A stretch of 64,000 bases of DNA from Haloarcula limicola. Its GTDB lineage: Archaea; Halobacteriota; Halobacteria; Halobacteriales; Haloarculaceae. Location of the stretch: NCBI RefSeq assembly GCF_010119205.1, contig NZ_WRXM01000001.1:1116001-1180000 (forward strand). The letters run 5' to 3'. The first letter of the stretch is position 1; each line of letters starts with the position of its first letter. Below the pieces are notes generated by a model. That model was not told the origin of the DNA. It saw nothing but the letters and a program-made list of their open reading frames with translations, and did not search any database. The position numbers and the translations under genes were made by a program. Below are positions 1-64,000 of this stretch, piece by piece.

Positions 1-417
1 GGGGTTGAAGTACGTCACGTCGCGCCCGGCGATGGTCCTCGACTCCTCGGGTTCGGTCGTCATCCCGGCGGTCAACTGCTCGTGAGTCGGTCCGGAGACG
101 ACGTCGCCGGCCGCCAGTCCCTCTCGGACCGCCGCCGCCCAGCCCGATTCGACCGAGAGCCCCTGGCTCACCAGCGCTACCAGTTCGCCGGTCGCCCGGT
201 CCAGCCCCGCGTTGCGGGCGACGTTGACCGAGCGGTCGGCGATCTCGACCAGGACGTCGACGTCTTCTCGGTCCCGGACCATCCCGGTCGTCCCGTCGGC
301 CGACGGGCCGTTGACCACGATGGTCTCCGCGTCGGGCACCTCCTCGGCGAGTGCGTCCAGACAGGCCGATAGCTCCTCGCGGCCGTTCAGCGTCGGGACC
401 ACCACCGATAGCTCCAT
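1..417 (-). CDS. Family 2 glycosyltransferase, N-terminal part (cut by window edge)
   Basis: The first 139 codons of a GT2 (GT-A fold) glycosyltransferase, which would move a sugar from a nucleotide-sugar donor to an acceptor at the cytoplasmic membrane face. The protein opens with the family signature MELSVVVPTLNGREEL. Further on are VNGPSADGT (the nucleotide-binding loop region) and NVARNAGLDRATGE, typical of this fold. The DXD motif and the C-terminus lie outside the window, so donor and acceptor cannot be guessed. The ATG at 417 is supported by a TATA-like element (441-450) about 28 bases upstream, implying a leaderless mRNA. The family call is firm. The substrate is unknown. Confidence 0.85.
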   Translation of the reverse strand, partial: MELSVVVPTLNGREELSACLDALAEEVPDAETIVVNGPSADGTTGMVRDREDVDVLVEIADRSVNVARNAGLDRATGELVALVSQGLSVESGWAAAVREGLAAGDVVSGPTHEQLTAGMTTEPEESRTIAGRDVTYFNP

Positions 418-440
418 ACCTCTCGGTTCCTCTCCGGAAC

Positions 441-450
441 CGCTTAAAAG
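441..450 (-). promoter_or_regulatory. TATA box for the glycosyltransferase gene
   Basis: On the minus strand this reads cttttaagcg, centred about 28 bases before the ATG at 417. That is the spacing expected of an archaeal TATA box serving a leaderless transcript. Confidence 0.5.
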
Positions 451-532
451 TCGCGGGCCGAGCGTTCCGAGAGTGGGAACGTCTCGCAGGAGCCGGGACG
501 GCGACGAGGGAGGCCGGCCGCCGTGAAACCGC

Positions 533-1237
533 TCAAACGTGCGTGTTCCAGTAGGAGACGGAGGCCAGTTTGTCGCCGAGCGGCGTCCCGCCGATGGCCG
601 TGTCGATCGAGCGGATGGAAGCGGCCAGTTCGTTGGGCATCTTCCGGTAGAAGCCGTAGGGGAGTACCCAGTCGTGGTCCTCCTCGGCGAGTTCGAGCCC
701 TGCGCCGTCCAGCAGCCGGTCGATCTCCCACCGGGAGTAGAGCCGAGAGCCCATCGGGAGCGCCCAGTTGTACAGCGAGCGCGTCGAGAACCGGTTGAAC
801 GTATCGAAGAAGACCTGCTCCTTGGCGACCCGGCGCATCTCCGCTAAGAAGGCGGCGGGCGTGTCGGCGAGGTGGAAGAACCGCATCGCCAACACGGTAT
901 CGAAGTGATTGTCGGGGAACGGGAGTCGCGCGGCGTCGCCGCGCATGAACTCGACGTGGTCGTCGACGTCGGCGGCCCGGGCCTTCTCGCGGCCCTGCTG
1001 GAGCATCGGCCCGGAGATGTCCAGCCCGGTGATGTCGGCCCCGCGCTCGGCGAGCATCACGGTGAACCGGCCGGTCCCGCAGGCGACTTCGAGGACCTTC
1101 TTCTCGTCGACCGGTCCGATGGCATCGAGCACCGCCTGCTTCTCCCGGCGGTCGATGAGCCGCCCGCCGCGGGAGAAGCGCTTGGACTCGTACTCTTCGG
1201 CCACCGTGTCGGCCTGGTACCACTCCTGCCCTTTCAC
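533..1237 (-). CDS. Class I SAM-dependent methyltransferase
   Basis: A 234-residue class I (Rossmann-fold) methyltransferase of the Methyltransf_11/UbiE-like group. Motif I is seen as LEVACGTGRFTVMLAERG (residues about 49-66), followed by ITGLDISGPML (the acidic residue that binds SAM ribose) and FPDNHFDTVLAMRFFHL (motif II and post-II). The acceptor is not evident. The gene stands alone on the minus strand with divergent promoters at its 5' end. A TATA-like tcgttttatc (1261-1270) lies 24-33 bases before the ATG, so the message is probably leaderless. The family is certain and the substrate is not. Confidence 0.9.
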   Translation of the reverse strand: MKGQEWYQADTVAEEYESKRFSRGGRLIDRREKQAVLDAIGPVDEKKVLEVACGTGRFTVMLAERGADITGLDISGPMLQQGREKARAADVDDHVEFMRGDAARLPFPDNHFDTVLAMRFFHLADTPAAFLAEMRRVAKEQVFFDTFNRFSTRSLYNWALPMGSRLYSRWEIDRLLDGAGLELAEEDHDWVLPYGFYRKMPNELAASIRSIDTAIGGTPLGDKLASVSYWNTHV

Positions 1238-1260
1238 GCTACAATCGTCGCCACCCAGGG

Positions 1261-1270
1261 GATAAAACGA
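1261..1270 (-). promoter_or_regulatory. TATA box for the methyltransferase gene
   Basis: The minus-strand sequence tcgttttatc lies 24-33 bases before the ATG at 1237. Confidence 0.5.
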
Positions 1271-1326
1271 TACTGGAATCCAGGTTCCGAGCCCCCGGCC
1301 AGACGGTGCCTCGGTGGCCGGGTCCC

Positions 1327-1336
1327 AAGTTTATTT
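1327..1336 (+). promoter_or_regulatory. TATA box for the 81-residue protein
   Basis: The sequence aagtttattt lies 29-38 bases before the ATG at 1365. It argues against the longer reading frame that opens at 1314, because that start would lie upstream of the promoter. Confidence 0.5.
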
Positions 1337-1364
1337 CAACGAGGAACGCGCGCTTTCGGACGCG

Positions 1365-1610
1365 ATGACAGTCCTCTCCACGACTGACGAAGGAAAGTAC
1401 CTCATGGACGTCGAGGGCGAACAGATCGGCATCGTCACCGAAGTCGACGCCGACGCGCAGGTCGCGTTCGTCGAACCCGAACCCGGTCTCGCCGAGGCGT
1501 GGGTCCAGAGTTTCGGCTACGGTGACGCCGACGAGGACGACATCAAGGTCCCCGCGGACGCCGTCGAGACGGTGACGGACTCGGAGCTTCGCGTCGCGAA
1601 GGACCTCTGA
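1365..1610 (+). CDS. Small acidic haloarchaeal protein, PRC-barrel-like
   Basis: An 81-residue acidic protein that begins MTVLSTTDEGKYLMDVEGEQ. Alternating short beta strands (KYLMDVEGEQIGIVTEVDADAQVAFVE, read across residues about 9-36) resemble the small beta-barrel of PRC-like proteins. That resemblance is an inference, not a recognised family. The ATG at 1365 is preferred over an in-frame codon at 1314 because a TATA-like element sits between the two. It is a single-gene unit between the methyltransferase and the wHTH gene. Function is unknown. Confidence 0.75.
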   Translation: MTVLSTTDEGKYLMDVEGEQIGIVTEVDADAQVAFVEPEPGLAEAWVQSFGYGDADEDDIKVPADAVETVTDSELRVAKDL

Positions 1611-1691
1611 CGGATCGACTCGTCCCCTCGTTTCGACTGCCGACGAGCCGGCAAAAACCGCGGCGACGAGGTGTGGTCGAACGAATATAAG

Positions 1692-1707
1692 GTGTGTTTA
1701 TACACAC
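1692..1707. promoter_or_regulatory. Operator-like inverted repeat upstream of the wHTH gene
   Basis: The sequence gtgtgt-ttat-acacac forms perfect 6-bp arms in an AT-rich island (about 1680-1745) that contrasts with the GC-rich surroundings. It lies about 40 bases before the TATA element (1745-1752) of the 91-residue wHTH gene, where an autoregulatory operator or activator site would be expected. Confidence 0.4.
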
Positions 1708-1744
1708 TAGAGTATCGATGTTGTATGGTCACACATATAGCCAA

Positions 1745-1752
1745 GTTTTACC
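1745..1752 (+). promoter_or_regulatory. TATA box for the 91-residue wHTH gene
   Basis: The sequence gttttacc lies 25-32 bases before the ATG at 1777, consistent with leaderless transcription. Confidence 0.45.
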
Positions 1753-1776
1753 AAGAGGGTTGGACCATCGTCCAGT

Positions 1777-2052
1777 ATGAGCACGACGACGACCGAAGAT
1801 GTGACCCTGACGCCCTTCTCGGAGAACGAAGAGTTCCGCGAGCGCCTCCGCGAGCTCCCGCCGAGCGCGAAGCTCGTGGCGAAGGTACTGGAGGACGACG
1901 CGCCCCTCTCGCAGGGCCAGCTCGCGGAGTCCTCGCTCCTGCCCGACCGCACGGTGCGCTACGCGCTGAACAGGCTAGAGGAGTCGGAGCTCGTCGAGTC
2001 CCGGTACAGTTTCACCGACGCGCGAAAGCAGGTCTACTTCCTCAGCGCGTAA
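1777..2052 (+). CDS. Small winged-helix (MarR-like) transcriptional regulator
   Basis: A 91-residue one-domain DNA-binding protein. After a short leader, residues about 28-91 form a winged helix. The segment SAKLVAKVLEDDAPLSQGQL gives helices 1-2, LLPDRTVRYALNRLEESELV is the recognition helix region, and SRYSFTDARKQVYFLS is the wing ending in beta strands. There is no sensor domain, so it may act as a dimeric local regulator or respond through a partner. An AT-rich upstream region with an inverted repeat (1692-1707) is a candidate autoregulatory site. Its target genes are not evident. Confidence 0.85.
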   Translation: MSTTTTEDVTLTPFSENEEFRERLRELPPSAKLVAKVLEDDAPLSQGQLAESSLLPDRTVRYALNRLEESELVESRYSFTDARKQVYFLSA

Positions 2053-2104
2053 ACGCGCCGCCCGCTCGCCGGAGTTTTGACCGTCCGATTCGACGTGTCC
2101 GACG

Positions 2105-2887
2105 ATGCCGTTGACACGGGTAGACCTCGAAGTGGCGACGCGCGCCCCGACCGGCCGGACGGCCGCGTATCTGAGCGACGGGCCGGAGGCGCTGCTGATA
2201 GACCCCGCGGCCCGAACCGACGCGTTGGACGCCGCCGTCGCCGACGCCCCGGTCGGCCACGTCGCCGTGACGCACCATCACCCCGATCACGTCGGAGCGG
2301 TGGCTCACTACGCCCGCGAGACGGGCGCGACGGTCTGGGCGCGGCGCGGCCGTGCGGCCGACTTCGAGGACGCCGCCGGCGTCGCGCCCGACCGGACCTT
2401 CGCCGAGGGAACGACGATTCCGGCGGGCGACGGCGTCACCGTCCTCGACCTGCCCGGCCACGCGCCCGAACACGTCGGCTTCGAGACGGCCGCGGGCGTC
2501 GTCAGCGGTGACACGGCCGTCGCCGAGGGGAGCGTCGTCGTCGGCGCGCCGGAAGGCGATATGCGGGCGTACGTGACCTCGCTCCGTCGCCTCCACGCTC
2601 GGGACCCGCCCCGGCTCTACCCCGGCCACGGACCGACCATCACTGACCCGCGTGCGACGTGTGCGCGACTCCTCACCCACCGCCTCGACCGCGAGCGACG
2701 GGTCCGCGCGGCCGTCGCCGGCGGGGCGTCGACGCTCGACGACGTGCTCGACGCCGCCTACGAGAAGGACCTGACCGGCGTCCGCGACCTCGCGCGGGCG
2801 ACGGTCGCGGCGCATTTAGAGAAGTTGGCCGTCGAGGGCGCGCTCCGCTGGGACGGCGAGCGAGCAACGCCGACGAGCGGCGACTGA
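2105..2887 (+). CDS. MBL-fold metallo-hydrolase with C-terminal winged helix
   Basis: A 260-residue metallo-beta-lactamase-fold hydrolase of the LACTB2/glyoxalase II-like group. The metal-binding motif THHHPDHVGA (residues about 57-66) is intact. Further ligands are seen in VVSGDTAV (Asp) and LYPGHGPTI (His). The C-terminal 70 residues (from about 190) look like the winged helix common in LACTB2-type proteins (TLDDVLDAAYEKDLTGVRDL). It probably hydrolyses a thioester or phosphodiester. The substrate is unknown. It is followed after 33 bases by a cysteine-cluster protein on the same strand. Confidence 0.88.
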   Translation: MPLTRVDLEVATRAPTGRTAAYLSDGPEALLIDPAARTDALDAAVADAPVGHVAVTHHHPDHVGAVAHYARETGATVWARRGRAADFEDAAGVAPDRTFAEGTTIPAGDGVTVLDLPGHAPEHVGFETAAGVVSGDTAVAEGSVVVGAPEGDMRAYVTSLRRLHARDPPRLYPGHGPTITDPRATCARLLTHRLDRERRVRAAVAGGASTLDDVLDAAYEKDLTGVRDLARATVAAHLEKLAVEGALRWDGERATPTSGD

Positions 2888-2920
2888 CGGCTTTTTCAGC
2901 GTCGACGCCGAGGGGTCGAT

Positions 2921-3637
2921 ATGGACTCGCTCGAATCCGAACTCGAACGCGCCCGCGACCTCGATACGTCGGCGCTGGCCGACGCCATCGAGACGATCGG
3001 GTTCGAGTGCACCCGCTGTGGAGCCTGCTGTAAGGCCGGGGAGACGGCCTGCGGCGAAGAGGACGAGGAGGCCGACGACGCTGCCCGCGAATCCGACGCC
3101 GCCGACCCCGAGCCCCACACCGCGACGGTGTTCCCCGACGAGATACGCCGACTGCAGGACGCGGGCGACTACGACTTCCGCGACGTGGCCCGGCCGATGC
3201 CTTACGGCATCGAGGAGACGCCGGACGGTCCGCGGGGCGAGACCTTCGAGTGGGCGCTCCAGACCGACGGTTGCGGCGACTGCACGTTCTACGCCGAGGA
3301 CGACGGCGTCGGCGCGTGTACGGTTCACGAGGACCGCCCGCTCATCTGTCGGACCTACCCATTCAGCGTCGGATTGGGCGGGACCAGCCAGCCGATGGGC
3401 GAGGCGGTGGACGAGGAGGGGATGGTCCGCGCCCACGAGTGCGAGGGTCTCGGACGAGATATCTCGCGGGCGGACGCCGAGGAACTCGCCGCGGCGCTCA
3501 AAGAGCGGGCGGTTCGCGAGCTCGAAGAGGCCATCGGCGTCCGCGAGAACTACCGACCGACGGAGCGCGACGGCGTCGTCGTCCACGACTCGGAGGGGCA
3601 GAAACGCCCCGACGGGACGCCGATAGACCGAGAGTGA
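2921..3637 (+). CDS. YkgJ-family cysteine-cluster protein
   Basis: A 238-residue protein of the YkgJ/CxxCxxCC family (zinc- or iron-binding). The hallmark is GFECTRCGACCKAGETACG (residues about 27-45), followed by CGDCTFY, GACTVHEDRPLICRTYPF and HECEGLG. The cysteines are spaced as in the family, which binds metal and is linked by some members to protein methylation or oxidation. It has an acidic low-complexity insert (about residues 47-65) typical of haloarchaeal versions. It probably shares a transcript with the upstream MBL-fold gene. The biochemical role is not known. Confidence 0.85.
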   Translation: MDSLESELERARDLDTSALADAIETIGFECTRCGACCKAGETACGEEDEEADDAARESDAADPEPHTATVFPDEIRRLQDAGDYDFRDVARPMPYGIEETPDGPRGETFEWALQTDGCGDCTFYAEDDGVGACTVHEDRPLICRTYPFSVGLGGTSQPMGEAVDEEGMVRAHECEGLGRDISRADAEELAAALKERAVRELEEAIGVRENYRPTERDGVVVHDSEGQKRPDGTPIDRE

Positions 3638-3638
3638 C

Positions 3639-4049
3639 TCAGACCTCTTCGTCGATGATCTCGCCGACGGCGAAGTTCGACTTGACCTCCGTGACCTCTA
3701 TCTTGACGCGTTCGCCGATGTCCGCGCCCGGGACGATGATGACGTAGCCCCGCTCGACGCGGGCGATGCCGTCCCCTTGCTTGCCGATGTCCTCGATCTC
3801 GACGTAGCGCGTCTCGCCCGGCTCGACCGGCGGCTGCGGCTGGTCCGGCGGCGTCTCCGCCTCGCCCCGCCCCGATTCGCCTTCGGTCTCGCCCTCGGCG
3901 TCCGCAGAGATGAGTGCGACCCGATACGTCCCCCCGGCCTCGATGGCCCCGGTGTCGACTTCGCGGCGCGGTATTTCGACGGTGTATCGCTCCCCGTCGT
4001 CGCTCACGGTAGCACTGAACAGACACAGCAGTTCGTCCGAGATTTCCAA
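3639..4049 (-). CDS. TRAM-domain protein (TTG start)
   Basis: A 136-residue protein whose C-terminal 60 residues are a TRAM domain, an OB-like RNA-binding barrel (YVEIEDIGKQGDGIARVERG, then VIIVPGADIGERVKIEVTEV). TRAM proteins of archaea bind RNA and have been described as cold-shock-like chaperones. The N-terminal half (EISDELLCLFSA, then VEIPRREVD) is a separate haloarchaeal extension, joined by an acidic/proline linker. I place the start at the TTG at 4049 because GGAGGT (4058-4063) lies 8 bases upstream and the protein then starts with the conserved-looking EISDELLCLF. Longer in-frame starts up to 4301 would run through intergenic sequence. Confidence 0.82.
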   Translation of the reverse strand: MEISDELLCLFSATVSDDGERYTVEIPRREVDTGAIEAGGTYRVALISADAEGETEGESGRGEAETPPDQPQPPVEPGETRYVEIEDIGKQGDGIARVERGYVIIVPGADIGERVKIEVTEVKSNFAVGEIIDEEV

Positions 4050-4057
4050 TGTGGTAG

Positions 4058-4063
4058 ACCTCC
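4058..4063 (-). promoter_or_regulatory. Strong Shine-Dalgarno site deciding a TTG start
   Basis: The minus-strand GGAGGT sits 8 bases before the TTG at 4049. A full ribosome-binding site is unusual beside the mainly leaderless genes here, and it fixes the start of the TRAM protein. Confidence 0.6.
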
Positions 4064-4247
4064 GTTCGCGGTAATGTCCGCCAGCTACTAAAGGACTGCT
4101 GGAGGGTGAGATAGCCCTCGTAGCGACCGCGTGTCCGTGTTTCCTTCCCGTACCAATCGGCGTCACAGACGGCCGGTAGCCGCCGTGGAAATCGGGTAAG
4201 ACGAGTGAAACCGCACGACGGCGAGCCGTTAACCGACTGTACCAAAC

Positions 4248-4257
4248 CCCATAAGGG
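4248..4257 (+). promoter_or_regulatory. TATA box for the DUF7123-like gene
   Basis: The sequence cccataaggg lies 29-38 bases before the ATG at 4286. The 236-base gap 4050-4285 otherwise holds only the divergent promoter of the TRAM gene (a weak cctttagtag element at about 4086-4096, minus strand). Confidence 0.45.
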
Positions 4258-4285
4258 AATCTCTGCACAAGAGAGTAATAGAGCA

Positions 4286-4528
4286 ATGAGCGCGACAGCA
4301 CAGGCGACCGACAGCCCGCTCTCGGAGAAACAGCGCCGCATCCTGGACTACCTCGAAGCCAACGCCGGAGAGCAGACGTACTTCAAGTCGCGGCTCATCG
4401 GCGAGGAGCTCGGCCTCTCCGCGAAAGAAGTGGGAACGAACATGACCGCGATCGCCAACGGCGACCACGCCCTCGACGTCGAGAAGTGGGGCTACTCCTC
4501 CTCGACGACGTGGATGGTCGAAGCCTGA
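4286..4528 (+). CDS. DUF7123-like small wHTH protein
   Basis: An 80-residue haloarchaeal protein that I recognise as DUF7123-like. Residues about 15-60 form a winged helix (SEKQRRILDYLEANAGEQTY, then FKSRLIGEELGLSAKEVGTN), and the end is a short beta wing (EKWGYSSSTTWMVEA). The start at 4286 follows a TATA-like element at proper spacing. An in-frame ATG at 4205 is upstream of that element and is rejected. It is likely a small DNA-binding protein. No target or ligand is known. Confidence 0.82.
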   Translation: MSATAQATDSPLSEKQRRILDYLEANAGEQTYFKSRLIGEELGLSAKEVGTNMTAIANGDHALDVEKWGYSSSTTWMVEA

Positions 4529-4609
4529 GTCGGCGGTTACACCGCGGCTGCCGGCGTTTCACTCACCGCGTCCCTCTCGCCCTTCTTTCAGTCCGACGCC
4601 GAGCGGCGG

Positions 4610-5215
4610 CTACGGGTCGTAGCGGAACAGCGAGTCCGCCTCGCTGGCCAGCGCGGCGGCGTCGTCGCCGAAGGAGTCGGCGTAGCGCACGACGAGCGTC
4701 AGAATCGTCTCCGGCTCCGTGACCGCGTAGCTCCCCTCTCTCGTGAGCAGTCCCGCCGATTCGAGGTCGGCGGCGTAGTTGCTGATGGTCGGCCGCGAGA
4801 CGTCGAGCGCGCTCGCCAGTTCCGCGGCGGTGATCGAGGGGTCGCGCAGCAGCGCGACGAGCATCCCGCGGGCCGTCGCCCGGCGGAGGTATCCCAGCGT
4901 CACCTGTTCGAACTCGGAGAACTGTCCGGCCGGGAAGTACCGGCGGTAGTCGCCGTCCTTGCGCGAGTCGACGACGCCCTCTTTCTCCAGTCGGTGGAGG
5001 TGGTGCTGGGCCTCGCCGGTGCCCAGTTGCAGGTCGTCGCGGAGCTTCGAGAAGTGCGCGCCCGGGTGGGCGGAGACGTAGCCCGCGATGGCGTCGGGAG
5101 CGTCGCTGTCGCTCCCGTCGTCGGTGAAGCGGGCGAGGGGACTGGCAGCGCCGAGGGCGGCGAAGCGACGCAGCGTCGCGCGCTTGTCCTCGTCGACGCC
5201 GCCGTCCCGTGTCAT
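4610..5215 (-). CDS. Two-winged-helix transcriptional regulator
   Basis: A 201-residue protein with two successive winged-helix domains. The first, residues about 40-95, contains HFSKLRDDLQLGTGEAQHHL and HRLEKEGVVDSRKDGDYRRY. The second, about 110-170, contains SITAAELASALDVSRPTISN and YAADLESAGLLTREGSYAVT. No membrane or sensor domain is seen. It lies 38 bases downstream of the SPFH gene on the same strand and could belong to the DUF7312-NfeD-SPFH transcript, where it might control that unit or the divergent MoxR operon. That role is inference. Confidence 0.85.
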   Translation of the reverse strand: MTRDGGVDEDKRATLRRFAALGAASPLARFTDDGSDSDAPDAIAGYVSAHPGAHFSKLRDDLQLGTGEAQHHLHRLEKEGVVDSRKDGDYRRYFPAGQFSEFEQVTLGYLRRATARGMLVALLRDPSITAAELASALDVSRPTISNYAADLESAGLLTREGSYAVTEPETILTLVVRYADSFGDDAAALASEADSLFRYDP

Positions 5216-5253
5216 GCCTCAGTTGAAGTGATAATGCTACAAAACGTCTTCGG

Positions 5254-6441
5254 CTACGCTTGCTGGTCCGTGTCGTCGAGGCCGTCGGTGTCGTCCGGGC
5301 CGCCGGCGACGTCGGTCTTCGTCATGTCTCCTTCGAGGTCGGCGTCCATCTGTTCGATGACCTCGTCGGCGTCGTCGACGCCCGAGTCGTCGCCGCGCTT
5401 TATCTTCTGGGCCTCCTCCTCCATCGCCTCGACGTCGACCTCGGCCTCCTCGTCGATCTGGCCGAGGATCTCCTCGATGTCGTCGAGGCCGAGCATCTCG
5501 CGGGTCTCGGCGTCGAAGTCCAGGGCGTCGAGGACGTGGCCGTTCTCCTTGACGTCCGAACCGGAGAGGTGCTTGCCGTAGCGGCCCACGAGCGACGTGA
5601 GTTCCTGCGGGAGGACGAACGTCGTCGATTCGGATTTGCCCATCTCGCCCAGAGTTTCCATCCCCTTGTCGATGACGGCGCGCTCGCCCATCGACTCGGC
5701 GGATTTCGCCCGCAGGACCGTCGAGATGGCGTCACCCTGCGCTTCGAGGATCTGGCTCTGCTTCTCACCCTGTGCGCGGATGATGTTGGACTGCTTGTCA
5801 CCTTCGGCCGTCTCGATGGCGGAGCGCCGTTCACCCTGCGCCTCCAGGATCATGGCGCGGCGTTTGCGCTCCGCGGAGGTCTGTTGCTCCATCGCCTGCT
5901 GGACGTCCTTCGAGGGGTTGACCTCGCGGACCTCCACCGACTCGACCCGGACGCCCCACTCGTCGGTGGGTTCGTCCAGTTCCTTCCGGATGCGGGCGTT
6001 GATCTCCTGTCGCTTGTTCAGCGTGTCGTCGAGTTCCATGTCGCCCAGGACGGCTCGGAGGGTGGTCTGGGCGAGGTTGGAGACGGCGCGCTCGTAGTTG
6101 TCGACTTCGAGGAAGGCCTTCTTCGGGTCCATCACCTTGATGTAGACGACGGCGTCGGCGGTGACCGGCGAGTTGTCGCGGGTGATGGCCTCCTGTCGCG
6201 GCACGTCGAGCGTCTGCGTCCGCATGTCGAAGCGGGTCACGTCCGAGACGAAGGGGTAGATGAAGTGGATCCCCTGGTCGAGGATACCCCGGTACGTCCC
6301 GAGGACGGTGTACGCGCCCTTCTGGTACGGGCGGATGATCACGACGCTGGAGTACACCAGCGCGATGGCTAACAGGAGGAAGATCACCGTGACGAAGCCG
6401 ATGATCCCTCCGATCTGCAGCGGTACTAGCGCGGGGAACAT
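5254..6441 (-). CDS. SPFH/band 7 (stomatin-like) membrane protein
   Basis: A 395-residue stomatin/prohibitin-like scaffold protein. An N-terminal membrane segment (IGFVTVIFLLLAIALVYSSV, residues about 14-33) is followed by the SPFH domain (about 35-190), with the family pattern MRTQTLDVPRQEAITRDNSP. A long alanine/glutamate helix with repeated RAQGEKQ-type segments spans about 190-260, and the tail is acidic. Such proteins oligomerise at the membrane and commonly pair with NfeD proteins, as here (NfeD ends 79 bases upstream on the same strand). Likely roles are membrane microdomain organisation or regulation of a membrane protease. The specific client is unknown. Confidence 0.92.
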   Translation of the reverse strand: MFPALVPLQIGGIIGFVTVIFLLLAIALVYSSVVIIRPYQKGAYTVLGTYRGILDQGIHFIYPFVSDVTRFDMRTQTLDVPRQEAITRDNSPVTADAVVYIKVMDPKKAFLEVDNYERAVSNLAQTTLRAVLGDMELDDTLNKRQEINARIRKELDEPTDEWGVRVESVEVREVNPSKDVQQAMEQQTSAERKRRAMILEAQGERRSAIETAEGDKQSNIIRAQGEKQSQILEAQGDAISTVLRAKSAESMGERAVIDKGMETLGEMGKSESTTFVLPQELTSLVGRYGKHLSGSDVKENGHVLDALDFDAETREMLGLDDIEEILGQIDEEAEVDVEAMEEEAQKIKRGDDSGVDDADEVIEQMDADLEGDMTKTDVAGGPDDTDGLDDTDQQA

Positions 6442-6519
6442 AACGATCGGAACTCGGGAGCGGCGAAAGAAAAGCCTTTGGCGTGTCTGTCACAAACTGA
6501 CGTATCGCACGCCGCCCGT

Positions 6520-7134
6520 TCAGGCGCGCTCGGACTCGGTGTCAGGTTCGCGCGCGTCGGATTCGCGCTCGTCGGTCGTCGCCCGGTCGCGTGCGAGCGC
6601 CCGGTCGATGTCGTCGCCCGCGCTCCCGACCGGTTCGACTTTCAGAACGTTGCCGCCGCCGGGGTCGACCACCAGCACTTCGGTCCCCTCCTCGATGTCG
6701 CCGTCGATGGCGCGGGCCTGATAGTAGGGGTTGAAGCCGCCGTCCTCCAGTTTCACTTCGCCGGAGCTACGGGTGACTCGCTCGGTGACGGTGCCGAACT
6801 GGCCCTGCAGCGAACTCGAACTCAGCGTTTGGCCGCGGCTGCCGCCGGCGAAGTCGAGCTGACGGTACCCCCACAGCGTCGCCGCCGTCGTCAGCAGGAC
6901 GACCACCGTGAGGATGACCGGCGCGAGAAGCCCCAGGCTCGCCGGGATGAACAGACCGACGAGCCCCGCCGTCAACAGGGCGACGCCGAGGACGAAGAAG
7001 TGTGTCCCCGGTGCGAACGCCTCGGCGGCGACGAGTCCGGCACCGGCCAGAAACAACAGCAGGGAGAGGGACATACTGAACAGTGGGTCGACCTGTGCGG
7101 GCGCGAGAGCGAGGGCGACCGGGGGGAACGCCAT
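6520..7134 (-). CDS. NfeD-family membrane protein
   Basis: A 204-residue short-type NfeD protein without a ClpP-like protease domain. Three to four membrane segments (residues about 20-95) are followed by a C-terminal OB-fold region (about 105-165, with QGQFGTVTERVTRSSGEVKL and GTEVLVVDPGGGNVLKVEPV) and an acidic/arginine-rich tail. NfeD proteins pair with SPFH proteins, and the gene order here (NfeD then SPFH) is the classical one. The OB domain probably docks on the SPFH partner. Confidence 0.88.
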   Translation of the reverse strand: MAFPPVALALAPAQVDPLFSMSLSLLLFLAGAGLVAAEAFAPGTHFFVLGVALLTAGLVGLFIPASLGLLAPVILTVVVLLTTAATLWGYRQLDFAGGSRGQTLSSSSLQGQFGTVTERVTRSSGEVKLEDGGFNPYYQARAIDGDIEEGTEVLVVDPGGGNVLKVEPVGSAGDDIDRALARDRATTDERESDAREPDTESERA

Positions 7135-7159
7135 GCCTCGGTGTAGGGGGGCCGCGGGA

Positions 7160-7525
7160 TTAAGTGTCGGGGTCCGTCCGGGTGAAGAGACCGTAACAGA
7201 GCGCCGTTCCGACGGCGACCGTCGCCGTGATCGCGGCGAGAGTCGTCGGCGCGTAGACGGCGCTCCCGGCGAACATCTGTCCCAGGACGAGGGTCGCGAT
7301 GTACACCCCCAGCGCGACGAAAACCGTGTTCTCCGCGCTCGGCGTCCCCGGTTCCACGTCGCCCGCCGGAGAGAAGGAACCGGCGACTGCGCCCTCTTCT
7401 TCCGCTTCCTCGGGGCCGTCCTCCTCGACCTGGATGACGTCGGCTTCCGTGGCGTACTCGTACGTCTCGACGAAGTCGTCGCTCTCCTCGGCGGCCGAAT
7501 CGTCGTCTCGCCCGTCGGCTGGCAT
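7160..7525 (-). CDS. DUF7312-like acidic membrane protein
   Basis: A 121-residue protein with a strongly acidic N-terminal half (residues 1-60) and two membrane segments near the C-terminus (TVFVALGVYIATLVLGQMFA and TTLAAITATVAVGTALCYGL). I believe it belongs to the haloarchaeal DUF7312 group. No catalytic motif is seen. It is the first gene of the probable minus-strand unit DUF7312-NfeD-SPFH-wHTH, 25 bases before NfeD, and shares the divergent promoter region with the MoxR operon. It may be a small membrane partner of the SPFH/NfeD pair (inference). Confidence 0.75.
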   Translation of the reverse strand: MPADGRDDDSAAEESDDFVETYEYATEADVIQVEEDGPEEAEEEGAVAGSFSPAGDVEPGTPSAENTVFVALGVYIATLVLGQMFAGSAVYAPTTLAAITATVAVGTALCYGLFTRTDPDT

Positions 7526-7627
7526 ATCTCCCGCTACGCGGGCGGGCTACAAAAGTGACCGGCGACGTACTTGCGGTTCGTTGACAAGCCACTCGATCGC
7601 CCGACTGCGACCCCCTTGGCCCCTCGT

Positions 7628-7653
7628 TTGGTCTAGAAAGGACGAAAGACCAA
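7628..7653. promoter_or_regulatory. Inverted repeat abutting the MoxR-operon promoter
   Basis: Perfect 7-bp arms TTGGTCT (7628-7634) and AGACCAA (7647-7653) with a 12-bp spacer. The second arm touches the TATA-like element (7652-7659) of the vWA/MoxR operon. A protein bound here could block or recruit transcription factor B and TBP. Confidence 0.45.
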
Positions 7654-7659
7654 CATAAG
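7652..7659 (+). promoter_or_regulatory. TATA box of the vWA/MoxR operon
   Basis: The sequence aacataag lies 21-28 bases before the ATG at 7680. This supports 7680, not the internal ATG at 7692, as the leaderless start of the first gene. Confidence 0.5.
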
Positions 7660-7679
7660 AGGGATAATCTTGGTGTGAG

Positions 7680-9485
7680 ATGAGTGAATCGATGGCCCTC
7701 TCCGACGTGTTTCTCACCCCCCTCGGTCTCGCCGCCCTCCTCGCGGCGGTCCCCATCATCGTCCTGTATCTCATCCGCCCCGACCCGGAACGGCTGGAGT
7801 TGCCGACCTTTCGGTTCCTGGCGAGCGAACAGCGCCAGCAGGCCACGAGTCCGCTGCTGGAGCGGCTCTCGCGGAGCGTCCTCCTCCTCGTGCAACTGGT
7901 CGTCGTCCTCCTGCTCGCGGTCGGCCTGGCGTCGCCGTACGTCCCCGTCTCCGAGCGTGCGACCGTCGAGGAGACGGTGCTGGTCGTGGACACGAGCGCC
8001 AGCATGACGACGGCCGACGGGTCGGGAACCCGATTCGACCGGGCGATTTCGGCCGCACGCGAGGAGGTGACCGGCACGACGTCCGTCGTCACGACGACCG
8101 GCGGCGGGCAGGTCGTCCTCCAGCGCAGCCCGCCCAGCGAGGTCGAGTCGACGCTGGACGGACTGACGGCGACGGACAGCCCCGGCGACCTCCGATCGGC
8201 CGTCTCACAGGCGACCGCGCTCGCCGGCGAGAACGCCCGCATCGTCGTGTTGAGCGACTTCGCGGGCGACGCGTGGACCGACACCGTCACGACCGCCCGC
8301 GGACGCGGTCTCAGCGTCGACCTCCGGCAGTTCGACGGCGGCGGAAGCGCGAACGTCGGCATCGTCGAACGCCGGTTCTCCGGGTCGGAGGTGACCGTCT
8401 CGGTGAAGAACTACGGCGACGAACCCGTGACGCGAACGGTCACACTCGGCGAGGGGAGCGCGCAGGTCGACCTCGGGGCGGGCGACGTCGCGACCGTCAC
8501 GCTGCCGGTCCCCGCCGGCCGGAGTCGGGTCCGTCTCTCGCCCGGCGATGACTTCCCCGTCGACGACAGCGTCGCCGTCGCCGCCCCCGAGGACCCGACC
8601 GTGGACGTGCTGGTGTTGACCAACGACCGCAACCGCTACCTGACGACGGCGCTCTCGGTGGTCGACCAGGTCGACCTCACCGTCGACAGTCCGCCGACGA
8701 CGGTCGACGACGGCTACGACGTCATCATCTACAGCAACGTCGACCCCGGCTCGCTACTGGCGGGGAACGTCGAGGCGGGCCGCGACGTCGTCGCCGACGG
8801 CGGCGGCGTCGCCATCCAGGCACAGCCCGAGATGCCCCAGAAGTACGGCGACCTGCTGTTGCTCGCCCCGGAGGGCGTTCGGGCCGGGTCGACGATCGGG
8901 CAGACGAGACAGACGACGCTCACGCGCGGTATCGACTTCCAACCGCCCGACGAATACGTCGGCGGCTCGCTCAAGGACGGCCAGGCGCTGGTCGAACTCG
9001 CCGACGGGACGCCGCTCATCGCGACCGCCGACCGAAACGGCGGCCGACTCATGTACTACGGCTACATCGAAGACCGATCGAGTTTCAAGTACAACTACCA
9101 GTACCCCGTGTTCTGGAAACGCACCGTCTTCTCGCTGGCCGACCGAGCGCCGCTCTCGGCGCTGAACTACGGGACCGGCGAGCGAGCGCAGTTCGACGCC
9201 GACAGCGTCGACGGCCCCGACGGGACCGTCGCCGGGCCGACCGTGACCCTCCAGCGGGCCGGCTTCTACGCGAGCGGCGAGCGCACGGTGAGCGCCGCGC
9301 TGCTCGACGAACGAGAGTCCGACGTCGCCGTCGAGGCGCTCGATACCCGCGAGGGCGTCGCCGGAAATCTGACGCGAGAGGAGCGACGGACCGTGCCGAA
9401 GCCGCTCACCGAGTACGCCGCGGTCGGCGCGCTGGCGGTGGCGCTCGCCGAGATCGGCTACCTCGGCCGACGGGGTGACCTCTGA
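7680..9485 (+). CDS. BatA-like vWA membrane protein
   Basis: A 601-residue protein, first gene of a six-gene operon. Residues 1-90 are a BatA (aerotolerance regulator N-terminal) domain with two membrane helices and the LYLIRPDPERLELPTFRFL signature. A von Willebrand A domain follows, with the metal-ion-dependent adhesion motif DTSAS at residues 104-108. The long middle is beta-rich and extracytoplasmic, and one membrane helix sits near the end (VGALAVALAEIGYLGRR). With MoxR ATPases and DUF58 proteins, such proteins are thought to assemble or mature envelope proteins or metal centres. The stop overlaps the next start (TGATG). Confidence 0.88.
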   Translation: MSESMALSDVFLTPLGLAALLAAVPIIVLYLIRPDPERLELPTFRFLASEQRQQATSPLLERLSRSVLLLVQLVVVLLLAVGLASPYVPVSERATVEETVLVVDTSASMTTADGSGTRFDRAISAAREEVTGTTSVVTTTGGGQVVLQRSPPSEVESTLDGLTATDSPGDLRSAVSQATALAGENARIVVLSDFAGDAWTDTVTTARGRGLSVDLRQFDGGGSANVGIVERRFSGSEVTVSVKNYGDEPVTRTVTLGEGSAQVDLGAGDVATVTLPVPAGRSRVRLSPGDDFPVDDSVAVAAPEDPTVDVLVLTNDRNRYLTTALSVVDQVDLTVDSPPTTVDDGYDVIIYSNVDPGSLLAGNVEAGRDVVADGGGVAIQAQPEMPQKYGDLLLLAPEGVRAGSTIGQTRQTTLTRGIDFQPPDEYVGGSLKDGQALVELADGTPLIATADRNGGRLMYYGYIEDRSSFKYNYQYPVFWKRTVFSLADRAPLSALNYGTGERAQFDADSVDGPDGTVAGPTVTLQRAGFYASGERTVSAALLDERESDVAVEALDTREGVAGNLTREERRTVPKPLTEYAAVGALAVALAEIGYLGRRGDL

Positions 9486-11848
9486 TGGTGTCGTACACCC
9501 TCGCCGACGGCCTGCGGGTCGGCGTCGAGCACCTCTGGCCGCTCGCGGTGCTCCCCGTCGCCGTCGCCCTGCTGACGTATATCGTCGTCTGGGGCGACTA
9601 CGGCCCGCGGTCGGCCTCGGCGCGGAGCCGCCGGCTCCTGTTCGGGAGCCGCGTGCTCGTGGTGGTCCTCCTCATCGTCGCCGCGATGGGGCCCTACACC
9701 GTCCAGACCCGGGAGACGGCGGGCGAGCCGAGCGTGACGCTGCTTGCCGACGAGTCGGCGAGCATGGCGGTCTACCCCAACACGACCGACTCGCTCGTCG
9801 GCGATATCGAGGACGAGGGCGTTCCCGTGACGAAGGCGACCGTCGGCAGCGGCAACGACTCCCGCCTCGGCGACGGCATCGCCGCGAACCTCCGGGAGAA
9901 CGGCACCGTGGTCGTGCTCTCGGACGGGCAGGTGACCGACGGCCGGTCGCTCTCGGCGGCCGCCGACGAGGCCAACGCGCTGAACGCGACGGTCAGCAGC
10001 GTGGGTATCTCGCCGACGGAGACGGAACGGGCCGTCAGCATCGCCGGCCCGCAGACGGTCAGCGCCGGTCTCCCGACCGAGTTCACCGTCTCGCTCGGGG
10101 CGGTCGAACAGTCCGGGTCCGCGACGGTGACGGTCAGCGTCGACGGCGAGACGGTGACGACCGAGTCGGTCGCGGCCGGCGAGTCCTTCGCCGTCAGCCA
10201 GTCCTTCAACGATACCGGCACGCACCGGATGACCGCCCGCGTCGAGGGCGAGGACGTCTACGACGTCAACGACGTCTACTATCGGAGCGTCCGCGTCGTG
10301 GAGAAACCCGATTTACTGTACGTTTCGGGCGGTAACTACCCGCTCGGCGACTACCTCGGGGACCTCTACGACGTGACCGAGGCCGAGACGGTCCCCGGCG
10401 ACCTCGACAACTACTCGGCGGTCGTCGTGCAGGACCGCCCGGCGAACCGCCTCGGCAACGTCAGCGCGCTGCAGGAACACGTCATCGACGGCGGCGGCCT
10501 GGTGATGGTCGGCGGCGACAACGCCTACGACAACGGCGGCTACGAGGAGTCGCCCGTCGCCTCCATGCTGCCGGTCAGAGTGGGTAACGCCACCGGCGGG
10601 ACGGCGAACATCGTCCTCGCCATCGACGTCTCCGGCAGTTCGAAGGAGGGTCTGGGGGTTCAGAAGGCCGTCGCGCTGGACGTCTTAGATCAGTTGGGCG
10701 ACGAGAACAAGGTCGGCGTCGTCGCGTTCAACTACCGCGCGTTCCGCGTCGCGGAGCTCCAGCAGCTCGGCGGCAACCGCGAGGCCATCGCCGACCGGAT
10801 CCGCCGACTGCAGAGCGGCGGCGCGACGGACATCGCCGTCGGCCTGCAGGGGGCCGACGAGCTCATGGGCGACGAGGAGGGGACGATCATCCTCCTGAGC
10901 GACGGGAACGACTACCTCGGACCGCCCTCGGCCGTCGCCAACCAGCTCGGCCGCGAGGGAACCCGCATCATCGGCGTCGGGGCCGCGAAGCGGGTCAATG
11001 AGCCGAAGATGAAGCGGATCGCCAGCGAGTCCGGCGGGTCGTACTTCTCGGCGAGCGAGACCGACCGCCTTCGACTGCTGTTCGGCGGGGGTTCCCGCCA
11101 GTACGAGGGGCAGAACCTCACGATCGTCACGCCGGACACGTTCATCACCTCCGGCGTCACGCTGACCGCCAACCCGGGGCAGGCCAACCGCGTGGCGGTC
11201 AAGTCCGGCGCGGACTTCCAGGTCGCCACCGCCGACGGCGAACCGGCCATCGCCTCGTGGCGCTTCGGCCTCGGTCGCGTGGTCTCCATCACTGCCTACG
11301 ACGACGACGGGACGCTCGGCGGGCTCCTCCGAAAGCCCGACTCGCTGGTCGTGACGAAGTCGGTCAACTACGCCGTCGGCGATCCCGCTCGGACGTCCAC
11401 AGGCGTGACGGCCGTCAGCGACGCCCGCGTCGGCCGCGAGGCGACGCTCACCTACCGCGGCGAGAACCGGCCATCGGCCGAAGACGTCAGTATTCGACAG
11501 GTGGGCGAGAGCGTCTACGAGGGGACGTTCACGCCTCGGGAGGTCGGTTACCACGACGTCCTCGGCACCGAGTACGCCGCGAACTACCCCGCCGAGTACG
11601 GCGCGTTCGGCCGCTCACAGCAACTCGAGTCGGTCGTCGAGGCGACCGGCGGGCAGACGTTCGCCCCCGACGACGGGGCGGCCATCGCCCGCCTCGCGCG
11701 CCAGCAGTCGACGCGGGTCCGAACCGTCCGCGACTCGTGGGGGTGGCTCGCGCTGCTCGCCGCGTTGCTCGTCTTCCTCGCGGAGGTCGTCGGCCGGCGC
11801 GTCCAGGTGTATCGCGGCCGCACCACGCTGGAGAGTGGTCTGCCATGA
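9485..11848 (+). CDS. Large membrane protein with two vWA-like regions and an amidotransferase-like segment
   Basis: A 787-residue BatB-like protein. Two membrane helices occupy residues about 18-75. A first MIDAS-like motif DESAS (89-93) opens a vWA-like region ending near GTVVVLSDGQVTDGR. A beta-sandwich region follows. Around residues 275-345 a GATase1-like segment carries YVSGGNYPLGDYLGDL, AVVVQDRPANRLG and GGGLVMVGGDNAY without an evident catalytic Cys-His pair. A full vWA follows with DVSGSS (from residue 381) and ILLSDGNDYLG. A membrane helix closes the protein (WLALLAALLVFLAEVVG). It probably forms the extracellular or membrane arm of the MoxR machine. Confidence 0.82.
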   Translation: MVSYTLADGLRVGVEHLWPLAVLPVAVALLTYIVVWGDYGPRSASARSRRLLFGSRVLVVVLLIVAAMGPYTVQTRETAGEPSVTLLADESASMAVYPNTTDSLVGDIEDEGVPVTKATVGSGNDSRLGDGIAANLRENGTVVVLSDGQVTDGRSLSAAADEANALNATVSSVGISPTETERAVSIAGPQTVSAGLPTEFTVSLGAVEQSGSATVTVSVDGETVTTESVAAGESFAVSQSFNDTGTHRMTARVEGEDVYDVNDVYYRSVRVVEKPDLLYVSGGNYPLGDYLGDLYDVTEAETVPGDLDNYSAVVVQDRPANRLGNVSALQEHVIDGGGLVMVGGDNAYDNGGYEESPVASMLPVRVGNATGGTANIVLAIDVSGSSKEGLGVQKAVALDVLDQLGDENKVGVVAFNYRAFRVAELQQLGGNREAIADRIRRLQSGGATDIAVGLQGADELMGDEEGTIILLSDGNDYLGPPSAVANQLGREGTRIIGVGAAKRVNEPKMKRIASESGGSYFSASETDRLRLLFGGGSRQYEGQNLTIVTPDTFITSGVTLTANPGQANRVAVKSGADFQVATADGEPAIASWRFGLGRVVSITAYDDDGTLGGLLRKPDSLVVTKSVNYAVGDPARTSTGVTAVSDARVGREATLTYRGENRPSAEDVSIRQVGESVYEGTFTPREVGYHDVLGTEYAANYPAEYGAFGRSQQLESVVEATGGQTFAPDDGAAIARLARQQSTRVRTVRDSWGWLALLAALLVFLAEVVGRRVQVYRGRTTLESGLP

Positions 11849-12507
11849 GCGCCATCGGCCGGCGGCTGAACCTGGGACTGCTAGCGCTCATCGTCCTCTC
11901 CGTCGCCGGGACGGCCGGCGCGACGGTGTTCTATCAGGACGCCACCAGTGACCTGCAGACACAGAACGACCGACTGCAGGAGAAAAACAGCGAACTCCAG
12001 TCCGAACTGGAGACGGCGCGGACCAACTTACAGGAAAATCGGACGCAGCTCCAGGAACTGCGCAACACGCTCAACACGCGGACGCAGGACGTCGATCAGG
12101 TGGCGAAAGAGCTCGACCGGACGAGCAAACAGTTGAACGCGACCGAGAACCAGCTCGCCGAGACGCGCGCCGAACTGCGCGAGCGGGAGGACCAAGTGGA
12201 CGAACTCCAGTCGACGAACCGCGAACTCGACGAGGAGATCAGCAGTCTCCGAGAGGAACGAGACCGGCTCGAATCGGAGGTCGCCGACCTCGAAAGTGAC
12301 GTCGAGACGCTCCGTAGCGAGCGGGACCAGTTACAGGAGGACGTCGAGGACCTCGAAGCCGAGATCGAGACGCTCGAAGACGACGTCGCCGAACTCGAAC
12401 AGCGGGTCGAGGACTTAGAATCGGAGAATTCCGAGATGGAGAGCGACCTCGAAACGCTCTGTAGCCAGGAAGAGAACGCCGAGAAACCGTCCTGTGAGGG
12501 GTACTGA
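11845..12507 (+). CDS. Membrane-anchored coiled-coil protein of the MoxR operon
   Basis: A 220-residue protein with one N-terminal membrane segment (LNLGLLALIVLSVAGTAGAT, residues about 8-27). The next roughly 180 residues are an almost continuous coiled coil rich in Glu, Leu, Gln and Arg heptads (LQTQNDRLQEKNSELQ; LETLRSERDQLQEDVEDLEA). The end is short and holds two cysteines (LCSQEENAEKPSCEGY). The ATGA overlap with the vWA gene shows translational coupling. A probable role is a spacer or scaffold of the complex outside the cell. No known family is recognised. Confidence 0.8.
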   Translation: MSAIGRRLNLGLLALIVLSVAGTAGATVFYQDATSDLQTQNDRLQEKNSELQSELETARTNLQENRTQLQELRNTLNTRTQDVDQVAKELDRTSKQLNATENQLAETRAELREREDQVDELQSTNRELDEEISSLREERDRLESEVADLESDVETLRSERDQLQEDVEDLEAEIETLEDDVAELEQRVEDLESENSEMESDLETLCSQEENAEKPSCEGY

Positions 12508-12509
12508 CC

Positions 12510-13430
12510 GTGGCTGAGAACACTGGTTCCGAGACGCAGTCCGAAACCGGCGCGTCGCGCGATCGGATGAAGCGCGCGCTGCGCGAGGTCCGCCGAGAGG
12601 GGTGGAAGGCCGCGATCGTCTACGCCGTCGTCGACGCGACGCTGCTGTTCCTCGTCGTCAATCTGGCGCTCTCGGTGCTCTCCCCGCCGAGCGTTCCGAG
12701 TCAGGTCGCGGTTCCGTCGGCGGTCCTCGACCCCGTCGGCGACGCGCTGGGGCGGTCGCTGACCGGCGCGGCGCTGCCGGTCGCGGCGCTGGTCGGCATC
12801 GTCGTCGGCGCGGTCGCGTTCGTCGCCGAGGTGTGGCTCCGCGTCCGCCGGCCGCTGATCGAGCGCTTCGAGGCGGCCAATCCACCAGTCGCCGAGGCGC
12901 TGCGGACCGCCCGCGACGCCGTCGCGGCCGATGCCGACTCGCGGATGGCCGCCCGGCTCTACGAGGACGTTCTCGACCGGCTCCGAGAGAGCTCCGGGGT
13001 CGCGCTGGTGGACCTCCGCCGGGTGGCCGGCACCCTCGTTGTCGTCGTGCTGTTGAGCGTGGCGACGCTGCAGGTGGCGGCCGTCGACCTGGCGCTGCTT
13101 GGCGGCGGCCCCGCGGACCCGGCGGCGGGCGGCCCCGCGAACCAGTCGCGGAACTACACCGGGCTGGAGGACGCCGACGCCGTCCTCGGCGAGCGCGAGA
13201 ACGTCTCGGCCGGCGACGACAACCTGACGGCGCAGGTCGAATCGACGGGCGGCGACCAACCAGTGGAACAGAGCGAGCAGTTCCCGTCGTCGGGGCCGAG
13301 CGGCGGCGGCGACGGCAGCGGTATCGACAGTCAACAGGCCGGCTTCGCCGGCTCAGAGGAGATCGAGGACGCGGCGCTCATCCGCGAGTACAACCTCCGC
13401 ATCCGCGAGGAAGAGGAGGACGACCAATGA
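12510..13430 (+). CDS. Uncharacterised haloarchaeal membrane protein of the MoxR operon
   Basis: A 306-residue protein starting with GTG, two bases after the preceding stop. Three membrane segments are visible: residues about 34-55 (AAIVYAVVDATLLFLVVNLA), about 88-112 (AALPVAALVGIVVGAVAFVA) and about 175-196 (VAGTLVVVVLLSVATLQVAA). Between the last two lies a soluble helical stretch of about 60 residues. The C-terminal third is low complexity, rich in Gly/Asp/Ser/Gln, and ends in an Arg/Glu helix (LIREYNLRIREEEEDDQ). It always appears embedded in this operon, but I do not recognise a family with a known function. The last bases overlap the MoxR start. Confidence 0.75.
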   Translation: MAENTGSETQSETGASRDRMKRALREVRREGWKAAIVYAVVDATLLFLVVNLALSVLSPPSVPSQVAVPSAVLDPVGDALGRSLTGAALPVAALVGIVVGAVAFVAEVWLRVRRPLIERFEAANPPVAEALRTARDAVAADADSRMAARLYEDVLDRLRESSGVALVDLRRVAGTLVVVVLLSVATLQVAAVDLALLGGGPADPAAGGPANQSRNYTGLEDADAVLGERENVSAGDDNLTAQVESTGGDQPVEQSEQFPSSGPSGGGDGSGIDSQQAGFAGSEEIEDAALIREYNLRIREEEEDDQ

Positions 13431-14368
13431 CAGCATACGACATCGACGACCTTCAGGAGAAGCTCAGCATCGCCCGCGACCAGATAGGAAAACGCATCGT
13501 CGGCCAGTCCGACGTGCTCGAACAGCTGCTCGTCTGCATCCTCGCGGACGGCAACGCCCTGCTCGAATCGAACCCCGGTCTCGGCAAGACCACGATGGTC
13601 CGCACCGTCGCCGAGGTGACGGACCTCCAGTTCTCGCGCATCCAGAACACGCCCGACCTGATGCCCTCGGACATCACGGGCACGGAGATCATCCGCGAGA
13701 GCGAGACCGGCCGGGACTTCGTCTTCGAGAAGGGGCCGGTGTTCGCCAACGTCGTGCTGGCCGACGAGATAAACCGGGCGACACCGAAGACGCAGGCGGC
13801 GCTGCTCGAAGCGATGCAGGAGAAACAGGTGACCGCCGCCGGCGAGACCTATCAGTTGCCCAGTCCCTTCTTCATCCTCGCCACGCAGAACCCCATCGAC
13901 CAGTCGGGGACCTACACGCTGCCGGAGGCCCAGACCGACCGCTTCATGATGAAACTGCTCGTCGAGTACCCCGACTTCGAGGAGGAGAGCCGCATCGTCG
14001 ACATGTTCACCACCGGCGCGAAGCAGGTCCCCGTCGAGAAAGTTCTCTCGCGCGAAGAGATCCGCGCGGCACAGGAGTTCGTCCGCGACGTGCCCATCGC
14101 CGACGACATCCGCGACCGCGTCGTCCGGCTGGTCCAGCGAACCCGCGACGCCGACGAGATCGACTACGGCGCGAGCCCGCGGGCGAGCATGGCGCTCGTC
14201 CTCGCCTCGAAGGCCCGGGCCTTCCTGCGGGGGCGCTCGCACGTCGCGAGCGAGGATATCGAGGCGCTGGCCGCGCCCGTCCTCCGCCATCGCATCGTGC
14301 TCGACTTCCGGGCCGAACGGGAGGGCCGCACCACGGACGACGCTGTCGCGGACCTCCTCGCGGAATGA
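13427..14368 (+). CDS. MoxR-family AAA+ ATPase
   Basis: A 313-residue MoxR AAA+ ATPase. Walker A is SNPGLGKTT (residues 48-56), Walker B is VVLADE (109-114), followed by the family signature INRATPKTQAALLEAMQE, and sensor 1 is FILATQNPI. The C-terminal AAA lid (about 200-313) contains YGASPRASMALVLASKAR. MoxR proteins act as chaperones with vWA and DUF58 partners, all encoded here. The start at 13427 overlaps the previous stop (ATGA). An earlier in-frame extension is a shadow of the upstream gene. Confidence 0.93.
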   Translation: MTAYDIDDLQEKLSIARDQIGKRIVGQSDVLEQLLVCILADGNALLESNPGLGKTTMVRTVAEVTDLQFSRIQNTPDLMPSDITGTEIIRESETGRDFVFEKGPVFANVVLADEINRATPKTQAALLEAMQEKQVTAAGETYQLPSPFFILATQNPIDQSGTYTLPEAQTDRFMMKLLVEYPDFEEESRIVDMFTTGAKQVPVEKVLSREEIRAAQEFVRDVPIADDIRDRVVRLVQRTRDADEIDYGASPRASMALVLASKARAFLRGRSHVASEDIEALAAPVLRHRIVLDFRAEREGRTTDDAVADLLAE

Positions 14369-15231
14369 CCATCGAGCCGGACTTCCTCGACGAGCTCGCG
14401 CGCTTCGACGCGGCGCTGAACCGCGAGTCGACCGCGCTCCGACAGGGCGACCAGCGCTCGCCCCGCATCGGCGAGGGGCTGACCTTCAGCGACTACCGCC
14501 GGTACTCGCCGGGCGACGATACGCGGCTCATCGACTGGAAGCTCTTCGCCCGCACGGAGGAGTACTTCATCAAGCAGTACGAGGCCGAGCGGAGCCTCAC
14601 CGTTCACGTCCTCGTCGACGCCAGCGCGTCGATGGACTTCGGCGACGGCGACGCCCACAAGTTCGAGGCCGCCGCCCGGCTCGGGCTGGGCGTGGCCTAC
14701 CTCACCGCCGAGGAGAACAACCAGTTCCAGTTCGGGACGTTCCGCGAGCGAGCGGACCGGCTGGACGCCGCCCGGTCGAACCGCGGCGAGCTGTTCGCGC
14801 TCATCGACCAGCTCAACGAGCTGTCGCCCGACGGCGAGGCCGACTTCGAGCGCGCGCTGGCCGACTACGCCGGACGGATCGGCTCGCGGTCGCTGGTGGT
14901 GCTGTTGAGCGACTGCCTGACCGACCCCGAGGAGATCGCCACCGGCGTCGCCGCCCTCGCTCGCAAGGACGTCGACGTGTTGCTGGTGCAGGTGGTCGCG
15001 CCCGACGAGCGCGACCCGCCGGCGGTCGGGGACGCCCTCTTCGCCGACCCCGAGTCCGAGGAGACCCGACGATCGTACTTCAGCGGATCGCTCGCCGAGC
15101 GCTATCGGGAGCGCCTCGACGCCCACGTCGACACCGTCTCGAACCGCGTGACGGAGTTGGGCGCGGACCACGTCGTCGTCGATACCGGGACGGAGTTCTT
15201 CGACGCCTTCGCCAGCGTCTGGTTGCAGTGA
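14365..15231 (+). CDS. DUF58 (vWA-like) protein
   Basis: A 288-residue cytoplasmic DUF58 protein. The signature is YRRYSPGDDTRLIDWKLFAR (residues about 45-64), and the vWA-like domain starts with VDASASMDF (Asp85 in a DxSxS motif) and ends LVVLLSDCLTD. DUF58 proteins are the standard adaptor partners of MoxR ATPases. The ATGA overlap with the moxR stop shows that both are translated together. It is the last gene of the operon, and the next gene has its own start 98 bases on. Confidence 0.92.
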   Translation: MTIEPDFLDELARFDAALNRESTALRQGDQRSPRIGEGLTFSDYRRYSPGDDTRLIDWKLFARTEEYFIKQYEAERSLTVHVLVDASASMDFGDGDAHKFEAAARLGLGVAYLTAEENNQFQFGTFRERADRLDAARSNRGELFALIDQLNELSPDGEADFERALADYAGRIGSRSLVVLLSDCLTDPEEIATGVAALARKDVDVLLVQVVAPDERDPPAVGDALFADPESEETRRSYFSGSLAERYRERLDAHVDTVSNRVTELGADHVVVDTGTEFFDAFASVWLQ

Positions 15232-15329
15232 GGTGGTCGCGGAGACCGGCCCCTCGGCGAGACGCCGCCGTAAATACCCCCGTCTATCGCTGTCATCGAA
15301 CTTATCCGCCGCCGTCGTCCAGACGACGT

Positions 15330-15989
15330 ATGAGCGTCGTTGGCGAGTTCACCATCCCCGCCGCCGCCTTCGCGCTGGAAGACGCGCTGGCAGCGGTCCC
15401 GGAGATGACGATCGAGTCCGACCGGTTGGCATCGCACAGTCCGCGCGAGGTCTTCCCGTTCCTCTGGGCGAGGGGCGGGAGTTTCGACCGGTTCTCGCGA
15501 GCACTCGAAGGCGATCCGACCGTCACGTCGGTCGACCTCGTAGACGAGGCGGACGACGTGGCGTTGTATCGTCTGGTGTGGAACGAGGACTTCAAAGAGC
15601 TCGTTCACGAGATGATAGACCACCACGCGGCGATCACGGAAGCGACGGCGCGCGACGGCCGGTGGCATCTCCGATTGCGGTTCGCCGACGAGGGCATGGT
15701 CTCGTCGTTCCAGCGTCACTTCCGGGACACTGGCCACGAGTTCGAGGTGAGGCACCTCACCTCGCCGTCCGAACCGCGCCACCGCAAGTTCGGGCTGACG
15801 CCGGAACAGTACGAGGCGCTCGTGACGGCGGCCCGGGAGGGGTATTTCACGATCCCGCGCACGACGTCCGTGGCGGAGGTCGGTGAGGCGTTGGGTATCT
15901 CGGCCAACGCGGCCTCACAGCGGATCCGACGCGGGTGTGAGACGATGATTCAGTCCGGATTGATCGTCCCCGACACCGAGACCGAATGA
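15330..15989 (+). CDS. HTH_10 (Bat-like) transcriptional regulator
   Basis: A 219-residue regulator with an N-terminal bacterioopsin-activator-type sensor region (residues about 1-155, VGEFTIPAAAFALEDALAAV) and a C-terminal HTH_10 domain (about 160-215, TPEQYEALVTAAREGYFTIP, then LGISANAASQRIRRGCETMI). This architecture is typical of haloarchaeal one-component regulators. The ATG at 15330 is chosen because the Bat-type fold begins right there. The upstream in-frame extension to 15228 is arginine-rich shadow sequence. The ligand and target are unknown. Confidence 0.88.
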   Translation: MSVVGEFTIPAAAFALEDALAAVPEMTIESDRLASHSPREVFPFLWARGGSFDRFSRALEGDPTVTSVDLVDEADDVALYRLVWNEDFKELVHEMIDHHAAITEATARDGRWHLRLRFADEGMVSSFQRHFRDTGHEFEVRHLTSPSEPRHRKFGLTPEQYEALVTAAREGYFTIPRTTSVAEVGEALGISANAASQRIRRGCETMIQSGLIVPDTETE

Positions 15990-16117
15990 CGCTTCCCCGG
16001 CCGACAGTTAAGTAGCGGTACGTATGAGCGTCGGAGCTGATGGATTTTTGGTCCGTCTGTCCACGAGAGACCAGTGATATCTGAGATGGATCAGCCGAAC
16101 GACATCGGCTCCGTACG

Positions 16118-16252
16118 ATGAACGACTGCAACGCGCCGACTGAGGCTCGCTCTGACTGTCGCGGCCGTACCGCTGCCACAGCCCGTCGCGGCCAGTCGAC
16201 CGCCGAGCGGGCGTGGGGGTTCCGCGGTGAGGCCGGCGGTGATCGCGCGTGA
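16118..16252 (+). CDS. Possible 44-residue leader ORF
   Basis: A short reading frame (begins MNDCNAPTEARSDCRGRT) whose TGA overlaps the GTG of the next small gene in a GTGA arrangement. Composition is Arg/Ala/Gly-rich and it has no Shine-Dalgarno site, so it may simply be chance. The 259-base stretch 15990-16248 otherwise holds a TATA-like cagttaagta near 16004 and nothing else recognisable. Confidence 0.2.
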   Translation: MNDCNAPTEARSDCRGRTAATARRGQSTAERAWGFRGEAGGDRA

Positions 16253-16419
16253 GTACCCCCAGCGGATACGAAGTGGCGATCGACCGATTGGAGGCGGCGT
16301 TGAACGCCGACGACGGGGCCGCGAAAGACTACGAGATTCGGGAGGCGCTCCAGTACCTCCACATCGAGAGCGATTCGGCCCCGACAAGTAGCGAGGGCGA
16401 GGCCGAACCGTCGCGGTGA
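16249..16419 (+). CDS. Small haloarchaeal protein, 56 residues (GTG start)
   Basis: A reading frame MSTPSGYEVAIDRLEAALNA followed by two predicted helices (DYEIREALQYLHIES) and a polar tail. Codon use matches real genes, with strong third-position G/C in the helical part. An in-frame stop at 16240-16242 rules out a longer start, and the bases GGTGATC at 16238-16244, complementary to the 3' end of haloarchaeal 16S rRNA, lie just before the GTG. A two-helix acidic peptide of this size fits a small conserved protein, but I cannot name a family. Confidence 0.5.
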   Translation: MSTPSGYEVAIDRLEAALNADDGAAKDYEIREALQYLHIESDSAPTSSEGEAEPSR

Positions 16420-16480
16420 TCGGTCGTCAGTTCGGCCGAAAAAGAGCGCACCGCTATGTTCGAACGCGAGGTCTCGGCGA

Positions 16481-17119
16481 TCAGTTGCCGGTGGTGTTCG
16501 TCTCGGTCTCGTTGAGCCCCTCGATCGAGGTGGCGTTACCGCTGGTCATGTTGCCGCCGGGCCCGGTACCGAGTTCGCCCTCCTCGGCGAGGTCACCGTC
16601 GGCTTTGATGGTGTAGCGAGTCGCTTTGTCGATGTCCGCGCCTTCGAAGATGATGGTGAACTGCCACTTGTTGCCCGCGTAGAGGGCGTCCTTGTTTCGG
16701 GCCTCCGTGCTGTCGATGAACTGACCGATGGGGTCGTTCTGGTCGTAGAGGGTCGCAGTCACCTGGACGTCCTCGTAGGGCCGAGCGGCCGTGTTCTGCA
16801 ACACGCCGTTGACGGCGGCCACCGGATTCCCGGTGCCGAAGACGCTGCTGTTGCCGGACTGGCTGCCCTCGTCGCCGCCGGCGATCTGCGCGAGGTCGAC
16901 GCGCGTGAACTTCAGTTGCTCGGCGGTGTCGTTGCTTACCTCGCCCTTGAGGTTGAACCAGGAGTCCTGGTCCTGTCCGCCCTCGGCGACCTCGTCGTCG
17001 CCGTCGTTGGTGGGTTCACCGCCGCCGCCGCTGTCGCCCTGGTCTTGGCCGAGACAGCCGGTGACTGCCGCTCCGAGCGCCGTAGCGCCTGTCGCCTTCA
17101 GCAGTTTACGTCGATTCAT
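16481..17119 (-). CDS. Tat-exported lipoprotein with FxLYD-like domain
   Basis: A 212-residue secreted lipoprotein. The N-terminus MNRRKLLKATGATALGAAV is a twin-arginine-type signal followed by the lipobox VTGCLG, so the cysteine near residue 22 should be lipid-anchored on the outer face. A Gly/Asp-rich linker leads to a beta-sandwich domain (about 55-185, with NTAARPYEDVQVTATLYDQN) of the FxLYD/DUF3426-like type. The end is Asn/Thr-rich. A TATA-like cccttatatc (about 17163-17172, minus) lies about 45 bases upstream. The ligand is unknown. Confidence 0.82.
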   Translation of the reverse strand: MNRRKLLKATGATALGAAVTGCLGQDQGDSGGGGEPTNDGDDEVAEGGQDQDSWFNLKGEVSNDTAEQLKFTRVDLAQIAGGDEGSQSGNSSVFGTGNPVAAVNGVLQNTAARPYEDVQVTATLYDQNDPIGQFIDSTEARNKDALYAGNKWQFTIIFEGADIDKATRYTIKADGDLAEEGELGTGPGGNMTSGNATSIEGLNETETNTTGN

Positions 17120-17359
17120 TCCATCGGATAGTGGGCCTGTAGACGGCTACGTGGCGGGCCTGCGATATAAGGGGAGATTTCGGGTCTCAAAGCGGTCGTA
17201 GATCCGTTCCTCGAAGATTTTGGGCGAGAGAGCCGATCTGAATGGGACTGCGTGGACGACGACGTTCTTTCACCTCGCTTGCATCTTTCACTCCGTTCGC
17301 GGCGGAGCGGCGCTGTCGCGGGATTCCGTAGGCGGTCGAGACGTGTCGATCGCTGTCCC
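17120..17359. other. Intergenic stretch between lipoprotein and metG
   Basis: 240 bases. It holds the lipoprotein promoter (TATA-like ccttatatcg, minus, about 17163-17172). A short cactccgttcg segment at about 17288-17298 also occurs, in variant form, in the smc-scpA and pcrB-aspS gaps. No gene is seen. Confidence 0.5.
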
Positions 17360-19516
17360 CTACTGTACCCGCGTTCCGAGCGGCGCGTCCTCGTGGGTGG
17401 TCAGCAGGTCCGCCTCGTCGCCGGCGGCCAGCACCATCCCGTTCGACTCGATGCCGAACAGGTCGGCCTTCTCCATGTTGGCCAGCAGGATGACTCGCGT
17501 GCCGGGCAGGTCGTCCACCTCGTGGAGCTGGGCGAGGCCGGCCACGACCTGTCGCACCTCGTGGCCGATGTCGACTTCGAGGCGGAGGAGCTTATCGGCG
17601 TCCGGGACCGGCTCCGCCGAGACGATCTCGCCGACGCGCATGTCGACGCCCTCGAAGTCCTCGAAGCCGATGCGCTCCTCGACGAGCGGTTCGAGGTCGG
17701 CCGCCGCGACCTCCTCGTCGGTGTCTCCCCCGGCGTCGTCCTCGTCGTCGGTCCCCTCGTCGCCGTCCTCGCTCTCGCTGGCTTCCTCGATCCGTTCCTG
17801 CAGTTCCTCGTTGAGCTCCTCGATGTGGTCGTCCTCGACCTGCGCGAACAGCTCCTCGGGCTCCTCGAAAGAGGCCGGCGGCGCTTCGAGCGCGGTGTCG
17901 AGGGACACGTCGGCGACGGAGCCCTCCTCGTTGAGCTGGCCCCACAGGCGCTCGGCCTTGCCGGGGAGGACCGGTTGCATGACGACCGCGACGGCCTTCG
18001 CCAGTTGCACGCAGTCGCGGATGACCTGCTCGGCGCGGTCGGGGTCGTCGTCCACGAGGTTCCACGGCTCGTTGCGCTGGATGTACTCGTTGCCGTAGTT
18101 CGAGAGGTCCGTGGCGACCTCCGCGAGCGTGCGAACGTCGTACGCTCTGACCGCGTCCTCGAACTCGTCGAGCGCGTCCTCGATGCGCTCGCGCACGTCG
18201 TCGCTCACGTCCGTCTCGGGCGTCCCGCCGTAGTTGCGCTCGGCGAACAGCAGCGAGCGGTAGATGAAGTTGCCGACGTTGCCGACGAGCTCGCCGTTGA
18301 CCCGCTCCTGGAAGCGGTCCCACGAGAAGTCCACGTCGGTCTCTAAGCCCGCGCCGGTGGCGATGTAGTAGCGGAACAGGTCGGGATGGAACCCCGCGTC
18401 GAGGTACTCGTCGGCCCACACCGCGCGGTTGCGCGAGGTGGAGAGGGCGTTCCCGTCGATGCCGACGAATCCCGTCGCCAGGATCGAGCGGGGCTCGTTG
18501 TAGCCCGCGCCGCGCAGCATCGACGGCCAGAAGACGGCGTGGTGCTGGATGATGTCCCGGCCGATGACGTGGATTATCTCGCCGCCGTCGTCGGTCCACG
18601 GTCCCTCCCAGTCGGTGCCGTGGCGCTCCTCGCCGCCGAGCTTCCAGACGTCCTCCCAGTCGTAGGTGTCCGCGCCGACCCGTTCGGAGTACTGCTTCGT
18701 CGAGGCGACGTACTCGATGGGGGCGTCGACCCAGACGTACAACACGAGGTCCTCGGGGTCATCGGCGTCCTTCGCCGGGTAATCGATCCCCCAATCCATG
18801 TCCCGCGTGATACAGAGGTCCTGCAACTCGCCCTCGATCCACTCGCGGGGCTGGTTCCGTGCGTTGTCCGTCCCTTCGACGCGGTCGAGGAAGCCCTGCA
18901 GATACTCCTGGAAGTCCGAGAGACGGAGGAACTTGTGCTCGCGGGTGCGGTACTCCGCCGGGTTGCCCGTGATGGTACTGACGGGGTCCTCGATCTCGCC
19001 GGGTTCGAGGTGGCGCTGGCAGCCCTCGTCGCACTCGTCGCCGCGGGCGTGTTCGCCGCAGTACGGGCAGGTCCCCTCGACGAAGCGGTCGGGCAGCGGC
19101 TGGTCCTGTTCGGTGTCCCACGCGACCTCGATCTCCTTCTCGAAGACGTGGTCGTTCTCGACCCACGAGCGGACGAACTCCTGCGTGAGTTCGGTGTTCG
19201 TCTCGTCGTCGGTGTGGCCGTAGTTGTCGAACTCGACGTTGAACTGCGGGAACGTCTCGGCGTAGGTCTCGTGATAGCGCAGGGCGAACTCCCGGGGTTC
19301 GACCCCCTCCTCGGCGGCGTTGACGGCGACGGGCGTCCCGTGCATGTCGGACCCACAGACGAAGGCGGTCTGTTGGCCGATGCGTCGCAGCGCCCGCGAG
19401 AGGGCGTCGCCGTCCACGTAGGTCCGCAGGTGGCCGACGTGCAGGTCGCCGTTGGCGTAGGGCAACCCGCAGGTCACCACCGCCGGACGGTCCGTGGGAA
19501 ACTCGTCGTGGCTCAT
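17360..19516 (-). CDS. metG: Methionyl-tRNA synthetase
   Basis: A 718-residue class I synthetase that charges tRNA-Met with methionine. The HIGH signature is in LPYANGDLHVGHLRTYV. A zinc knuckle CPYCGEHARGDECDEGC sits in the connective domain. The KMSKS position reads NALSTSRN, lacking both usual lysines. The anticodon-binding helical domain follows. A long acidic linker (EDGDEGTDDEDDAGGDTDEE) joins the C-terminal EMAP/OB tRNA-binding domain (about residues 615-718, DFEGVDMRVGEIVSAEPVPD). The start at 19516 (MSHDEFPTD) is preferred over an in-frame codon 7 residues earlier because archaeal MetRS proteins begin just before the first beta strand. Confidence 0.95.
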   Translation of the reverse strand: MSHDEFPTDRPAVVTCGLPYANGDLHVGHLRTYVDGDALSRALRRIGQQTAFVCGSDMHGTPVAVNAAEEGVEPREFALRYHETYAETFPQFNVEFDNYGHTDDETNTELTQEFVRSWVENDHVFEKEIEVAWDTEQDQPLPDRFVEGTCPYCGEHARGDECDEGCQRHLEPGEIEDPVSTITGNPAEYRTREHKFLRLSDFQEYLQGFLDRVEGTDNARNQPREWIEGELQDLCITRDMDWGIDYPAKDADDPEDLVLYVWVDAPIEYVASTKQYSERVGADTYDWEDVWKLGGEERHGTDWEGPWTDDGGEIIHVIGRDIIQHHAVFWPSMLRGAGYNEPRSILATGFVGIDGNALSTSRNRAVWADEYLDAGFHPDLFRYYIATGAGLETDVDFSWDRFQERVNGELVGNVGNFIYRSLLFAERNYGGTPETDVSDDVRERIEDALDEFEDAVRAYDVRTLAEVATDLSNYGNEYIQRNEPWNLVDDDPDRAEQVIRDCVQLAKAVAVVMQPVLPGKAERLWGQLNEEGSVADVSLDTALEAPPASFEEPEELFAQVEDDHIEELNEELQERIEEASESEDGDEGTDDEDDAGGDTDEEVAAADLEPLVEERIGFEDFEGVDMRVGEIVSAEPVPDADKLLRLEVDIGHEVRQVVAGLAQLHEVDDLPGTRVILLANMEKADLFGIESNGMVLAAGDEADLLTTHEDAPLGTRVQ

Positions 19517-19559
19517 ACCTCTCTGTGAACCACCCACGGGTCAAAAGGAGGGCGGTTTC

Positions 19560-20144
19560 CTACAGCAACGCCAGCGTGCCGCCAGCGAGCCCGAGCGTCA
19601 CGAGGAGGCGGCCGGCGCTCCCGACGAACGTCGCCGCGCCGAAGCGCAGATAGTCCTCCTCGAGGACGGTGAAGGCGTAGATGGAGAGCGTATCGGGGAA
19701 AAACGGGACACAGAGCGCGAGCGCCAAACCGACGTAGCCGTACTCCTTGGCTATCTTGATAGTATTCCGCTCGGACCACTCGATGAGGTCGAACCGCGAG
19801 TCCTTGATCCGCTGGACCAGCGGACCGTACTCCTTCGCCTCCTGCCCGATGTGGAACGCGAAGAGGCTACCGAGAGCCTTGCCGAACGCGCTGGCGAGGA
19901 TGATGGCCGCGAGGTTCCCCGTCGTCGAGAGCCCCAACCGGAGCGTCTCGGCCGGGACGAGGACGACCTCGCTCGGGAGCGGGAGGATGAACGCGATGAG
20001 GAACGAATAGACGGCGATGATGCCCAGTCCCGTCGGTCCCGTGGCGGTACAGACGGCCTCCTCCAGGGGGCCGAGGGCACCGCCTGCCGTACCGCACTCA
20101 CCGAGGAACGCGACCATCGACGGGAGCGAAGCGACCGGGTCCAC
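19560..20144 (-). CDS. DedA/VTT-type membrane protein (GTG start)
   Basis: A 194-residue membrane protein with the SNARE-associated (VTT/DedA, YqaA-like) fold. A first membrane helix ends in the re-entrant-loop signature FILPLPSEVVLVPAE (residues about 52-66). GNLAAIILASAFGKALGSLF follows, then a soluble loop, then two more helices (YGYVGLALALCVPFFPDTLS and GSAGRLLVTLGLAGGTLALL). Family members move lipids or small ions across membranes. The GTG at 20144 is supported by a TATA-like gacttaggt (about 20169-20177, minus) 25-33 bases upstream. An alternative ATG is at 20117. Confidence 0.82.
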   Translation of the reverse strand: MDPVASLPSMVAFLGECGTAGGALGPLEEAVCTATGPTGLGIIAVYSFLIAFILPLPSEVVLVPAETLRLGLSTTGNLAAIILASAFGKALGSLFAFHIGQEAKEYGPLVQRIKDSRFDLIEWSERNTIKIAKEYGYVGLALALCVPFFPDTLSIYAFTVLEEDYLRFGAATFVGSAGRLLVTLGLAGGTLALL

Positions 20145-20226
20145 ACTCCTCGGTATCGGGTAGTGCGACCTAAGTCTTGGTATGTTCGCTCGGGAGGTCG
20201 CTATATTCGGCGTCGTCTCGCCGGGC

Positions 20227-21279
20227 TCAGTACCAGTCTAAGTCCGCGACGAAGGAGCGGAGCATCGATCGCGTGACGTGGGGCATACAGACGACGCGCA
20301 TCTCGCCGGCGCCGGTCTTCGAGACGCGCCAGCCGCGCGCTCGCAGTTCGTCGGTCATCGGCACGGAGAGGTCCGCCGCCACGAGCGGCAGTTCGGGGTC
20401 GACCACGTCGTGGCCGCGGGCGCGCAACTGGTCGGCCAGCCAGCGGGCGTTCTCCATCGAGCGCTCGTATTGCTCGCGGTAGCCCGCGGGCCACAGCGCC
20501 TCCATCGCGGCGACGGCCGAGGCGACGCCCGCCCCCGAGCGCGTCCCGGTCAGCGTCAGCTGGCTCGTCGATTCGAGGTAGGGCGTCTCGACGGCCAGTT
20601 CGTCCAGGAGCGTCCCGTCGCGGGCGAGCAGGCCGCCGGCGGGCACCGCCGCCTGCCCGACCTTGTGCGGGTCGATGGTCATCGTGTCCGCGTCGGCGTG
20701 GCCGAAGTGCCACGCGTGGTCGGTGAAGGGGAGATAGAAGCCGCCCCACGCCGCGTCGACGTGACAGAGCGCGTCGGCCTCGTGAGCTAACTCGGCGATG
20801 GCGGGGATCGGATCGACGTAGCCGTACTCGGTCGACCCGGCGACGCCGACCACGCAGACGGTGTCGTCGTCGATCAGTTCTGCCATCGCTTCGAGGTTCG
20901 CGCGGTAGCCCTCGGCGGGCGCGGTGCGCAACTCGACGCCCAGCACGTCCGCGGCCTTGGTGAAAGAGAAGTGGGCGTGGACCGGCGCGACGACGTTCGG
21001 GTCGTCGGTGTCGGCGCGGTTGCGGGCGATGCGGACGGCCTGGAGGTTGGCCTCGGTGCCCCCGGAAGCGACGTACCCGGTGGGGTCCGTCAACCCCGTT
21101 ATCTCCCCGAGAGACTCGACGGCCTCGGCTTCGAGTTCGGAGACCGTCTCGTAGGTGCCGGGGTCGCCGGGGTTCGTCGCGAGGAACCGTTCGGCCGCCT
21201 CGCGGGCCGCGGGATGTGGGACGGTGCACATCGAGGAGAGGACGCGGTCGAAATCCTGTGGCTCGGCCCGCTGGACCAT
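20227..21279 (-). CDS. mfnA: Tyrosine/aspartate decarboxylase MfnA
   Basis: A 350-residue PLP-dependent group II decarboxylase. PLP is bound at Lys206 in [16 protein letters not shown], and [31 protein letters not shown] and [14 protein letters not shown] are the family landmarks. In methanogens MfnA decarboxylates tyrosine. In archaea that lack tyramine-derived cofactors, as here, it is better known as an aspartate decarboxylase that makes beta-alanine for coenzyme A. I infer the latter role. The start at 21279 ([10 protein letters not shown]) fits the family and has a TATA-like element (21305-21312) 26-33 bases upstream. A start at 21324 would lie above it. Confidence 0.9.
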
Positions 21280-21304
21280 TCTATTGGCGTCCACGCGGGC
21301 GAGC

Positions 21305-21312
21305 GGTTTAGC
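21305..21312 (-). promoter_or_regulatory. TATA box for mfnA
   Basis: The minus-strand ggctaaacc-type element lies 26-33 bases before the ATG at 21279. It shares a 135-base divergent region with the response-regulator gene. Confidence 0.45.
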
Positions 21313-21384
21313 CGTTTTGTTCACGCCGGGACCGGCCTTCTGACCGAGGCGCGATTATCACGATTGATACGGTTAGGCATCAGG

Positions 21385-21395
21385 CTTTTTATACC
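21385..21395 (+). promoter_or_regulatory. TATA box for the receiver-GAF gene
   Basis: The sequence ctttttatacc lies 20-30 bases before the ATG at 21415. It is one of the best TATA matches in the window and implies leaderless expression. Confidence 0.55.
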
Positions 21396-21414
21396 ATTTC
21401 CTGAACGCTGGTGT

Positions 21415-22362
21415 ATGAGTCGAACCGTACTCTGTGTCGACACGGAGGAGCGAATCGAATCCGTGACTGAAGCTATCGAATCTGAGGACAACCTATCCGC
21501 GGTATCCGTGACGTCCGCGGAAGCGGCCGCGGACGTCCTCGAACGCGAGCCCGTCGTCTGCGTCGTCACCGCCTACGAACTCCCGGACGGGACCGGGATG
21601 GATATCGTACGGGCGATCCGAGAGCGCGCGCCGCAGACGCCCTGCGTGCTCTTCACCGACCTGCCCCCGAGCGAGATCGACACCGCCTCCTTCGAGGAGA
21701 CCATCGTCGAGTACCTCGACCGCGGCCTGCCGGACGCCGAGGACCGACTCGGGTTCGTCACGAACGACGTCATCGAACACAGCGCGCAGGTCAGCTTCCT
21801 GACTCCCGAAGACGAGGGCGAGCGCCTCGACGCCCTCGCCGAGTACGACGTCGAGGAACTCCCGGTCCGGGAGAGCTTCGAGCGGCTGACCGACCTCATC
21901 GCCAGTCACTTCGACGCGGGCGTCGCCTTCGTCGGCCTCATCGAACGCGACCAGGAGAATTTCCTCGCGTGCCACGGGGCCGACCTGGACACATTGACCC
22001 GCGAGGAGACGATCTGCACCCACAGCATGCTCGAAGAGGACGTGATGGTCGTCGAGGATATCACTCGGGACAAGCGCTTCAGCGAGAACCAGTACCTGGA
22101 GAACCTCGGCGTCCGCTCGTACGCCGGCGCGAACATGACCACCGACGGCGGACACGTCATCGGGCAGGTCTGTCTCATCGACTTCGAACCGCGCGACTAC
22201 GACGCCGAGGAGCGGGCCGAACTGACCGAGTTCGCCGAGGTGGCGATGGAGACGCTCGACCTCCGGCAGGCGCTGCGGGAGGCCAGAGCGCGCGACGACG
22301 CCGAGGTCCCCGCCGAGCCCGGTCCGGACGCCGACGTCGCGACCGCGGAGGCGGACCGATGA
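21415..22362 (+). CDS. Response-regulator-like protein with degenerate receiver and GAF domain
   Basis: A 315-residue protein. Residues 1-115 have the receiver fold (VLCVDTEERIESVTEAIE; VTAYELPDGTGMDIVRAIRE; LFTDLPP), but the phosphoacceptor position, four residues before Pro57, is Ala53 (codon GCC) instead of Asp. The conserved lysine is also replaced (LDRGLP). Residues about 150-300 form a GAF domain (VAFVGLIERDQENFLACHGA, IGQVCLIDFEPRDYD). No kinase or DNA-binding output is present. It overlaps the next gene by ATGA, so the two probably act as a pair. Signal sensing by GAF with a non-phosphorylated receiver as a docking module is an inference. Confidence 0.87.
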   Translation: MSRTVLCVDTEERIESVTEAIESEDNLSAVSVTSAEAAADVLEREPVVCVVTAYELPDGTGMDIVRAIRERAPQTPCVLFTDLPPSEIDTASFEETIVEYLDRGLPDAEDRLGFVTNDVIEHSAQVSFLTPEDEGERLDALAEYDVEELPVRESFERLTDLIASHFDAGVAFVGLIERDQENFLACHGADLDTLTREETICTHSMLEEDVMVVEDITRDKRFSENQYLENLGVRSYAGANMTTDGGHVIGQVCLIDFEPRDYDAEERAELTEFAEVAMETLDLRQALREARARDDAEVPAEPGPDADVATAEADR

Positions 22363-23009
22363 GCGTCTCCGGCGAGCGATTCACCGTCGGCGGCGACCTC
22401 CTCGGCCCCATCGAGAGCGGCACGAGCCTCCTGCTGACCGGCGACGACAGCGACGCGCTGGAGACGGTGTTCCACCGGTTGGTCGCACCCGACGCCGACG
22501 AGCGCAGCGTCGTCCTCGCCGCCGACCTCCCCGGGTCGGCGGTCCGGCGCTCGCTCGACGGTGCCCGCCGACGGGGCGGGTCGCGCTCGTACGTCCTGAC
22601 CGGCGACGGCCGCAGCGGCGAGAACGTCGAGACCGTCGACGACATCGGCGACCTGACGAGGCTCGGCATGGAGTTCTCCTCGCTGGTCGCTTCCTCGCAG
22701 CGGGAAGCGGACCGGTTCCGAACGGGCATCTTCCTCTGTTCGACGATCTGCGCCGAGGCCGAGGACACGCGGTCGGTCTATCGCTTCCTCAACTCCAGCT
22801 TCCTGACCGACATCCGACGCGGCGAGGGGATCGGCGTCTGTGCCGTCGACACCAGCGCGGACATCGGCGCGGACGTCGACAGCACCGTCACCGGCCTCAA
22901 GACGTCCTTCGCCGCACACGTCGAGGTCGAGCGGACTGGACCGAACGAGGCCGAACTGACGGTCTCGGGACTCGACGGGGCCGACGAGACGCTGACCGTC
23001 TCGCTGTAA
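22359..23009 (+). CDS. DUF7504-like (HTR-like) protein
   Basis: A 216-residue haloarchaeal protein that I place with the DUF7504/HTR-like group, which has a degenerate RecA/KaiC-like core. Residues about 18-30 (ESGTSLLLTGDDSDALETVF) occupy the place of a P-loop but lack the GxxxxGK pattern. The second half (GMEFSSLVASSQREADRFRT; SAQVRFL-type helices; ADIGADVDSTVTGLKTSFAA) is mixed alpha/beta. It is translationally coupled (ATGA overlap) to the receiver-GAF protein, the usual neighbourhood for this family in haloarchaeal sensory loci. The activity is unknown. Confidence 0.7.
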   Translation: MSVSGERFTVGGDLLGPIESGTSLLLTGDDSDALETVFHRLVAPDADERSVVLAADLPGSAVRRSLDGARRRGGSRSYVLTGDGRSGENVETVDDIGDLTRLGMEFSSLVASSQREADRFRTGIFLCSTICAEAEDTRSVYRFLNSSFLTDIRRGEGIGVCAVDTSADIGADVDSTVTGLKTSFAAHVEVERTGPNEAELTVSGLDGADETLTVSL

Positions 23010-23060
23010 CTCACCAGTTCGAGGGACCGATCCCCGCTCGTGATACTACCGTCACAATAG

Positions 23061-23070
23061 ACTATTATGA
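23061..23070 (+). promoter_or_regulatory. TATA box for the quinone-reductase-like gene
   Basis: The sequence gactattatg lies 23-32 bases before the ATG at 23093. Confidence 0.45.
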
Positions 23071-23092
23071 TGTTGCGCCGAGTCGGTAGACG

Positions 23093-24133
23093 ATGCAAGC
23101 AGTCCAGTTCGACGCTCACGGCGACAGAGACGTGCTCGAATACGGCGAGTTTCCGGACCCGGAGTGCGGCCGAGGGGACGTACTGGTCGACGTCAAAGCG
23201 GCCTCGCTGAACCACCTCGACATCCACACCCGGCGCGGCCTGCCGGGCGTCGACCTCGACATGCCACACATCCCGGGGAGCGACGCCGCCGGAGTGGTCG
23301 CGGAGGTGGGCGAGGACGTCACGCGGTTCGGACCCGGCGATCGAGTGGCGCTCTTGGCCGGCAAGAGCGGCGGCGACGACGAGTTCAGCCGGAAGGGTGA
23401 CCAGACGCTGGCCCCGGACTTCCACATCATCGGCGAACACGTCCGTGGCGTCCACAGCGAGTTCGCCGCGGTCCCCGAGGCGAACCTCGCGCCCGTCCCC
23501 GAGGGCGTGGACTGGGAGACGGCCGCGGCCGCGCCGCTCGTCTTCCAGACCGCCTGGCGGATGCTCCGCGACCGCGGCGAGTTGCAGGTCGGCGAGTCCG
23601 TCCTCGTCCTCGGGGCGTCGGGCGGGGTCGGACACGCGGCGGTGCAGGTGGCCGCCGAGGCCGGCGCGGAGGTGTTCGCGACCGCGAGCACCGACGAGAA
23701 GCTCGCCTACGCCGAGGAACTCGGGGCCGACCACACGATAAACTACGAGGAGGACGACTTCGCGAGCGAGGTCCGGTCGCTGACCGGCGGCCGCGGCGTC
23801 GACATGGTCGTCGACCACATCGGCGCGCAGACGTGGCAGGACTCGCTGAAGAGCCTCGTGAAGGGCGGCCGGGTCGTCACCTGCGGGGCGACGACCGGGG
23901 GCAGGCCGGAGACGGACCTCAACCGCATCTTCTGGAACCAACTGCACGTCATCGGGTCGACGATGGCGACCCCCGGACAAGCGGAGGAAGCGCTCGAACT
24001 GGTGTGGGACGGCACCTTCGAACCGCGCGTCCGCGAGACGCTGCCGATGAGCGAGATCGCCGAGGCGCATCGCCTCATCGAGGAGCGCGAGGGCTTCGGA
24101 AAAGTCGTCGTCGTCCCGGACAGCGAGCTGTAG
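23093..24133 (+). CDS. Zinc-independent medium-chain dehydrogenase (quinone oxidoreductase-like)
   Basis: A 346-residue medium-chain dehydrogenase/reductase. The GroES-like N-terminal domain carries AASLNHLDIHTRRGLPG and IPGSDAAGVVAEVGEDVTRF. The NAD(P)-binding Rossmann domain carries VLVLGASGGVGHAAVQVAAE (residues about 170-189) and GADHTINYEEDDFASEVRSL. The cysteine and histidine zinc ligands of true alcohol dehydrogenases are missing, so it is more likely a quinone oxidoreductase or enoyl reductase type. It has its own promoter and ends tail to tail with ppsA. The substrate is unknown. Confidence 0.9.
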   Translation: MQAVQFDAHGDRDVLEYGEFPDPECGRGDVLVDVKAASLNHLDIHTRRGLPGVDLDMPHIPGSDAAGVVAEVGEDVTRFGPGDRVALLAGKSGGDDEFSRKGDQTLAPDFHIIGEHVRGVHSEFAAVPEANLAPVPEGVDWETAAAAPLVFQTAWRMLRDRGELQVGESVLVLGASGGVGHAAVQVAAEAGAEVFATASTDEKLAYAEELGADHTINYEEDDFASEVRSLTGGRGVDMVVDHIGAQTWQDSLKSLVKGGRVVTCGATTGGRPETDLNRIFWNQLHVIGSTMATPGQAEEALELVWDGTFEPRVRETLPMSEIAEAHRLIEEREGFGKVVVVPDSEL

Positions 24134-24163
24134 CGGTTTCGAGAGAGAAGAGGGGCGCTGTTC

Positions 24164-26509
24164 TCAGCGCACCGATTCCAGCAGGAGGCGCTGTTCGACG
24201 CGCTTGACCTCGTGTTGCACGTCACGCACGGCGTCGATGTTCGCCGAGATGGAGGTGACGCCCTCGTCGACGAGGAACTGGACCATCTCGGGCTTCGAGG
24301 CCGCCTGTCCGCAGATGCTCGTCGCCACGTCGTACTCGCGGCAGGTGCCGATGACCTTCCCCATCAGGTCCAACACCGCGGGGTGGAGTTCGTCGAATCG
24401 ACCGGCGACGTTACCGTTGTTGCGGTCGACGGCGAGCGTGTACTGCGTGAGGTCGTTCGTCCCGAAGGAGACGAAGTCGAGCCCCGCTTCACAGAGCTCC
24501 TCGATGCAGAGCGCGCTCGCGGGCGTCTCGACCATGACGCCCCAGTCGCGCTTCTCGGGGTCGATGCCGACCTCCTGCATCAGCGCCTTCGCGCGCAGGA
24601 CGTCCTCGGCGTCGGTCACCAGCGGCAGCATCAGCTCGACGTTGTCGTAGCCGAGCTCGTAGAGGCGCTCGAACGCCCGGAGTTCGAGTTTGAACTCGCC
24701 GGGGCGGTCGAGCGACCGCCGGATGCCGCGGTAGCCGAGCATCGGGTTGTGCTCGCTGGGTTCGTCCTCACCGCCCTGTAGCTGCCGGAACTCGTCGGAG
24801 GGGGCGTCGAGCGTGCGTACCCGTACCGGCCGGGGGTAGAACGCCTCGGCGACGCTGCGGACGCCCTCGACGATCTCGTCGACGTAGGCGCGCTCGCCGT
24901 GGTCCTCGACGTAGCGGGCCGGCGTCTTGTTCGTCGAGAGGATCATGTGCTCGATGCGGAGCAGGCCGACGCCGTCCGCGCCCGTCGCCGCGGCGCGTTC
25001 GGCGGCCTCCGGGATGGAGACGTTGACCTTCACCTCGGTGCCGGTCATGGGCTTGACCGGCGAGTGCTGCTGGGAGGGCTCCGCGGCCGCCGGCTGTTCC
25101 GCACCCGCGTTCGCGTCTGTTTCCGTCGACTCCTCCGTCTCGGCGATCTCGGTCCCCTGCTCGACGGTCCCCATGTCGCCGTCGATGGTGACGATCTGGC
25201 CGTCGCGGAGCCGGTCGCTCGCGTCGTCCGCTCCCACGACCGCCGGGACGCCGAGTTCGCGCGAGACGATCGCCGCGTGGCTGGTCATCCCGCCCTGGTC
25301 GGTGACGATGCCGGCCGCGCGCTTCATCGCCGGCACCATGTCGGGCGTCGTCATCTCGGTGACGATGATGTCGCCCTCCTCGACCTTGTCGAGGTTGTCG
25401 AGCTTCGAGACGATGCGGACCTCGCCGGTGACCTTCCCGGGACTGGACCCGATGCCGGTGAGGCGCACGTCGTCGGTCTGACTCTGCATCGCCCCGCCGT
25501 CGGCGACGCCCGAGGCCTCACCGCCCTCGTCGGCGCTGGCCGTGGCGGCGTCCGCTTCCTCGCCCTCGACGGCCTCGTCGATGGTCGTGATGGGGCGGGA
25601 CTGCAGGAGGTACACCTCGTCCTCGAAGATGGCCCACTCCACGTCCTGCGGGGTGTCGTAGTGGTCCTCGACGAGTTCCCCGACGTCGATGAGGCGGTGG
25701 ATCTCCTCGGGCGAGAGCACGCGCTCGTTGCGCTTCTCTTCGGGCACCGAGCGCTCGACGGTCTCGCCGTCCTCGCCGCGGACGCACATCACCTTCTTGT
25801 CGGCGACGGTGACCTCCTCGATCTCCTCGCTCTCGCGGTCGACGACGTAGTTGTCCGGCGAGACGGCCCCGGAGACGACGGCCTCGCCCAGCCCCCACGC
25901 GGCTTCGAGGATGGCCGTCGGCGCGCCGGTCGAGGGGTGGCTCGTGAACATGACGCCGGACTTCTCGGCGTCGACCATCTGCTGGACGACGACGGCGATG
26001 TCGACGGCGGCGTCGTCGAACCCCTGCTCGTTGCGGTAGTAGATGGCCCGCTGGGTGAACAGCGACGCCCAGCACTCCTTGACTCGCCGGAGGAGGTCGG
26101 CCCGCGAGACGTTGAGGTAGGTGTCCTGCTGGCCGGCGAAGGAGGCGTCCGGGAGGTCCTCGGCCGTCGCCGATGAGCGGACCGCCACGTCGGCGTCGCC
26201 CATCTCGTCGTAGGCCGCGAGCAGGTCCTCCTTGACCGAGGGCGGGGCCTCGGTCTCCAGAATGAGTTCCTGCGCGCGCTCGGCGGCCTCCGCGAGCGCC
26301 GCCGAGTCGTCGCTGTCGACGTCGACGACCTCGAACAGTTCCTCGTCGATCTCGGTCTCCTCGATGAACGACCGATACGTGTCGGCGGTGACGACGAACG
26401 CCGAGGGGACCGGGAGGCCCGCCGCGGTCAGTTCGCCGAGAGACGCTGCCTTGCCGCCGACCCGCGATAGGTCGTCGGCACCGATCTCGTCGAGCCACAG
26501 TGTTGGCAT
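24164..26509 (-). CDS. ppsA: Phosphoenolpyruvate synthase
   Basis: A 781-residue enzyme that makes PEP from pyruvate and ATP (releasing AMP and phosphate) for gluconeogenesis. The N-terminal ATP-binding domain includes RSSATAEDLPDASFAGQQDT. The swivelling phosphohistidine domain holds DQGGMTSHAAIVSRELG with His411. An acidic Ala/Glu linker precedes each interdomain joint. The C-terminal PEP/pyruvate barrel contains FVSFGTNDLTQYTLAVDRNN and the catalytic cysteine in SICGQAA. The start at 26509 is preferred. An ATG at 26539 lies inside the TATA-like sequence (aacttaatgg) and so should not be translated. Confidence 0.94.
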   Translation of the reverse strand: MPTLWLDEIGADDLSRVGGKAASLGELTAAGLPVPSAFVVTADTYRSFIEETEIDEELFEVVDVDSDDSAALAEAAERAQELILETEAPPSVKEDLLAAYDEMGDADVAVRSSATAEDLPDASFAGQQDTYLNVSRADLLRRVKECWASLFTQRAIYYRNEQGFDDAAVDIAVVVQQMVDAEKSGVMFTSHPSTGAPTAILEAAWGLGEAVVSGAVSPDNYVVDRESEEIEEVTVADKKVMCVRGEDGETVERSVPEEKRNERVLSPEEIHRLIDVGELVEDHYDTPQDVEWAIFEDEVYLLQSRPITTIDEAVEGEEADAATASADEGGEASGVADGGAMQSQTDDVRLTGIGSSPGKVTGEVRIVSKLDNLDKVEEGDIIVTEMTTPDMVPAMKRAAGIVTDQGGMTSHAAIVSRELGVPAVVGADDASDRLRDGQIVTIDGDMGTVEQGTEIAETEESTETDANAGAEQPAAAEPSQQHSPVKPMTGTEVKVNVSIPEAAERAAATGADGVGLLRIEHMILSTNKTPARYVEDHGERAYVDEIVEGVRSVAEAFYPRPVRVRTLDAPSDEFRQLQGGEDEPSEHNPMLGYRGIRRSLDRPGEFKLELRAFERLYELGYDNVELMLPLVTDAEDVLRAKALMQEVGIDPEKRDWGVMVETPASALCIEELCEAGLDFVSFGTNDLTQYTLAVDRNNGNVAGRFDELHPAVLDLMGKVIGTCREYDVATSICGQAASKPEMVQFLVDEGVTSISANIDAVRDVQHEVKRVEQRLLLESVR

Positions 26510-26595
26510 TGACTCGTTGTTTTGTTCCCCAAGAACCATTAAGTTGCTTCTGGTGGCGGCACGAACGGGGGGTCGTTCACTCGGAACCGAGGGAA

Positions 26596-27501
26596 TCAAA
26601 TCTCGATGATTCCGTCGTCGTCCTCGGCGTCAGGAACCGTCAGCGACCCGTCGAGCGTCGTCACGGCCCGTCCGCCGACCCACGCCTCGGTGCCGTCGGT
26701 GTCGACGCGGACGGTGCCGGGCCGGTCTAAGAAGTGGCCCTGTTCGACGACGACCTGCTCGATGGTGTCGTCGAGCGCGCCGTACCGGCGGACGTACGCG
26801 CCGCAGGCCCCGGCGGCGGTTCCGGTCACTGGGTCCTCGGCGATGCCCGCGAGCGGCGCGAACGCCCGCCCGTGCAGCGTCGACTCGCCGCTGATCGTGT
26901 CGAAGGTAAACGCGTATAGCCCCATCGCGTCGGCCGCCTCGCAGCACGCCTCGATGGCCGCCGGGTCCGGGTCGAGGCCGCTGAGATGCTCGAAGTAGTT
27001 GATGGGGACCAACAGCCACGGGAAGCCGGTGTCGCCCACCGAGAGCGGCAGGTCCGCGCCCACGTCCCGCAGCGTCGCCACGTCCGCGCCGAGGGCGTCG
27101 GCCACGTCCGCGAGCGGGAGGTCCACCTCGCGGATGTCGGCCTCGCCCTGCTCCATCCACACCGTCCCGTCGGGTTTGACCTCCGCGTCGAGGACGCCGC
27201 GGGCCGTCTCGAACGTGCACTGCTCGGCCGCCAACGCGCCGCGCTCGAACAGCGCGGCGTGGGCCGCGACGGTGGCGTGCCCGCAGAGGTCGACCTCCCG
27301 CTCGGGCGTGAAGTAGCGCAGTCGCCGGTCGGCGTCCTCGCTCGGCAGGACGAACGCCGTCTCGCTGGCCCCCAGCTCGTTCGCGATGGCCTGCAGCTGG
27401 TCGTCGGTCAGTCCCTCGGCCTCGGGCACCACCCCGGCCGGGTTGCCCGTCATCGGTTCGGCGGCGAACGCGTCGACGAGCAGCGCCTGTCGCGTCTCCA
27501 T
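26596..27501 (-). CDS. PhzF-family isomerase-like protein
   Basis: A 301-residue protein with the two-lobed PhzF (diaminopimelate-epimerase-like) fold. Motifs are VDAFAAEPMTGNPAGVV near the N-terminus, SETAFVLPSE (with the likely catalytic Glu), RYFTPEREVDLCGHATVAAH and AEDPVTGTAAGACGAYVRRY. Non-phenazine members of this family are uncharacterised isomerases, so a phenazine role is not implied. The ATG at 27501 is supported by a TATA-like ctgttatcc (27525-27533, minus) 24-32 bases upstream. A longer frame to 27660 is Arg/Pro-rich and non-coding. Confidence 0.9.
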   Translation of the reverse strand: METRQALLVDAFAAEPMTGNPAGVVPEAEGLTDDQLQAIANELGASETAFVLPSEDADRRLRYFTPEREVDLCGHATVAAHAALFERGALAAEQCTFETARGVLDAEVKPDGTVWMEQGEADIREVDLPLADVADALGADVATLRDVGADLPLSVGDTGFPWLLVPINYFEHLSGLDPDPAAIEACCEAADAMGLYAFTFDTISGESTLHGRAFAPLAGIAEDPVTGTAAGACGAYVRRYGALDDTIEQVVVEQGHFLDRPGTVRVDTDGTEAWVGGRAVTTLDGSLTVPDAEDDDGIIEI

Positions 27502-27524
27502 GCCACCGTGTTGTGGGACCCCCC

Positions 27525-27533
27525 GGATAACAG
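27525..27533 (-). promoter_or_regulatory. TATA box for the PhzF-family gene
   Basis: The minus-strand ctgttatcc lies 24-32 bases before the ATG at 27501. The remaining divergent gap to 27732 carries gtatagtgatgtatag (27702-27717), a repeated gtatag motif serving the opposite promoter. Confidence 0.45.
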
Positions 27534-27732
27534 TTGCTGGTACCTCGAACGACAGTTCCGGTGTCGCCTTCGACCGGCGTAGCGTGAAGCAACTGCGCGG
27601 TAAGCACGCGTATCGACGGACGCGGGTGCCGCGTCGCGGCCATCGACAACTATCCGGCACCTAAAGCCCGCGTTCGCCCGCTGAGGGAAGTAAGCGACGT
27701 ATAGTGATGTATAGCCGTCCGGACGTTCCGGT

Positions 27733-28380
27733 ATGCGCTCGTACATCACCACGGTCGGCAAGTGGGTGCTCGCAAAGACGGACGCGCTCGGCATCGCCAC
27801 GCCCGACGTCATCTACGGGTTCGGCGACCGCTGGCTCGATCTGGTCTCTAACACGCCGACCGAGGAAGCCCACGCCGTCGCCGACGTGCTCTACCGGGAG
27901 TACGAACCCGATTCCGTGATCGACTTCGGATGCGGGCTCGGTCGCTACCTCACCGGGTTCCAGGCTCACGGGGCCGCCATCCACGGCGTCGAGGGCTTTT
28001 CCGAGGCCCGAGACCACGCCGAGATACCGGCCGAGGCGCTCACCATCCACGACCTCCGCGAGCCGCTGGAACTCGACGAGCGGTACGAGTTAGCGCTGTG
28101 TATCGAGGCCGCCGAACACATCCCGTCGCGGTTCGCCGACACGCTCGTCGAGACGCTCACGGCAGCCGCGCCGCGCGTGGTCTTCACCGCCGCGCCGCCC
28201 GGCCACAGGGGGACCCACCACGTGAACGAAGCCCCGCGGGAGTACTGGATCGAGAAGTTCCGGTCGAACGGGTTCTCGTACGCCGCCGAGGAGACGGACC
28301 GGCTCCAGGAATCGATCCGCTCCGAGATCGACGCCGCGGAGTGGGTCGCCGACCGTCCCTTCATCTTCGTCGAGCAGTAG
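27733..28380 (+). CDS. Class I SAM-dependent methyltransferase
   Basis: A 215-residue methyltransferase with motif I VIDFGCGLGRYLTGF (about residues 62-76), an acidic residue in IHGVEGFSEAR, and motif II ELALCIEAAEHIPSRFADTL. The sequence HRGTHHVNEAPREYWIEKF after the core is typical of enzymes acting on small molecules or sugars. An N-terminal helical cap of about 50 residues precedes the fold. It has its own TATA element (about 27700-27710) and ends tail to tail with the beta-helix gene. The acceptor is unknown. Confidence 0.88.
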   Translation: MRSYITTVGKWVLAKTDALGIATPDVIYGFGDRWLDLVSNTPTEEAHAVADVLYREYEPDSVIDFGCGLGRYLTGFQAHGAAIHGVEGFSEARDHAEIPAEALTIHDLREPLELDERYELALCIEAAEHIPSRFADTLVETLTAAAPRVVFTAAPPGHRGTHHVNEAPREYWIEKFRSNGFSYAAEETDRLQESIRSEIDAAEWVADRPFIFVEQ

Positions 28381-28437
28381 CGCGACACCCGCGGTCGTAC
28401 CGTGTACGCGCGATAATCGCGAGAAGCCCCGACTGGG

Positions 28438-30114
28438 TCAGTTTGCCAGTCGTTCGGCCGCGTCTTCGCCGCCGGCGCCTTCGGTCACCGGCGTAGCGTC
28501 TCCGCTCGGCCCGCTCGGTTCGAGCAGTGCGAGGGTGCCGTTACCGACGACCGAGACCGTGACGCTGCCACCGTCGACGGTCGCACCCTCGACTCGCGTC
28601 CACGTCTCGCCGTCGTGGTACCACAGTTCGGCGTGCTCCCCGTCGCTGCGGGCCGGGACGGAGAACGCGGCACGGAGGTCGTCCGACGGGAGCGCGCTCA
28701 CCGCTCGGAGCGCCTCACCGGTCCGCTCGTAACCGTCGGGGAGCGGCGGGAGCGAAGTCGCCGCCGCGAGCGTCGGTTCCCCGGTGAACGAGACCGTCAC
28801 GCCGGAGATCGAGAGCCGGTCGGCGTCGAACCCGTCGCCGTCCCGCGCCGTGTCGTTGAACGCCGCTCCGGCGTTGCCCCGGAGCGTGACGTTGCCGAGC
28901 GTGCCGGTGCTCCGCGTCGTTCTGATTCCGTCGCCGGCGTTGTCACGGACGACCGTGTCCCGAATCCGAACGTCGCTGGCGTCGACGAGTCTGACGCCGT
29001 CGCCCCCGTTGCCCGCGATTACCGTGTTCGAGACGGTGTGATTGAACACGTCGAACCGGAAGTCGACGCCGACGCCGCCGTTGTTCCGCACGTCGGCGTC
29101 GCGGATAGCCACACGGCTGACGCCCGTCGTGCCGACGACGACGCCGCGGTCGCCGTTGTCCGTCGCCCGCAGGTCGGAGAGCGTGACGTTGCGGGAGGCC
29201 TGTCCGACGCGGACGCCCACGTCAGCGTTGGCCGAGGCGTTCAGCGAGCGCACCGTGAGGTTCGTCGTCTCCCACGTCCGCAGTCCGTCGCCGTTCTCGG
29301 CGAGCGTGACGTTCTCGACCGTCGAGTCCTCGGCGTCGTAGAGGAGGAGGCCGCCCCCGTTGCCACGGGCGTCGAGGTCCGAGACGCGCAGCGTCGGCCC
29401 GCCCCGGAAGATCTCGCCGGCGACGACGCCGCGCTCCCAGTCGCGCACCCGCAGGTCGGTGACGGTGACGTTGGCGAGTTCCGGGCCGACGCGCTCGCCG
29501 TCGGTCCCGTTGAACACGCGGACGCCGACCGTATCGTTCCGACCGACGCCGTCGACGACGTGCCCGTCGCCGTCGATGACCACGTCGTCGGACCGGACGC
29601 GGATGCACGTCTCGACGCCGCTGTCCTGCAGGTCCGTCGTCAGCTCGTAGCGGCCGGGTTCGGTGATGGTCGTGCAGGCGTCGATCGGCTCGACGCTCGC
29701 GGCGGTGCCGCTGCGCTGTCCCGTGAGGACGCCGGTCACGTCCTCGCCGTCGAGTTCGAGGCGGAACTCGGAGTCTCCGCTGGTCTTCTCGAAGGCGACG
29801 ATGCGTCCCTCGACCTCGTAGGCGTCGCCCCACTGGTCGCCGGCGGTCCCGGTGACGGTGACTGTTCCGTCGTCGTTCTCGACGACTCGGTCGCTCGCTT
29901 CGGCCGCGTAGCCGTCGGCCTGCGTCTTCGAGACCGATCCCTCGACGGTGAACGCGTAATCGAAGGACTTCCCCTCCGACGTCGACTCGACGACGAAGGT
30001 GCCGTCGCCGACGGTCTGTGCCGCTCCGAGGGGCAACAGGCCGAGCGCCGCGGTTCCCGTCACGATGAGCGCCGAGAGGAGGAACAGACTCGCGTGGGTC
30101 CGTACCGCGTTCAT
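28438..30114 (-). CDS. Secreted right-handed beta-helix (NosD-like) surface protein
   Basis: A 558-residue exported protein. Residues 1-32 are a signal peptide (SLFLLSALIVTGTAALGLLP). An N-terminal beta domain follows. From about residue 140 the pattern ITEPGRYELTTDLQDSG introduces a NosD/CASH-type parallel beta-helix. Its repeated rungs are visible as NVTLAENGDGLR, NVTLSDLRATDNGDRGVV, IRDADVRNNGGVGV and IRDTVVRDNAGDGI. A C-terminal beta-sandwich (SDGEHAELWYHDGETWTRVE) ends without a clear membrane anchor. Such proteins bind or cleave polysaccharide or mediate surface contacts. The ligand is unknown. It is divergent from the phosphoribosyltransferase gene. Confidence 0.85.
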   Translation of the reverse strand: MNAVRTHASLFLLSALIVTGTAALGLLPLGAAQTVGDGTFVVESTSEGKSFDYAFTVEGSVSKTQADGYAAEASDRVVENDDGTVTVTGTAGDQWGDAYEVEGRIVAFEKTSGDSEFRLELDGEDVTGVLTGQRSGTAASVEPIDACTTITEPGRYELTTDLQDSGVETCIRVRSDDVVIDGDGHVVDGVGRNDTVGVRVFNGTDGERVGPELANVTVTDLRVRDWERGVVAGEIFRGGPTLRVSDLDARGNGGGLLLYDAEDSTVENVTLAENGDGLRTWETTNLTVRSLNASANADVGVRVGQASRNVTLSDLRATDNGDRGVVVGTTGVSRVAIRDADVRNNGGVGVDFRFDVFNHTVSNTVIAGNGGDGVRLVDASDVRIRDTVVRDNAGDGIRTTRSTGTLGNVTLRGNAGAAFNDTARDGDGFDADRLSISGVTVSFTGEPTLAAATSLPPLPDGYERTGEALRAVSALPSDDLRAAFSVPARSDGEHAELWYHDGETWTRVEGATVDGGSVTVSVVGNGTLALLEPSGPSGDATPVTEGAGGEDAAERLAN

Positions 30115-30286
30115 GTCTCGGGCTTGGACGAACCGAGGAGTTAGTTAGGCGGCCCATGCGAGCGATAAGCACCGGTAACTCCGTTTCGGGGACAGTTGGG
30201 AACTGTTCTGTGTCAGGAGGGCGCTCGGCGGTCTACCGACCGACGTCGCGGCGACGGCGGCCGAAACTCCGAGAAGCCCGTTCTGA

Positions 30287-30296
30287 AACGGTTAAG
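30287..30296 (+). promoter_or_regulatory. TATA box for the phosphoribosyltransferase gene
   Basis: The element gaaacggttaag (about 30286-30297) is centred 28 bases before the ATG at 30320. Confidence 0.4.
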
Positions 30297-30319
30297 TCCG
30301 CCCGTCCACGCGAGAGTGT

Positions 30320-31015
30320 ATGGGCGAGTTACCGGAGGAGTTCCCGTGTACGATCACCAACTGGGAGTACATCTACGGCCTCTGTCGTGACGTGGCCGAC
30401 GACGTGAAGGCCGCCGACTTCGAACCGGACGTGGTCGTCGCCTTGGCCCGCGGCGGGTGGTTCGCCGGTCGATGCCTCTGTGACTTCCTCGGGCTCGACG
30501 ACCTGGCGAGCCTGAAGGTCGAACACTACGTCGGCACCGCACAGAAGGGCGACGAGGCCGAGGTCCGCTATCCGCTGGCCGACGGCGCGGTCGAGGGAAA
30601 GGACGTCCTCGTCGTCGACGACATCGCCGACACCGGCCAGTCTCTCGAGACGGCCGCCGAGGCCGTACAGGAGCAGGACCCCGGGAGCGTCCGGACGGCG
30701 ACGCTACAGCTGCTTCAGACCAGCGAGCACGAACCGGAGTTCGTCGGCGAGCGCCTCGACGAGTGGACGTGGGTCGTCTACCCCTGGAACTTCGTCGAGG
30801 ACATGATCGAACTCGTCGGCAGCGTCATGGAGAAGAGCGACCGGACGGTCCACACCACCGATGACGTCCGCTCGCTCCTCCGGTCGTACCACGGCGTCGA
30901 GCGCATCGAGATGGAGATCGCCCAGCCCGACCGCCTCGACGAAGTGATGGACGAGATGGTCAGGCGGGACGCGGCGACGAGAGAGGGCGAGGGCTGGCGA
31001 CTCACCGACGGCTAA
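30320..31015 (+). CDS. Phosphoribosyltransferase-family protein
   Basis: A 231-residue type I phosphoribosyltransferase. The PRPP-binding loop is DVLVVDDIADTGQSLETA (about residues 95-112), and the flexible-loop region is VVVALARGGWFAGRCLCDFL. These haloarchaeal proteins are often annotated as hypoxanthine/xanthine transferases, but the substrate-specificity hood here (SEHEPEFVGERLDEWTWVVY) is not diagnostic. The C-terminal 70 residues form an extra helical domain (DDVRSLLRSYHGVERIEMEI) not needed for catalysis. A role in base salvage or in regulation is possible. Confidence applies to the family only. Confidence 0.85.
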   Translation: MGELPEEFPCTITNWEYIYGLCRDVADDVKAADFEPDVVVALARGGWFAGRCLCDFLGLDDLASLKVEHYVGTAQKGDEAEVRYPLADGAVEGKDVLVVDDIADTGQSLETAAEAVQEQDPGSVRTATLQLLQTSEHEPEFVGERLDEWTWVVYPWNFVEDMIELVGSVMEKSDRTVHTTDDVRSLLRSYHGVERIEMEIAQPDRLDEVMDEMVRRDAATREGEGWRLTDG

Positions 31016-31051
31016 GAACGGACACTTCTCGTTCTCTATCCGGGCGCTCCG

Positions 31052-31168
31052 TCAGCGGCGGCGACGGCGGCCGTCGTCCCGGACGTACTCTAACGCGGCG
31101 ACGAACTCCTCGGCGTCGACCCTGTCTTCGGTCTCTTCGAGTCGCTCGCGTATCTTCGTGGGAGTCAT
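31052..31168 (-). CDS. Possible 38-residue basic-tailed protein
   Basis: A short frame MTPTKIRERLEETEDRVDAE, continuing EEFVAALEYVRDDGRRRRR, with regular haloarchaeal codon use and a helical, charged composition. It ends just before the phosphoribosyltransferase stop region. The gap upstream (31169-31251) carries a 10-bp inverted repeat (31171-31226) and a TATA-like gaattatgcc (about 31196-31205, minus) 28-37 bases from the ATG. The regulatory-looking upstream region argues that the frame is real. No family is recognised. Confidence 0.4.
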   Translation of the reverse strand: MTPTKIRERLEETEDRVDAEEFVAALEYVRDDGRRRRR

Positions 31169-31170
31169 GC

Positions 31171-31226
31171 GTATTGTTAGCATAGAACCTGACGCGGCAT
31201 AATTCTTTCTGTCGTTCTAACAATAC
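31171..31226. promoter_or_regulatory. Spaced perfect inverted repeat upstream of the 38-residue ORF
   Basis: GTATTGTTAG (31171-31180) is the exact reverse complement of CTAACAATAC (31217-31226), with a 36-base spacer. The inner bases AGAAC (about 31184-31188) and GTTCT (31214-31218) extend the match, offset by three bases. The left arm begins two bases upstream of the ATG and the spacer includes the TATA-like element, which is a repressor-like geometry. Confidence 0.45.
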
Positions 31227-31251
31227 TGCGCGGCGTGAAACGGCGGTCCGA

Positions 31252-31524
31252 TCAGTCGTCGGACTCGACGATTCGGTCCTCGTGGAGCTCGATCCACTCC
31301 CGCAGCGGTCCGCGGACCCCCTCGACGGTGACGGTCACGTCGCCGTCGAACCCCCAGCGCGCCCGCGGCGCGTCCTCGCCGAAGCGAATCGGAACGTCGA
31401 CGCGTAAGCCCTCCGCGGAGAGTTCCAGCGCCTCCTCTCGGTCGACCGTCTCGTCCAGCAGCCGTTCGACCGCCTCGTGGAGCTGTTCGAAGTCGGGTTC
31501 GGGGACGCCCGCTGACTCGCTCAT
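31252..31524 (-). CDS. Small uncharacterised acidic protein
   Basis: A 90-residue protein from the ATG at 31524 (MSESAGVPEPDFEQLHEAVE). A helical N-terminal part is followed by beta strands (LELSAEGLRVDVPIRFGED and RARWGFDGDVTVTVEGVRG), a layout loosely like amphi-Trp-domain proteins, though the match is not convincing. It lies 94 bases downstream of the site-2 protease on the same strand and may be co-transcribed. An upstream in-frame GTG/ATG region to 31545 is possible but adds only seven polar residues. Confidence 0.72.
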   Translation of the reverse strand: MSESAGVPEPDFEQLHEAVERLLDETVDREEALELSAEGLRVDVPIRFGEDAPRARWGFDGDVTVTVEGVRGPLREWIELHEDRIVESDD

Positions 31525-31618
31525 GGGCACCCGTTCACGCTCCACCTATCTCTGTGTTTCCCCGGCGAGGTCAGGACGCTCGGAGAGCAGAAGAGTCGGA
31601 ACCGGTCGCCGTCAGCGG

Positions 31619-32725
31619 TCACAGCGAGATGACGATCGGTACCGGCGCGAAACACAGCACGCCGAGGACGAACGTCAGGACGCCGACGGCCGCCCGTTTG
31701 GTCCCGAGCGGCGTCTCGTCCAGCGGCGTCGCCGACCCGACGCGTCCGAAGACGAGCGTCAGCACGCCCCAGAACGCCCACAGCGCCGCCGCCTGGCCGT
31801 TCTCGAAGGCGACGAGGTAGCCCGCGAGGCCGAACAGGAGCAGCGGGACCGCCAGCTGGATCGACCGCATCCGGTCGCCCAACAGCGAGCGCGTGACGTG
31901 CGCGCCGTCGAGTTGTCCCACCGGCAGCAGGTTCAGGAACGTGACGAACGCGCCGACCCACCCGGCGATGACGACGGGATTGGGGATCAGGGTCGGGTCG
32001 GCATAGACGACCTGTTCGCCGAGCAGCGCCGCGATGCCGCGAATCAGCAGCGGGTAGCCGATGTCGACGTGCGCGATGAGGCCGCCGGGGACCCGAACGG
32101 GGTCCATCGTGACGCCGACGGCGGTGACCAATATCGTCGCCGCCAGCCCCGCGAGCGGTCCCGCGACGCCGATGTCGAACAGCGCCTTCCGGTCGGGGAT
32201 GTTGTCGTTCATCTGGATGACCGCCCCCAGCGTGCCGATGACGTTGAACGGGAGCGGGATGAAGTAGGGCAGGCTCGCCTGCACCTCGTGGTACCGGCTC
32301 AGCGCGTAGTGGCCGAACTCGTGGACCGCGAGGATGCCGAGCACCGCCGCCGCGAAGGGCCACGCTCCCACCAGCGAGACCGGGTCCGAGATGACCGGTA
32401 GCCCGTACCACCGGCTCCCCGCGTACAGCGTCGAGAGCAGCGTCGCCAGCGCCAGGGCGACGTTCGTCCACGGGACGCCGTCGACGCCCAGCGACCGCTT
32501 CTCGGCGACGAGGACGTACTCGCCGGTCTCCTCCGTGAGACGGACCCGATAGCCGCGACTGCGAAACGTCGGCCCGACCGCCTGCACGACGCGCTCGCGT
32601 TCCGTCATCGGCTCGCCGTAGTACCGGATCCCGTCCTCGGGCGTCGTGTCCACCTCGTAGACGTAGAAGGCGTCGGCGAGTCGCTCGGGGTCGGGGAGGT
32701 CCGTCGACGACGACGTGTGGGCCAT
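31619..32725 (-). CDS. Site-2 protease (M50) intramembrane metalloprotease
   Basis: A 368-residue intramembrane zinc protease. The zinc motif HEFGH covers residues 135-139 within a membrane helix (VLGILAVHEFGHYALSRYHE). The second metal site is LLPVGQLDGAHVTRSLLG (an Asp in an LDG motif). A soluble N-terminal domain of about 85 residues precedes six or so membrane segments. Such enzymes cleave membrane-anchored regulators or signal-peptide remnants. It lies 42 bases downstream of scpA on the same strand. Start: the ATG at 32725. A GTG one codon earlier is possible. Confidence 0.9.
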   Translation of the reverse strand: MAHTSSSTDLPDPERLADAFYVYEVDTTPEDGIRYYGEPMTERERVVQAVGPTFRSRGYRVRLTEETGEYVLVAEKRSLGVDGVPWTNVALALATLLSTLYAGSRWYGLPVISDPVSLVGAWPFAAAVLGILAVHEFGHYALSRYHEVQASLPYFIPLPFNVIGTLGAVIQMNDNIPDRKALFDIGVAGPLAGLAATILVTAVGVTMDPVRVPGGLIAHVDIGYPLLIRGIAALLGEQVVYADPTLIPNPVVIAGWVGAFVTFLNLLPVGQLDGAHVTRSLLGDRMRSIQLAVPLLLFGLAGYLVAFENGQAAALWAFWGVLTLVFGRVGSATPLDETPLGTKRAAVGVLTFVLGVLCFAPVPIVISL

Positions 32726-32767
32726 CACCCCTCTCTACGGGTTCGTCCCGTTTGAACCTGTTTCCGC

Positions 32768-33724
32768 TCAGTCCGCGACGGCCTCCTCCGAGCCGCTCAC
32801 CGCACCGGGGTCCTGAATCCAGAGGTCGCCGAAGAGGTCGTCCTGCTGGAGGCAGACCTGTCCCCGATGCGCCAGAAACAGCAGGCCGAGGAACGTCTCG
32901 ACGCGGGAGCCGCCGGCGTGGTGGACCTCCCGGTAGAGGACCTCCTCGCGCCCTTTCTCGTAGTGCTCTCGCACCGCGGCGTACACGTTGTCGATGATGT
33001 CGTCGATGTTCTCGGCGTGGGCGGTGCCGGTCACGTCCGCCGCCGAGGGCTCGTCGTCCAGTCGCATGTCGTCGGCCCCCCGGTAGTCCAGTTCCTGTGT
33101 CCCCCGCTGGAACCCCTTCGGCGAGTCGCTGGTGTCGTACTCCCGGGACTCCTTCCACCACGAGTCCCGCTCGGCGTCCCGCAGGTCTCGCACCAGTTCG
33201 TCGAGCGTCCGCGGCATCCCGCGGGCGCGTCGGCGCTCCAGTCGCCGGTCCATCTCGGACTCCAGCGAGGCGAAGGGATCCGGTTCGTCGATCGGGGCGT
33301 CCTCGGTCATCGCCTGCTCCCACGGCTCGGCCATCGGTTCCTCGGGTTCGTCCTCGCCGAGCATCGCGTCGCTCTTCATCCGGACGAGGACCGACGCGTA
33401 GAACAGCGCCCGGCCGGAGGTCCGCAGGTCGCTCCCGTCGATGCGCGCGAGGAACTTGTCGGTGACCCGCACCACGTCGATGTCCCACGGGTCGATCTCG
33501 CCGTCGTCGGCGAGTTGCACCAGCACCTCGACGGGTTCGGCCTTCTCCTCGTCGCCGTCGGCCGCGTCGCTCTCATCTAAGAGTTCGACGTCTTCGGGTT
33601 CGTCGCCGGTCGTCGTCTCGTCGGCCGCGTCCGCATCGCTCCCGAACAACGGTGACTCCGCGCCGCTCGGCGGTTCTCTATCCTCGTGGCCCGTAATATC
33701 GAGCGGGATGTCGTCGTCAGTCAT
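32768..33724 (-). CDS. scpA: Segregation and condensation protein A (kleisin)
   Basis: A 318-residue ScpA kleisin, the bridge subunit of the SMC complex. An acidic N-terminal tail of about 70 residues is typical of haloarchaeal versions. The kleisin core has EPVEVLVQLADDGEIDPWDI and VVRVTDKFLARI (the SMC neck-binding helices). The C-terminal winged helix (about 255-305) has REHYEKGREEVLYREVHHAG and VETFLGLLFLAHRGQVCLQQ. It lies 134 bases downstream of smc on the same strand, separated by a hairpin repeat. Confidence 0.9.
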   Translation of the reverse strand: MTDDDIPLDITGHEDREPPSGAESPLFGSDADAADETTTGDEPEDVELLDESDAADGDEEKAEPVEVLVQLADDGEIDPWDIDVVRVTDKFLARIDGSDLRTSGRALFYASVLVRMKSDAMLGEDEPEEPMAEPWEQAMTEDAPIDEPDPFASLESEMDRRLERRRARGMPRTLDELVRDLRDAERDSWWKESREYDTSDSPKGFQRGTQELDYRGADDMRLDDEPSAADVTGTAHAENIDDIIDNVYAAVREHYEKGREEVLYREVHHAGGSRVETFLGLLFLAHRGQVCLQQDDLFGDLWIQDPGAVSGSEEAVAD

Positions 33725-33823
33725 CGCGGCTCACTCCGTTCACCGCTCGATTTGGCCGAGACCCGCTCCTCACTTCGTTCGGACCGGCTCTCGCTATTGC
33801 TCGCGGCTCTCGCCGCTCGCCTT

Positions 33824-33858
33824 CGAGGGCCGCGCTTCCTTCGGTCGCGCGCCCCTCG
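33824..33858. repeat. Hairpin repeat, copy 1 (smc-scpA gap)
   Basis: CGAGGG and a near-perfect GC stem pair with CCCTCG across a cttccttcgg-like loop. The feature begins directly after the smc stop codon (33859, minus strand) and runs downstream. The left flank (33730-33823) repeats short cactccgttc/cacttcgttcg words and resembles the pcrB-aspS gap. It may end or slow smc transcripts or act as a mobile REP-like sequence. Confidence 0.45.
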
Positions 33859-36800
33859 CTAGTCATCGGCTAGTGCCTCCTCGTCGTCCGGTCCCTCGCC
33901 GGAGAGGTCGATGCCGGTGACGGTGCTGACGTTGTCGCCCTGCATCATTACGCCGATGGCGCGCTCGGAGCGTTCCAGCAGGGCCGAGCGGTGCGAGACG
34001 ACGACGAACTGCGCTTCGCCCGCCAACTCGTCCACCAGTTCGCCGACGAGGTCGGCGTTGGCCGCGTCGAGGAAGGCGTCGACCTCGTCCAGCGCGTAGA
34101 ACGGCGCGGGGTTGTGCCGCTGGATGGCGAAGATGAACGCGAGCGCGGTCAGGGACTTCTCGCCGCCTGACATGGCGTTCAGCCGCTGGATCGGCTTGTC
34201 GCCGGGCTGGGCCTTCATCGTCAGGCCGCCCTCGAAGGGGTCGTCCTCGTCTTCGAGGTGGAGGTGGCCCGTGCCGTTCGAGAGGCGCTCGAAGATGTCC
34301 TCGAACTGCTCGTTTATCTCGTCGAAGGAGTCCATGAACGTCTCCTTCTTCCGAGCCTCGTAGGTGTCGATGCGGTCTCTGATGCCCTCGGCCTCCTCGA
34401 CGAGCGTATCCTTCTGGTCCTCCAAGTCGGCGAGGTCGTCGGCCACGCTGTCGTACTCGTCGATGGCGCGCATGTTGACCGGCTCCAGGGCCTCCATCTC
34501 GCCGGAGAGACGCTCGATCTCGGCCTCGACGGTGTCGTGGTCGGGGACGTCCTCGGGGTCGTAGTCGCCGACCTGCGCCTCGAGTTCGTCGATCTCCCAC
34601 TCTAAGCGCTCCTCGTCCTCCCGCTCGTCTCCGAGGTCGCGCTCGACTTCAGAGACCGCAGACTGCTGTTCGTCGCGGGCCTCCTTGGCCGTCTGTAGCT
34701 CGTCGCGAAGCTCCTCTCGCTCTTCTTTGAGGTCCGCGAGTTCGTCTTCGAGGTCGGCGACCTCCGCTTCCTTCTCGGCTTTCAGCGCTTCCTTCTCCTC
34801 GACCTGTTCCTCCAACCGGGCGATGGTCTCCTCCTTCTCGGCCTTGCGGTTCTGGGCGGCCTCGATGTCGTCGTGGAGGTCCTCGATGGCGTCCTCGGCG
34901 TACTGCTTCTCGAGTTGCAGTTCGTTCAGCTGGGCGTCTAAGTCGTCCATCCGGTCTTCGAGGGCGTCGATGTTCTCGCGGATCGCCTCTCGCTCGTCGG
35001 TGAGGTCGGGGAGCTCCGAATCCTGCACCTCCGCCTCTAGCTCCTCGATGTCGCCCTCGACGGCCGCTATCTCCTCGTTCTTCCCCTCGATCTCGGCCTC
35101 CAACTCGTCCATCTCGTCGGCGACGGACTCCCGGTCGCTGGCTATCTCTTCGAGGTCGCTCTCCAGTTTCTCGATGCGCTCGCGGGCCTCCGAGAGCGCG
35201 GTCTGCTTGCGCTCGATGCTCGTCTCGATGTCCCGGACCTGCTCGGTCGCGTCGGACTCGCGGTCGCGGGCGTCGTCGAGGCGCTCCTCGGCGTCTCTGA
35301 GGTCCTCGCGCACGTCCGCGCGCTGGTCTTCGAGGTCGTTGATCCGCTTTGCGACCCGTTCGAGCTGGCCGGCCCCGCCCGAGAAGGAGTAGCGCGTGCC
35401 CGAGGACGAGCCGCCGGTCATCGCGCCGCTCTTCTCGACTAAGTCGCCCTCGAGGGTCACCATCCGGTAGTCGCCCATCAGGTCGCGGGCGGTGGACATG
35501 TCGTCGACGACGACCGTATCGCCGAGCACGTAGGAGAAGACGCCGGCGTAGTCGGGGTCGAAGTCCACCAGGTTGTACGCGAAGTCGACCACGCCGTCGG
35601 CGCTCGGCAGCGACGGGAGCGACCGCCGCTGCATCTGCGTGATGGGCAGGAACGTCGCTCGCCCGGCGTTGCGGGATTTGAGGTACTCGATACAGGACTG
35701 GCCGACGCCGTCGTCGTCCACGACGACGTGGGCGAGCCGCCCGCCCGCCGCCGTCTCGCAGGCGGTGGCGTACTCGGGGTTCACGCCGCCCAACTGCCCG
35801 ACGGTGCCGTGGACGCCCTCGCGGCCGGCGTTCAGGATGGCCGTCACGGCCCGGCCGTAGGAGGAGTCGCCGTCCTGACCGGCCTTCGCTTCGAGCTGGG
35901 CGTACTCCTGCTGTTTCGCGCTGATCTCGTCTTCGAGTTCGTCTAGATCGGATTGGAGTTCGCGCTTCTCGGCGCGCAGGTCGTCGACGACTTCCCCGAT
36001 GGTCTCCTTGTTCTTCTGCGCCTTCTCCAGTTCGGTCTCCAAGTCCTCGATGTCGGCTTCGAGGTCCGGTATCTCCGCCTCCGCCTCCTCGATGGCGTCT
36101 CGCTTCTCGTCTTCCTCGTTGGAGCGGCGGCGCGCCTCGTCTAACAGGCGGTCCTGCTCCCGCTGGAGGTCGTTGCGCTCGCTCTTGAGCGATTCGAGGC
36201 GGTCCCGCTTGTCTTCGAGTTCGTCCTTTATCTCCTCGAACTCCTCACCGATGTCGTCGATGCGCTGCTGGACGTCCGCGAGGTCGCTCTCCTCGCTCGC
36301 GACGTCCGCCTTGACGTTGGACTTCTCGACTTTCGTCTCGCGGATGTCGCTCTCTAACTCGTCGATGGTCTCCTGCTTGCGGTCGATCTGGACGAACGCC
36401 TGCCGGCGCTCGTTCTCGGCGTCCTCGACGGCCTCCTCGGCGTTGTCGATCTTGTCGCCGAGCCGCGAGATGTCGCCCTTTATCTCCTCGATGTCGCGCT
36501 TGATGGCGAGTTGCTCGTCCTCGCCCTTCCGCTCGATCTCCTGATTGAGCGCGTGGAGTTCGTCTTCGAGGCGGACGACCTTCCCCTGTCGCTCGTCGAG
36601 TTCGCGCTGGAGGTCCGCGAGTTCGCCCTCCAGTTTCTCGATTCGACCCTCGACGGCGTCGAGTTCCGAGCGCTTGTCTTCGAGTTCGGCGGCCTTGCGG
36701 TAGCCCTCGTACTCCTCTCGCTCTTCCCGCAGGGACTGGTACTCCAGCGCCGTCTCGCGTTCGTCTTCGAGCTGGTCGAGGCGGTCCCGCTTCTCCTCGA

Positions 36801-37446
36801 TGCGCAGCTCCGCCTCGCCGATGCGCTCCTCGACGACCTCCAGTTCCTCGAAGGCGTCGGCCTTCTTCGCGTCGAACTGGGCGACGCCAGCGATCTCGTC
36901 GATGATCTCCCGACGGGAGCCGGCGGTCATGTTGATTATCTCGGTGACGTCGCCCTGCATCACGACGTTGTACCCCTCCGGCGTCACGCCCGCCTGCGCG
37001 AGGAGGTCCTGGATGTCGGAGAGGTTGACCGAGCGGCCGTTGATGTAGTAGTACGAGTAGTAGTTGTCCTCGGTCTCCTTGACCCGGCGCTTGATGGCGA
37101 TCTCGTCCACGTCGCCGACGTCTTCGGTGCCCGCTGCGTTGACGACCTGCGCGCGTTCGAGCGTGCGGTCGTCGTTGGCGAGGATGACCTCGACGCTGGC
37201 CTGCCGCTCGCCGTCGTACTCGCTCTCCTCGTCGGCGTGGCCGGGATTGTAAATGAGGTCGGTCAGTTTCTCGGCGCGGATGCCCGACGTGCGGGCGAGT
37301 CCGAGCGCGAACAGGATGGCGTCGATGATGTTCGACTTCCCGGAGCCGTTCGGGCCGCTAATAGTAGTGAAATCTTCGTAAAACGGGATGCGAGTCTTTC
37401 GCCCGAAGCTCTTGAAGTTGTCGAGGACCAGCTCTTTGATGTGCAT
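33859..37446 (-). CDS. smc: Chromosome segregation ATPase SMC
   Basis: A 1195-residue SMC protein that organises and segregates chromosomal DNA with ScpA. The N-terminal ATPase head has the Walker A GPNGSGKSN (residues 31-39). Two long coiled-coil arms (about 170-510 and 670-1010) flank a hinge (about 520-650, with GVHGTVGQLGGVNPEYATAC). The C-terminal head has the signature LNAMSGGEKSLTALAFIFAI and Walker B FYALDEVDAFLDAANADLV. The start at 37446 lies 19 bases after the stop of the coiled-coil protein upstream, implying one transcript. Confidence 0.95.
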   Translation of the reverse strand: MHIKELVLDNFKSFGRKTRIPFYEDFTTISGPNGSGKSNIIDAILFALGLARTSGIRAEKLTDLIYNPGHADEESEYDGERQASVEVILANDDRTLERAQVVNAAGTEDVGDVDEIAIKRRVKETEDNYYSYYYINGRSVNLSDIQDLLAQAGVTPEGYNVVMQGDVTEIINMTAGSRREIIDEIAGVAQFDAKKADAFEELEVVEERIGEAELRIEEKRDRLDQLEDERETALEYQSLREEREEYEGYRKAAELEDKRSELDAVEGRIEKLEGELADLQRELDERQGKVVRLEDELHALNQEIERKGEDEQLAIKRDIEEIKGDISRLGDKIDNAEEAVEDAENERRQAFVQIDRKQETIDELESDIRETKVEKSNVKADVASEESDLADVQQRIDDIGEEFEEIKDELEDKRDRLESLKSERNDLQREQDRLLDEARRRSNEEDEKRDAIEEAEAEIPDLEADIEDLETELEKAQKNKETIGEVVDDLRAEKRELQSDLDELEDEISAKQQEYAQLEAKAGQDGDSSYGRAVTAILNAGREGVHGTVGQLGGVNPEYATACETAAGGRLAHVVVDDDGVGQSCIEYLKSRNAGRATFLPITQMQRRSLPSLPSADGVVDFAYNLVDFDPDYAGVFSYVLGDTVVVDDMSTARDLMGDYRMVTLEGDLVEKSGAMTGGSSSGTRYSFSGGAGQLERVAKRINDLEDQRADVREDLRDAEERLDDARDRESDATEQVRDIETSIERKQTALSEARERIEKLESDLEEIASDRESVADEMDELEAEIEGKNEEIAAVEGDIEELEAEVQDSELPDLTDEREAIRENIDALEDRMDDLDAQLNELQLEKQYAEDAIEDLHDDIEAAQNRKAEKEETIARLEEQVEEKEALKAEKEAEVADLEDELADLKEEREELRDELQTAKEARDEQQSAVSEVERDLGDEREDEERLEWEIDELEAQVGDYDPEDVPDHDTVEAEIERLSGEMEALEPVNMRAIDEYDSVADDLADLEDQKDTLVEEAEGIRDRIDTYEARKKETFMDSFDEINEQFEDIFERLSNGTGHLHLEDEDDPFEGGLTMKAQPGDKPIQRLNAMSGGEKSLTALAFIFAIQRHNPAPFYALDEVDAFLDAANADLVGELVDELAGEAQFVVVSHRSALLERSERAIGVMMQGDNVSTVTGIDLSGEGPDDEEALADD

Positions 37447-37465
37447 GCGGTGGTGGGCCGGCTTC

Positions 37466-37807
37466 CTACGCGACGATGATGTCGGAGCCGGAGTCGTCTT
37501 CGGATTCCGACTCGGACGCGGCCTCGTCCTCCTTGTCTGCCCCCTCGGTATCCTCGGTGTTAGAGTTGTCGGACTCCGGAGTCAAGATCTCCTCGTCGTT
37601 GCCCGACGCATCGGTTTCGGCCGCCGCGGTCTCGCTCTCGGCACCGGCGTGTTCGGCGTCCACGCCCAGTCCGCTGTCGTCGTCGACGGCGTTCTCCAGT
37701 TCGCGGATCCGAACCTTGCACTCGACGAGTTCGTCGGTCAGCCCCTCGACGGAGGCCTCCAGTTCTTGGACGCGCGTTTCCAGTTCCTCGACGCGGTTGC
37801 CACACAT
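37466..37807 (-). CDS. DUF7518-like coiled-coil protein
   Basis: A 113-residue protein starting MCGNRVEELETRVQELEASV, a coiled coil through residue about 50, then an Asp/Glu/Ser-rich tail. It resembles the haloarchaeal DUF7518 group, commonly next to smc as here. The ATG at 37807 is supported by a TATA box ggtataagta (37831-37840, minus) 24-33 bases upstream. A longer frame to 37852 includes that promoter and is rejected. Function is unknown, perhaps linked to SMC loading (inference from position only). Confidence 0.78.
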   Translation of the reverse strand: MCGNRVEELETRVQELEASVEGLTDELVECKVRIRELENAVDDDSGLGVDAEHAGAESETAAAETDASGNDEEILTPESDNSNTEDTEGADKEDEAASESESEDDSGSDIIVA

Positions 37808-37830
37808 ACCAACAACCCATCGGTTGCGCG

Positions 37831-37840
37831 TACTTATACC
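37831..37840 (-). promoter_or_regulatory. TATA box of the DUF7518-smc-scpA unit
   Basis: The minus-strand ggtataagta lies 24-33 bases before the ATG at 37807. It is a strong match and probably drives the whole smc operon. Confidence 0.55.
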
Positions 37841-37916
37841 TACGTCAGACATTGACAGCGGAACTGATACTTGTACGTCTATCGGACAGTTCCATCGAGC
37901 GGCGCGCGTCGGCTCG

Positions 37917-39530
37917 CTACCCCTTCCCGACCATCTCGTCTTCGTCGTCCCACTCGCGCTGGCGCAGTTCGTACTTCTGGATCTTCCCGGTCGCGGTCTT
38001 CGGGATGGTATCCACGAACGAGATCTCGTGGACGGCCTTGTAGTCGGCCAGGCGCTCGCGGGTGAACGCGGTCAGTTCGTCGGCGGTGACACCGGGGTTC
38101 TCCGGGTCCCCGCTCGTCGGGACGACGAACGCCTTCGGCGTCTCGCCCCACTTCTCGGACGGCGCGGGGATGACCGCCACGTCGTCGACGGCCTCGTGGT
38201 CGAACAGCGTGTCCTCCAGTTCGATGGAGGAGATGTTCTCGCCGCCGGAGATGATGATGTCCTTCTTGCGGTCCTGGATGGAGATCATGCCGTCCTCGTT
38301 GACGACGGCGAGGTCGCCGGTGTGGTACCACCCTTCGAGGCGCTCGTTGAACGCCGCGTGCGTCTCCTCGGGTTTCTCCCAGTACTCCTCCATGACCTGG
38401 TTGCCGCGGACGACCACCTCGCCGATGGTGGCGTCGTCGCGGGGGACTTCCTCCCCGTCGTCGTCGACGACGCGGAGTTCGGTCCCGAGCGGGGCGATGC
38501 CCTGTCGCTGCTTCAGCGAGAATCGGAGTCCGCCCTCCTCGGGGATCAGCCGGGCGGCGTCCGAAGTGGCGATCAGCGGCCCGGTCTCGGTGGCGCCGTA
38601 GAGCTGCGTGAACTCCCAGCCGAACTCGTCTTCGACGGTCCGGATGGTCGCACTCGGCGGGGCGCTCCCGGCGGCGGTCACGCGGACCGGATTGTCGCCG
38701 CTGAATGCCGGACCGTGCTCGTCGGCGTACTCGTCGAGGATGGTCAGCACGGTCGGCGCACAGCAGAGGAAGGAGACGTCCTCCGTCTCGATAGCGTCGA
38801 ACACTTCCGCGGCGTCGACGCCGCGCGTACAGACGTGCTTCGCGCCGCGGCCGGTGACGGCGTAGATGTGGCCCCAGCCGTTGACGTGGAACATCGGCAG
38901 CGTCCACAGGTAGACGTCGTCGTCGGTGAGGTGGTGGTGGATCGTCACGAGTTGCGCGTGCAGCGACTCCGTCCGGTGCGTGCGACAGACGCCCTTCGGG
39001 TCGCCGGTCGTCCCCGAGGTGTAGTTGATGGTGATTATCTCGTCCTCGGCCATCTCCGGGCGGTCGTAGCCGTCCGGTTCGGCCGCCAGGAACGACTCGA
39101 AGCCGATCCAGTCGCCCTCCACCGGAACCGGGTCGTTGGTCACGAAGACGTCGGCGGGGATCTCGTCGCGAATCGCCTCGATCTTGCCGGCGTACTCGTA
39201 GTCCGCGTAGACGACGTTCGCCCCCGAGTCCGAGAGGAGGTACTCGTAGTCCGCCGACGTGAGTCGGTAGTTGAGCGGCACGTGGATCGCGCCGCACTGC
39301 ATCGCCCCGAACGCCGCTTCGAGGTGGTAGTGCGTGTTCGGGTCGAGGACCGCGACGCGGTCGCCCTTCCCGACACCGCGCTCCTGGAGCGCCGCCGAGA
39401 ACCGGTCGACGCGGTCGCCGAATTCGCTGTAGGTGAAGCGCTCGCCGTCCGTTCCGACGATCGCCTCGTAGTCGCCGTAGTACGTTCTGGCACGGTCGAG
39501 AAAGTCGGTCACGAGTAACTGTTTCTTCAT
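37917..39530 (-). CDS. AMP-dependent fatty acyl-CoA synthetase
   Basis: A 537-residue ANL-superfamily ligase that activates a carboxylic acid via acyl-AMP to acyl-CoA. Motifs are INYTSGTTGDPKGV (A3, P-loop), YGATETGPLIATS (A5), GWYHTGDLAVVNEDG (A7), DRKKDIIISGGENISSIELE (A8) and the catalytic lysine region PKTATGKIQKYELRQREW (A10) near the C-terminus. The best guess is a medium- or long-chain acyl-CoA ligase used in fatty acid or branched-acid degradation. A TATA-like cgtttagttt (about 39552-39563, minus) lies 22-33 bases upstream. Confidence 0.9.
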   Translation of the reverse strand: MKKQLLVTDFLDRARTYYGDYEAIVGTDGERFTYSEFGDRVDRFSAALQERGVGKGDRVAVLDPNTHYHLEAAFGAMQCGAIHVPLNYRLTSADYEYLLSDSGANVVYADYEYAGKIEAIRDEIPADVFVTNDPVPVEGDWIGFESFLAAEPDGYDRPEMAEDEIITINYTSGTTGDPKGVCRTHRTESLHAQLVTIHHHLTDDDVYLWTLPMFHVNGWGHIYAVTGRGAKHVCTRGVDAAEVFDAIETEDVSFLCCAPTVLTILDEYADEHGPAFSGDNPVRVTAAGSAPPSATIRTVEDEFGWEFTQLYGATETGPLIATSDAARLIPEEGGLRFSLKQRQGIAPLGTELRVVDDDGEEVPRDDATIGEVVVRGNQVMEEYWEKPEETHAAFNERLEGWYHTGDLAVVNEDGMISIQDRKKDIIISGGENISSIELEDTLFDHEAVDDVAVIPAPSEKWGETPKAFVVPTSGDPENPGVTADELTAFTRERLADYKAVHEISFVDTIPKTATGKIQKYELRQREWDDEDEMVGKG

Positions 39531-39700
39531 TCATGATAGATTCGACCGGCGACCAAACTAAACGTGCGACTCGCGGCAATATTTTCGCCCTGTCACGGTC
39601 AGAGACGGTTTTAGCGGCCCTGATTGGCCCTTACTGTGGGGGAGGACCAGCGTCGATCACCGCTCGGAAAAGAACGCGACGACGGCCGACCGGGGGTCGT

Positions 39701-39710
39701 TAGCCTTTAG
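39701..39710 (+). promoter_or_regulatory. TATA-like element for gatB
   Basis: The sequence tagcctttag lies 25-34 bases before the ATG at 39735, in the 204-base divergent gap with the acyl-CoA synthetase gene. Nothing else is seen in that gap beyond the two promoters. Confidence 0.4.
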
Positions 39711-39734
39711 CCAGCGGCAACCGAACGGCGTGTA

Positions 39735-41249
39735 ATGACTGCGCAAGCCGCCGAGTCCCGCGAACTCGCGGCCGTCATCGGGCTGGAGGTCCACGTCCAG
39801 CTAGAGACGGAGACGAAGATATTCTGTGGCTGTTCGACCGAACCGACCGAGGAACCCAACACGCACACCTGTCCGGTCTGTCTGGGCCTGCCGGGGGCGC
39901 TGCCCGTTGTCAACGAGGGAGCCGTCGAGGCCGCCGTGAAGGTCGGGAAGGCCATCGACGCCGACGTGCCCGAGGAGACGACGTTCCACCGGAAGAACTA
40001 CTACTACCCCGACCTGCCGAAGAACTTCCAGATCACGCAGTACGACGCGCCGATCTGTCGGGACGGAGAACTGGAGTTCGCCGTCGAGAGCCAGCGTCGT
40101 GCCGTCTCTATCCGCCGCGCCCACTTAGAGGAGGACCCCGGCTCCATCAAACACGTCCGCGAGGGGACCGGCCCGCTGGAGTCCCGGACCTGTTCCATCG
40201 ACCGCGCGGACTACACGCTCATCGACTACAACCGCGCGGGGACGCCGCTGATGGAGATCGTCACCGAACCGGACTTCCGCGACCCCGGCGAGGTCCGAGC
40301 GTTCCTCGAAAAGCTCGAGGAGGTCCTGGAGTATCTGGGCGTCTTCGACGCCACCCGCGACGGCAGCCTCCGCATCGACGCGAACCTCTCGATGGTCGAC
40401 GCCGACGAGGTCGGCGAGGACGGCCACATCGAGGAGTCGGTGCTGGAAGACGCGAACCGCACGGAGGTCAAGAACATCTCCAGTCACAAGGGCGCAGAGC
40501 AGGCCCTGGCGTTCGAGGCGTCGCGCCAGCGGAAACTCATCCAATCGGGCCGCGCCGTCGAACAGGAGACCCGCCACTTCAACGAGACCCACGGCAACAC
40601 CGTCTCGATGCGCTCGAAGGAGGAGGAGAAGGACTACCGCTACTTCCGCGAGGCCGACATCCCGCCGCTCGAAGTCGCCGACTGGAAGGAGACGATCGAC
40701 ATCCCGGAACTCCCCGACGCCCGCCGCGAACGCTTCGTCGCGGAGTACGACCTGAGCGAGGAGGCGGCCGCGAAGCTCACCAGCACGAAACAGGTCGCGG
40801 ACTTCTTCGAGAGCGTCGCCGAGCGGTTCGACGCCGACCTCGCGGCGACGTGGGTCGCCGATAACCTGCTGGGCGAACTCAACTACCGCGACATGGAGAT
40901 CACGGACGTCGACGACCGCTTCGACGAAGTCACCCGCCTCGTGGAACTCGTCGCCGAGGACGAGATCACCGCAAAGAACGCCCGCGAGACCGTCCTCCGA
41001 GAGATGTTAGACGAGGGCGAGGACCCCGACACCGTCGTCGAACGCGAGGGGCTGGGCAAGACGAGCGGCGACGCGGTCCAGCGGGCCGTCGAGGAAGCCA
41101 TCGAGGAGAACCCCGACGCCGTCGAGGACTACCACAGCGGCGAGGACGGCGCGCTGAACTTCCTCGTCGGACAGGTCATGCAGAAGACCGGCGGGAGCGC
41201 GGACCCCGGCGACGTCAACGGGCTGTTGCGAGAGGAGTTAGCGGAGTAG
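39735..41249 (+). CDS. gatB: Asp/Glu-tRNA amidotransferase subunit B
   Basis: A 504-residue GatB subunit of the GatCAB transamidase, which converts Asp-tRNA-Asn (or Glu-tRNA-Gln) to the amide form. The kinase-like cradle domain has IGLEVHVQLETETKIFCGCS, then CPVCLGLPGALPVVN (zinc cysteines) and YDAPICRDGELEFAVES. The C-terminal YqeY-like helical domain (about 340-504) has KLTSTKQVADFFESVAERFD. The absence of an AspRS-like insert distinguishes it from GatE. In archaea GatDE usually serves Gln, so GatB here probably serves Asn-tRNA formation together with AspRS (47620-48924). Confidence 0.94.
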   Translation: MTAQAAESRELAAVIGLEVHVQLETETKIFCGCSTEPTEEPNTHTCPVCLGLPGALPVVNEGAVEAAVKVGKAIDADVPEETTFHRKNYYYPDLPKNFQITQYDAPICRDGELEFAVESQRRAVSIRRAHLEEDPGSIKHVREGTGPLESRTCSIDRADYTLIDYNRAGTPLMEIVTEPDFRDPGEVRAFLEKLEEVLEYLGVFDATRDGSLRIDANLSMVDADEVGEDGHIEESVLEDANRTEVKNISSHKGAEQALAFEASRQRKLIQSGRAVEQETRHFNETHGNTVSMRSKEEEKDYRYFREADIPPLEVADWKETIDIPELPDARRERFVAEYDLSEEAAAKLTSTKQVADFFESVAERFDADLAATWVADNLLGELNYRDMEITDVDDRFDEVTRLVELVAEDEITAKNARETVLREMLDEGEDPDTVVEREGLGKTSGDAVQRAVEEAIEENPDAVEDYHSGEDGALNFLVGQVMQKTGGSADPGDVNGLLREELAE

Positions 41250-41289
41250 CGTCCCGCTCGGACCCGACCGGGAAAAAGGCGGAGTGGAC

Positions 41290-42600
41290 TCAGTCCGCCG
41301 ACCGCACCGCCGTCGACGCCCGCTGTTCTCGGCGGGTCGAGCGAATCGCCATCGCCACGAACGCCACCGCGGCAGCGCCGGCACAGCCCGCGGCCACCCA
41401 GAACGCGACCAGCGCCGACGTGGCCTCCCAGATCGCCCCGACCGCCACCGGTCCGATCAGCTGTCCGACCTTCCAGGAGAGCGAGCGCAGCGAGAAACTG
41501 CCCGCGACGGCGTCCAGCCGCTCCCCCTCTTCGACGAACAGCGTCATGCTGGCGGGCAGCCGGATGCTGTCGCCGACGCCGAGGACGCCGTAGGCGGCGA
41601 AGAGGCCGAAGAAGGCCGGCGGGAGCACCATCGTCCGACCGGCCGCCGACAGGGAGACCGCGGACAGGAACTGCGTCGCGGACCCGGCCAACGGGATGAA
41701 GAGGATGCCGACCGCGTAGACGGCCGCGCCGGCGAAGACGAACTTGTAGCGGTGCTCAGCGCCGTCGATGAGGGTCCCCATGCGGCCCTGCAGGAGCGAC
41801 TTCGTGAGCTTCCCGCCGGCGAGGATGCCGCCGATAGCGAGCGGGTTGATGCCGAACTGCGTCTTCGCGTAGATGGGCAGGAAGATGACGACGGCCATCT
41901 TCGCGACGCTGAAGCCGAAGCGGAACGAGACGAGCGCGCGGATGGCCGGACGCTGCAGGAGCGTCTTGAGCGTGTCGAGACCGGAGGCGTCCGCGGTGTC
42001 CGTCTGCTGCCCGGGATTGTCGCGGAGGAACCGATAGACCGAGAGCGTGGCGAGCGTGGTGACGGCCACGAGGACGGCGTAGGTGGTCTGGAAGCCGTAG
42101 GTGTAGAGGAGGAGCCCGCCGAAGATCGTCCCCGCGAGACTGCTCACGGCGGCCACCTGATTGTAGCTGCCGAGCCACAGCCCCCGTTTGCCGTCGGGGC
42201 TGATCTCGCCGACGACGGTGCTACCGGTGATCCAGAGGAGACTGGCACCGACGCCCTGGAGGGCGCGGAGGACGAGGACGTGTTCGACGGCGGTGACGAA
42301 GGTGAATCCGGTGAAGATAGCGATATTGAGGAGGAGGCCGGCGAGGAGGTAGCGCTTGGAATTTCCGGTGTCGACGACCCGTCCCAGCGGGAGGACGATG
42401 AGGAACTGCGTCAGCGCGAAGACGGTGCCGAAGAGGCCCTCGACGGTGCCGGAGGTCCCGAAGAGGTCGGCGTACATGGCGAGGGCGATGAGGATCGTGG
42501 AGTAGGCTTGGCTGCGGGCGAAGGCGGTGCTCGCGAGGGCGAGGAACTCCTCGTTCCTGATGAGATCGGTGAGCGAGGTCGCGTCGGCTGCGTCGGTCAC
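41290..42600 (-). CDS. Major facilitator superfamily transporter (GTG start)
   Basis: A 436-residue transporter with about 12 membrane helices. The MFS motif between helices 2 and 3 is seen as LIVLPLGRVVDTGNSKRYLL, and the first helix follows FARSQAYSTILIALAMYADLF. The substrate (drug, sugar or metabolite) is not predictable. I place the start at the GTG at 42600, because a TATA-like gagttaaatg (42622-42631, minus) lies 22-31 bases before it and GGGAG sits 5 bases away. The ATG at 42627 used by a longer frame falls inside that element. Confidence 0.85.
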   Translation of the reverse strand: MTDAADATSLTDLIRNEEFLALASTAFARSQAYSTILIALAMYADLFGTSGTVEGLFGTVFALTQFLIVLPLGRVVDTGNSKRYLLAGLLLNIAIFTGFTFVTAVEHVLVLRALQGVGASLLWITGSTVVGEISPDGKRGLWLGSYNQVAAVSSLAGTIFGGLLLYTYGFQTTYAVLVAVTTLATLSVYRFLRDNPGQQTDTADASGLDTLKTLLQRPAIRALVSFRFGFSVAKMAVVIFLPIYAKTQFGINPLAIGGILAGGKLTKSLLQGRMGTLIDGAEHRYKFVFAGAAVYAVGILFIPLAGSATQFLSAVSLSAAGRTMVLPPAFFGLFAAYGVLGVGDSIRLPASMTLFVEEGERLDAVAGSFSLRSLSWKVGQLIGPVAVGAIWEATSALVAFWVAAGCAGAAAVAFVAMAIRSTRREQRASTAVRSAD

Positions 42601-42725
42601 GGTGACTCCCGTAATGGGTGCCCTCATTTAACTCTGATTACAGAACGAGTCGCACACGTGAGTGAGTTCCACCCGTTGAACGGGCGGTGACACGCGCTCC
42701 GTATCGATCGCCTCGAAGAGAGAAA

Positions 42726-42748
42726 CTATCAGTATTTATGATTGATAG
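42726..42748. promoter_or_regulatory. AT-rich inverted repeat upstream of the MFS gene
   Basis: CTATCA (42726-42731) pairs with TGATAG (42743-42748) around gtatttatgat. It lies in the 177-base gap 42628-42804 between the membrane protein stop and the MFS start. It could be an operator or the 3' end signal of the upstream gene. The rest of the gap shows no gene. Confidence 0.35.
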
Positions 42749-42804
42749 AGCCGGTCGGCGGACTGGCGTCGAAGAAGTAGCGGGTCTCGGACCGTGATCG
42801 GCGA

Positions 42805-43356
42805 CTAGTTCTTGCTCACGTCGCCCGCCTCCGCGCCCGTGTCGCGGTCCTTCGGGACGATGGCGGGGTCTCTCCACAGCAGCGTCACGAAGATGGCGAC
42901 GCCGGCGAGTTCGATGGTCTTGATGGCCGATTCGACGGGTTCGGTGACGTAGTGGCTCAGGACGAGAACCACGGCGTTCGTATCGCCGCTGTGGTGGCCG
43001 CCGCCGCCCCCGCCGGGAGCCGAGAACCCGTCGACGAGGAACGCGCCGTGGCCGGTGGTGTGCCAGAACACCCACGCCGCGATCGAGCCGCACAGCAGCA
43101 CCGTCCCGACGACGTAGGCGTTGCGCAGGCTAACCAGCCCGCGAGTCACGAAGTACGGTCCCGCGAGCAAGATAGCGGCGAACGCGACGAAGAAGAAGGG
43201 GCGCGGGTCCGGCGGCATCCCCGTCGCCAGCCACCGGTCGGCCGCCATGAGGTAGATGACGCTCCGGCGGAAGCCCCACCAGAGGTGAAACGCCGCCGTG
43301 GCGAAGACGAGCGCGGCGGCAATTCCCCGCAGGATTCTGGCTGTCCGTCGCTCCAT
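42805..43356 (-). CDS. Uncharacterised membrane protein
   Basis: A 183-residue protein with four membrane segments (LRGIAAALVFATAAFHLWWG; FFFVAFAAILLAGPYFVTRG; YVVGTVLLCGSIAAWVFWHT; and TIELAGVAIFVTLLW near the end). A His/Gly-rich loop (APGGGGGGHHSGDTNAVVL) follows the third and could bind a metal. No transporter signature is present. The start at 43356 (MERRTARILRG) fits a basic N-terminus inside the cell. The upstream extension to 43464 is Arg-rich intergenic sequence. Function is unknown. Confidence 0.78.
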   Translation of the reverse strand: MERRTARILRGIAAALVFATAAFHLWWGFRRSVIYLMAADRWLATGMPPDPRPFFFVAFAAILLAGPYFVTRGLVSLRNAYVVGTVLLCGSIAAWVFWHTTGHGAFLVDGFSAPGGGGGGHHSGDTNAVVLVLSHYVTEPVESAIKTIELAGVAIFVTLLWRDPAIVPKDRDTGAEAGDVSKN

Positions 43357-43490
43357 ACCACCGACTTGGGAACTCCCCGATAAGAGGGCATCGGAGTCCG
43401 TCGGTGGTAGTCCTTCGCGCGTGCGTCTACGAGCGCGCCCGCAAGCGCTCGCAAGCGCACGCACACCCGCGCTGTCGGCCGATTTCGGCG

Positions 43491-43500
43491 AAAGCCTTTA
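43491..43500 (+). promoter_or_regulatory. TATA-like element for topA
   Basis: The sequence aaagccttta lies about 51-60 bases before the ATG at 43551, so a short leader is expected. The bases gcaggtgg just before the start form a possible ribosome-binding site. Confidence 0.35.
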
Positions 43501-43550
43501 GAACGGTCCCGAGCGTAGCGACCGGTAATGAACCCAGCAGGTGGTGTCCG

Positions 43551-46034
43551 ATGGAGCTGATCATCACTGAGAAGGACAACGCCGCGCGCCGCATCGCCGA
43601 GATCCTCTCGGAGGGGAGCGCCTCGGCCGAGCGGCGCAACGGCGTCAACGTCTACCGGTGGGGCGGCAAGCGCGTCGTCGGCCTCTCGGGCCACGTCGTC
43701 GGGGTCGACTTCCCGCCGGAGTACAACGACTGGCGCGACGTGGAACCGGTCGAGCTCATCGACGCCGACGTGACCAAGGAGGCGACACAGGAGAACATCG
43801 TGGCGACGCTCAAGCACCTGGCACGCAAGGCCGAGAGCGCCGTCATCGCCACGGACTACGACCGCGAGGGCGAACTCATCGGCAAGGAGGCCTACGAGCT
43901 CATCCGCGACGTGACGGACGTGCCCGTCTCCCGCGTGCGCTTTTCTTCTATCACGGAGCGGGAAGTGAGAGGGGCCTTCGAGGACCCCGACGAGATCGAC
44001 TTCGACCTCGCGGCCGCGGGCGAGGCCCGACAGATCATCGACCTCGTCTGGGGCGCGGCGCTGACGCGCTTCCTCTCGCTCTCGGCCCGACAACTGGGCG
44101 ACGACTTCATCTCGGTGGGTCGGGTGCAGTCGCCGACGCTGAAGCTCATCGTCGACCGCGAGCGCGAGATCGAGGCGTTCGACCCCGAGGACTACTGGGA
44201 GATCTTCGCCGACCTCCAGAAGAACGGGTCGGGCTTCGAAGCGCAGTACTTCTACGACGACGACGGCAGCGAGGCCGAGCGCATCTGGGACGAAGCGGAG
44301 GCCGAGGCCGCCTACGCCGACCTGACGAGCGTCGACAGCGCGACAGTCACGAACGTCCGCCGGCGTACCCGCACCGACAGCCCGCCGACGCCGTTCAACA
44401 CGACCGCGTTCATCTCCGCGGCCAGTTCGCTGGGCTACTCCGCCCAGCGCGCGATGTCCATCGCCGAGGAACTCTACACGACGGGCTACATGACCTATCC
44501 GCGGACCGACAACACGGTCTATCCCGACGACTTGGAGGAGGACGCCCTGCTCGACGAGTTCGTCGGCTCGCCGGAGTTCGGCGAGGACGCCGAGTCCCTG
44601 CTCGAACAGGACGAGATCGTCGCCACGGAGGGCGACGAGGAGACCACCGACCACCCGCCGATCCACCCGACGGGCGAGATACCGAACAAGTCGGAACTCT
44701 CCGAGGACGAGTGGGAGATCTTCGAACTCGTCGTCCGGCGCTTCTTCGCCACCGTCGCCGAGGCGGCGACGTGGGAGCGCCTGCGCGTCGTCAGCGAGGC
44801 CGGCGGCCGCTCGCTGAAGGCCAACGGCAAGCGCCTCGTGGAGCCGGGCTACCACGCCGTCTACCCGTACTCCAGCGCCAGCGAGAACCACGTCCCCGAC
44901 GTGGAGGAGGGCGAGGAACTGTCGATCTCGGAGGTTCGGCTGGAGGACAAGCAGACCCAGCCGCCCCGGCGCTACGGCCAGTCCCGCCTCATCGAGACGA
45001 TGGAGGACCTCGGCCTCGGGACGAAGGCGACCCGGCACAACACCTTAGAGAAGCTCTACGACCGCGGCTACATCGAGGGCGACCCGCCGCGGCCGACGGC
45101 GCTCGCGAACGCCGTCGTCGAGGCCGCCGAGGACTTCGCCGACCGCGTCGTCAGCGACGAGATGACCGCCCAGTTGGAGCGGGACATGACCCGCATCGCC
45201 AACGGCGAGGCGACCTTAGACGAGGTGGCCGACGAGTCCCGCGAGATGCTCTCGCAGGTGTTCGAGGAGTTGCGCAACTCCAGCGAGGAGATCGGCGAAC
45301 ACCTCCAGGAGTCGCTGAAGGCCGACAAGACCCTCGGCCCGTGTCCCCAGTGCGGCGAGAGCATGCTCGTCCGGCGCTCCCGACAGGGGTCGTACTTCGT
45401 CGGCTGCGACGGCTTTCCCGAGTGTCGCAACACGCTCCCGCTCCCGTCGAGCGGCGAACCGCTCGTCCTGGACGAGGAGTGCGAGGAACACGACATGCAC
45501 CACGTCAAGATGCTCGCCGGTCGGGACACCTTCGTCCACGGCTGTCCCCGTTGCGAGGCCGAGAAGGCCGACGAGAGCGAGGACGAGGTCATCGGGCCGT
45601 GTCCCGAGTGTCGTGACGGAGAAGGTGGCGAACTCGCCATCAAGCACCTCCGCTCCGGCTCCCGACTGGTCGGCTGTACGCGCTACCCCGATTGTGACTA
45701 CTCGCTGCCGCTGCCCCGCAACGGCGACATCGAGGTGACCGACGAGTTCTGCGAGGACCACGACCTGCCCGAACTCGTCATCGACCCCGACAGCGACGAC
45801 CCGTGGGAGCTGGGCTGTCCCATCTGCAACTTCGAGGAGTACCAGGCGCGAAACGCCGTGCAGGACTTAGAGGACCTGAACGGCGTCGGGAGCGCCACGG
45901 CGGAGAAACTCGAAGACGCCGGCGTCGACTCGCTCGACGCGCTCCGCGAGGCCGACGCCGACAGCATCGCCGGCGAAGTGCAGGGCGTCAGCGCCGGACA
46001 GGTCAGGGACTGGCAGACGGAACTCGACGCCTGA
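43551..46034 (+). CDS. topA: DNA topoisomerase I (type IA)
   Basis: An 827-residue type IA topoisomerase that relaxes negatively supercoiled DNA. The Toprim domain begins MELIITEKDNAARRIAEIL and has TDYDREGELIG. The active-site tyrosine is Tyr316 in GYMTYPRTDN. The C-terminal part carries four-cysteine zinc modules (CPQCGESMLVRR with CDGFPEC; CEEHD with CPRC; CPECRD with CTRYPDC; CEDHD with CPIC) and ends with a helix-hairpin-helix segment (LNGVGSATAEKLEDAGVDSL). Length and layout are those of archaeal/haloarchaeal TopA. It is followed tail to tail by a Rieske protein. Confidence 0.96.
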   Translation: MELIITEKDNAARRIAEILSEGSASAERRNGVNVYRWGGKRVVGLSGHVVGVDFPPEYNDWRDVEPVELIDADVTKEATQENIVATLKHLARKAESAVIATDYDREGELIGKEAYELIRDVTDVPVSRVRFSSITEREVRGAFEDPDEIDFDLAAAGEARQIIDLVWGAALTRFLSLSARQLGDDFISVGRVQSPTLKLIVDREREIEAFDPEDYWEIFADLQKNGSGFEAQYFYDDDGSEAERIWDEAEAEAAYADLTSVDSATVTNVRRRTRTDSPPTPFNTTAFISAASSLGYSAQRAMSIAEELYTTGYMTYPRTDNTVYPDDLEEDALLDEFVGSPEFGEDAESLLEQDEIVATEGDEETTDHPPIHPTGEIPNKSELSEDEWEIFELVVRRFFATVAEAATWERLRVVSEAGGRSLKANGKRLVEPGYHAVYPYSSASENHVPDVEEGEELSISEVRLEDKQTQPPRRYGQSRLIETMEDLGLGTKATRHNTLEKLYDRGYIEGDPPRPTALANAVVEAAEDFADRVVSDEMTAQLERDMTRIANGEATLDEVADESREMLSQVFEELRNSSEEIGEHLQESLKADKTLGPCPQCGESMLVRRSRQGSYFVGCDGFPECRNTLPLPSSGEPLVLDEECEEHDMHHVKMLAGRDTFVHGCPRCEAEKADESEDEVIGPCPECRDGEGGELAIKHLRSGSRLVGCTRYPDCDYSLPLPRNGDIEVTDEFCEDHDLPELVIDPDSDDPWELGCPICNFEEYQARNAVQDLEDLNGVGSATAEKLEDAGVDSLDALREADADSIAGEVQGVSAGQVRDWQTELDA

Positions 46035-46072
46035 GGGCGGTCTACCCGTTTCTGCGAGCGCGATAGTCGATA

Positions 46073-46477
46073 CTACAGCTGCAGGTGCGAACTCGACCCC
46101 GGCGCGTCGTCGTCATCGTCGACGCCGCCCTCGTGCATGAACTCGAAGTCGTCGTCAGTCAGATACACCGTCCCGTGACGCTCGGCGAGGTCCACGTCTG
46201 GCAGCGTCGTTCCGGCGGCCTCGCCGTTGTCGCAGTCGCCCTCGCAGGCGTCGAACATCGACCCGTGACGGGGACAGATTATCTGTCCGTCGCGCATCGG
46301 GACGCCGCGGCCCGTATCGAAGCGCTGGTCCTCGTGCGTACACCGATTCACCCACGCCTCGACGCCCTCGCCGCAGGGGACGACGACCACCTCCTCGGGT
46401 TCGCCGTAGGGGTCTTCGGCCGTGAACCGGAACGACCCGCTCTCGTGGACTTCCTCGACGGTGGTGAGTTGCTGCAT
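46073..46477 (-). CDS. Rieske [2Fe-2S] ferredoxin-like protein
   Basis: A 134-residue Rieske protein with both ligand pairs: Cys46-x-His48 (NRCTHEDQRF) and Cys68-x2-His71 (ICPRHGSMFD). The surrounding pattern GVEAWVNRCTHED is that of soluble Rieske ferredoxins of dioxygenase or nitrite reductase type, without a membrane anchor. The Cys/Asp-rich loop CEGDCDNGEA may hold extra ligands. The tail is acidic. It probably passes electrons to an oxygenase or reductase encoded elsewhere. A TATA-like catcttagcc (about 46500-46508, minus) sits about 25-31 bases upstream. Confidence 0.9.
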   Translation of the reverse strand: MQQLTTVEEVHESGSFRFTAEDPYGEPEEVVVVPCGEGVEAWVNRCTHEDQRFDTGRGVPMRDGQIICPRHGSMFDACEGDCDNGEAAGTTLPDVDLAERHGTVYLTDDDFEFMHEGGVDDDDDAPGSSSHLQL

Positions 46478-46637
46478 AGACGGAGTGTCGCGTGCGAGCG
46501 GCTAAGATGTGGCGGGTGGTTCGCGGCGGCGAAGTCGTGCCACGTGTCCCGGTTTCGCGTCCGCCTCGCTATGGGAACACATACTCGCGCCCGGCCCATC
46601 CGAAGCCGTTATGCCGCCGGGCGAACGTCTCTGCCGT

Positions 46638-47357
46638 ATGGCTAACTGGGCGGACTGGGACCACATCGTCAAGATAGACCCCGATAAGACGCTCGTCGAG
46701 GGGGAGACCTACGAGGACGTGGCCGCGACCGGGACCGACGCCATCGAGGTCGGCGGCACCACCGGCATGACCGAGGAGAAGATGGAGCGGGTCGTCGACG
46801 CCTGCGGGAAGTACGACATCCCCGTCTACATCGAGCCGTCGAACCCCGCCTCCGTCGTCCACAGCGACCGTCACGATGGCTACCTCATTCCCGTCGTGAT
46901 GAACGCCGGCGACGTGACGTGGATCACCGGCGCGCACAAGGAGTGGATCCGCATCGACGACGACATCGACTGGTCCCGCACGTTCACCGAGGCCTATATC
47001 GTCATGAATCCCGACGCCTCCGTCGCCGCCTACACGCAGGCCGACTGCGATTTAGACGCCGACGAGGTCGCCGCCTACGCCGAGGCCGCCGAACACCTGC
47101 TCGGCCAGGAGATCGTCTACGTCGAGTACTCCGGCACGCTCGGTGACACCGAGAAGGTCGCCGCGGCCGCCGACATCCTCGACGACGCCACCCTCTTCTA
47201 CGGCGGCGGCATCCACGACTACGACTCCGCCCGGACGATGGCCGAACACGCGGACACCATCGTCGTCGGCGATCTGGTCCACGACGAGGGCGTCGACGCG
47301 GTGCGAGCGACCGTCGAAGGCGCACAGGACGCCCACGCCGCGACCGCCGACCGCTGA
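46638..47357 (+). CDS. Geranylgeranylglyceryl phosphate synthase
   Basis: A 239-residue GGGP synthase (PcrB family) that joins geranylgeranyl diphosphate to sn-glycerol-1-phosphate, the first committed step of archaeal ether lipid synthesis. The TIM barrel has [32 protein letters not shown] (phosphate site), [20 protein letters not shown] and [20 protein letters not shown]. The ATG at 46638 ([19 protein letters not shown]) matches the family start. A TATA-like gccgttatgc (about 46605-46613) lies 25-33 bases upstream. Confidence 0.94.
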
Positions 47358-47543
47358 ATCCGCATCGGTCCGCCCAGGTTAGTCGTTTTCGACGTCGCTG
47401 CTCGCGACTCGCTTCTGCTCCGTGATTCGCTGTCTCGCGAGCGATGCCCGCTCGACTTACCGAGGCGGCCGGCGCGGCCTCGCTCTCCCTCACCGTTCGG
47501 GCTCTCGTTGCTCACGGCTCACTTCGTTCGCCGTTCGCATTAA

Positions 47544-47574
47544 CGAGGGCCGCTCCCTTCGGTCGCGCCCCTCG
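47544..47574. repeat. Hairpin repeat, copy 2 (pcrB-aspS gap)
   Basis: CGAGGG...CCCTCG with the loop region ctcccttcgg, closely matching copy 1 at 33824-33858 but shorter by four bases. It lies 14 bases before the aspS TATA element, so here it is upstream of a promoter instead of after a stop codon. Confidence 0.45.
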
Positions 47575-47587
47575 CCCCGAAAGACTG

Positions 47588-47597
47588 TCCTTAAGTC
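47588..47597 (+). promoter_or_regulatory. TATA box for aspS
   Basis: The sequence tccttaagtc lies 23-32 bases before the ATG at 47620. Confidence 0.5.
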
Positions 47598-47619
47598 AGG
47601 CGCACCAGAACGCCACTCC

Positions 47620-48924
47620 ATGGAAGACCGCACCTACACAGCGGACGCCGAACCGGGCGACAGCGTCACCGTCGCCGGGTGGGTCCACGAGATCCGGGAC
47701 CTCGGCGGCATCGCCTTCCTCATCCTGCGAGACACCACGGGGAAGATTCAGGTCAAGTTCGAGAAAGACGAGATGGACGAGGACCTCGTCGAGACCGGAC
47801 TGAACGCCCACCGCGAGTCCGTCATCAGCGTCACCGGCGACGTAGAGGAGGAGCCGCGCGCGCCCACCGGCGTCGAGGTCACGCCCGCGAGCGTCGACGT
47901 CATCTCCGAGGCCGACCCCGAACTACCGCTCGACCCCTCCGGGAAGGTCGACGCCGAACTCCCGACCCGACTGGACAACCGGACGCTGGACCTCCGCAAG
48001 GACGAGGTCAAGGCCATCTTCGAGATCCGCGCCGAAGTGCTTCGCTCCGCTCGTGAAGCCTTCCGCGACATCAACTGCACGGAGATCAACACGCCCAAGA
48101 TCGTCGCCACCGGAACCGAGGGCGGCACCGAGCTGTTCCCCATCACGTACTTCGGCCGCGAGGCGTTCATGAACCAGAGCCCGCAGCTGTTCAAGCAGCT
48201 GATGGTCGGCTCCGGCCTCGAACGCGTCTTCGAGATCGGCCCGATCTTCCGCGCCGAGGAGCACAACACGCCCCGGCACCTCAACGAGGCGACCTCTATC
48301 GACTTCGAGTCGGCCTTCTACGACCACACCGAGGCGATGGACGCCTGCGAACACGTCGTCAAGGCCGCCTACGAGGGCGTCGCCGAGAACTGCGCCGAGG
48401 AACTCGAAGCGCTCGGCCTCGAAGACGAGTTCGCCGCGCCAGAGGGCGAGTTCCCGCGCCTCTCCTATCAGGACGCCATCGATAAGATCAACGCCACCGG
48501 CGAGCTCGACGAGCCGCTGGTCTGGGGCGACGACCTCTCGACGGAGGCCGAACACGTCCTCGGACAGGAGGTCGGCGAGCACTACTTCATCACCGACTGG
48601 CCCAGCGAGATCAAGCCGTTCTACATCAAGGACCACGACGACGACGAGGAGGTCTCGACCGGCTTCGACATGATGCACCCGTCGATGGAACTGGTCTCCG
48701 GCGGCCAGCGTGAGCACCGCTACGACCGGCTCGTCGCCGGCTTCGAACAGCAGGGCCTCGACCCCGAGGCCTTCGAGTACTACACCAAGATGTTCAAGTA
48801 CGGCATGCCGCCCCACGCGGGCTGGGGACTGGGCGGCGAGCGCCTCGTCATGACGATGCTCGGACTGGAGAACATCCGCGAAGCCGTTCTCTTCCCGCGG
48901 GATCGCCAGCGGCTGAGCCCATAG
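47620..48924 (+). CDS. aspS: Aspartyl-tRNA synthetase (archaeal type)
   Basis: A 434-residue class II synthetase. The N-terminal OB-fold (residues 1-105) begins [19 protein letters not shown]. The catalytic core carries motif 2 in [20 protein letters not shown] and motif 3 in [20 protein letters not shown]. The short archaeal/eukaryotic form lacks the bacterial GAD insertion. Many archaeal AspRS are non-discriminating and also charge tRNA-Asn, which GatCAB then amidates. The gatB gene nearby is consistent with that. The ATG at 47620 is used because earlier in-frame codons fall in the hairpin repeat. Confidence 0.94.
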
Positions 48925-49016
48925 AAAGCGAGGTCGTGACCTACGGGAACGACCTCGGATCGCCGAGCGGGAGCGAAGCGACACGCGAGCGGCAAATACC
49001 TGGGAGCGCCTCGGCG

Positions 49017-49781
49017 CTACTCCGGGAACAGCTCTTCTTCGCGCTCTATCGAACTGATGCGCTCGATGGCCTCGGCGTCGAGTTCGAGGTCGGCGGCCGC
49101 GAGGTTCGCTTCCAGGTGTGCGCGCGAGGACGCCTTCGGGATGGTCACGACGTTCTCGTGGGACGTGACCCACGCGATGGCGACGGCGGCGGGCGTCGTC
49201 TCGTACCGCTCGGCGACGTCCTGCAAGGTCGGGTCATCGAACACCTGCCCGCCGGCCAGCGGCGAGTACGCCACCAGCGGGTAGTCGTGTCGTCGTGCGT
49301 CCTCCAGCAACGACTGCTGCCAGAAGAACGGGTGGAACTCGACCTGGTGAGCGGCGATCGGCGCGTCGAGGTGGTCGCGGGCGGTCGCTACCTGCTCGGG
49401 CGAGAAGTTCGAGAGACCGACGTGGTCTGTCAGGCCCGCATCCCGCACGTCGTCGAGGGCCGGCAGGGTCGTCGCCGGGTCGTAGTCGCCCCGCGGGCGG
49501 TGGACGTACAGCAGATCCACGGAGTCCAGACCCAAGCGTTCGAGGCTGGCTTCGGTCCCGGCGCGAACGTCCTCGGCGGCCAGCGAGTCTATCCAGAGTT
49601 TCGTGGCGACGGTCAGGTCGTCGCGCTCGGCGTCGGCCGCGGCGATACCGCCGCCGACGACGCCCTCGTTGTCGTATATCTGTGCCGTATCGAGATGCCG
49701 GTAGCCGGAATCGACGGCCGCCGCGACGACGGCGGGGTCGTCGATCCCCATCGTGCCGAGACCGACGGGCGGGAGGTCCAT
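49017..49781 (-). CDS. Aldo/keto reductase
   Basis: A 254-residue aldo/keto reductase with a TIM barrel and NADPH-type fold. The catalytic set is visible: GYRHLDTAQIYDNE (Asp and Tyr), LTVATKLWIDSL (Lys) and ERLGLDSVDLLYVHRPRGDY (His). The C-terminal NADPH-binding part is IAWVTSHENVVTIPKASSRA. It resembles 2,5-diketo-gluconate/methylglyoxal reductase types. The substrate is not predictable. It is a lone gene with a stop that leaves about 90 bases to aspS. Confidence 0.9.
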   Translation of the reverse strand: MDLPPVGLGTMGIDDPAVVAAAVDSGYRHLDTAQIYDNEGVVGGGIAAADAERDDLTVATKLWIDSLAAEDVRAGTEASLERLGLDSVDLLYVHRPRGDYDPATTLPALDDVRDAGLTDHVGLSNFSPEQVATARDHLDAPIAAHQVEFHPFFWQQSLLEDARRHDYPLVAYSPLAGGQVFDDPTLQDVAERYETTPAAVAIAWVTSHENVVTIPKASSRAHLEANLAAADLELDAEAIERISSIEREEELFPE

Positions 49782-49818
49782 AGTCGGCGGTCGGGCGGGA
49801 CCGAAAAGGGCGTGTCGG

Positions 49819-50226
49819 TCAGAACCCGCTGCGCCGGCTGACGGCGGCGGCGTGGTCCGCCCACTTCTCCAGCGTCGGACAGCCCCAGTATCTGACCGTG
49901 CCGCTGCGCTCGTCGAAGTCGAGGACCGCGAGCCGATGGAGGACCGGGAGCTGCGTCTCGATCAGCGCCGACTCGACGGCGTCGACGGCGGTATCGGCCT
50001 CCGGAAGACCGCTGTCTCGGCCCTGCCGTGCGACGACGCCGGCGAGGTCGCCGACCGTCGCCTGCGTCTCCGCGGCGGTTTGAAAGTGGAGGCAGACCGC
50101 GCGCCGCCGCCAGTCGGCGAGCGCTTCGAAGACGTCGTCGACCATCGGCGTCGTCAGCCCTCGATCCTCGGGCGTCATGCCGGACCAGTCGTCGCTCCGT
50201 GGCCCGCTCCGCGGCTGATTGCTCAT
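49819..50226 (-). CDS. DUF7344-like wHTH protein
   Basis: A 135-residue haloarchaeal protein that I assign to the DUF7344-like group, a winged-helix-like domain (DVFEALADWRRRAVCLHFQ; VESALIETQLPVLHRLAVLD; RSGTVRYWGCPTLEKWADHA). Low-complexity residues at the N-terminus precede it. The ATG at 50226 has a TATA-like gttgatacc (about 50250-50259, minus) 24-33 bases upstream. A 16-bp palindrome (50267-50282) sits just beyond that element. It may respond to, or act with, the large PAS/GAF regulator encoded immediately upstream on the same strand. Confidence 0.75.
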   Translation of the reverse strand: MSNQPRSGPRSDDWSGMTPEDRGLTTPMVDDVFEALADWRRRAVCLHFQTAAETQATVGDLAGVVARQGRDSGLPEADTAVDAVESALIETQLPVLHRLAVLDFDERSGTVRYWGCPTLEKWADHAAAVSRRSGF

Positions 50227-50266
50227 GGAGTAGTTCGAAATAGTCAGTCAGCGGTATCAACCCATC

Positions 50267-50282
50267 ACCTAGCCGGCTAGGT
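50267..50282. promoter_or_regulatory. 16-bp perfect palindrome with two CTAG tetramers
   Basis: ACCTAGCCGGCTAGGT reads the same on both strands. It lies between the stop of the PAS/GAF regulator (50323) and the TATA-like element (50250-50259, minus) of the DUF7344-like gene. Both positions favour an operator. A terminator stem is less likely because no T-run follows. CTAG is depleted in haloarchaeal genomes, so two copies in one palindrome are unlikely by chance. Confidence 0.5.
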
Positions 50283-50322
50283 ACACATTCGTGAGAACAC
50301 GGAATCCTACAATGTGGCGGTC

Positions 50323-53300
50323 TCAGACGTCGAGGAATCCGCCCAAGAGGTTTCGCTCCGCGCGGCGGAGATGCTGGTGCAGCGTCGGCGACGCGATGTT
50401 CAGCGTCTCGGCGAGCTGTTCGGCGGTCGTATCGCGGGGCCACTCGTAGTACCCCGCGAGATACGCCGCGCGGAGCACTTCGAGCTGTCTGTCGGTCACT
50501 CGCTCGCGAAGCGCCGCCCCGCTCTGCTCCGTCGTCGGGCGGCGTTCGCGTTCCCGCTTGGCGAGGAGTTCGATCCCCGGGAGTCGGTCGGCGAGCGTCT
50601 CCCGTATCGTGCGCGGTTCGGCGTCGGTCGGGGCTTCGACGGTGAGCGAGAGGCGCTCCGAATCGGCAGCGAGGTCGACGAGTCGAGCGCCCACGTCGAG
50701 CAACAGCGACTGGTAGGTCTCGCTCATCCGGAGTTCGACGACGCCGCTATCGCCCTCCTCGCGGACGACGCGACCGTCGTCGATAGCCGGGCTCTCCAGT
50801 AGACTGTCGAGTACCGCCGTCGGTGATGCGCCCTCGACGGAGAGGTACTGGAGGACGGCCTCGCCGATGTCGACACAGCCGGCCGCTTCGAGCCGGCAGC
50901 CGTGTTTCCGCGCGGCGTCGACGAACGGGGAATCGGTTCCCGCGGCCTGAAACTCCAGTTCGACGACCCGGTCGTGCGCCAGGAGCTGTCGGTTCTGGAC
51001 GGCCGTCAGCGCGAAGCCGATCATCTCGCCCAGAACGGTCAGCGCGTCGACGGCCCGAGAGCTGAACGCCTCGGCGCGGTTCGCGTAGACGATGAGCGCG
51101 GCGTGGACGACCTCGTCGTGTCGGAGCGGGATGACCGCGGCCGACCGGAGGTCCCTGTCGAGAGCCTCGTCTCGCCACGTCTCCATTCGCTCGTCCGTCG
51201 CCACGTCGTGGATTATCTGGGGCTCTCCCGTCCGGATAGCGACGGTCCCCGGATCGTTCTCCCGGTCGACCGTTCTCGCCAGCTCGCGGATCCGGTCGAG
51301 ATACCCCTCGTCGTCGCCGGCAGTGGTGCTCTGAGAGAGGTGGGTGCTCCTCCCCTCGCGGTCGCCGACCCACGCGAGCTCGAAGAGCTCCGATTCGACG
51401 AGGCGCTCGCAGACGGTTCGCTCGATCTCCGCTCGGGTGGCGGCGGATCCGAGCGCGTGCAGGACGTCCTGGATGAGGACGTGCACCTGCGTGAGCGTCG
51501 CCAGTTCGTCTCGCTGGGCTTCGAGTTCCCGCTGGCGCTCCTTTCGCTCGGTGATGTCCTGATGGATGCCGACGAAACGGACCGCCTCGCCGTCGTCGTC
51601 GCGCTCGACCACCCGTCCGATGTCGCGGATCCACCTGTAATCACCCGATTTGGTGCGCAATCGGTGGTCACACTGGTAGATGTCCGTTTCGCCGTCGAGA
51701 TGTGAGTTGATAGTGTTCCACGTCCTCTCGAGGTCGTCGGGGTGGACCAGTTCCTCCCACGTGTCCACGTGCGGGTCGAGTTCCTCGTGCGAGAAGCCCA
51801 GCATCCCGGCCCAGCGCTCGTCGAACGTGAGGTCGCCCGTCTTGGCGTTCCAGTCCCAGACGCCGAGTTCCGCTCCCTCGAGAGCGAGTTCGAGTCGCTC
51901 GCTCGTCTCTCGCAGCTCACGCTCCCGGTTCGTCCGCTCGGTGACGTCCCGGTAGAGCCAGAGGTTCGCCGGGCCGTCCGGCAGTTCGAGCGGGAGGTAA
52001 CTCCGCTGGAAGGTCCGGCCGTCCGCGAGTTCGACTTCCTCACGGAGGCGGGGTTCGCGGGCCGAGACGAGCGATTCCGAGTCAGCGATCGCCGCTTCGG
52101 GATTCGCGTACCGCTCGTGCATTCGCTGGGCGACGGTCGCACAGTCGGCTCCGACGAGCTCTTCGGGCATGTTCGACAGCTCGAACAGCTCGACGAAGCG
52201 CTCGTTGGCCGTCAGCACCTCTCGGTTCCGGTCGCCGAGGAGGACCCCGACCGGGAGCGCGTCGAACAGCGTCGAGAGGAGCGTGTTCGACTGTTCGAGT
52301 TCCCGCTCGCGTTCGACGCGCTCGGTGACGTTCTGTGCCATGGACATCCCCGAGGTGACGGTGCCGTCGGCGTTCCGTACCGGGATCACCTGCACGTGAT
52401 AGTGAGTATCCCGAAACTCGTCTTCGAAGTCGGCACTTTCACCGTCGAGGGCCGCCGCGTAGGCGTCTTCGAGCAGTTTCGCGTTATGCGGCGGGAAGAC
52501 GTCCCGAGGCGTCTTTCCGATGAACTGTTCCGGTTCGATTCCGAGACGGTCCAGCTCCGTACCGCCGGCCATCTGGTACTCGAAGCTCTCGTCGAAGAGG
52601 AACACGCCACCGTTCGGGAAGTGAGAGACGAGGCTATCGAACAGCTCGCGCCGTCGCCGGAGCTCTCGTTCGTGCTCTCGTCGCTCCGTCACGTCGCGGA
52701 CGACGCCCATCAGCCCGCGATAGGCCCCGTCATCGTCGCGGAGGAGCGTATAATGGATCGACGCCTGCAGTTCCGTCCCGTCCTTCCGGCGGAGCGTGAG
52801 TTCGACTGTCTCCTCCTCGCCGTCCGATGCGAGTAACGCCTCGATAGTTCGCTGCCCCTTCTCCAGCTCCCCCGGAGCGAGCGTCAGCGATGCGTGTTCG
52901 CCGCACAGCTCCTCGGGTTCGTATCCGAGCATCTCGGCGAACGATTCGTTACAGAACTCGACGACGCCGCGCTCGTCCAGCGTGTACAGTCCGTCCTGCG
53001 CGCGGTCCGTGAGCAGTTCGAGGAGCGACTGGCGGGTATCTCGGCGCGCGCGTTCGGTCACGTCCGCGAGCCGAAGCAGGCGTAGCGACCCCGCGTCCTC
53101 GGGGAGGCGATGCCCGCGACAGAGCACGTATCGCTCCCCGTCGTCGCCGTCGAGGCGGAGTGTCGTCGCTTCGGTCGGGCCTTCCCGGAGTCGGTCGACT
53201 CTCGAGCGGTCGACGGCCTCTACGCACCGGGCCGCCAATTGGTCGTAGATCGACTCGCTGTCGTTCCCACCGAGGACACCGTCGACCGGGTCGCTCGCCC

Positions 53301-53820
53301 AGACGACCGCGCCGTTGTCCGCGACGAGCACCGTCGTCTCGCTGTCGGTCGCCCACGTCTCGATGTCGTCGAGCGCCTGCTGCAGGGCGTACTCGGTCCG
53401 TTCGGTCGTCTCCGCCGTGACCCCGATCACCTTCTCGGTGAGGAACGCGCCGCGGCCGTCCTCGCCCTTCTCGACCACCGTCGCCGCGGCGTCGAGCAGC
53501 GACTCGTCGAGCGCCGACGGGTCCCGGTCGGTGTAGAGGACGAGCGGGCAGTCCACCGCCGCCACGAGTCGGTCCGCGTCGTCGAGGCTGGAGGGGTCGA
53601 CCACGAGACAGGACGGCGGCGTCGCCGTCGCGACGTCGATCGCGGCATCGACGCTACCGACGCCCGAGACGGAGACGTCCGTGGCGCGTTCGGTCAGCGC
53701 CCGTCGTATCCGCTCTCGCGTCGCTGCGTCGCCGTCGACGTACAGTACCTCGGCTGACCGGCGAGCGGACGCGGTATCGACCCGCTCCGTCCCCGACGTG
53801 GAGTCATGTCTCTCGGTCAT
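50323..53820 (-). CDS. Receiver/PAS/GAF/HTH_10 sensor-regulator
   Basis: A 1165-residue one-protein sensory regulator. Residues about 23-130 form a receiver-like domain with acceptor Asp75 (CLVVDPSSL) and lysine in VVEKGEDG. Five PAS-type modules follow (about 140-780), marked by GLYTLDERGVVEFCNESFAE, GVFLFDESFEYQMAG, GVLLGDRNREVLTANERFVE and LGVWDWNAKTGDLTFDERWA. A GAF domain (about 800-960) has LFELAWVGDREGRST. The end is the Bat-type region plus HTH_10 (LRERVTDRQLEVLRAAYLAG, then ASPTLHQHLRRAERNLLGGF). No histidine-kinase core is present. It is probably a multi-signal transcription factor. The signals (redox, light, oxygen) cannot be read off. Confidence 0.9.
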   Translation of the reverse strand: MTERHDSTSGTERVDTASARRSAEVLYVDGDAATRERIRRALTERATDVSVSGVGSVDAAIDVATATPPSCLVVDPSSLDDADRLVAAVDCPLVLYTDRDPSALDESLLDAAATVVEKGEDGRGAFLTEKVIGVTAETTERTEYALQQALDDIETWATDSETTVLVADNGAVVWASDPVDGVLGGNDSESIYDQLAARCVEAVDRSRVDRLREGPTEATTLRLDGDDGERYVLCRGHRLPEDAGSLRLLRLADVTERARRDTRQSLLELLTDRAQDGLYTLDERGVVEFCNESFAEMLGYEPEELCGEHASLTLAPGELEKGQRTIEALLASDGEEETVELTLRRKDGTELQASIHYTLLRDDDGAYRGLMGVVRDVTERREHERELRRRRELFDSLVSHFPNGGVFLFDESFEYQMAGGTELDRLGIEPEQFIGKTPRDVFPPHNAKLLEDAYAAALDGESADFEDEFRDTHYHVQVIPVRNADGTVTSGMSMAQNVTERVERERELEQSNTLLSTLFDALPVGVLLGDRNREVLTANERFVELFELSNMPEELVGADCATVAQRMHERYANPEAAIADSESLVSAREPRLREEVELADGRTFQRSYLPLELPDGPANLWLYRDVTERTNRERELRETSERLELALEGAELGVWDWNAKTGDLTFDERWAGMLGFSHEELDPHVDTWEELVHPDDLERTWNTINSHLDGETDIYQCDHRLRTKSGDYRWIRDIGRVVERDDDGEAVRFVGIHQDITERKERQRELEAQRDELATLTQVHVLIQDVLHALGSAATRAEIERTVCERLVESELFELAWVGDREGRSTHLSQSTTAGDDEGYLDRIRELARTVDRENDPGTVAIRTGEPQIIHDVATDERMETWRDEALDRDLRSAAVIPLRHDEVVHAALIVYANRAEAFSSRAVDALTVLGEMIGFALTAVQNRQLLAHDRVVELEFQAAGTDSPFVDAARKHGCRLEAAGCVDIGEAVLQYLSVEGASPTAVLDSLLESPAIDDGRVVREEGDSGVVELRMSETYQSLLLDVGARLVDLAADSERLSLTVEAPTDAEPRTIRETLADRLPGIELLAKRERERRPTTEQSGAALRERVTDRQLEVLRAAYLAGYYEWPRDTTAEQLAETLNIASPTLHQHLRRAERNLLGGFLDV

Positions 53821-53917
53821 GTTCCGACTCCAACCATTCGATGTCGTCGGTACAGAGTAGCGCCGTCGCCTATATACTATCGGTCGGCGAACCCGGTGCG
53901 GGCGTCAGTCCCGATTG

Positions 53918-54163
53918 CTAACAGTCGCCGGCCGTCTCGGCGACGCCGGTCAGCGTCAGCCACGTGTTACACCCCGCTCGTAACGCGACGAGGTCCGACG
54001 CCTCGACGACACATTCGAGGGTCGCGCCGTCCCGGGCGAGACGGGCGGTCGTCCGGTCGCCGTCGATGGCACCGACCTCCGGGCGGAGGCTCCGCGCCAC
54101 TCGGCGCGCCCGCTCGGCGGTCGCGTACTCGAAAGTGAGAACAGTCCGGTGGGGCGGCGTCAC
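53918..54163 (-). CDS. KEOPS complex subunit Pcc1 (GTG start)
   Basis: An 81-residue Pcc1 protein, the dimerising subunit of KEOPS, which makes t6A in tRNAs decoding ANN codons. The small alpha/beta fold shows HRTVLTFEYATAERARRVAR and ARDGATLECVVEASDLVALR, as in the family. The start is a GTG whose first base overlaps the TAG stop of rpoP, so the two are translated together. The order L37Ae-RpoP-Pcc1 is common in archaea. Short length is normal for Pcc1. Confidence 0.88.
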   Translation of the reverse strand: MTPPHRTVLTFEYATAERARRVARSLRPEVGAIDGDRTTARLARDGATLECVVEASDLVALRAGCNTWLTLTGVAETAGDC

Positions 54164-54297
54164 TAGTTGACGTCGATTTCTTTGACGTCGGGCGAGCGCT
54201 CCTTCAGCAGGACGCGGTGCCCGCAGTACGGACAGCGGACGCCACCGTACTCGTCGAGCGTTACGTCGCGCTTACAGCGTGAACACTTGTAGCTCAT
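54163..54297 (-). CDS. rpoP: DNA-directed RNA polymerase subunit P
   Basis: A 44-residue zinc-ribbon subunit (Rpb12 homologue) of the archaeal RNA polymerase, which helps promoter opening and assembly. The zinc ribbon is CSRCKRDV with [15 protein letters not shown], and the end (VKEIDVN) is conserved-looking. The start at 54297 is at normal spacing after the L37Ae stop (26 bases), and the stop overlaps the Pcc1 start. The identification is firm. Confidence 0.95.
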
Positions 54298-54323
54298 GAC
54301 AGATAGGTGGGGAGAGAGGCCCT

Positions 54324-54602
54324 TTACTCTTCGTCTTCGGCGAGCGCGGCGCGGATCGAGCGGCGGACCGTCTTGCCGCCGGGCGTCTCGGGCCGGTAGC
54401 TCCCGCCGGTGTACTTGTAGTCGCAGTAACTGCACTGCCAGATGCCGGTCCCCTGCCGGTCGACGCGGTCCTCGCCGCAGTTCGGGCAGGTGTGGTCGTC
54501 GTTCATCTCGTCTTCGATCTCCGCGACGCGGCGACGGGCGACGCGCCCGTAGCGAGCGCCGAACCGACCGGCGCTCCCGGTGCGCCCTCTGTTGCTGGCC
54601 AT
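54324..54602 (-). CDS. 50S ribosomal protein L37Ae
   Basis: A 92-residue ribosomal protein eL43/L37Ae with a C2-C2 zinc ribbon ([19 protein letters not shown], then [20 protein letters not shown]) and a basic N-terminus ([20 protein letters not shown]). Start ATG at 54602, with a TATA-like gggcttatgt (54629-54638, minus) 27-36 bases upstream. It is the first gene of the unit L37Ae-RpoP-Pcc1. The end is slightly acidic, normal in haloarchaea. Confidence 0.95.
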
Positions 54603-54628
54603 AGTACCTGTTGGTCGGCACAGCGGCC

Positions 54629-54638
54629 ACATAAGCCC
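54629..54638 (-). promoter_or_regulatory. TATA box of the L37Ae-rpoP-pcc1 unit
   Basis: The minus-strand gggcttatgt lies 27-36 bases before the ATG at 54602. The rest of the 178-base gap to 54780 shows no gene. Confidence 0.5.
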
Positions 54639-54780
54639 TTCGAGACGAGCACGTTCGACCCCACAGAGAAGCCGCGAGGCGGACGAACAGTGTGAGAGCG
54701 GCGCACGGCCCGCGGCGAATGCGCTACTGTCGCTATCGGTCCTCGGCCGCGACGTGGAGACGCGCCGCGAACGGTCTGAC

Positions 54781-55515
54781 TCACGAGTCGTCTTGCAGTC
54801 CCGCTTCCCGCAGCGCCTCGTTGAGGTCGGCGCGGACGTGTTCGCCCAGTTCCCGGTCGCCGGCCGTCGTGACGACGCGGTTCTCCTGCACGCTCGATCC
54901 GTCGCGGATGAGCACGCGAACGTTGCCGTTAGCGTCGGCCCGGGTCGCCTTCGCCCGGACGCCCGTCGGCGAACTCGAGCCGCCGGCGTCGATGGGACCG
55001 GGGATGACCTTCTTGACGTGGGGGTGGCCGGCCACCGTCTGGATGACGCGCTGGCCCTCGCGGCCGCCGATGAGCGTCGAGTGGCTCCCGCCCAGTTTCT
55101 CGGCGGGAGCGGCGTCGACGACCTCCAGCGCGGGCTCGCCCTGCCGCTCGACGACGCGCTGGACCGGATCCTCGCCCTCGACGCGGAAGAACTCGTAGTG
55201 GAGCTGCTCTCGCACCGCTCCGATGACCTCGCGGTCGCCGGTGACGTACACCTCCTCGGGGCGCTTGCGCCGCACCTCGTCGGCGACCAACCCGGCGAAG
55301 TTGCGCAACTGGACGACCGCCTTCTCGTCGCTCTCGCCGTCTTCGGGCGTGGTAGTCATGGTCCGCTCGCCGATCACTTCGCCGTCGGCGAGACAGGTGA
55401 CCGTCGCCCGCTCGTCGCCGAGTTCGAGGACGACGGCGTCGGCGTTGGCAGTGTGACACACCAGGCAGTAATCGCCCGGCCTGGCGAGCGGCGTCGCGCA
55501 CTGCCGGCAGTCCAT
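54781..55515 (-). CDS. DUF2103 family protein
   Basis: A 244-residue protein with an N-terminal zinc-knuckle-like motif ([20 protein letters not shown]) and a DUF2103 domain further on (about 140-185, [20 protein letters not shown], then [18 protein letters not shown]). The middle part resembles a nucleotide-binding helical domain. It is found widely in archaea next to translation genes. The function has not been established to my knowledge. It lies directly upstream of the L37Ae unit on the same strand but has its own gap of 178 bases. Confidence 0.83.
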
Positions 55516-55590
55516 ACCCGGCAGTAGGTGGGTTCTCGGGGATAAGCGGGACGGTTCGGCGGAAGTGTGGGTGGCCGTCCCGAAGCGGCG

Positions 55591-55860
55591 TCAGATCGCG
55601 TCGTCGGGGTCGTGGTCGTCCGCCACGCGCGCCGCTTCCTCGGCGTACCGCTCGCGCGTCGCCGCGTCGTCGACGGCTTCGAGGTTGTCGGGCGAGACGT
55701 CCTTCGCGGCGGTCGCCGTGTCCGCGTCGACGGCCGACGCCGCCAACTCCTTCCGGAACAGTCGGTCCCCCTCGGGCGTGGCGTACTTGAGCGTGATGAG
55801 GTCGCGGTTGTTGTAGCCGCGCTCGACGAGCCACACGCGCACGTCGTCTGTCTCGGACAT
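55591..55860 (-). CDS. Small uncharacterised haloarchaeal protein
   Basis: An 89-residue protein, MSETDDVRVWLVERGYNNRD, then LITLKYATPEGDRLFRKELA and a helical acidic C-terminus. The N-terminal part looks like a compact alpha/beta unit and the end like an extended helix. It sits between DUF2103 and truD on the same strand, where other haloarchaea often carry translation-related genes. No family can be named. Confidence 0.72.
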   Translation of the reverse strand: MSETDDVRVWLVERGYNNRDLITLKYATPEGDRLFRKELAASAVDADTATAAKDVSPDNLEAVDDAATRERYAEEAARVADDHDPDDAI

Positions 55861-55922
55861 AGCGGAACGACGAACGGCGCGGGGTTAGGCGTTCGGGCCG
55901 GAGACCGAGCGACGGGACGCGC

Positions 55923-57320
55923 TCACTCGTCGGGGTCGCCCTTGCGGAACTCCCGCAGGACGACCGTCGCGTAGCTCCCCTTCGGGAGCGAGAAGGAGAA
56001 CGTCAGGTCGTCGCCGTCCCGTTCGACGCCGAGATCGGTTCGGAGCAGTATCGCCCGCCGCGTCCCCTCGCTGTGGAAGTTCCCGGGCAGGTCGAAGTCG
56101 GCGGGTTCGAGCCCCACGTCTCCGAGCACGTCGCGTTCTATCTCGCCGGGCGCGCCGTCGGCGAGTTCGGTCTCGGTCCCCACCAGCGGCGCGGTGACGA
56201 ACGCCCGTCCCCGCTCGCAGTGGCGCTCGACGGTCCGCAGGCGCTTCCCGGTGACGCGCTGGGTCCGGTCGGGGTCCGGCAGGGCGAGTCCGTCGGGAGC
56301 CTCGCTGTCGCTGAAACACACCACGTCGCCCTCGACCGGGCGGTCGAAGGGCAGGCCCCGCTCCAGTCGCGCCGAGAGGATGCGGTTGAAGACGTACGAC
56401 TGCGCGGCGTTGACGAACAGCGTCTGGAGGTTCGTCGGGAGCGTCTCGACGGCCTCGCGGAAGTCCTCGGGACCGTCCGCACCGTTGTCGACGAGCGCGT
56501 GACACATCGAGCGCTCGTAGCCGAGCGCGCGCGGCAGGCGGTCCAGCGCGCCCGCCCAGTCGCGCGTCTCCTCGACGTACTCGCGGGCCTCTTGGGTCGC
56601 CTCGGGCTCCCGGTCGTGGGGGTTCCCGACGTAGGCCAGAACCGCGCCCGCCCAGTCGCCGTGGACGATCTCCAGGCCGACCTCGTGGGTGACCGGGCGA
56701 CGCGATCCGAAGCGCTGCTGGCCGAAGTAGTTGGGGACGCCGGCCGTCATCTCGCCCTCGGGAAGCGACTCTGCATCGGCGCTCGCGCTCTCGTCTCCGC
56801 CGTCTCCGCTCTCCTCTCCGTCCCCGCCCGCGAACGCCCGCAGGTCCGCGACGACCGGGCCGGCGTTCTCGGGCAGTTCGGCGTCCCGAACGACGATTTC
56901 GAAGGCGTTGCCCGCGAGGTCACCGAAGAGGACGGGCCGGCCCGCGCGGCCGATCACCTCGATATCGGCCCCGTCGAGTTCGGGCACGTCTCCGGGGTCG
57001 ATGCCGTCGACGGAGAACAGCTGTCGGGTGACCGCGCGCTTGTCCTTCGTCCCGGCCCAGGAGACGCGCTCGCGGGAGATGCCGAGGCGGTCCGAGAGCG
57101 CGCCGGCGAAGTCGTTGGTGTCCCAGTCGCGCAACTCGACGCGACAGACGACGTGGGGGTAGCCGCCCGGGTCGGCGTCGACCGGCGCGACGTCGAACGC
57201 CTCCAGTTCGGTCACTCGGAAGTCCTCGGGGGCGACGCGGAGGCGGCCACCCACGCCGTCTGCGTCGCTGACGTAGTAGTCCATACCGACCGCCCGCTCG
57301 ATTGGGTGGGCCTCGCGCAT
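55923..57320 (-). CDS. truD: tRNA pseudouridine(13) synthase TruD
   Basis: A 465-residue TruD enzyme that makes pseudouridine at position 13 (and others) of tRNA. The catalytic aspartate is Asp93 in [14 protein letters not shown]. The insertion (TRUD) domain contains [20 protein letters not shown], and the core ends with [14 protein letters not shown] Ser/Glu-rich insert (about residues 165-185) is typical of halophilic versions. The stop is close to the 89-residue gene's start (62 bases), so both may be co-transcribed. Confidence 0.95.
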
Positions 57321-57396
57321 TGCTACGGTGTTCGTGGCTCACCGCTTATGGCTGGCGTTCGCAGGCCGGGAAGACGAGGAAAGATGACGAACCGAT

Positions 57397-57981
57397 TCAG
57401 GTCCCGCTGGACTGCGCGGCAGTGAGATCCTCGCGCGTGTCGATGTCCCGCACCGCGCGGACGGGAGCGGGGCTGGGGACCGTGACGACCGAGAGTCGGT
57501 CCAGCAGGTCCGTCAGGGCGCTGGAGCCGAGCCCGAGGGTCGTATCGGCCGCCTCGACCGCGGCGTCGGCGCGATAGACACCGGCCAGCGGGCGCAGTCG
57601 GTCGCCGACGCGCGGGACCGCGCCGTCGTCCTCCGCCGCCGCGAACAGTCGCGACACCAACTGCGGTCGGACGAACGGCATGTCACAGGCCGTGACGAAC
57701 GTGAATCGGCCCCGCGCCACGCGACAGCCGGTTCGGATGCCCGCCACCGGGCCGCCGTCGGGCACCGGGTCGACGGCGAAGCGGTGGTCCACGCCGTCGA
57801 GGGCCGTCGCGATGGGCTCTCGTTGCTCGTCCCGGCAGTTGACGACCACCTCGTCGACCACGCCGTCGACGCGGTCGACGACGCGGCGGACCAGCGGGTC
57901 GCCGTCGAGTTCGGCGGTCGCCTTATCGGTCTCGCCGAACCGGGAGGAGTAGCCGCCGGCGAGGACGACTGCCGAGCGCAT
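57397..57981 (-). CDS. Molybdenum cofactor guanylyltransferase (MobA/NasC-like)
   Basis: A 194-residue MobA-like nucleotidyltransferase that attaches GMP to molybdopterin to form the bis-MGD cofactor needed by nitrate reductase. The signature is VLAGGYSSRFGETDKATAEL, and the metal site is in FVTACDMPFVRPQLV (Asp in DMP). It starts one base after the stop of the NarK-like transporter gene, so they are one transcript. In Haloferax mediterranei the equivalent gene, nasC, lies with nasA and nasB. The same partnership is inferred here. Confidence 0.88.
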   Translation of the reverse strand: MRSAVVLAGGYSSRFGETDKATAELDGDPLVRRVVDRVDGVVDEVVVNCRDEQREPIATALDGVDHRFAVDPVPDGGPVAGIRTGCRVARGRFTFVTACDMPFVRPQLVSRLFAAAEDDGAVPRVGDRLRPLAGVYRADAAVEAADTTLGLGSSALTDLLDRLSVVTVPSPAPVRAVRDIDTREDLTAAQSSGT

Positions 57982-57982
57982 C

Positions 57983-59302
57983 TCAGTCGCTCCCGCTCGT
58001 GACCTGCTCGGGTTCGCCGCCGCCGACGAAGCCGGCCGTGTTGGCGACTTTCGCTACCTCCGGGCGGAACACCCACGCCGACAGCAACACGATGGGGATC
58101 ATCGACGCCGCGACGACGGAGTAGCCGAGGTGGAGGTTCGCCAGCCACGGGGCGGAGTAGACCAGCGGGAAGAGGATGCCGCCGACCGTGCCGACGCCGC
58201 CGACGACGCCTGCGACCGCGCCGGAGCTGTTGGGAAACATCGAGGGGACCATCGCGAAGATGGAGCCCTCGGCGAAGGCACAGGCCGTGCCGACGAGGAA
58301 GCCGACGACGACGGCGTTCAGCAGGACGCCGGAGAGACCGGCGAGCGTCATCGCGAACATCGTCACGACGATGAAACACAGCGTGACGAACGTCCACTGC
58401 TCGCGGTAGCGACCGCGGAAGAACGGCAGGATATCTTTCTCCTTGCGCGCGAGCACGTCGCTGACGTAGCCGCCGATCGGGCGGAGCAGGCCGGCCGCGA
58501 CGGAGAACGTCGCGGCGAACGTGCTCGCGAGGACGAGGTTGTCCTGGTTGAACGCCTCGCGGTAGTAGGTGGCGAGCCAGCCGTTCATTGACAGTTCGAG
58601 GCCGAACGACATGACGTACGCGAGCGCGAGGACGACGGTCCCATAGCGCGTGGCCGTGTGGAGCCAGTCCCTGAAGCTCGCGTTGTCCTTGGTCGCCTGG
58701 CGCTTCTCCTCGCTCTTTGCGGCCTCTCCGAGCGTGTAGTACGCGACGGCGAGGAAGATCGAGACGACGCCGGTGTAGAAGAAGGCGGCGCGCCAGTTCG
58801 TCGAGAACAGCGGCCCGTTCCACCCGGAGCCGAACACGCGCGGGAGGACGAGCGCGCCCGCCGCGGCCCCGGCGTTGCCGACGCCGGCGTAGATGCCCTC
58901 GGCGAGGCCGAGGTTCTCCTCTTCCCACCACTCGGCGACATGCTGGATGCCGATGACGAACGTGATGCCCGCCGTCGCGACGATGATGCGCGTCACGAAG
59001 AACAGCGAGTACGTCTCGATGAACGCGCTCGCCATCGAGAACACGCCGACGTACGTCAGCACGATGGCGAAGATCGCCGGCGCACCGTACTTATCGGAGA
59101 GCCACCCGGTGAGCATCCGTCCGAACGGTGCCATCCAGATGGCCGAGCTGGCGAGGATACCGATCTCGGCCGTCGTCAGCCCGAACTCCTCGGCCATCGG
59201 CCCCGTGAACGGCGCGAAGGAGAACCAGATGAGAAAGGAGAAGTTGAACCCGATGGTGGCGAGCACGAGCGTCCGGTACTTCGTCATCCTGATCAGTCCC
59301 AT
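57983..59302 (-). CDS. NarK/NasB-like nitrate transporter (MFS)
   Basis: A 439-residue MFS protein with 12 predicted helices and the nitrate/nitrite porter pattern: [20 protein letters not shown] in helix 1, [20 protein letters not shown] (MFS loop), [20 protein letters not shown] in helix 5 and [20 protein letters not shown]. It probably imports nitrate for the reductase encoded divergently. GGAGG at 59310-59314 (minus) lies 7 bases before the ATG. The gene starts the nasB-nasC-type pair with MobA. Confidence 0.9.
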
Positions 59303-59569
59303 GCTATCGCCTCCGCGGACGTGACCGAACGACCGGTTCCGACCGTATTGGATTGTACTTCACGAACTTTACTGCCCTTTTCCACTACGTTCGAACACAT
59401 TAGTACGAAATACCCTAACGAACAGGGGACAATAACGGTGCCTATTTACAAAATCACAACTTTCCTCCCGCAGACGTACATCCGAACAATCTCGCCGTTT
59501 CGCTCCGCGTACTGAGAGCGTTTTTTGGAACATCCGGAAACTCGGTGCCGCAAGTGTGCAATCGTCAAT

Positions 59570-59592
59570 CGCCCGCGGCGTCGCCGCGGGCG
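59570..59592. promoter_or_regulatory. 23-base GC-rich palindrome in the nas regulatory region
   Basis: CGCCCGCGGCG (59570-59580) and its exact reverse complement CGCCGCGGGCG (59582-59592) flank a single T. It stands out as a GC block inside AT-rich sequence. It could be a regulator site or the end of an untranslated RNA, since neither gene reads through it in terminator orientation. Confidence 0.5.
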
Positions 59593-59686
59593 TCGAGACA
59601 CCGAGATCCCCGTAATCGAGAGGCTGCGGCGGTATTCGTCGCGATTCGAGCAGAATATTCCAAATTCGCACCACTATCCAGTATAT

Positions 59687-59701
59687 TTTCGTGTAACGAA
59701 A
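59687..59701. promoter_or_regulatory. TTTCG-CGAAA inverted repeat upstream of nasA
   Basis: TTTCG (59687-59691) and CGAAA (59697-59701) flank tgtaa. The site is about 42 bases before the nasA TATA element, a common activator position. Confidence 0.4.
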
Positions 59702-59742
59702 GGGTTATTCGCCCACTCTCGAAACAATAGCTAACCTACTGT

Positions 59743-59751
59743 CCTATATTA
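59743..59751 (+). promoter_or_regulatory. TATA box of the first nasA gene
   Basis: The sequence cctatatta at 59743-59751 is a strong match. It predicts transcription from about 59775, leaving an untranslated leader near 98 bases, unusual among the leaderless genes here. Confidence 0.5.
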
Positions 59752-59872
59752 TGCACGAATGTGAGAACGTCTTTCGCACTCACCGTCTCGTCAGATCCCC
59801 GGCCTGCGAGTTCCTCCGCCGCGCCGTCGGTGACTCGGCGACTGACTCAACGCCAGCGCTCCCGCGTGAGAG

Positions 59873-62002
59873 ATGACTCACTGGAAGCCAACGACCTGTA
59901 TGCGGTGTGCGGTCGGCTGCGGCCAGCACCAGCGCGGCGTCGACCAGGGGTACGGCGTCGACAAGGTCCGGGGCGACTACGACCACCCCGCGACGGCGGG
60001 ACTGTCCTGCGAACGCGGCATCAGAGAGACCGAGAACCCCGACGGCGAGTGGCTCACGGAGCCGCTCATCCGCCGGGGTGACACGCTCAGACCCACCTCG
60101 TGGGAGCAGGCGCTCGGCGTCGTCGCGGCCGAGTTCATCCAGGCGATCGCCGACGACCCCGACAGCGTGGCGGTCCTCGGGAGCGGCCAGCAGACCAACG
60201 AGGCCGCCTACGCGCTGGGGAAGGTCGCTCGCGGCGGCATCGGCACCAGACACTTCGACGCGAACACGACGCTGTGTATGGCGAGCGCGGTCAGGGCATA
60301 CTACGACGCCTTCGGCAGCGACGCGCCGCCGCCGACGTACGACGACATCCCCGAGGCGGAGACCCACGTCGTCTGGGGGGCGAACCCGGCGGTCGCCCAT
60401 CCGGTGTTGTACCGGTGGATCCTCGACAGCGCCGCCGACGCGGACAGCCGGCTGGTCGTCGTCGACCCCGTCGAGAGCGAGACGGCCGCCGACGCCGACC
60501 AGTACGTCGCGCCCGACCCCGGCACCGACCTCGAACTCGCCCGCGCCCTCCTCGCGCGACTTGTCGGCACCGACCGAATCGACCGGGCGTTCGTCGACGC
60601 CTACACCGAGGGGTACGACGAACTGGTCGACTCGCTCCCGGACGCCGCGAGCGCCGCCGAGACGGCCGGCGTCTCGATGGCGACGGTCGACGCGCTGGCC
60701 GACGCCTTCGCGGACCCGACGCTGCTGTACTGGGGGATGGGCGTCAACCAGAGCACGAACGGCACCGACGCCGCGCGGATGCTCGTCAACCTCTGTCTGG
60801 CCACCGGGAACCTGGGGCCGGGGACCGGCCCGTTCTCGCTGACCGGACAGGCCAACTCGATGGGGGCTCGGGTCGTCTCCTCGAAGGAGACGTGGCCGGG
60901 TCAGCGGCCGTTCACCGACCAGGAACACCGGGCGACGGTCGCCTCGACCTGGGGCGTTCCGCTGAGTCGACTGCCCGCCTCCTCGGGGCCCGGGCCGGTC
61001 GGCATCGTCGACCAGATCAACCGCGGCAACGTCGACGTCTGTTGGACCGTCGCCACCAACCCCGTCGCGGGGATGCCCGACGCCACCAACGTCGAGCGCT
61101 CGCTCGACGACGTCTTCCTCGTCGCGCAGGACGCGTTCCGGTCGGAGACGGTCGAACACGCCGACGTGGTGTTGCCCGCGGCGACGTGGGGCGAGACCGA
61201 GGGGACGACGATGAACATGGAACGGCGCGTCTCCAGGGTCACCGCCGTGAGCGACACCGTCGACGCCGTCCGGCAGGACCTCGACATCATCGCGGCGCTC
61301 GGCAACCGCATCGACGAGGACCTCTTCGACGAACCGCCGCTCGACCCCGAGACCGTCTTCGACGAGATCCGGTCCCTGACTGAGGGGACCGTCGCGGACT
61401 GCTCGGGCATCACCTACGACCGCCTCGACGCGGAGCTGGCCGTCCGCTGGCCCGCCCCGGACGAGGAGACGCAGGGCGGGTATCGTTACTACGAGGGGAG
61501 CGAGAGCGGTAGCACCGACGAGGGCGAGTCGTGGTCGTTCCCCACCGACTCCGGGCGGGCGTGCTTCTCGGCGGCGACCTACCGCGGCCTGCCGGAACCG
61601 ACCGACGCGACCTACCCGCTCCTCCTGACGACCGGGCGACGGGCCGGCGCGTACAACACGGGCGTCCGGACCCGCGAAACGGCCAGCGAGGTCCCGACGG
61701 CACGCATCCATCCGGAGACGGCCGGCCAGTACATCGACCTGCTGGACCGCGGCCGGACCGTCGTCGAATCGCGCCGCGCGCGAGTCACCGTCGACCTCGC
61801 GCCGGACGACAGCGTCCCGACCGGTGCCATCTGGATGGACGTTCACAATCCAGCGGTGAACGACCTGACGGTGCCGGCGGTCGACCCCGACTCGAATGAA
61901 CCCAACTACAAGCAGTGCGCCGTCCGTCTCGCGTCCCCGGACGCCGGCCCGACGGTGACCCAGAACGGCCTGCCCCGAACCGGCACGCTCGACGGCGACT
62001 GA
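59873..62002 (+). CDS. nasA: Assimilatory nitrate reductase, molybdopterin subunit (NasA)
   Basis: A 709-residue bis-MGD oxidoreductase of the assimilatory NasA/NapA group. The [4Fe-4S] ligands are Cys9, Cys12, Cys16 (TTCMRCAVGCGQ) and Cys46 (GLSCERG). The probable molybdenum ligand is Cys135 in NTTLCMASAV. Further landmarks are WGANPAVAHPVLYRWI, NPVAGMPDATNVERS and the C-terminal aspartate-decarboxylase-like barrel (NEPNYKQCAVRL). It reduces nitrate to nitrite with ferredoxin-type electrons. Divergent to the NarK-MobA pair and tail to tail with a close paralogue at 62041-64000. No nitrite reductase gene is visible in the window. Confidence 0.92.
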   Translation: MTHWKPTTCMRCAVGCGQHQRGVDQGYGVDKVRGDYDHPATAGLSCERGIRETENPDGEWLTEPLIRRGDTLRPTSWEQALGVVAAEFIQAIADDPDSVAVLGSGQQTNEAAYALGKVARGGIGTRHFDANTTLCMASAVRAYYDAFGSDAPPPTYDDIPEAETHVVWGANPAVAHPVLYRWILDSAADADSRLVVVDPVESETAADADQYVAPDPGTDLELARALLARLVGTDRIDRAFVDAYTEGYDELVDSLPDAASAAETAGVSMATVDALADAFADPTLLYWGMGVNQSTNGTDAARMLVNLCLATGNLGPGTGPFSLTGQANSMGARVVSSKETWPGQRPFTDQEHRATVASTWGVPLSRLPASSGPGPVGIVDQINRGNVDVCWTVATNPVAGMPDATNVERSLDDVFLVAQDAFRSETVEHADVVLPAATWGETEGTTMNMERRVSRVTAVSDTVDAVRQDLDIIAALGNRIDEDLFDEPPLDPETVFDEIRSLTEGTVADCSGITYDRLDAELAVRWPAPDEETQGGYRYYEGSESGSTDEGESWSFPTDSGRACFSAATYRGLPEPTDATYPLLLTTGRRAGAYNTGVRTRETASEVPTARIHPETAGQYIDLLDRGRTVVESRRARVTVDLAPDDSVPTGAIWMDVHNPAVNDLTVPAVDPDSNEPNYKQCAVRLASPDAGPTVTQNGLPRTGTLDGD
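60155..60222 (+). repeat. 68-base block identical to 63764-63831 (inverted)
   Basis: All 68 bases of nasA codons around QQTNEAAYALGK are the same, including third codon positions, in the two convergent paralogues. The partner lies in reverse orientation at 63764-63831. Confidence 0.8.
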
Positions 62003-62040
62003 AGAGGGGGCCGAACGTTCGAGCCGCTCTCGCCGACCGC

Positions 62041-64000
62041 TCAGTCCGCGGTCGCCGGCGGCAGTTCCGCCTCGGGTGCGGTGAGCCTGACCGCGCACTG
62101 CTTGAAGTGCGGTTCCCTCGACTGCGGGTCCAGTTCCGAGAGCGTGAGCCGGTTGGTCTCCGGATGGTGGATCGGCAGCCACACCATCCCCCGAGGGACG
62201 CCCTCGTCGGGGTCGAGGCGAGCGGTCGCGGACCCGCGCCGGGAGACCACCGCGAGACGGTCTTCAGTCACGTCGTCGGCGTGCTCGTCGACGGTGTCGG
62301 GATGGACCCGGGCCACGAGGTCGCCGGCGGCCCCGCCGCGCGACCGGACGCCCGTGTTGTAGCCGTCGGCCTCCCGCGCGGTCGTCAGGGTCAGCGGGTA
62401 GTCGTCGTCGGTCGGTTCCGGCAGGGCGGCCTGCCGGCCGGTGGAGAACTGTGCGTTGCCCGACACCGTCGGAAATGACCACGACTCGCCCTCGTCGGTG
62501 TCGGCGTCGTAGTAGCGGTACCCGCCGGCGCTCTCGACGTCGGGCGCGGGCCACCGGACCGCGTGAGCGTCCTCCAGCCGGTCGTAGGTGATGCCCGAGC
62601 AGTCCGCGACGGTCCCCTCGGTGAGCGCGGTGAACTCCTCGAATATCGATTCGGGGTCCGGCGACGTGCTCTCGAAGAGGCCGAACAGTCGCGAGCCGAT
62701 GGTAGCGATGATGTCGAGGTCCGGTCGGACGCCGCTCGGCACCTCGGTCGCCGCCCGGACCCGCGAGATGGTCCGCTCCATGTTGGTTGTCGTCCCCTCG
62801 CTCTCGCCCCACGTCGCCGCGGGCAACACCACGTCGGCGAGCTCGGTCGTCTCCGTGTGGAAGGCGTCCTGCGCGACGACGAAGGCGTCGCCGAGCGCCT
62901 CGCGGGCGGTGTCGGCCTCCGGCATCCCCGCAACGGGGTTGGTGGCGACGGTCCAGACCGCGTCGGGACCGGCTTCGAGGACGCCGACCGGTCCCGGCCC
63001 GGGGTCGTCGGGCAGGCGGTCGACCGGCACGTCCCAGCGGTCCGCGACGGTCCGGCGGTGATTCGGGTCCTCGAACGCTCGCTGTCCGGGCCACGACCCC
63101 TTCGAGGAACAGACGCGGGTCCCCATCGAGTTGGCCTGCCCGGTCAGCGAGAACGGGCCGCCGCCGGGCCGGAGGTTGCCGGTGGCGAGCGTCAGGTCGA
63201 CGAGCGCCCGCGCCGTCTCAGTTCCTTGGACGTGCTGGTTGATACCCATCCCCCAGTAGACGAGGGCTTGCTGGTCCAGCGCGTCGGCCAGCAGGTCCAC
63301 CTTCGCCGTCGGGACGCCGGCCGTCTCGGCGGCGCGCTCGGCGTCGGGCAACACGTCGAGCAGCGCGTCGAAGCCGTCGGTGGCCGATTCGACGAACGCC
63401 TCGTCCACGCGGTCGGTCTCGACGATCCGAGCGAGCACCGCCCGCGCCAGCGCGAGGTCCTTTCCGGGGTCGGGCGCGACGTGGTGCTCCGAGTTCTCGG
63501 CCGTCTCGGAGCGCACCGGATCCACGACGATGATCTCCACGTCTTCCTCGTCCGCGGCCTGCCGTATCCAGCGGAACATCACGGGGTGGGCGACCGCCGG
63601 GTTCGCCCCCCAGACGACGTGGCGGTCGGCGTCCTCGATGTCGGCGTAGGTACACGGCGGGGCGTCGCTGCCGAACGCCTGATAGTACGCCGTGACCGCG
63701 CTCGCCATGCACAGCGTCGTGTTCGCGTCGTAGTTGCGCGTCCCGAATCCGCCGCGGGCCAGTTTCCCCAGCGCGTAGGCGGCCTCGTTGGTCTGCTGGC
63801 CGCTCCCGAGGACCGCCACGCTGTCGGGGTCCCGTTCGTGGGCCTCGCGCAGCCCCTCGACGGCGCGGGCCAGCGCCACGTCCCACGTCGTCTGCCGGAG
63901 TTCGCCGCCGCTGCGGACGAGCGGGCGCGTCAACCACTGACCGTCTGGATCCCTGCTCTCCTGAATGCCGCGGGCACAGGCCAGCCCCTGATTGACCGGA
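62041..64000 (-). CDS. Second nitrate reductase paralogue (5' end cut by window edge)
   Basis: The visible part covers about 652 codons of a NasA-like molybdopterin protein. The fourth [4Fe-4S] cysteine is seen in GLACARGIQE near the edge. The molybdenum cysteine is in NTTLCMASAV, and WGANPAVAHPVMFRWI, NPVAGMPEAD and REPHFKQCAVRL match the other copy. The frame continues upstream of an internal TTG at 63933, which is not the start. Over a 90-residue stretch around the Mo ligand about five residues in six equal those of the first copy (hand alignment). The function is likely also nitrate reduction, but a related substrate cannot be excluded. Confidence 0.85.
   Translation of the reverse strand, partial: PVNQGLACARGIQESRDPDGQWLTRPLVRSGGELRQTTWDVALARAVEGLREAHERDPDSVAVLGSGQQTNEAAYALGKLARGGFGTRNYDANTTLCMASAVTAYYQAFGSDAPPCTYADIEDADRHVVWGANPAVAHPVMFRWIRQAADEEDVEIIVVDPVRSETAENSEHHVAPDPGKDLALARAVLARIVETDRVDEAFVESATDGFDALLDVLPDAERAAETAGVPTAKVDLLADALDQQALVYWGMGINQHVQGTETARALVDLTLATGNLRPGGGPFSLTGQANSMGTRVCSSKGSWPGQRAFEDPNHRRTVADRWDVPVDRLPDDPGPGPVGVLEAGPDAVWTVATNPVAGMPEADTAREALGDAFVVAQDAFHTETTELADVVLPAATWGESEGTTTNMERTISRVRAATEVPSGVRPDLDIIATIGSRLFGLFESTSPDPESIFEEFTALTEGTVADCSGITYDRLEDAHAVRWPAPDVESAGGYRYYDADTDEGESWSFPTVSGNAQFSTGRQAALPEPTDDDYPLTLTTAREADGYNTGVRSRGGAAGDLVARVHPDTVDEHADDVTEDRLAVVSRRGSATARLDPDEGVPRGMVWLPIHHPETNRLTLSELDPQSREPHFKQCAVRLTAPEAELPPATAD
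63764..63831 (-). repeat. 68-base block identical to 60155-60222 (inverted)
   Basis: The partner block, read on the minus strand within the second nasA-like gene. The sequences beside it diverge at once (aagg versus aact), so the boundary is sharp. Confidence 0.8.

Follow-up and report, generated by a model that had tools for sequence, protein, structure and literature searches.

Genome-specific identical blocks in ancient convergent nasA paralogues of Haloarcula point to recurrent short-patch gene conversion

Introduction

Two nitrate reductase genes of Haloarcula limicola face each other tail to tail, encode proteins that differ clearly over most of their length, and yet share blocks of DNA that are identical at every base, synonymous positions included. 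How did genes so different come to share such blocks? An earlier note on this DNA had proposed either a recent duplication by inverted copying or gene conversion refreshing selected blocks. We addressed the question in the window, by which we mean the whole 64,000-nucleotide stretch of H. limicola DNA that was analyzed, and in a search that covered 146 genomes of the family.

Results and Discussion

The nasA gene pair and its distribution

Copy A of nasA (59873–62002, + strand) encodes an A-type protein of 709 residues and copy B (62041–64000 within the window, − strand) a B-type protein of 690 residues. Their stop codons are separated by 38 nt (62003–62040), confirming the convergent layout and the gap described in the earlier note. 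The extent given there for A was correct, while the end given for B, position 64000, is the edge of the window; the gene continues to a GTG start at window-equivalent position 64113 (L036:12113; full gene L036:10041–12113). Both proteins scored above the curated equivalog cut-off of 1000 bits for the haloarchaeal NasA profile NF041323 (Nitr_red_NasA_Halo), with 1160 bits for A and 1219 bits for B. Pfam domains PF04879 (Molybdop_Fe4S4), PF00384 (Molybdopterin) and PF01568 (Molydop_binding) were found in both, as were the N-terminal 4Fe-4S motif and the Mo-bisMGD domains with their cysteine. Judged by these matches and by the position of copy A in clade A of the protein tree, A and B are haloarchaeal assimilatory nitrate reductases (NasA). 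Over the whole gene, A and B showed 61% amino-acid and 70% nucleotide identity, which upheld the claim that the proteins are clearly different outside the blocks, and synonymous divergence was saturated over the gene as a whole.

Divergent from A is a gene for a narK-like nitrate/nitrite MFS transporter (nasB-like; 57983–59302, − strand), whose top NCBIfam match, TIGR00886, scored 189 bits, under its cut-off of 312. This gene also adjoins nasA in genomes with B only. Beside it is a gene for a MobA-like protein (nasC-like; 57397–57981, − strand; Pfam NTP_transf_3). A molybdenum-cofactor cluster adjoins B just beyond the window's right edge (L036 12416–17490); it comprises moaA, a moeA-like gene, a mobB-moaE fusion and a moeA fused to a PBP-like domain. 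The genome encodes three nitrite/sulfite-reductase-type proteins (G000:C2:553849, G000:C1:1818401 and G000:C2:984571), none of them beside nasA.

Across the genomes searched, B-type genes were present in most of Haloarcula, and an A-type partner was found in 11 Haloarcula and two Halorientalis genomes. A was convergent with B in all 13 of these paired genomes. Genomes lacking A have B and then narK on the same strand; in those bearing A, this gene sits in inverted orientation with B on one side and narK on the other, and almost all of these genomes have narK, often together with mobA, in divergent orientation to A. The gap between the two genes ranges from approximately 25 bases to 2.2 kb. In L045 it holds a nitrite-reductase-like gene (9081–10847) and in L041 a second MFS transporter gene (8949–10322), both identified by reading the sequence only, and cargo appears to have entered the gap more than once.

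Identical blocks in the window's pair

An ungapped codon comparison of the window's pair identified identical runs of 68, 41, 38, 36 and 26 nt, the 36-nt run being at HVVWGANPAVAH. The longest lies at 60155–60222 (+ strand) in A, within codons 94–116 (approximately DPDSVAVLGSGQQTNEAAYALGK), and at 63764–63831 (− strand) in B, and its identity at every base was as the earlier note had described. The longest run in any A–B comparison between different genomes was 50 nt, with a mean of 22 (n = 351), and a site-specific scan gave p = 0.004 for codons 94–115 in the window genome. Based on this mixed-pair maximum and the scan, the 68-nt run exceeds what chance and protein conservation would produce. 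It is the core of a hot segment for conversion defined across genomes (60125–60322, + strand; codons ~85–150), which includes Cys135 of A. This residue, the cysteine of the LCMASAV motif, aligned with Cys140 of NapA 2nap (alignment to 2jio/2nap), known as the molybdenum ligand.

The earlier note had also drawn attention to two shorter runs of about 37–41 bases. Both exist, and only one of them is supported as a conversion block. The 38-nt run near ATWGE, at ADVVLPAATWGE (approximately 61155–61192, + strand; A codons ~428–440), is a second-rank hot segment backed at group level only (columns 420–439, z = 4.8). The 41-nt run at TVADCSGITYD showed no excess over expectation (columns 500–519, p = 0.56); it was dropped as a conversion block and is probably a product of protein conservation.

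Tests for gene conversion in 13 convergent pairs

If A and B had evolved separately, synonymous codons should be shared no more often between the A and B of one genome than between those of different genomes. Over the whole gene, sharing was 0.656 in the same genome versus 0.612 between genomes, and at codons 85–145 it was 0.753 versus 0.580. Within the blocks, same-genome synonymous identity was 0.745, compared to 0.631 after random re-pairing (13 genomes; p = 5e-5, z = 7.4). Outside the blocks there was a slight excess (0.629 versus 0.611 re-paired) that could stem from shared genome codon usage. The longest identical run was on average 48 bases when A and B came from one genome and 22 when they came from different genomes. 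Synonymous identity between orthologues in the block windows was only about 0.60–0.71, for A–A and B–B alike, and was no higher there than in the remainder of the genes. Over a bounded segment, paralogues within a genome were closer to one another than orthologues were. Three segments showed the excess, the strongest at codons ~85–150 and weaker ones at ~300–330 and ~420–445.

One alternative is that purifying selection alone accounts for the blocks, with conserved active-site residues and codon bias making the synonymous sites agree. The blocks do coincide with conserved cofactor-pocket segments, the high-GC codon bias gives approximately 61% synonymous agreement even at saturation, and the TVADCSGITYD run above probably has this very explanation. 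However, A–B pairs drawn from different genomes have the same residues and the same general bias, and they share far fewer block codons. Two patterns were counted in pairs of genomes, concerted (Ax = Bx and Ay = By, the two codons being different) and crossed (Ax = By and Ay = Bx, again with different codons). Concerted patterns outnumbered crossed ones by 352:25 at codons 91–120 (14:1), 210:33 at 121–150, 145:36 at 301–330 and 161:14 at 421–450. By contrast, control windows of the same genes gave 48:64, 34:37, 23:49 and 24:38, and the ratio did not rise above about 1:1 in, for example, windows 31–60, 181–240, 331–360, 451–480 and 541–570. Because the crossed pattern bears the same protein constraint, and because the 1:1 windows show little effect of bias, selection with codon bias is ruled out for the blocks. 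The re-pairing test and the pattern counts together refute purifying selection alone for the main block, and we regard it as very improbable overall.

Protein identity and the blocks were correlated at a Spearman coefficient of 0.34. Codons 500–520 are highly conserved and nonetheless lack a conversion signal, which indicates that protein identity alone is no predictor of where the blocks lie.

The signal was also apparent in individual genomes. The site-specific scan found a segment at p < 0.05 in eight of the 13 genomes, with the top segment always inside codons 94–143, and no individually significant segment in the other five; none of the 13 mis-paired controls was significant. At codons 99–118, the own-genome partner was the nearest of 25 genes for 6/13 A copies and 7/13 B copies, compared to ranks of 13th to 25th among 25 at control codons 181–315. 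The proposal that gene conversion has refreshed selected blocks is therefore strongly supported, because each genome has its own set of homogenized synonymous codons and homogenization of this kind is found in many species. A polarized sister-pair parsimony test for one-way copying did not rise above the control level in the main block, which suggests that the events are probably old relative to the splits between sisters.

Orientation of the pairs

Does the inverted layout itself produce the blocks? Tandem (head-to-tail) pairs of A-type nasA genes occur in seven genomes of other lineages (L175–L180 and L051), and as a group these pairs show homogenization of the same segment. Synonymous sharing in their main block was 0.827 in the same genome versus 0.639 (n = 7), the ratios of concerted to crossed patterns were 95:2 and 70:0, and the profiles of excess in the tandem and convergent groups were correlated (rho 0.52, p = 0.0016). 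As the tandem pairs share the hot block, the inverted layout is not required, and we rejected it as the cause. The main block of five divergent (back-to-back) pairs showed no excess, and none was seen in four unlinked pairs (two sets of two); these sets are too small for a claim that linkage is required. We also observed that homogenization within a genome was stronger in the tandem pairs than in the convergent ones.

These observations bear on a second alternative, template switching at an inverted repeat (a quasipalindrome-type correction) driven by the layout. The genes are indeed inverted and close together. However, the hot block lies at their far (5′) ends, about 3.5 kb apart and away from the centre, the direct repeats of the tandem pairs have the same block, and in the strongest case, L045, 2.2 kb and the nitrite-reductase-like gene intervene between the copies. 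We consider template switching very improbable.

The earlier note had suggested that the inverted arrangement could permit inversion. The arrangement is conserved, but no crossover or inversion chimeras were found among the pairs in a windowed analysis of A/B affinity that sought swaps of the A and B 3′ halves, the footprint expected of inversion through the block. Their absence fits conversion without crossover.

Age of the two copies

In a midpoint-rooted protein tree of 103 NasA sequences, the deepest split separated A from B, and each half also contained other families and genera. On this basis, the pair is no recent copy; it combines either two old paralogues or a resident gene with an old acquired one. 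The Halorientalis A/B pairs (L047 and L048; G077 and G081) nest within the Haloarcula A and B clades, which suggests that the pair moved horizontally, with narK, as one unit. Other Halorientalis genomes carry a different NasA.

A recent inverted duplication, in which B was copied to A or A to B and the blocks have yet to diverge, would fit adjacent inverted genes with identical blocks in common. Against it, A and B are about 61% identical everywhere, compared to 75–92% among A orthologues and 78–91% among B orthologues in the other paired genomes (by gene A, the closest named relative of the window genome is Haloarcula amylovorans, at 92%). Thus, over the whole gene, the paralogues are not less diverged than the orthologues. 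In addition, no split in the tree is deeper than that between A and B, which spans families, and the arrangement is kept in 13 genomes. The tree and the orthologue identities refute recent inverted duplication, the other proposal of the earlier note, and we give it almost no weight.

Equally negligible is the idea that a DNA or RNA element in both genes, such as a regulatory site or structured RNA, fixes the block sequence: the two copies of the block have no mismatch in the window genome, but its synonymous sites vary freely among species (A–A and B–B 0.60–0.71), conservation of the block DNA across species is absent, and the match is found only within a genome.

Proposed mechanism and significance

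We are confident, based on the sequence comparisons, that the blocks reflect recurrent short-patch, non-crossover conversion between ancient convergent NasA paralogues, surviving mostly in near-identical protein segments. In this reading, two anciently diverged paralogues were juxtaposed convergently in an ancestor of part of Haloarcula, with A inverted and flanked by the resident nasA (B) and by narK. Homologous recombination without crossover has since repeatedly copied short patches, from tens to perhaps 150 bases. The surviving events lie mostly where the proteins are nearly identical, around the molybdenum-ligand cysteine (~85–150), at GPFSLTGQANSMG (~300–330) and at the ATWGE segment (~420–445). 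There, protein constraint may keep the DNA nearly identical and so provide a seed for recombination, and conversion may erase new synonymous differences, such that identical stretches could sustain themselves. Longer conversions would overwrite positions at which the two proteins differ, and selection may purge such conversions.

A broader reading is that haloarchaea have a short-patch (<~150 bp) form of ectopic conversion that proceeds without crossover between linked but strongly diverged genes, homogenizes the active-site cores of paralogous enzymes as their other parts diverge, and is distinct from the kilobase-long conversion between chromosome copies. We consider this possible but doubtful.

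The 13 convergent and seven tandem pairs constitute a natural replicate of conversion over tens of bases in a catalytic core, between paralogues that are approximately 40% different outside the converted patches. Patches of this size would escape whole-gene surveys, and they can distort gene trees built on the conserved NasA core. They also raise the question of whether haloarchaeal recombination makes short ectopic tracts or selection filters out long ones.

Comparison with known systems

The gene content of the locus resembles the nasABC operon of Haloferax mediterranei, in which nasC is MobA-like (PMC8143581), in that NasA, NarK-like and MobA-like genes occur together. The B-only Haloarcula genomes, with nasA and then narK on one strand, resemble that operon, and the paired genomes differ from it in having the extra A-type nasA inverted between B and narK. 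None of the papers searched mentioned a two-copy nasA nitrate reductase together with Haloarcula.

Partial concerted evolution is a known process, and the nasA pair adds to it a new and strongly replicated haloarchaeal case with unusually short patches. A close counterpart is the partial concerted evolution of methanogen mtrA (PMC4632066), which likewise involves ancient archaeal paralogues, conversion in one functional portion only and recurrence in independent lineages. In mtrA, however, the whole MtrA domain is homogenized between genes of one operon, whereas in nasA, a haloarchaeal case with convergent as well as tandem pairs, tens of bases are affected in a 2.1-kb gene whose proteins are otherwise about 61% identical. 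The partial gene conversion of the bacterial release factors RF1 and RF2 (PMC4530459) is similarly limited to a functionally interchangeable segment of functionally separate paralogues; there, two cases were reported and nearly a whole domain was converted, compared to the many species and shorter patches in nasA.

A survey of long-lasting concerted evolution in prokaryotes identified 26 genes, seven of them archaeal and all of these from methanogens (PMC6053082), and its main text makes no mention of haloarchaea or nitrate reductase. The nasA genes share the evolutionary process of those cases; patchy conversion would be overlooked where paralogues are sought by their grouping along the entire gene. 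In Haloferax volcanii, intermolecular conversion between genome copies extends over kilobases and takes in whole ORFs (PMC8223754). Conversion in nasA is like it in being haloarchaeal homologous recombination with no need for selection, and given those kilobase tracts, the short length of the surviving ectopic tracts in nasA, about 30–150 bases, is notable.
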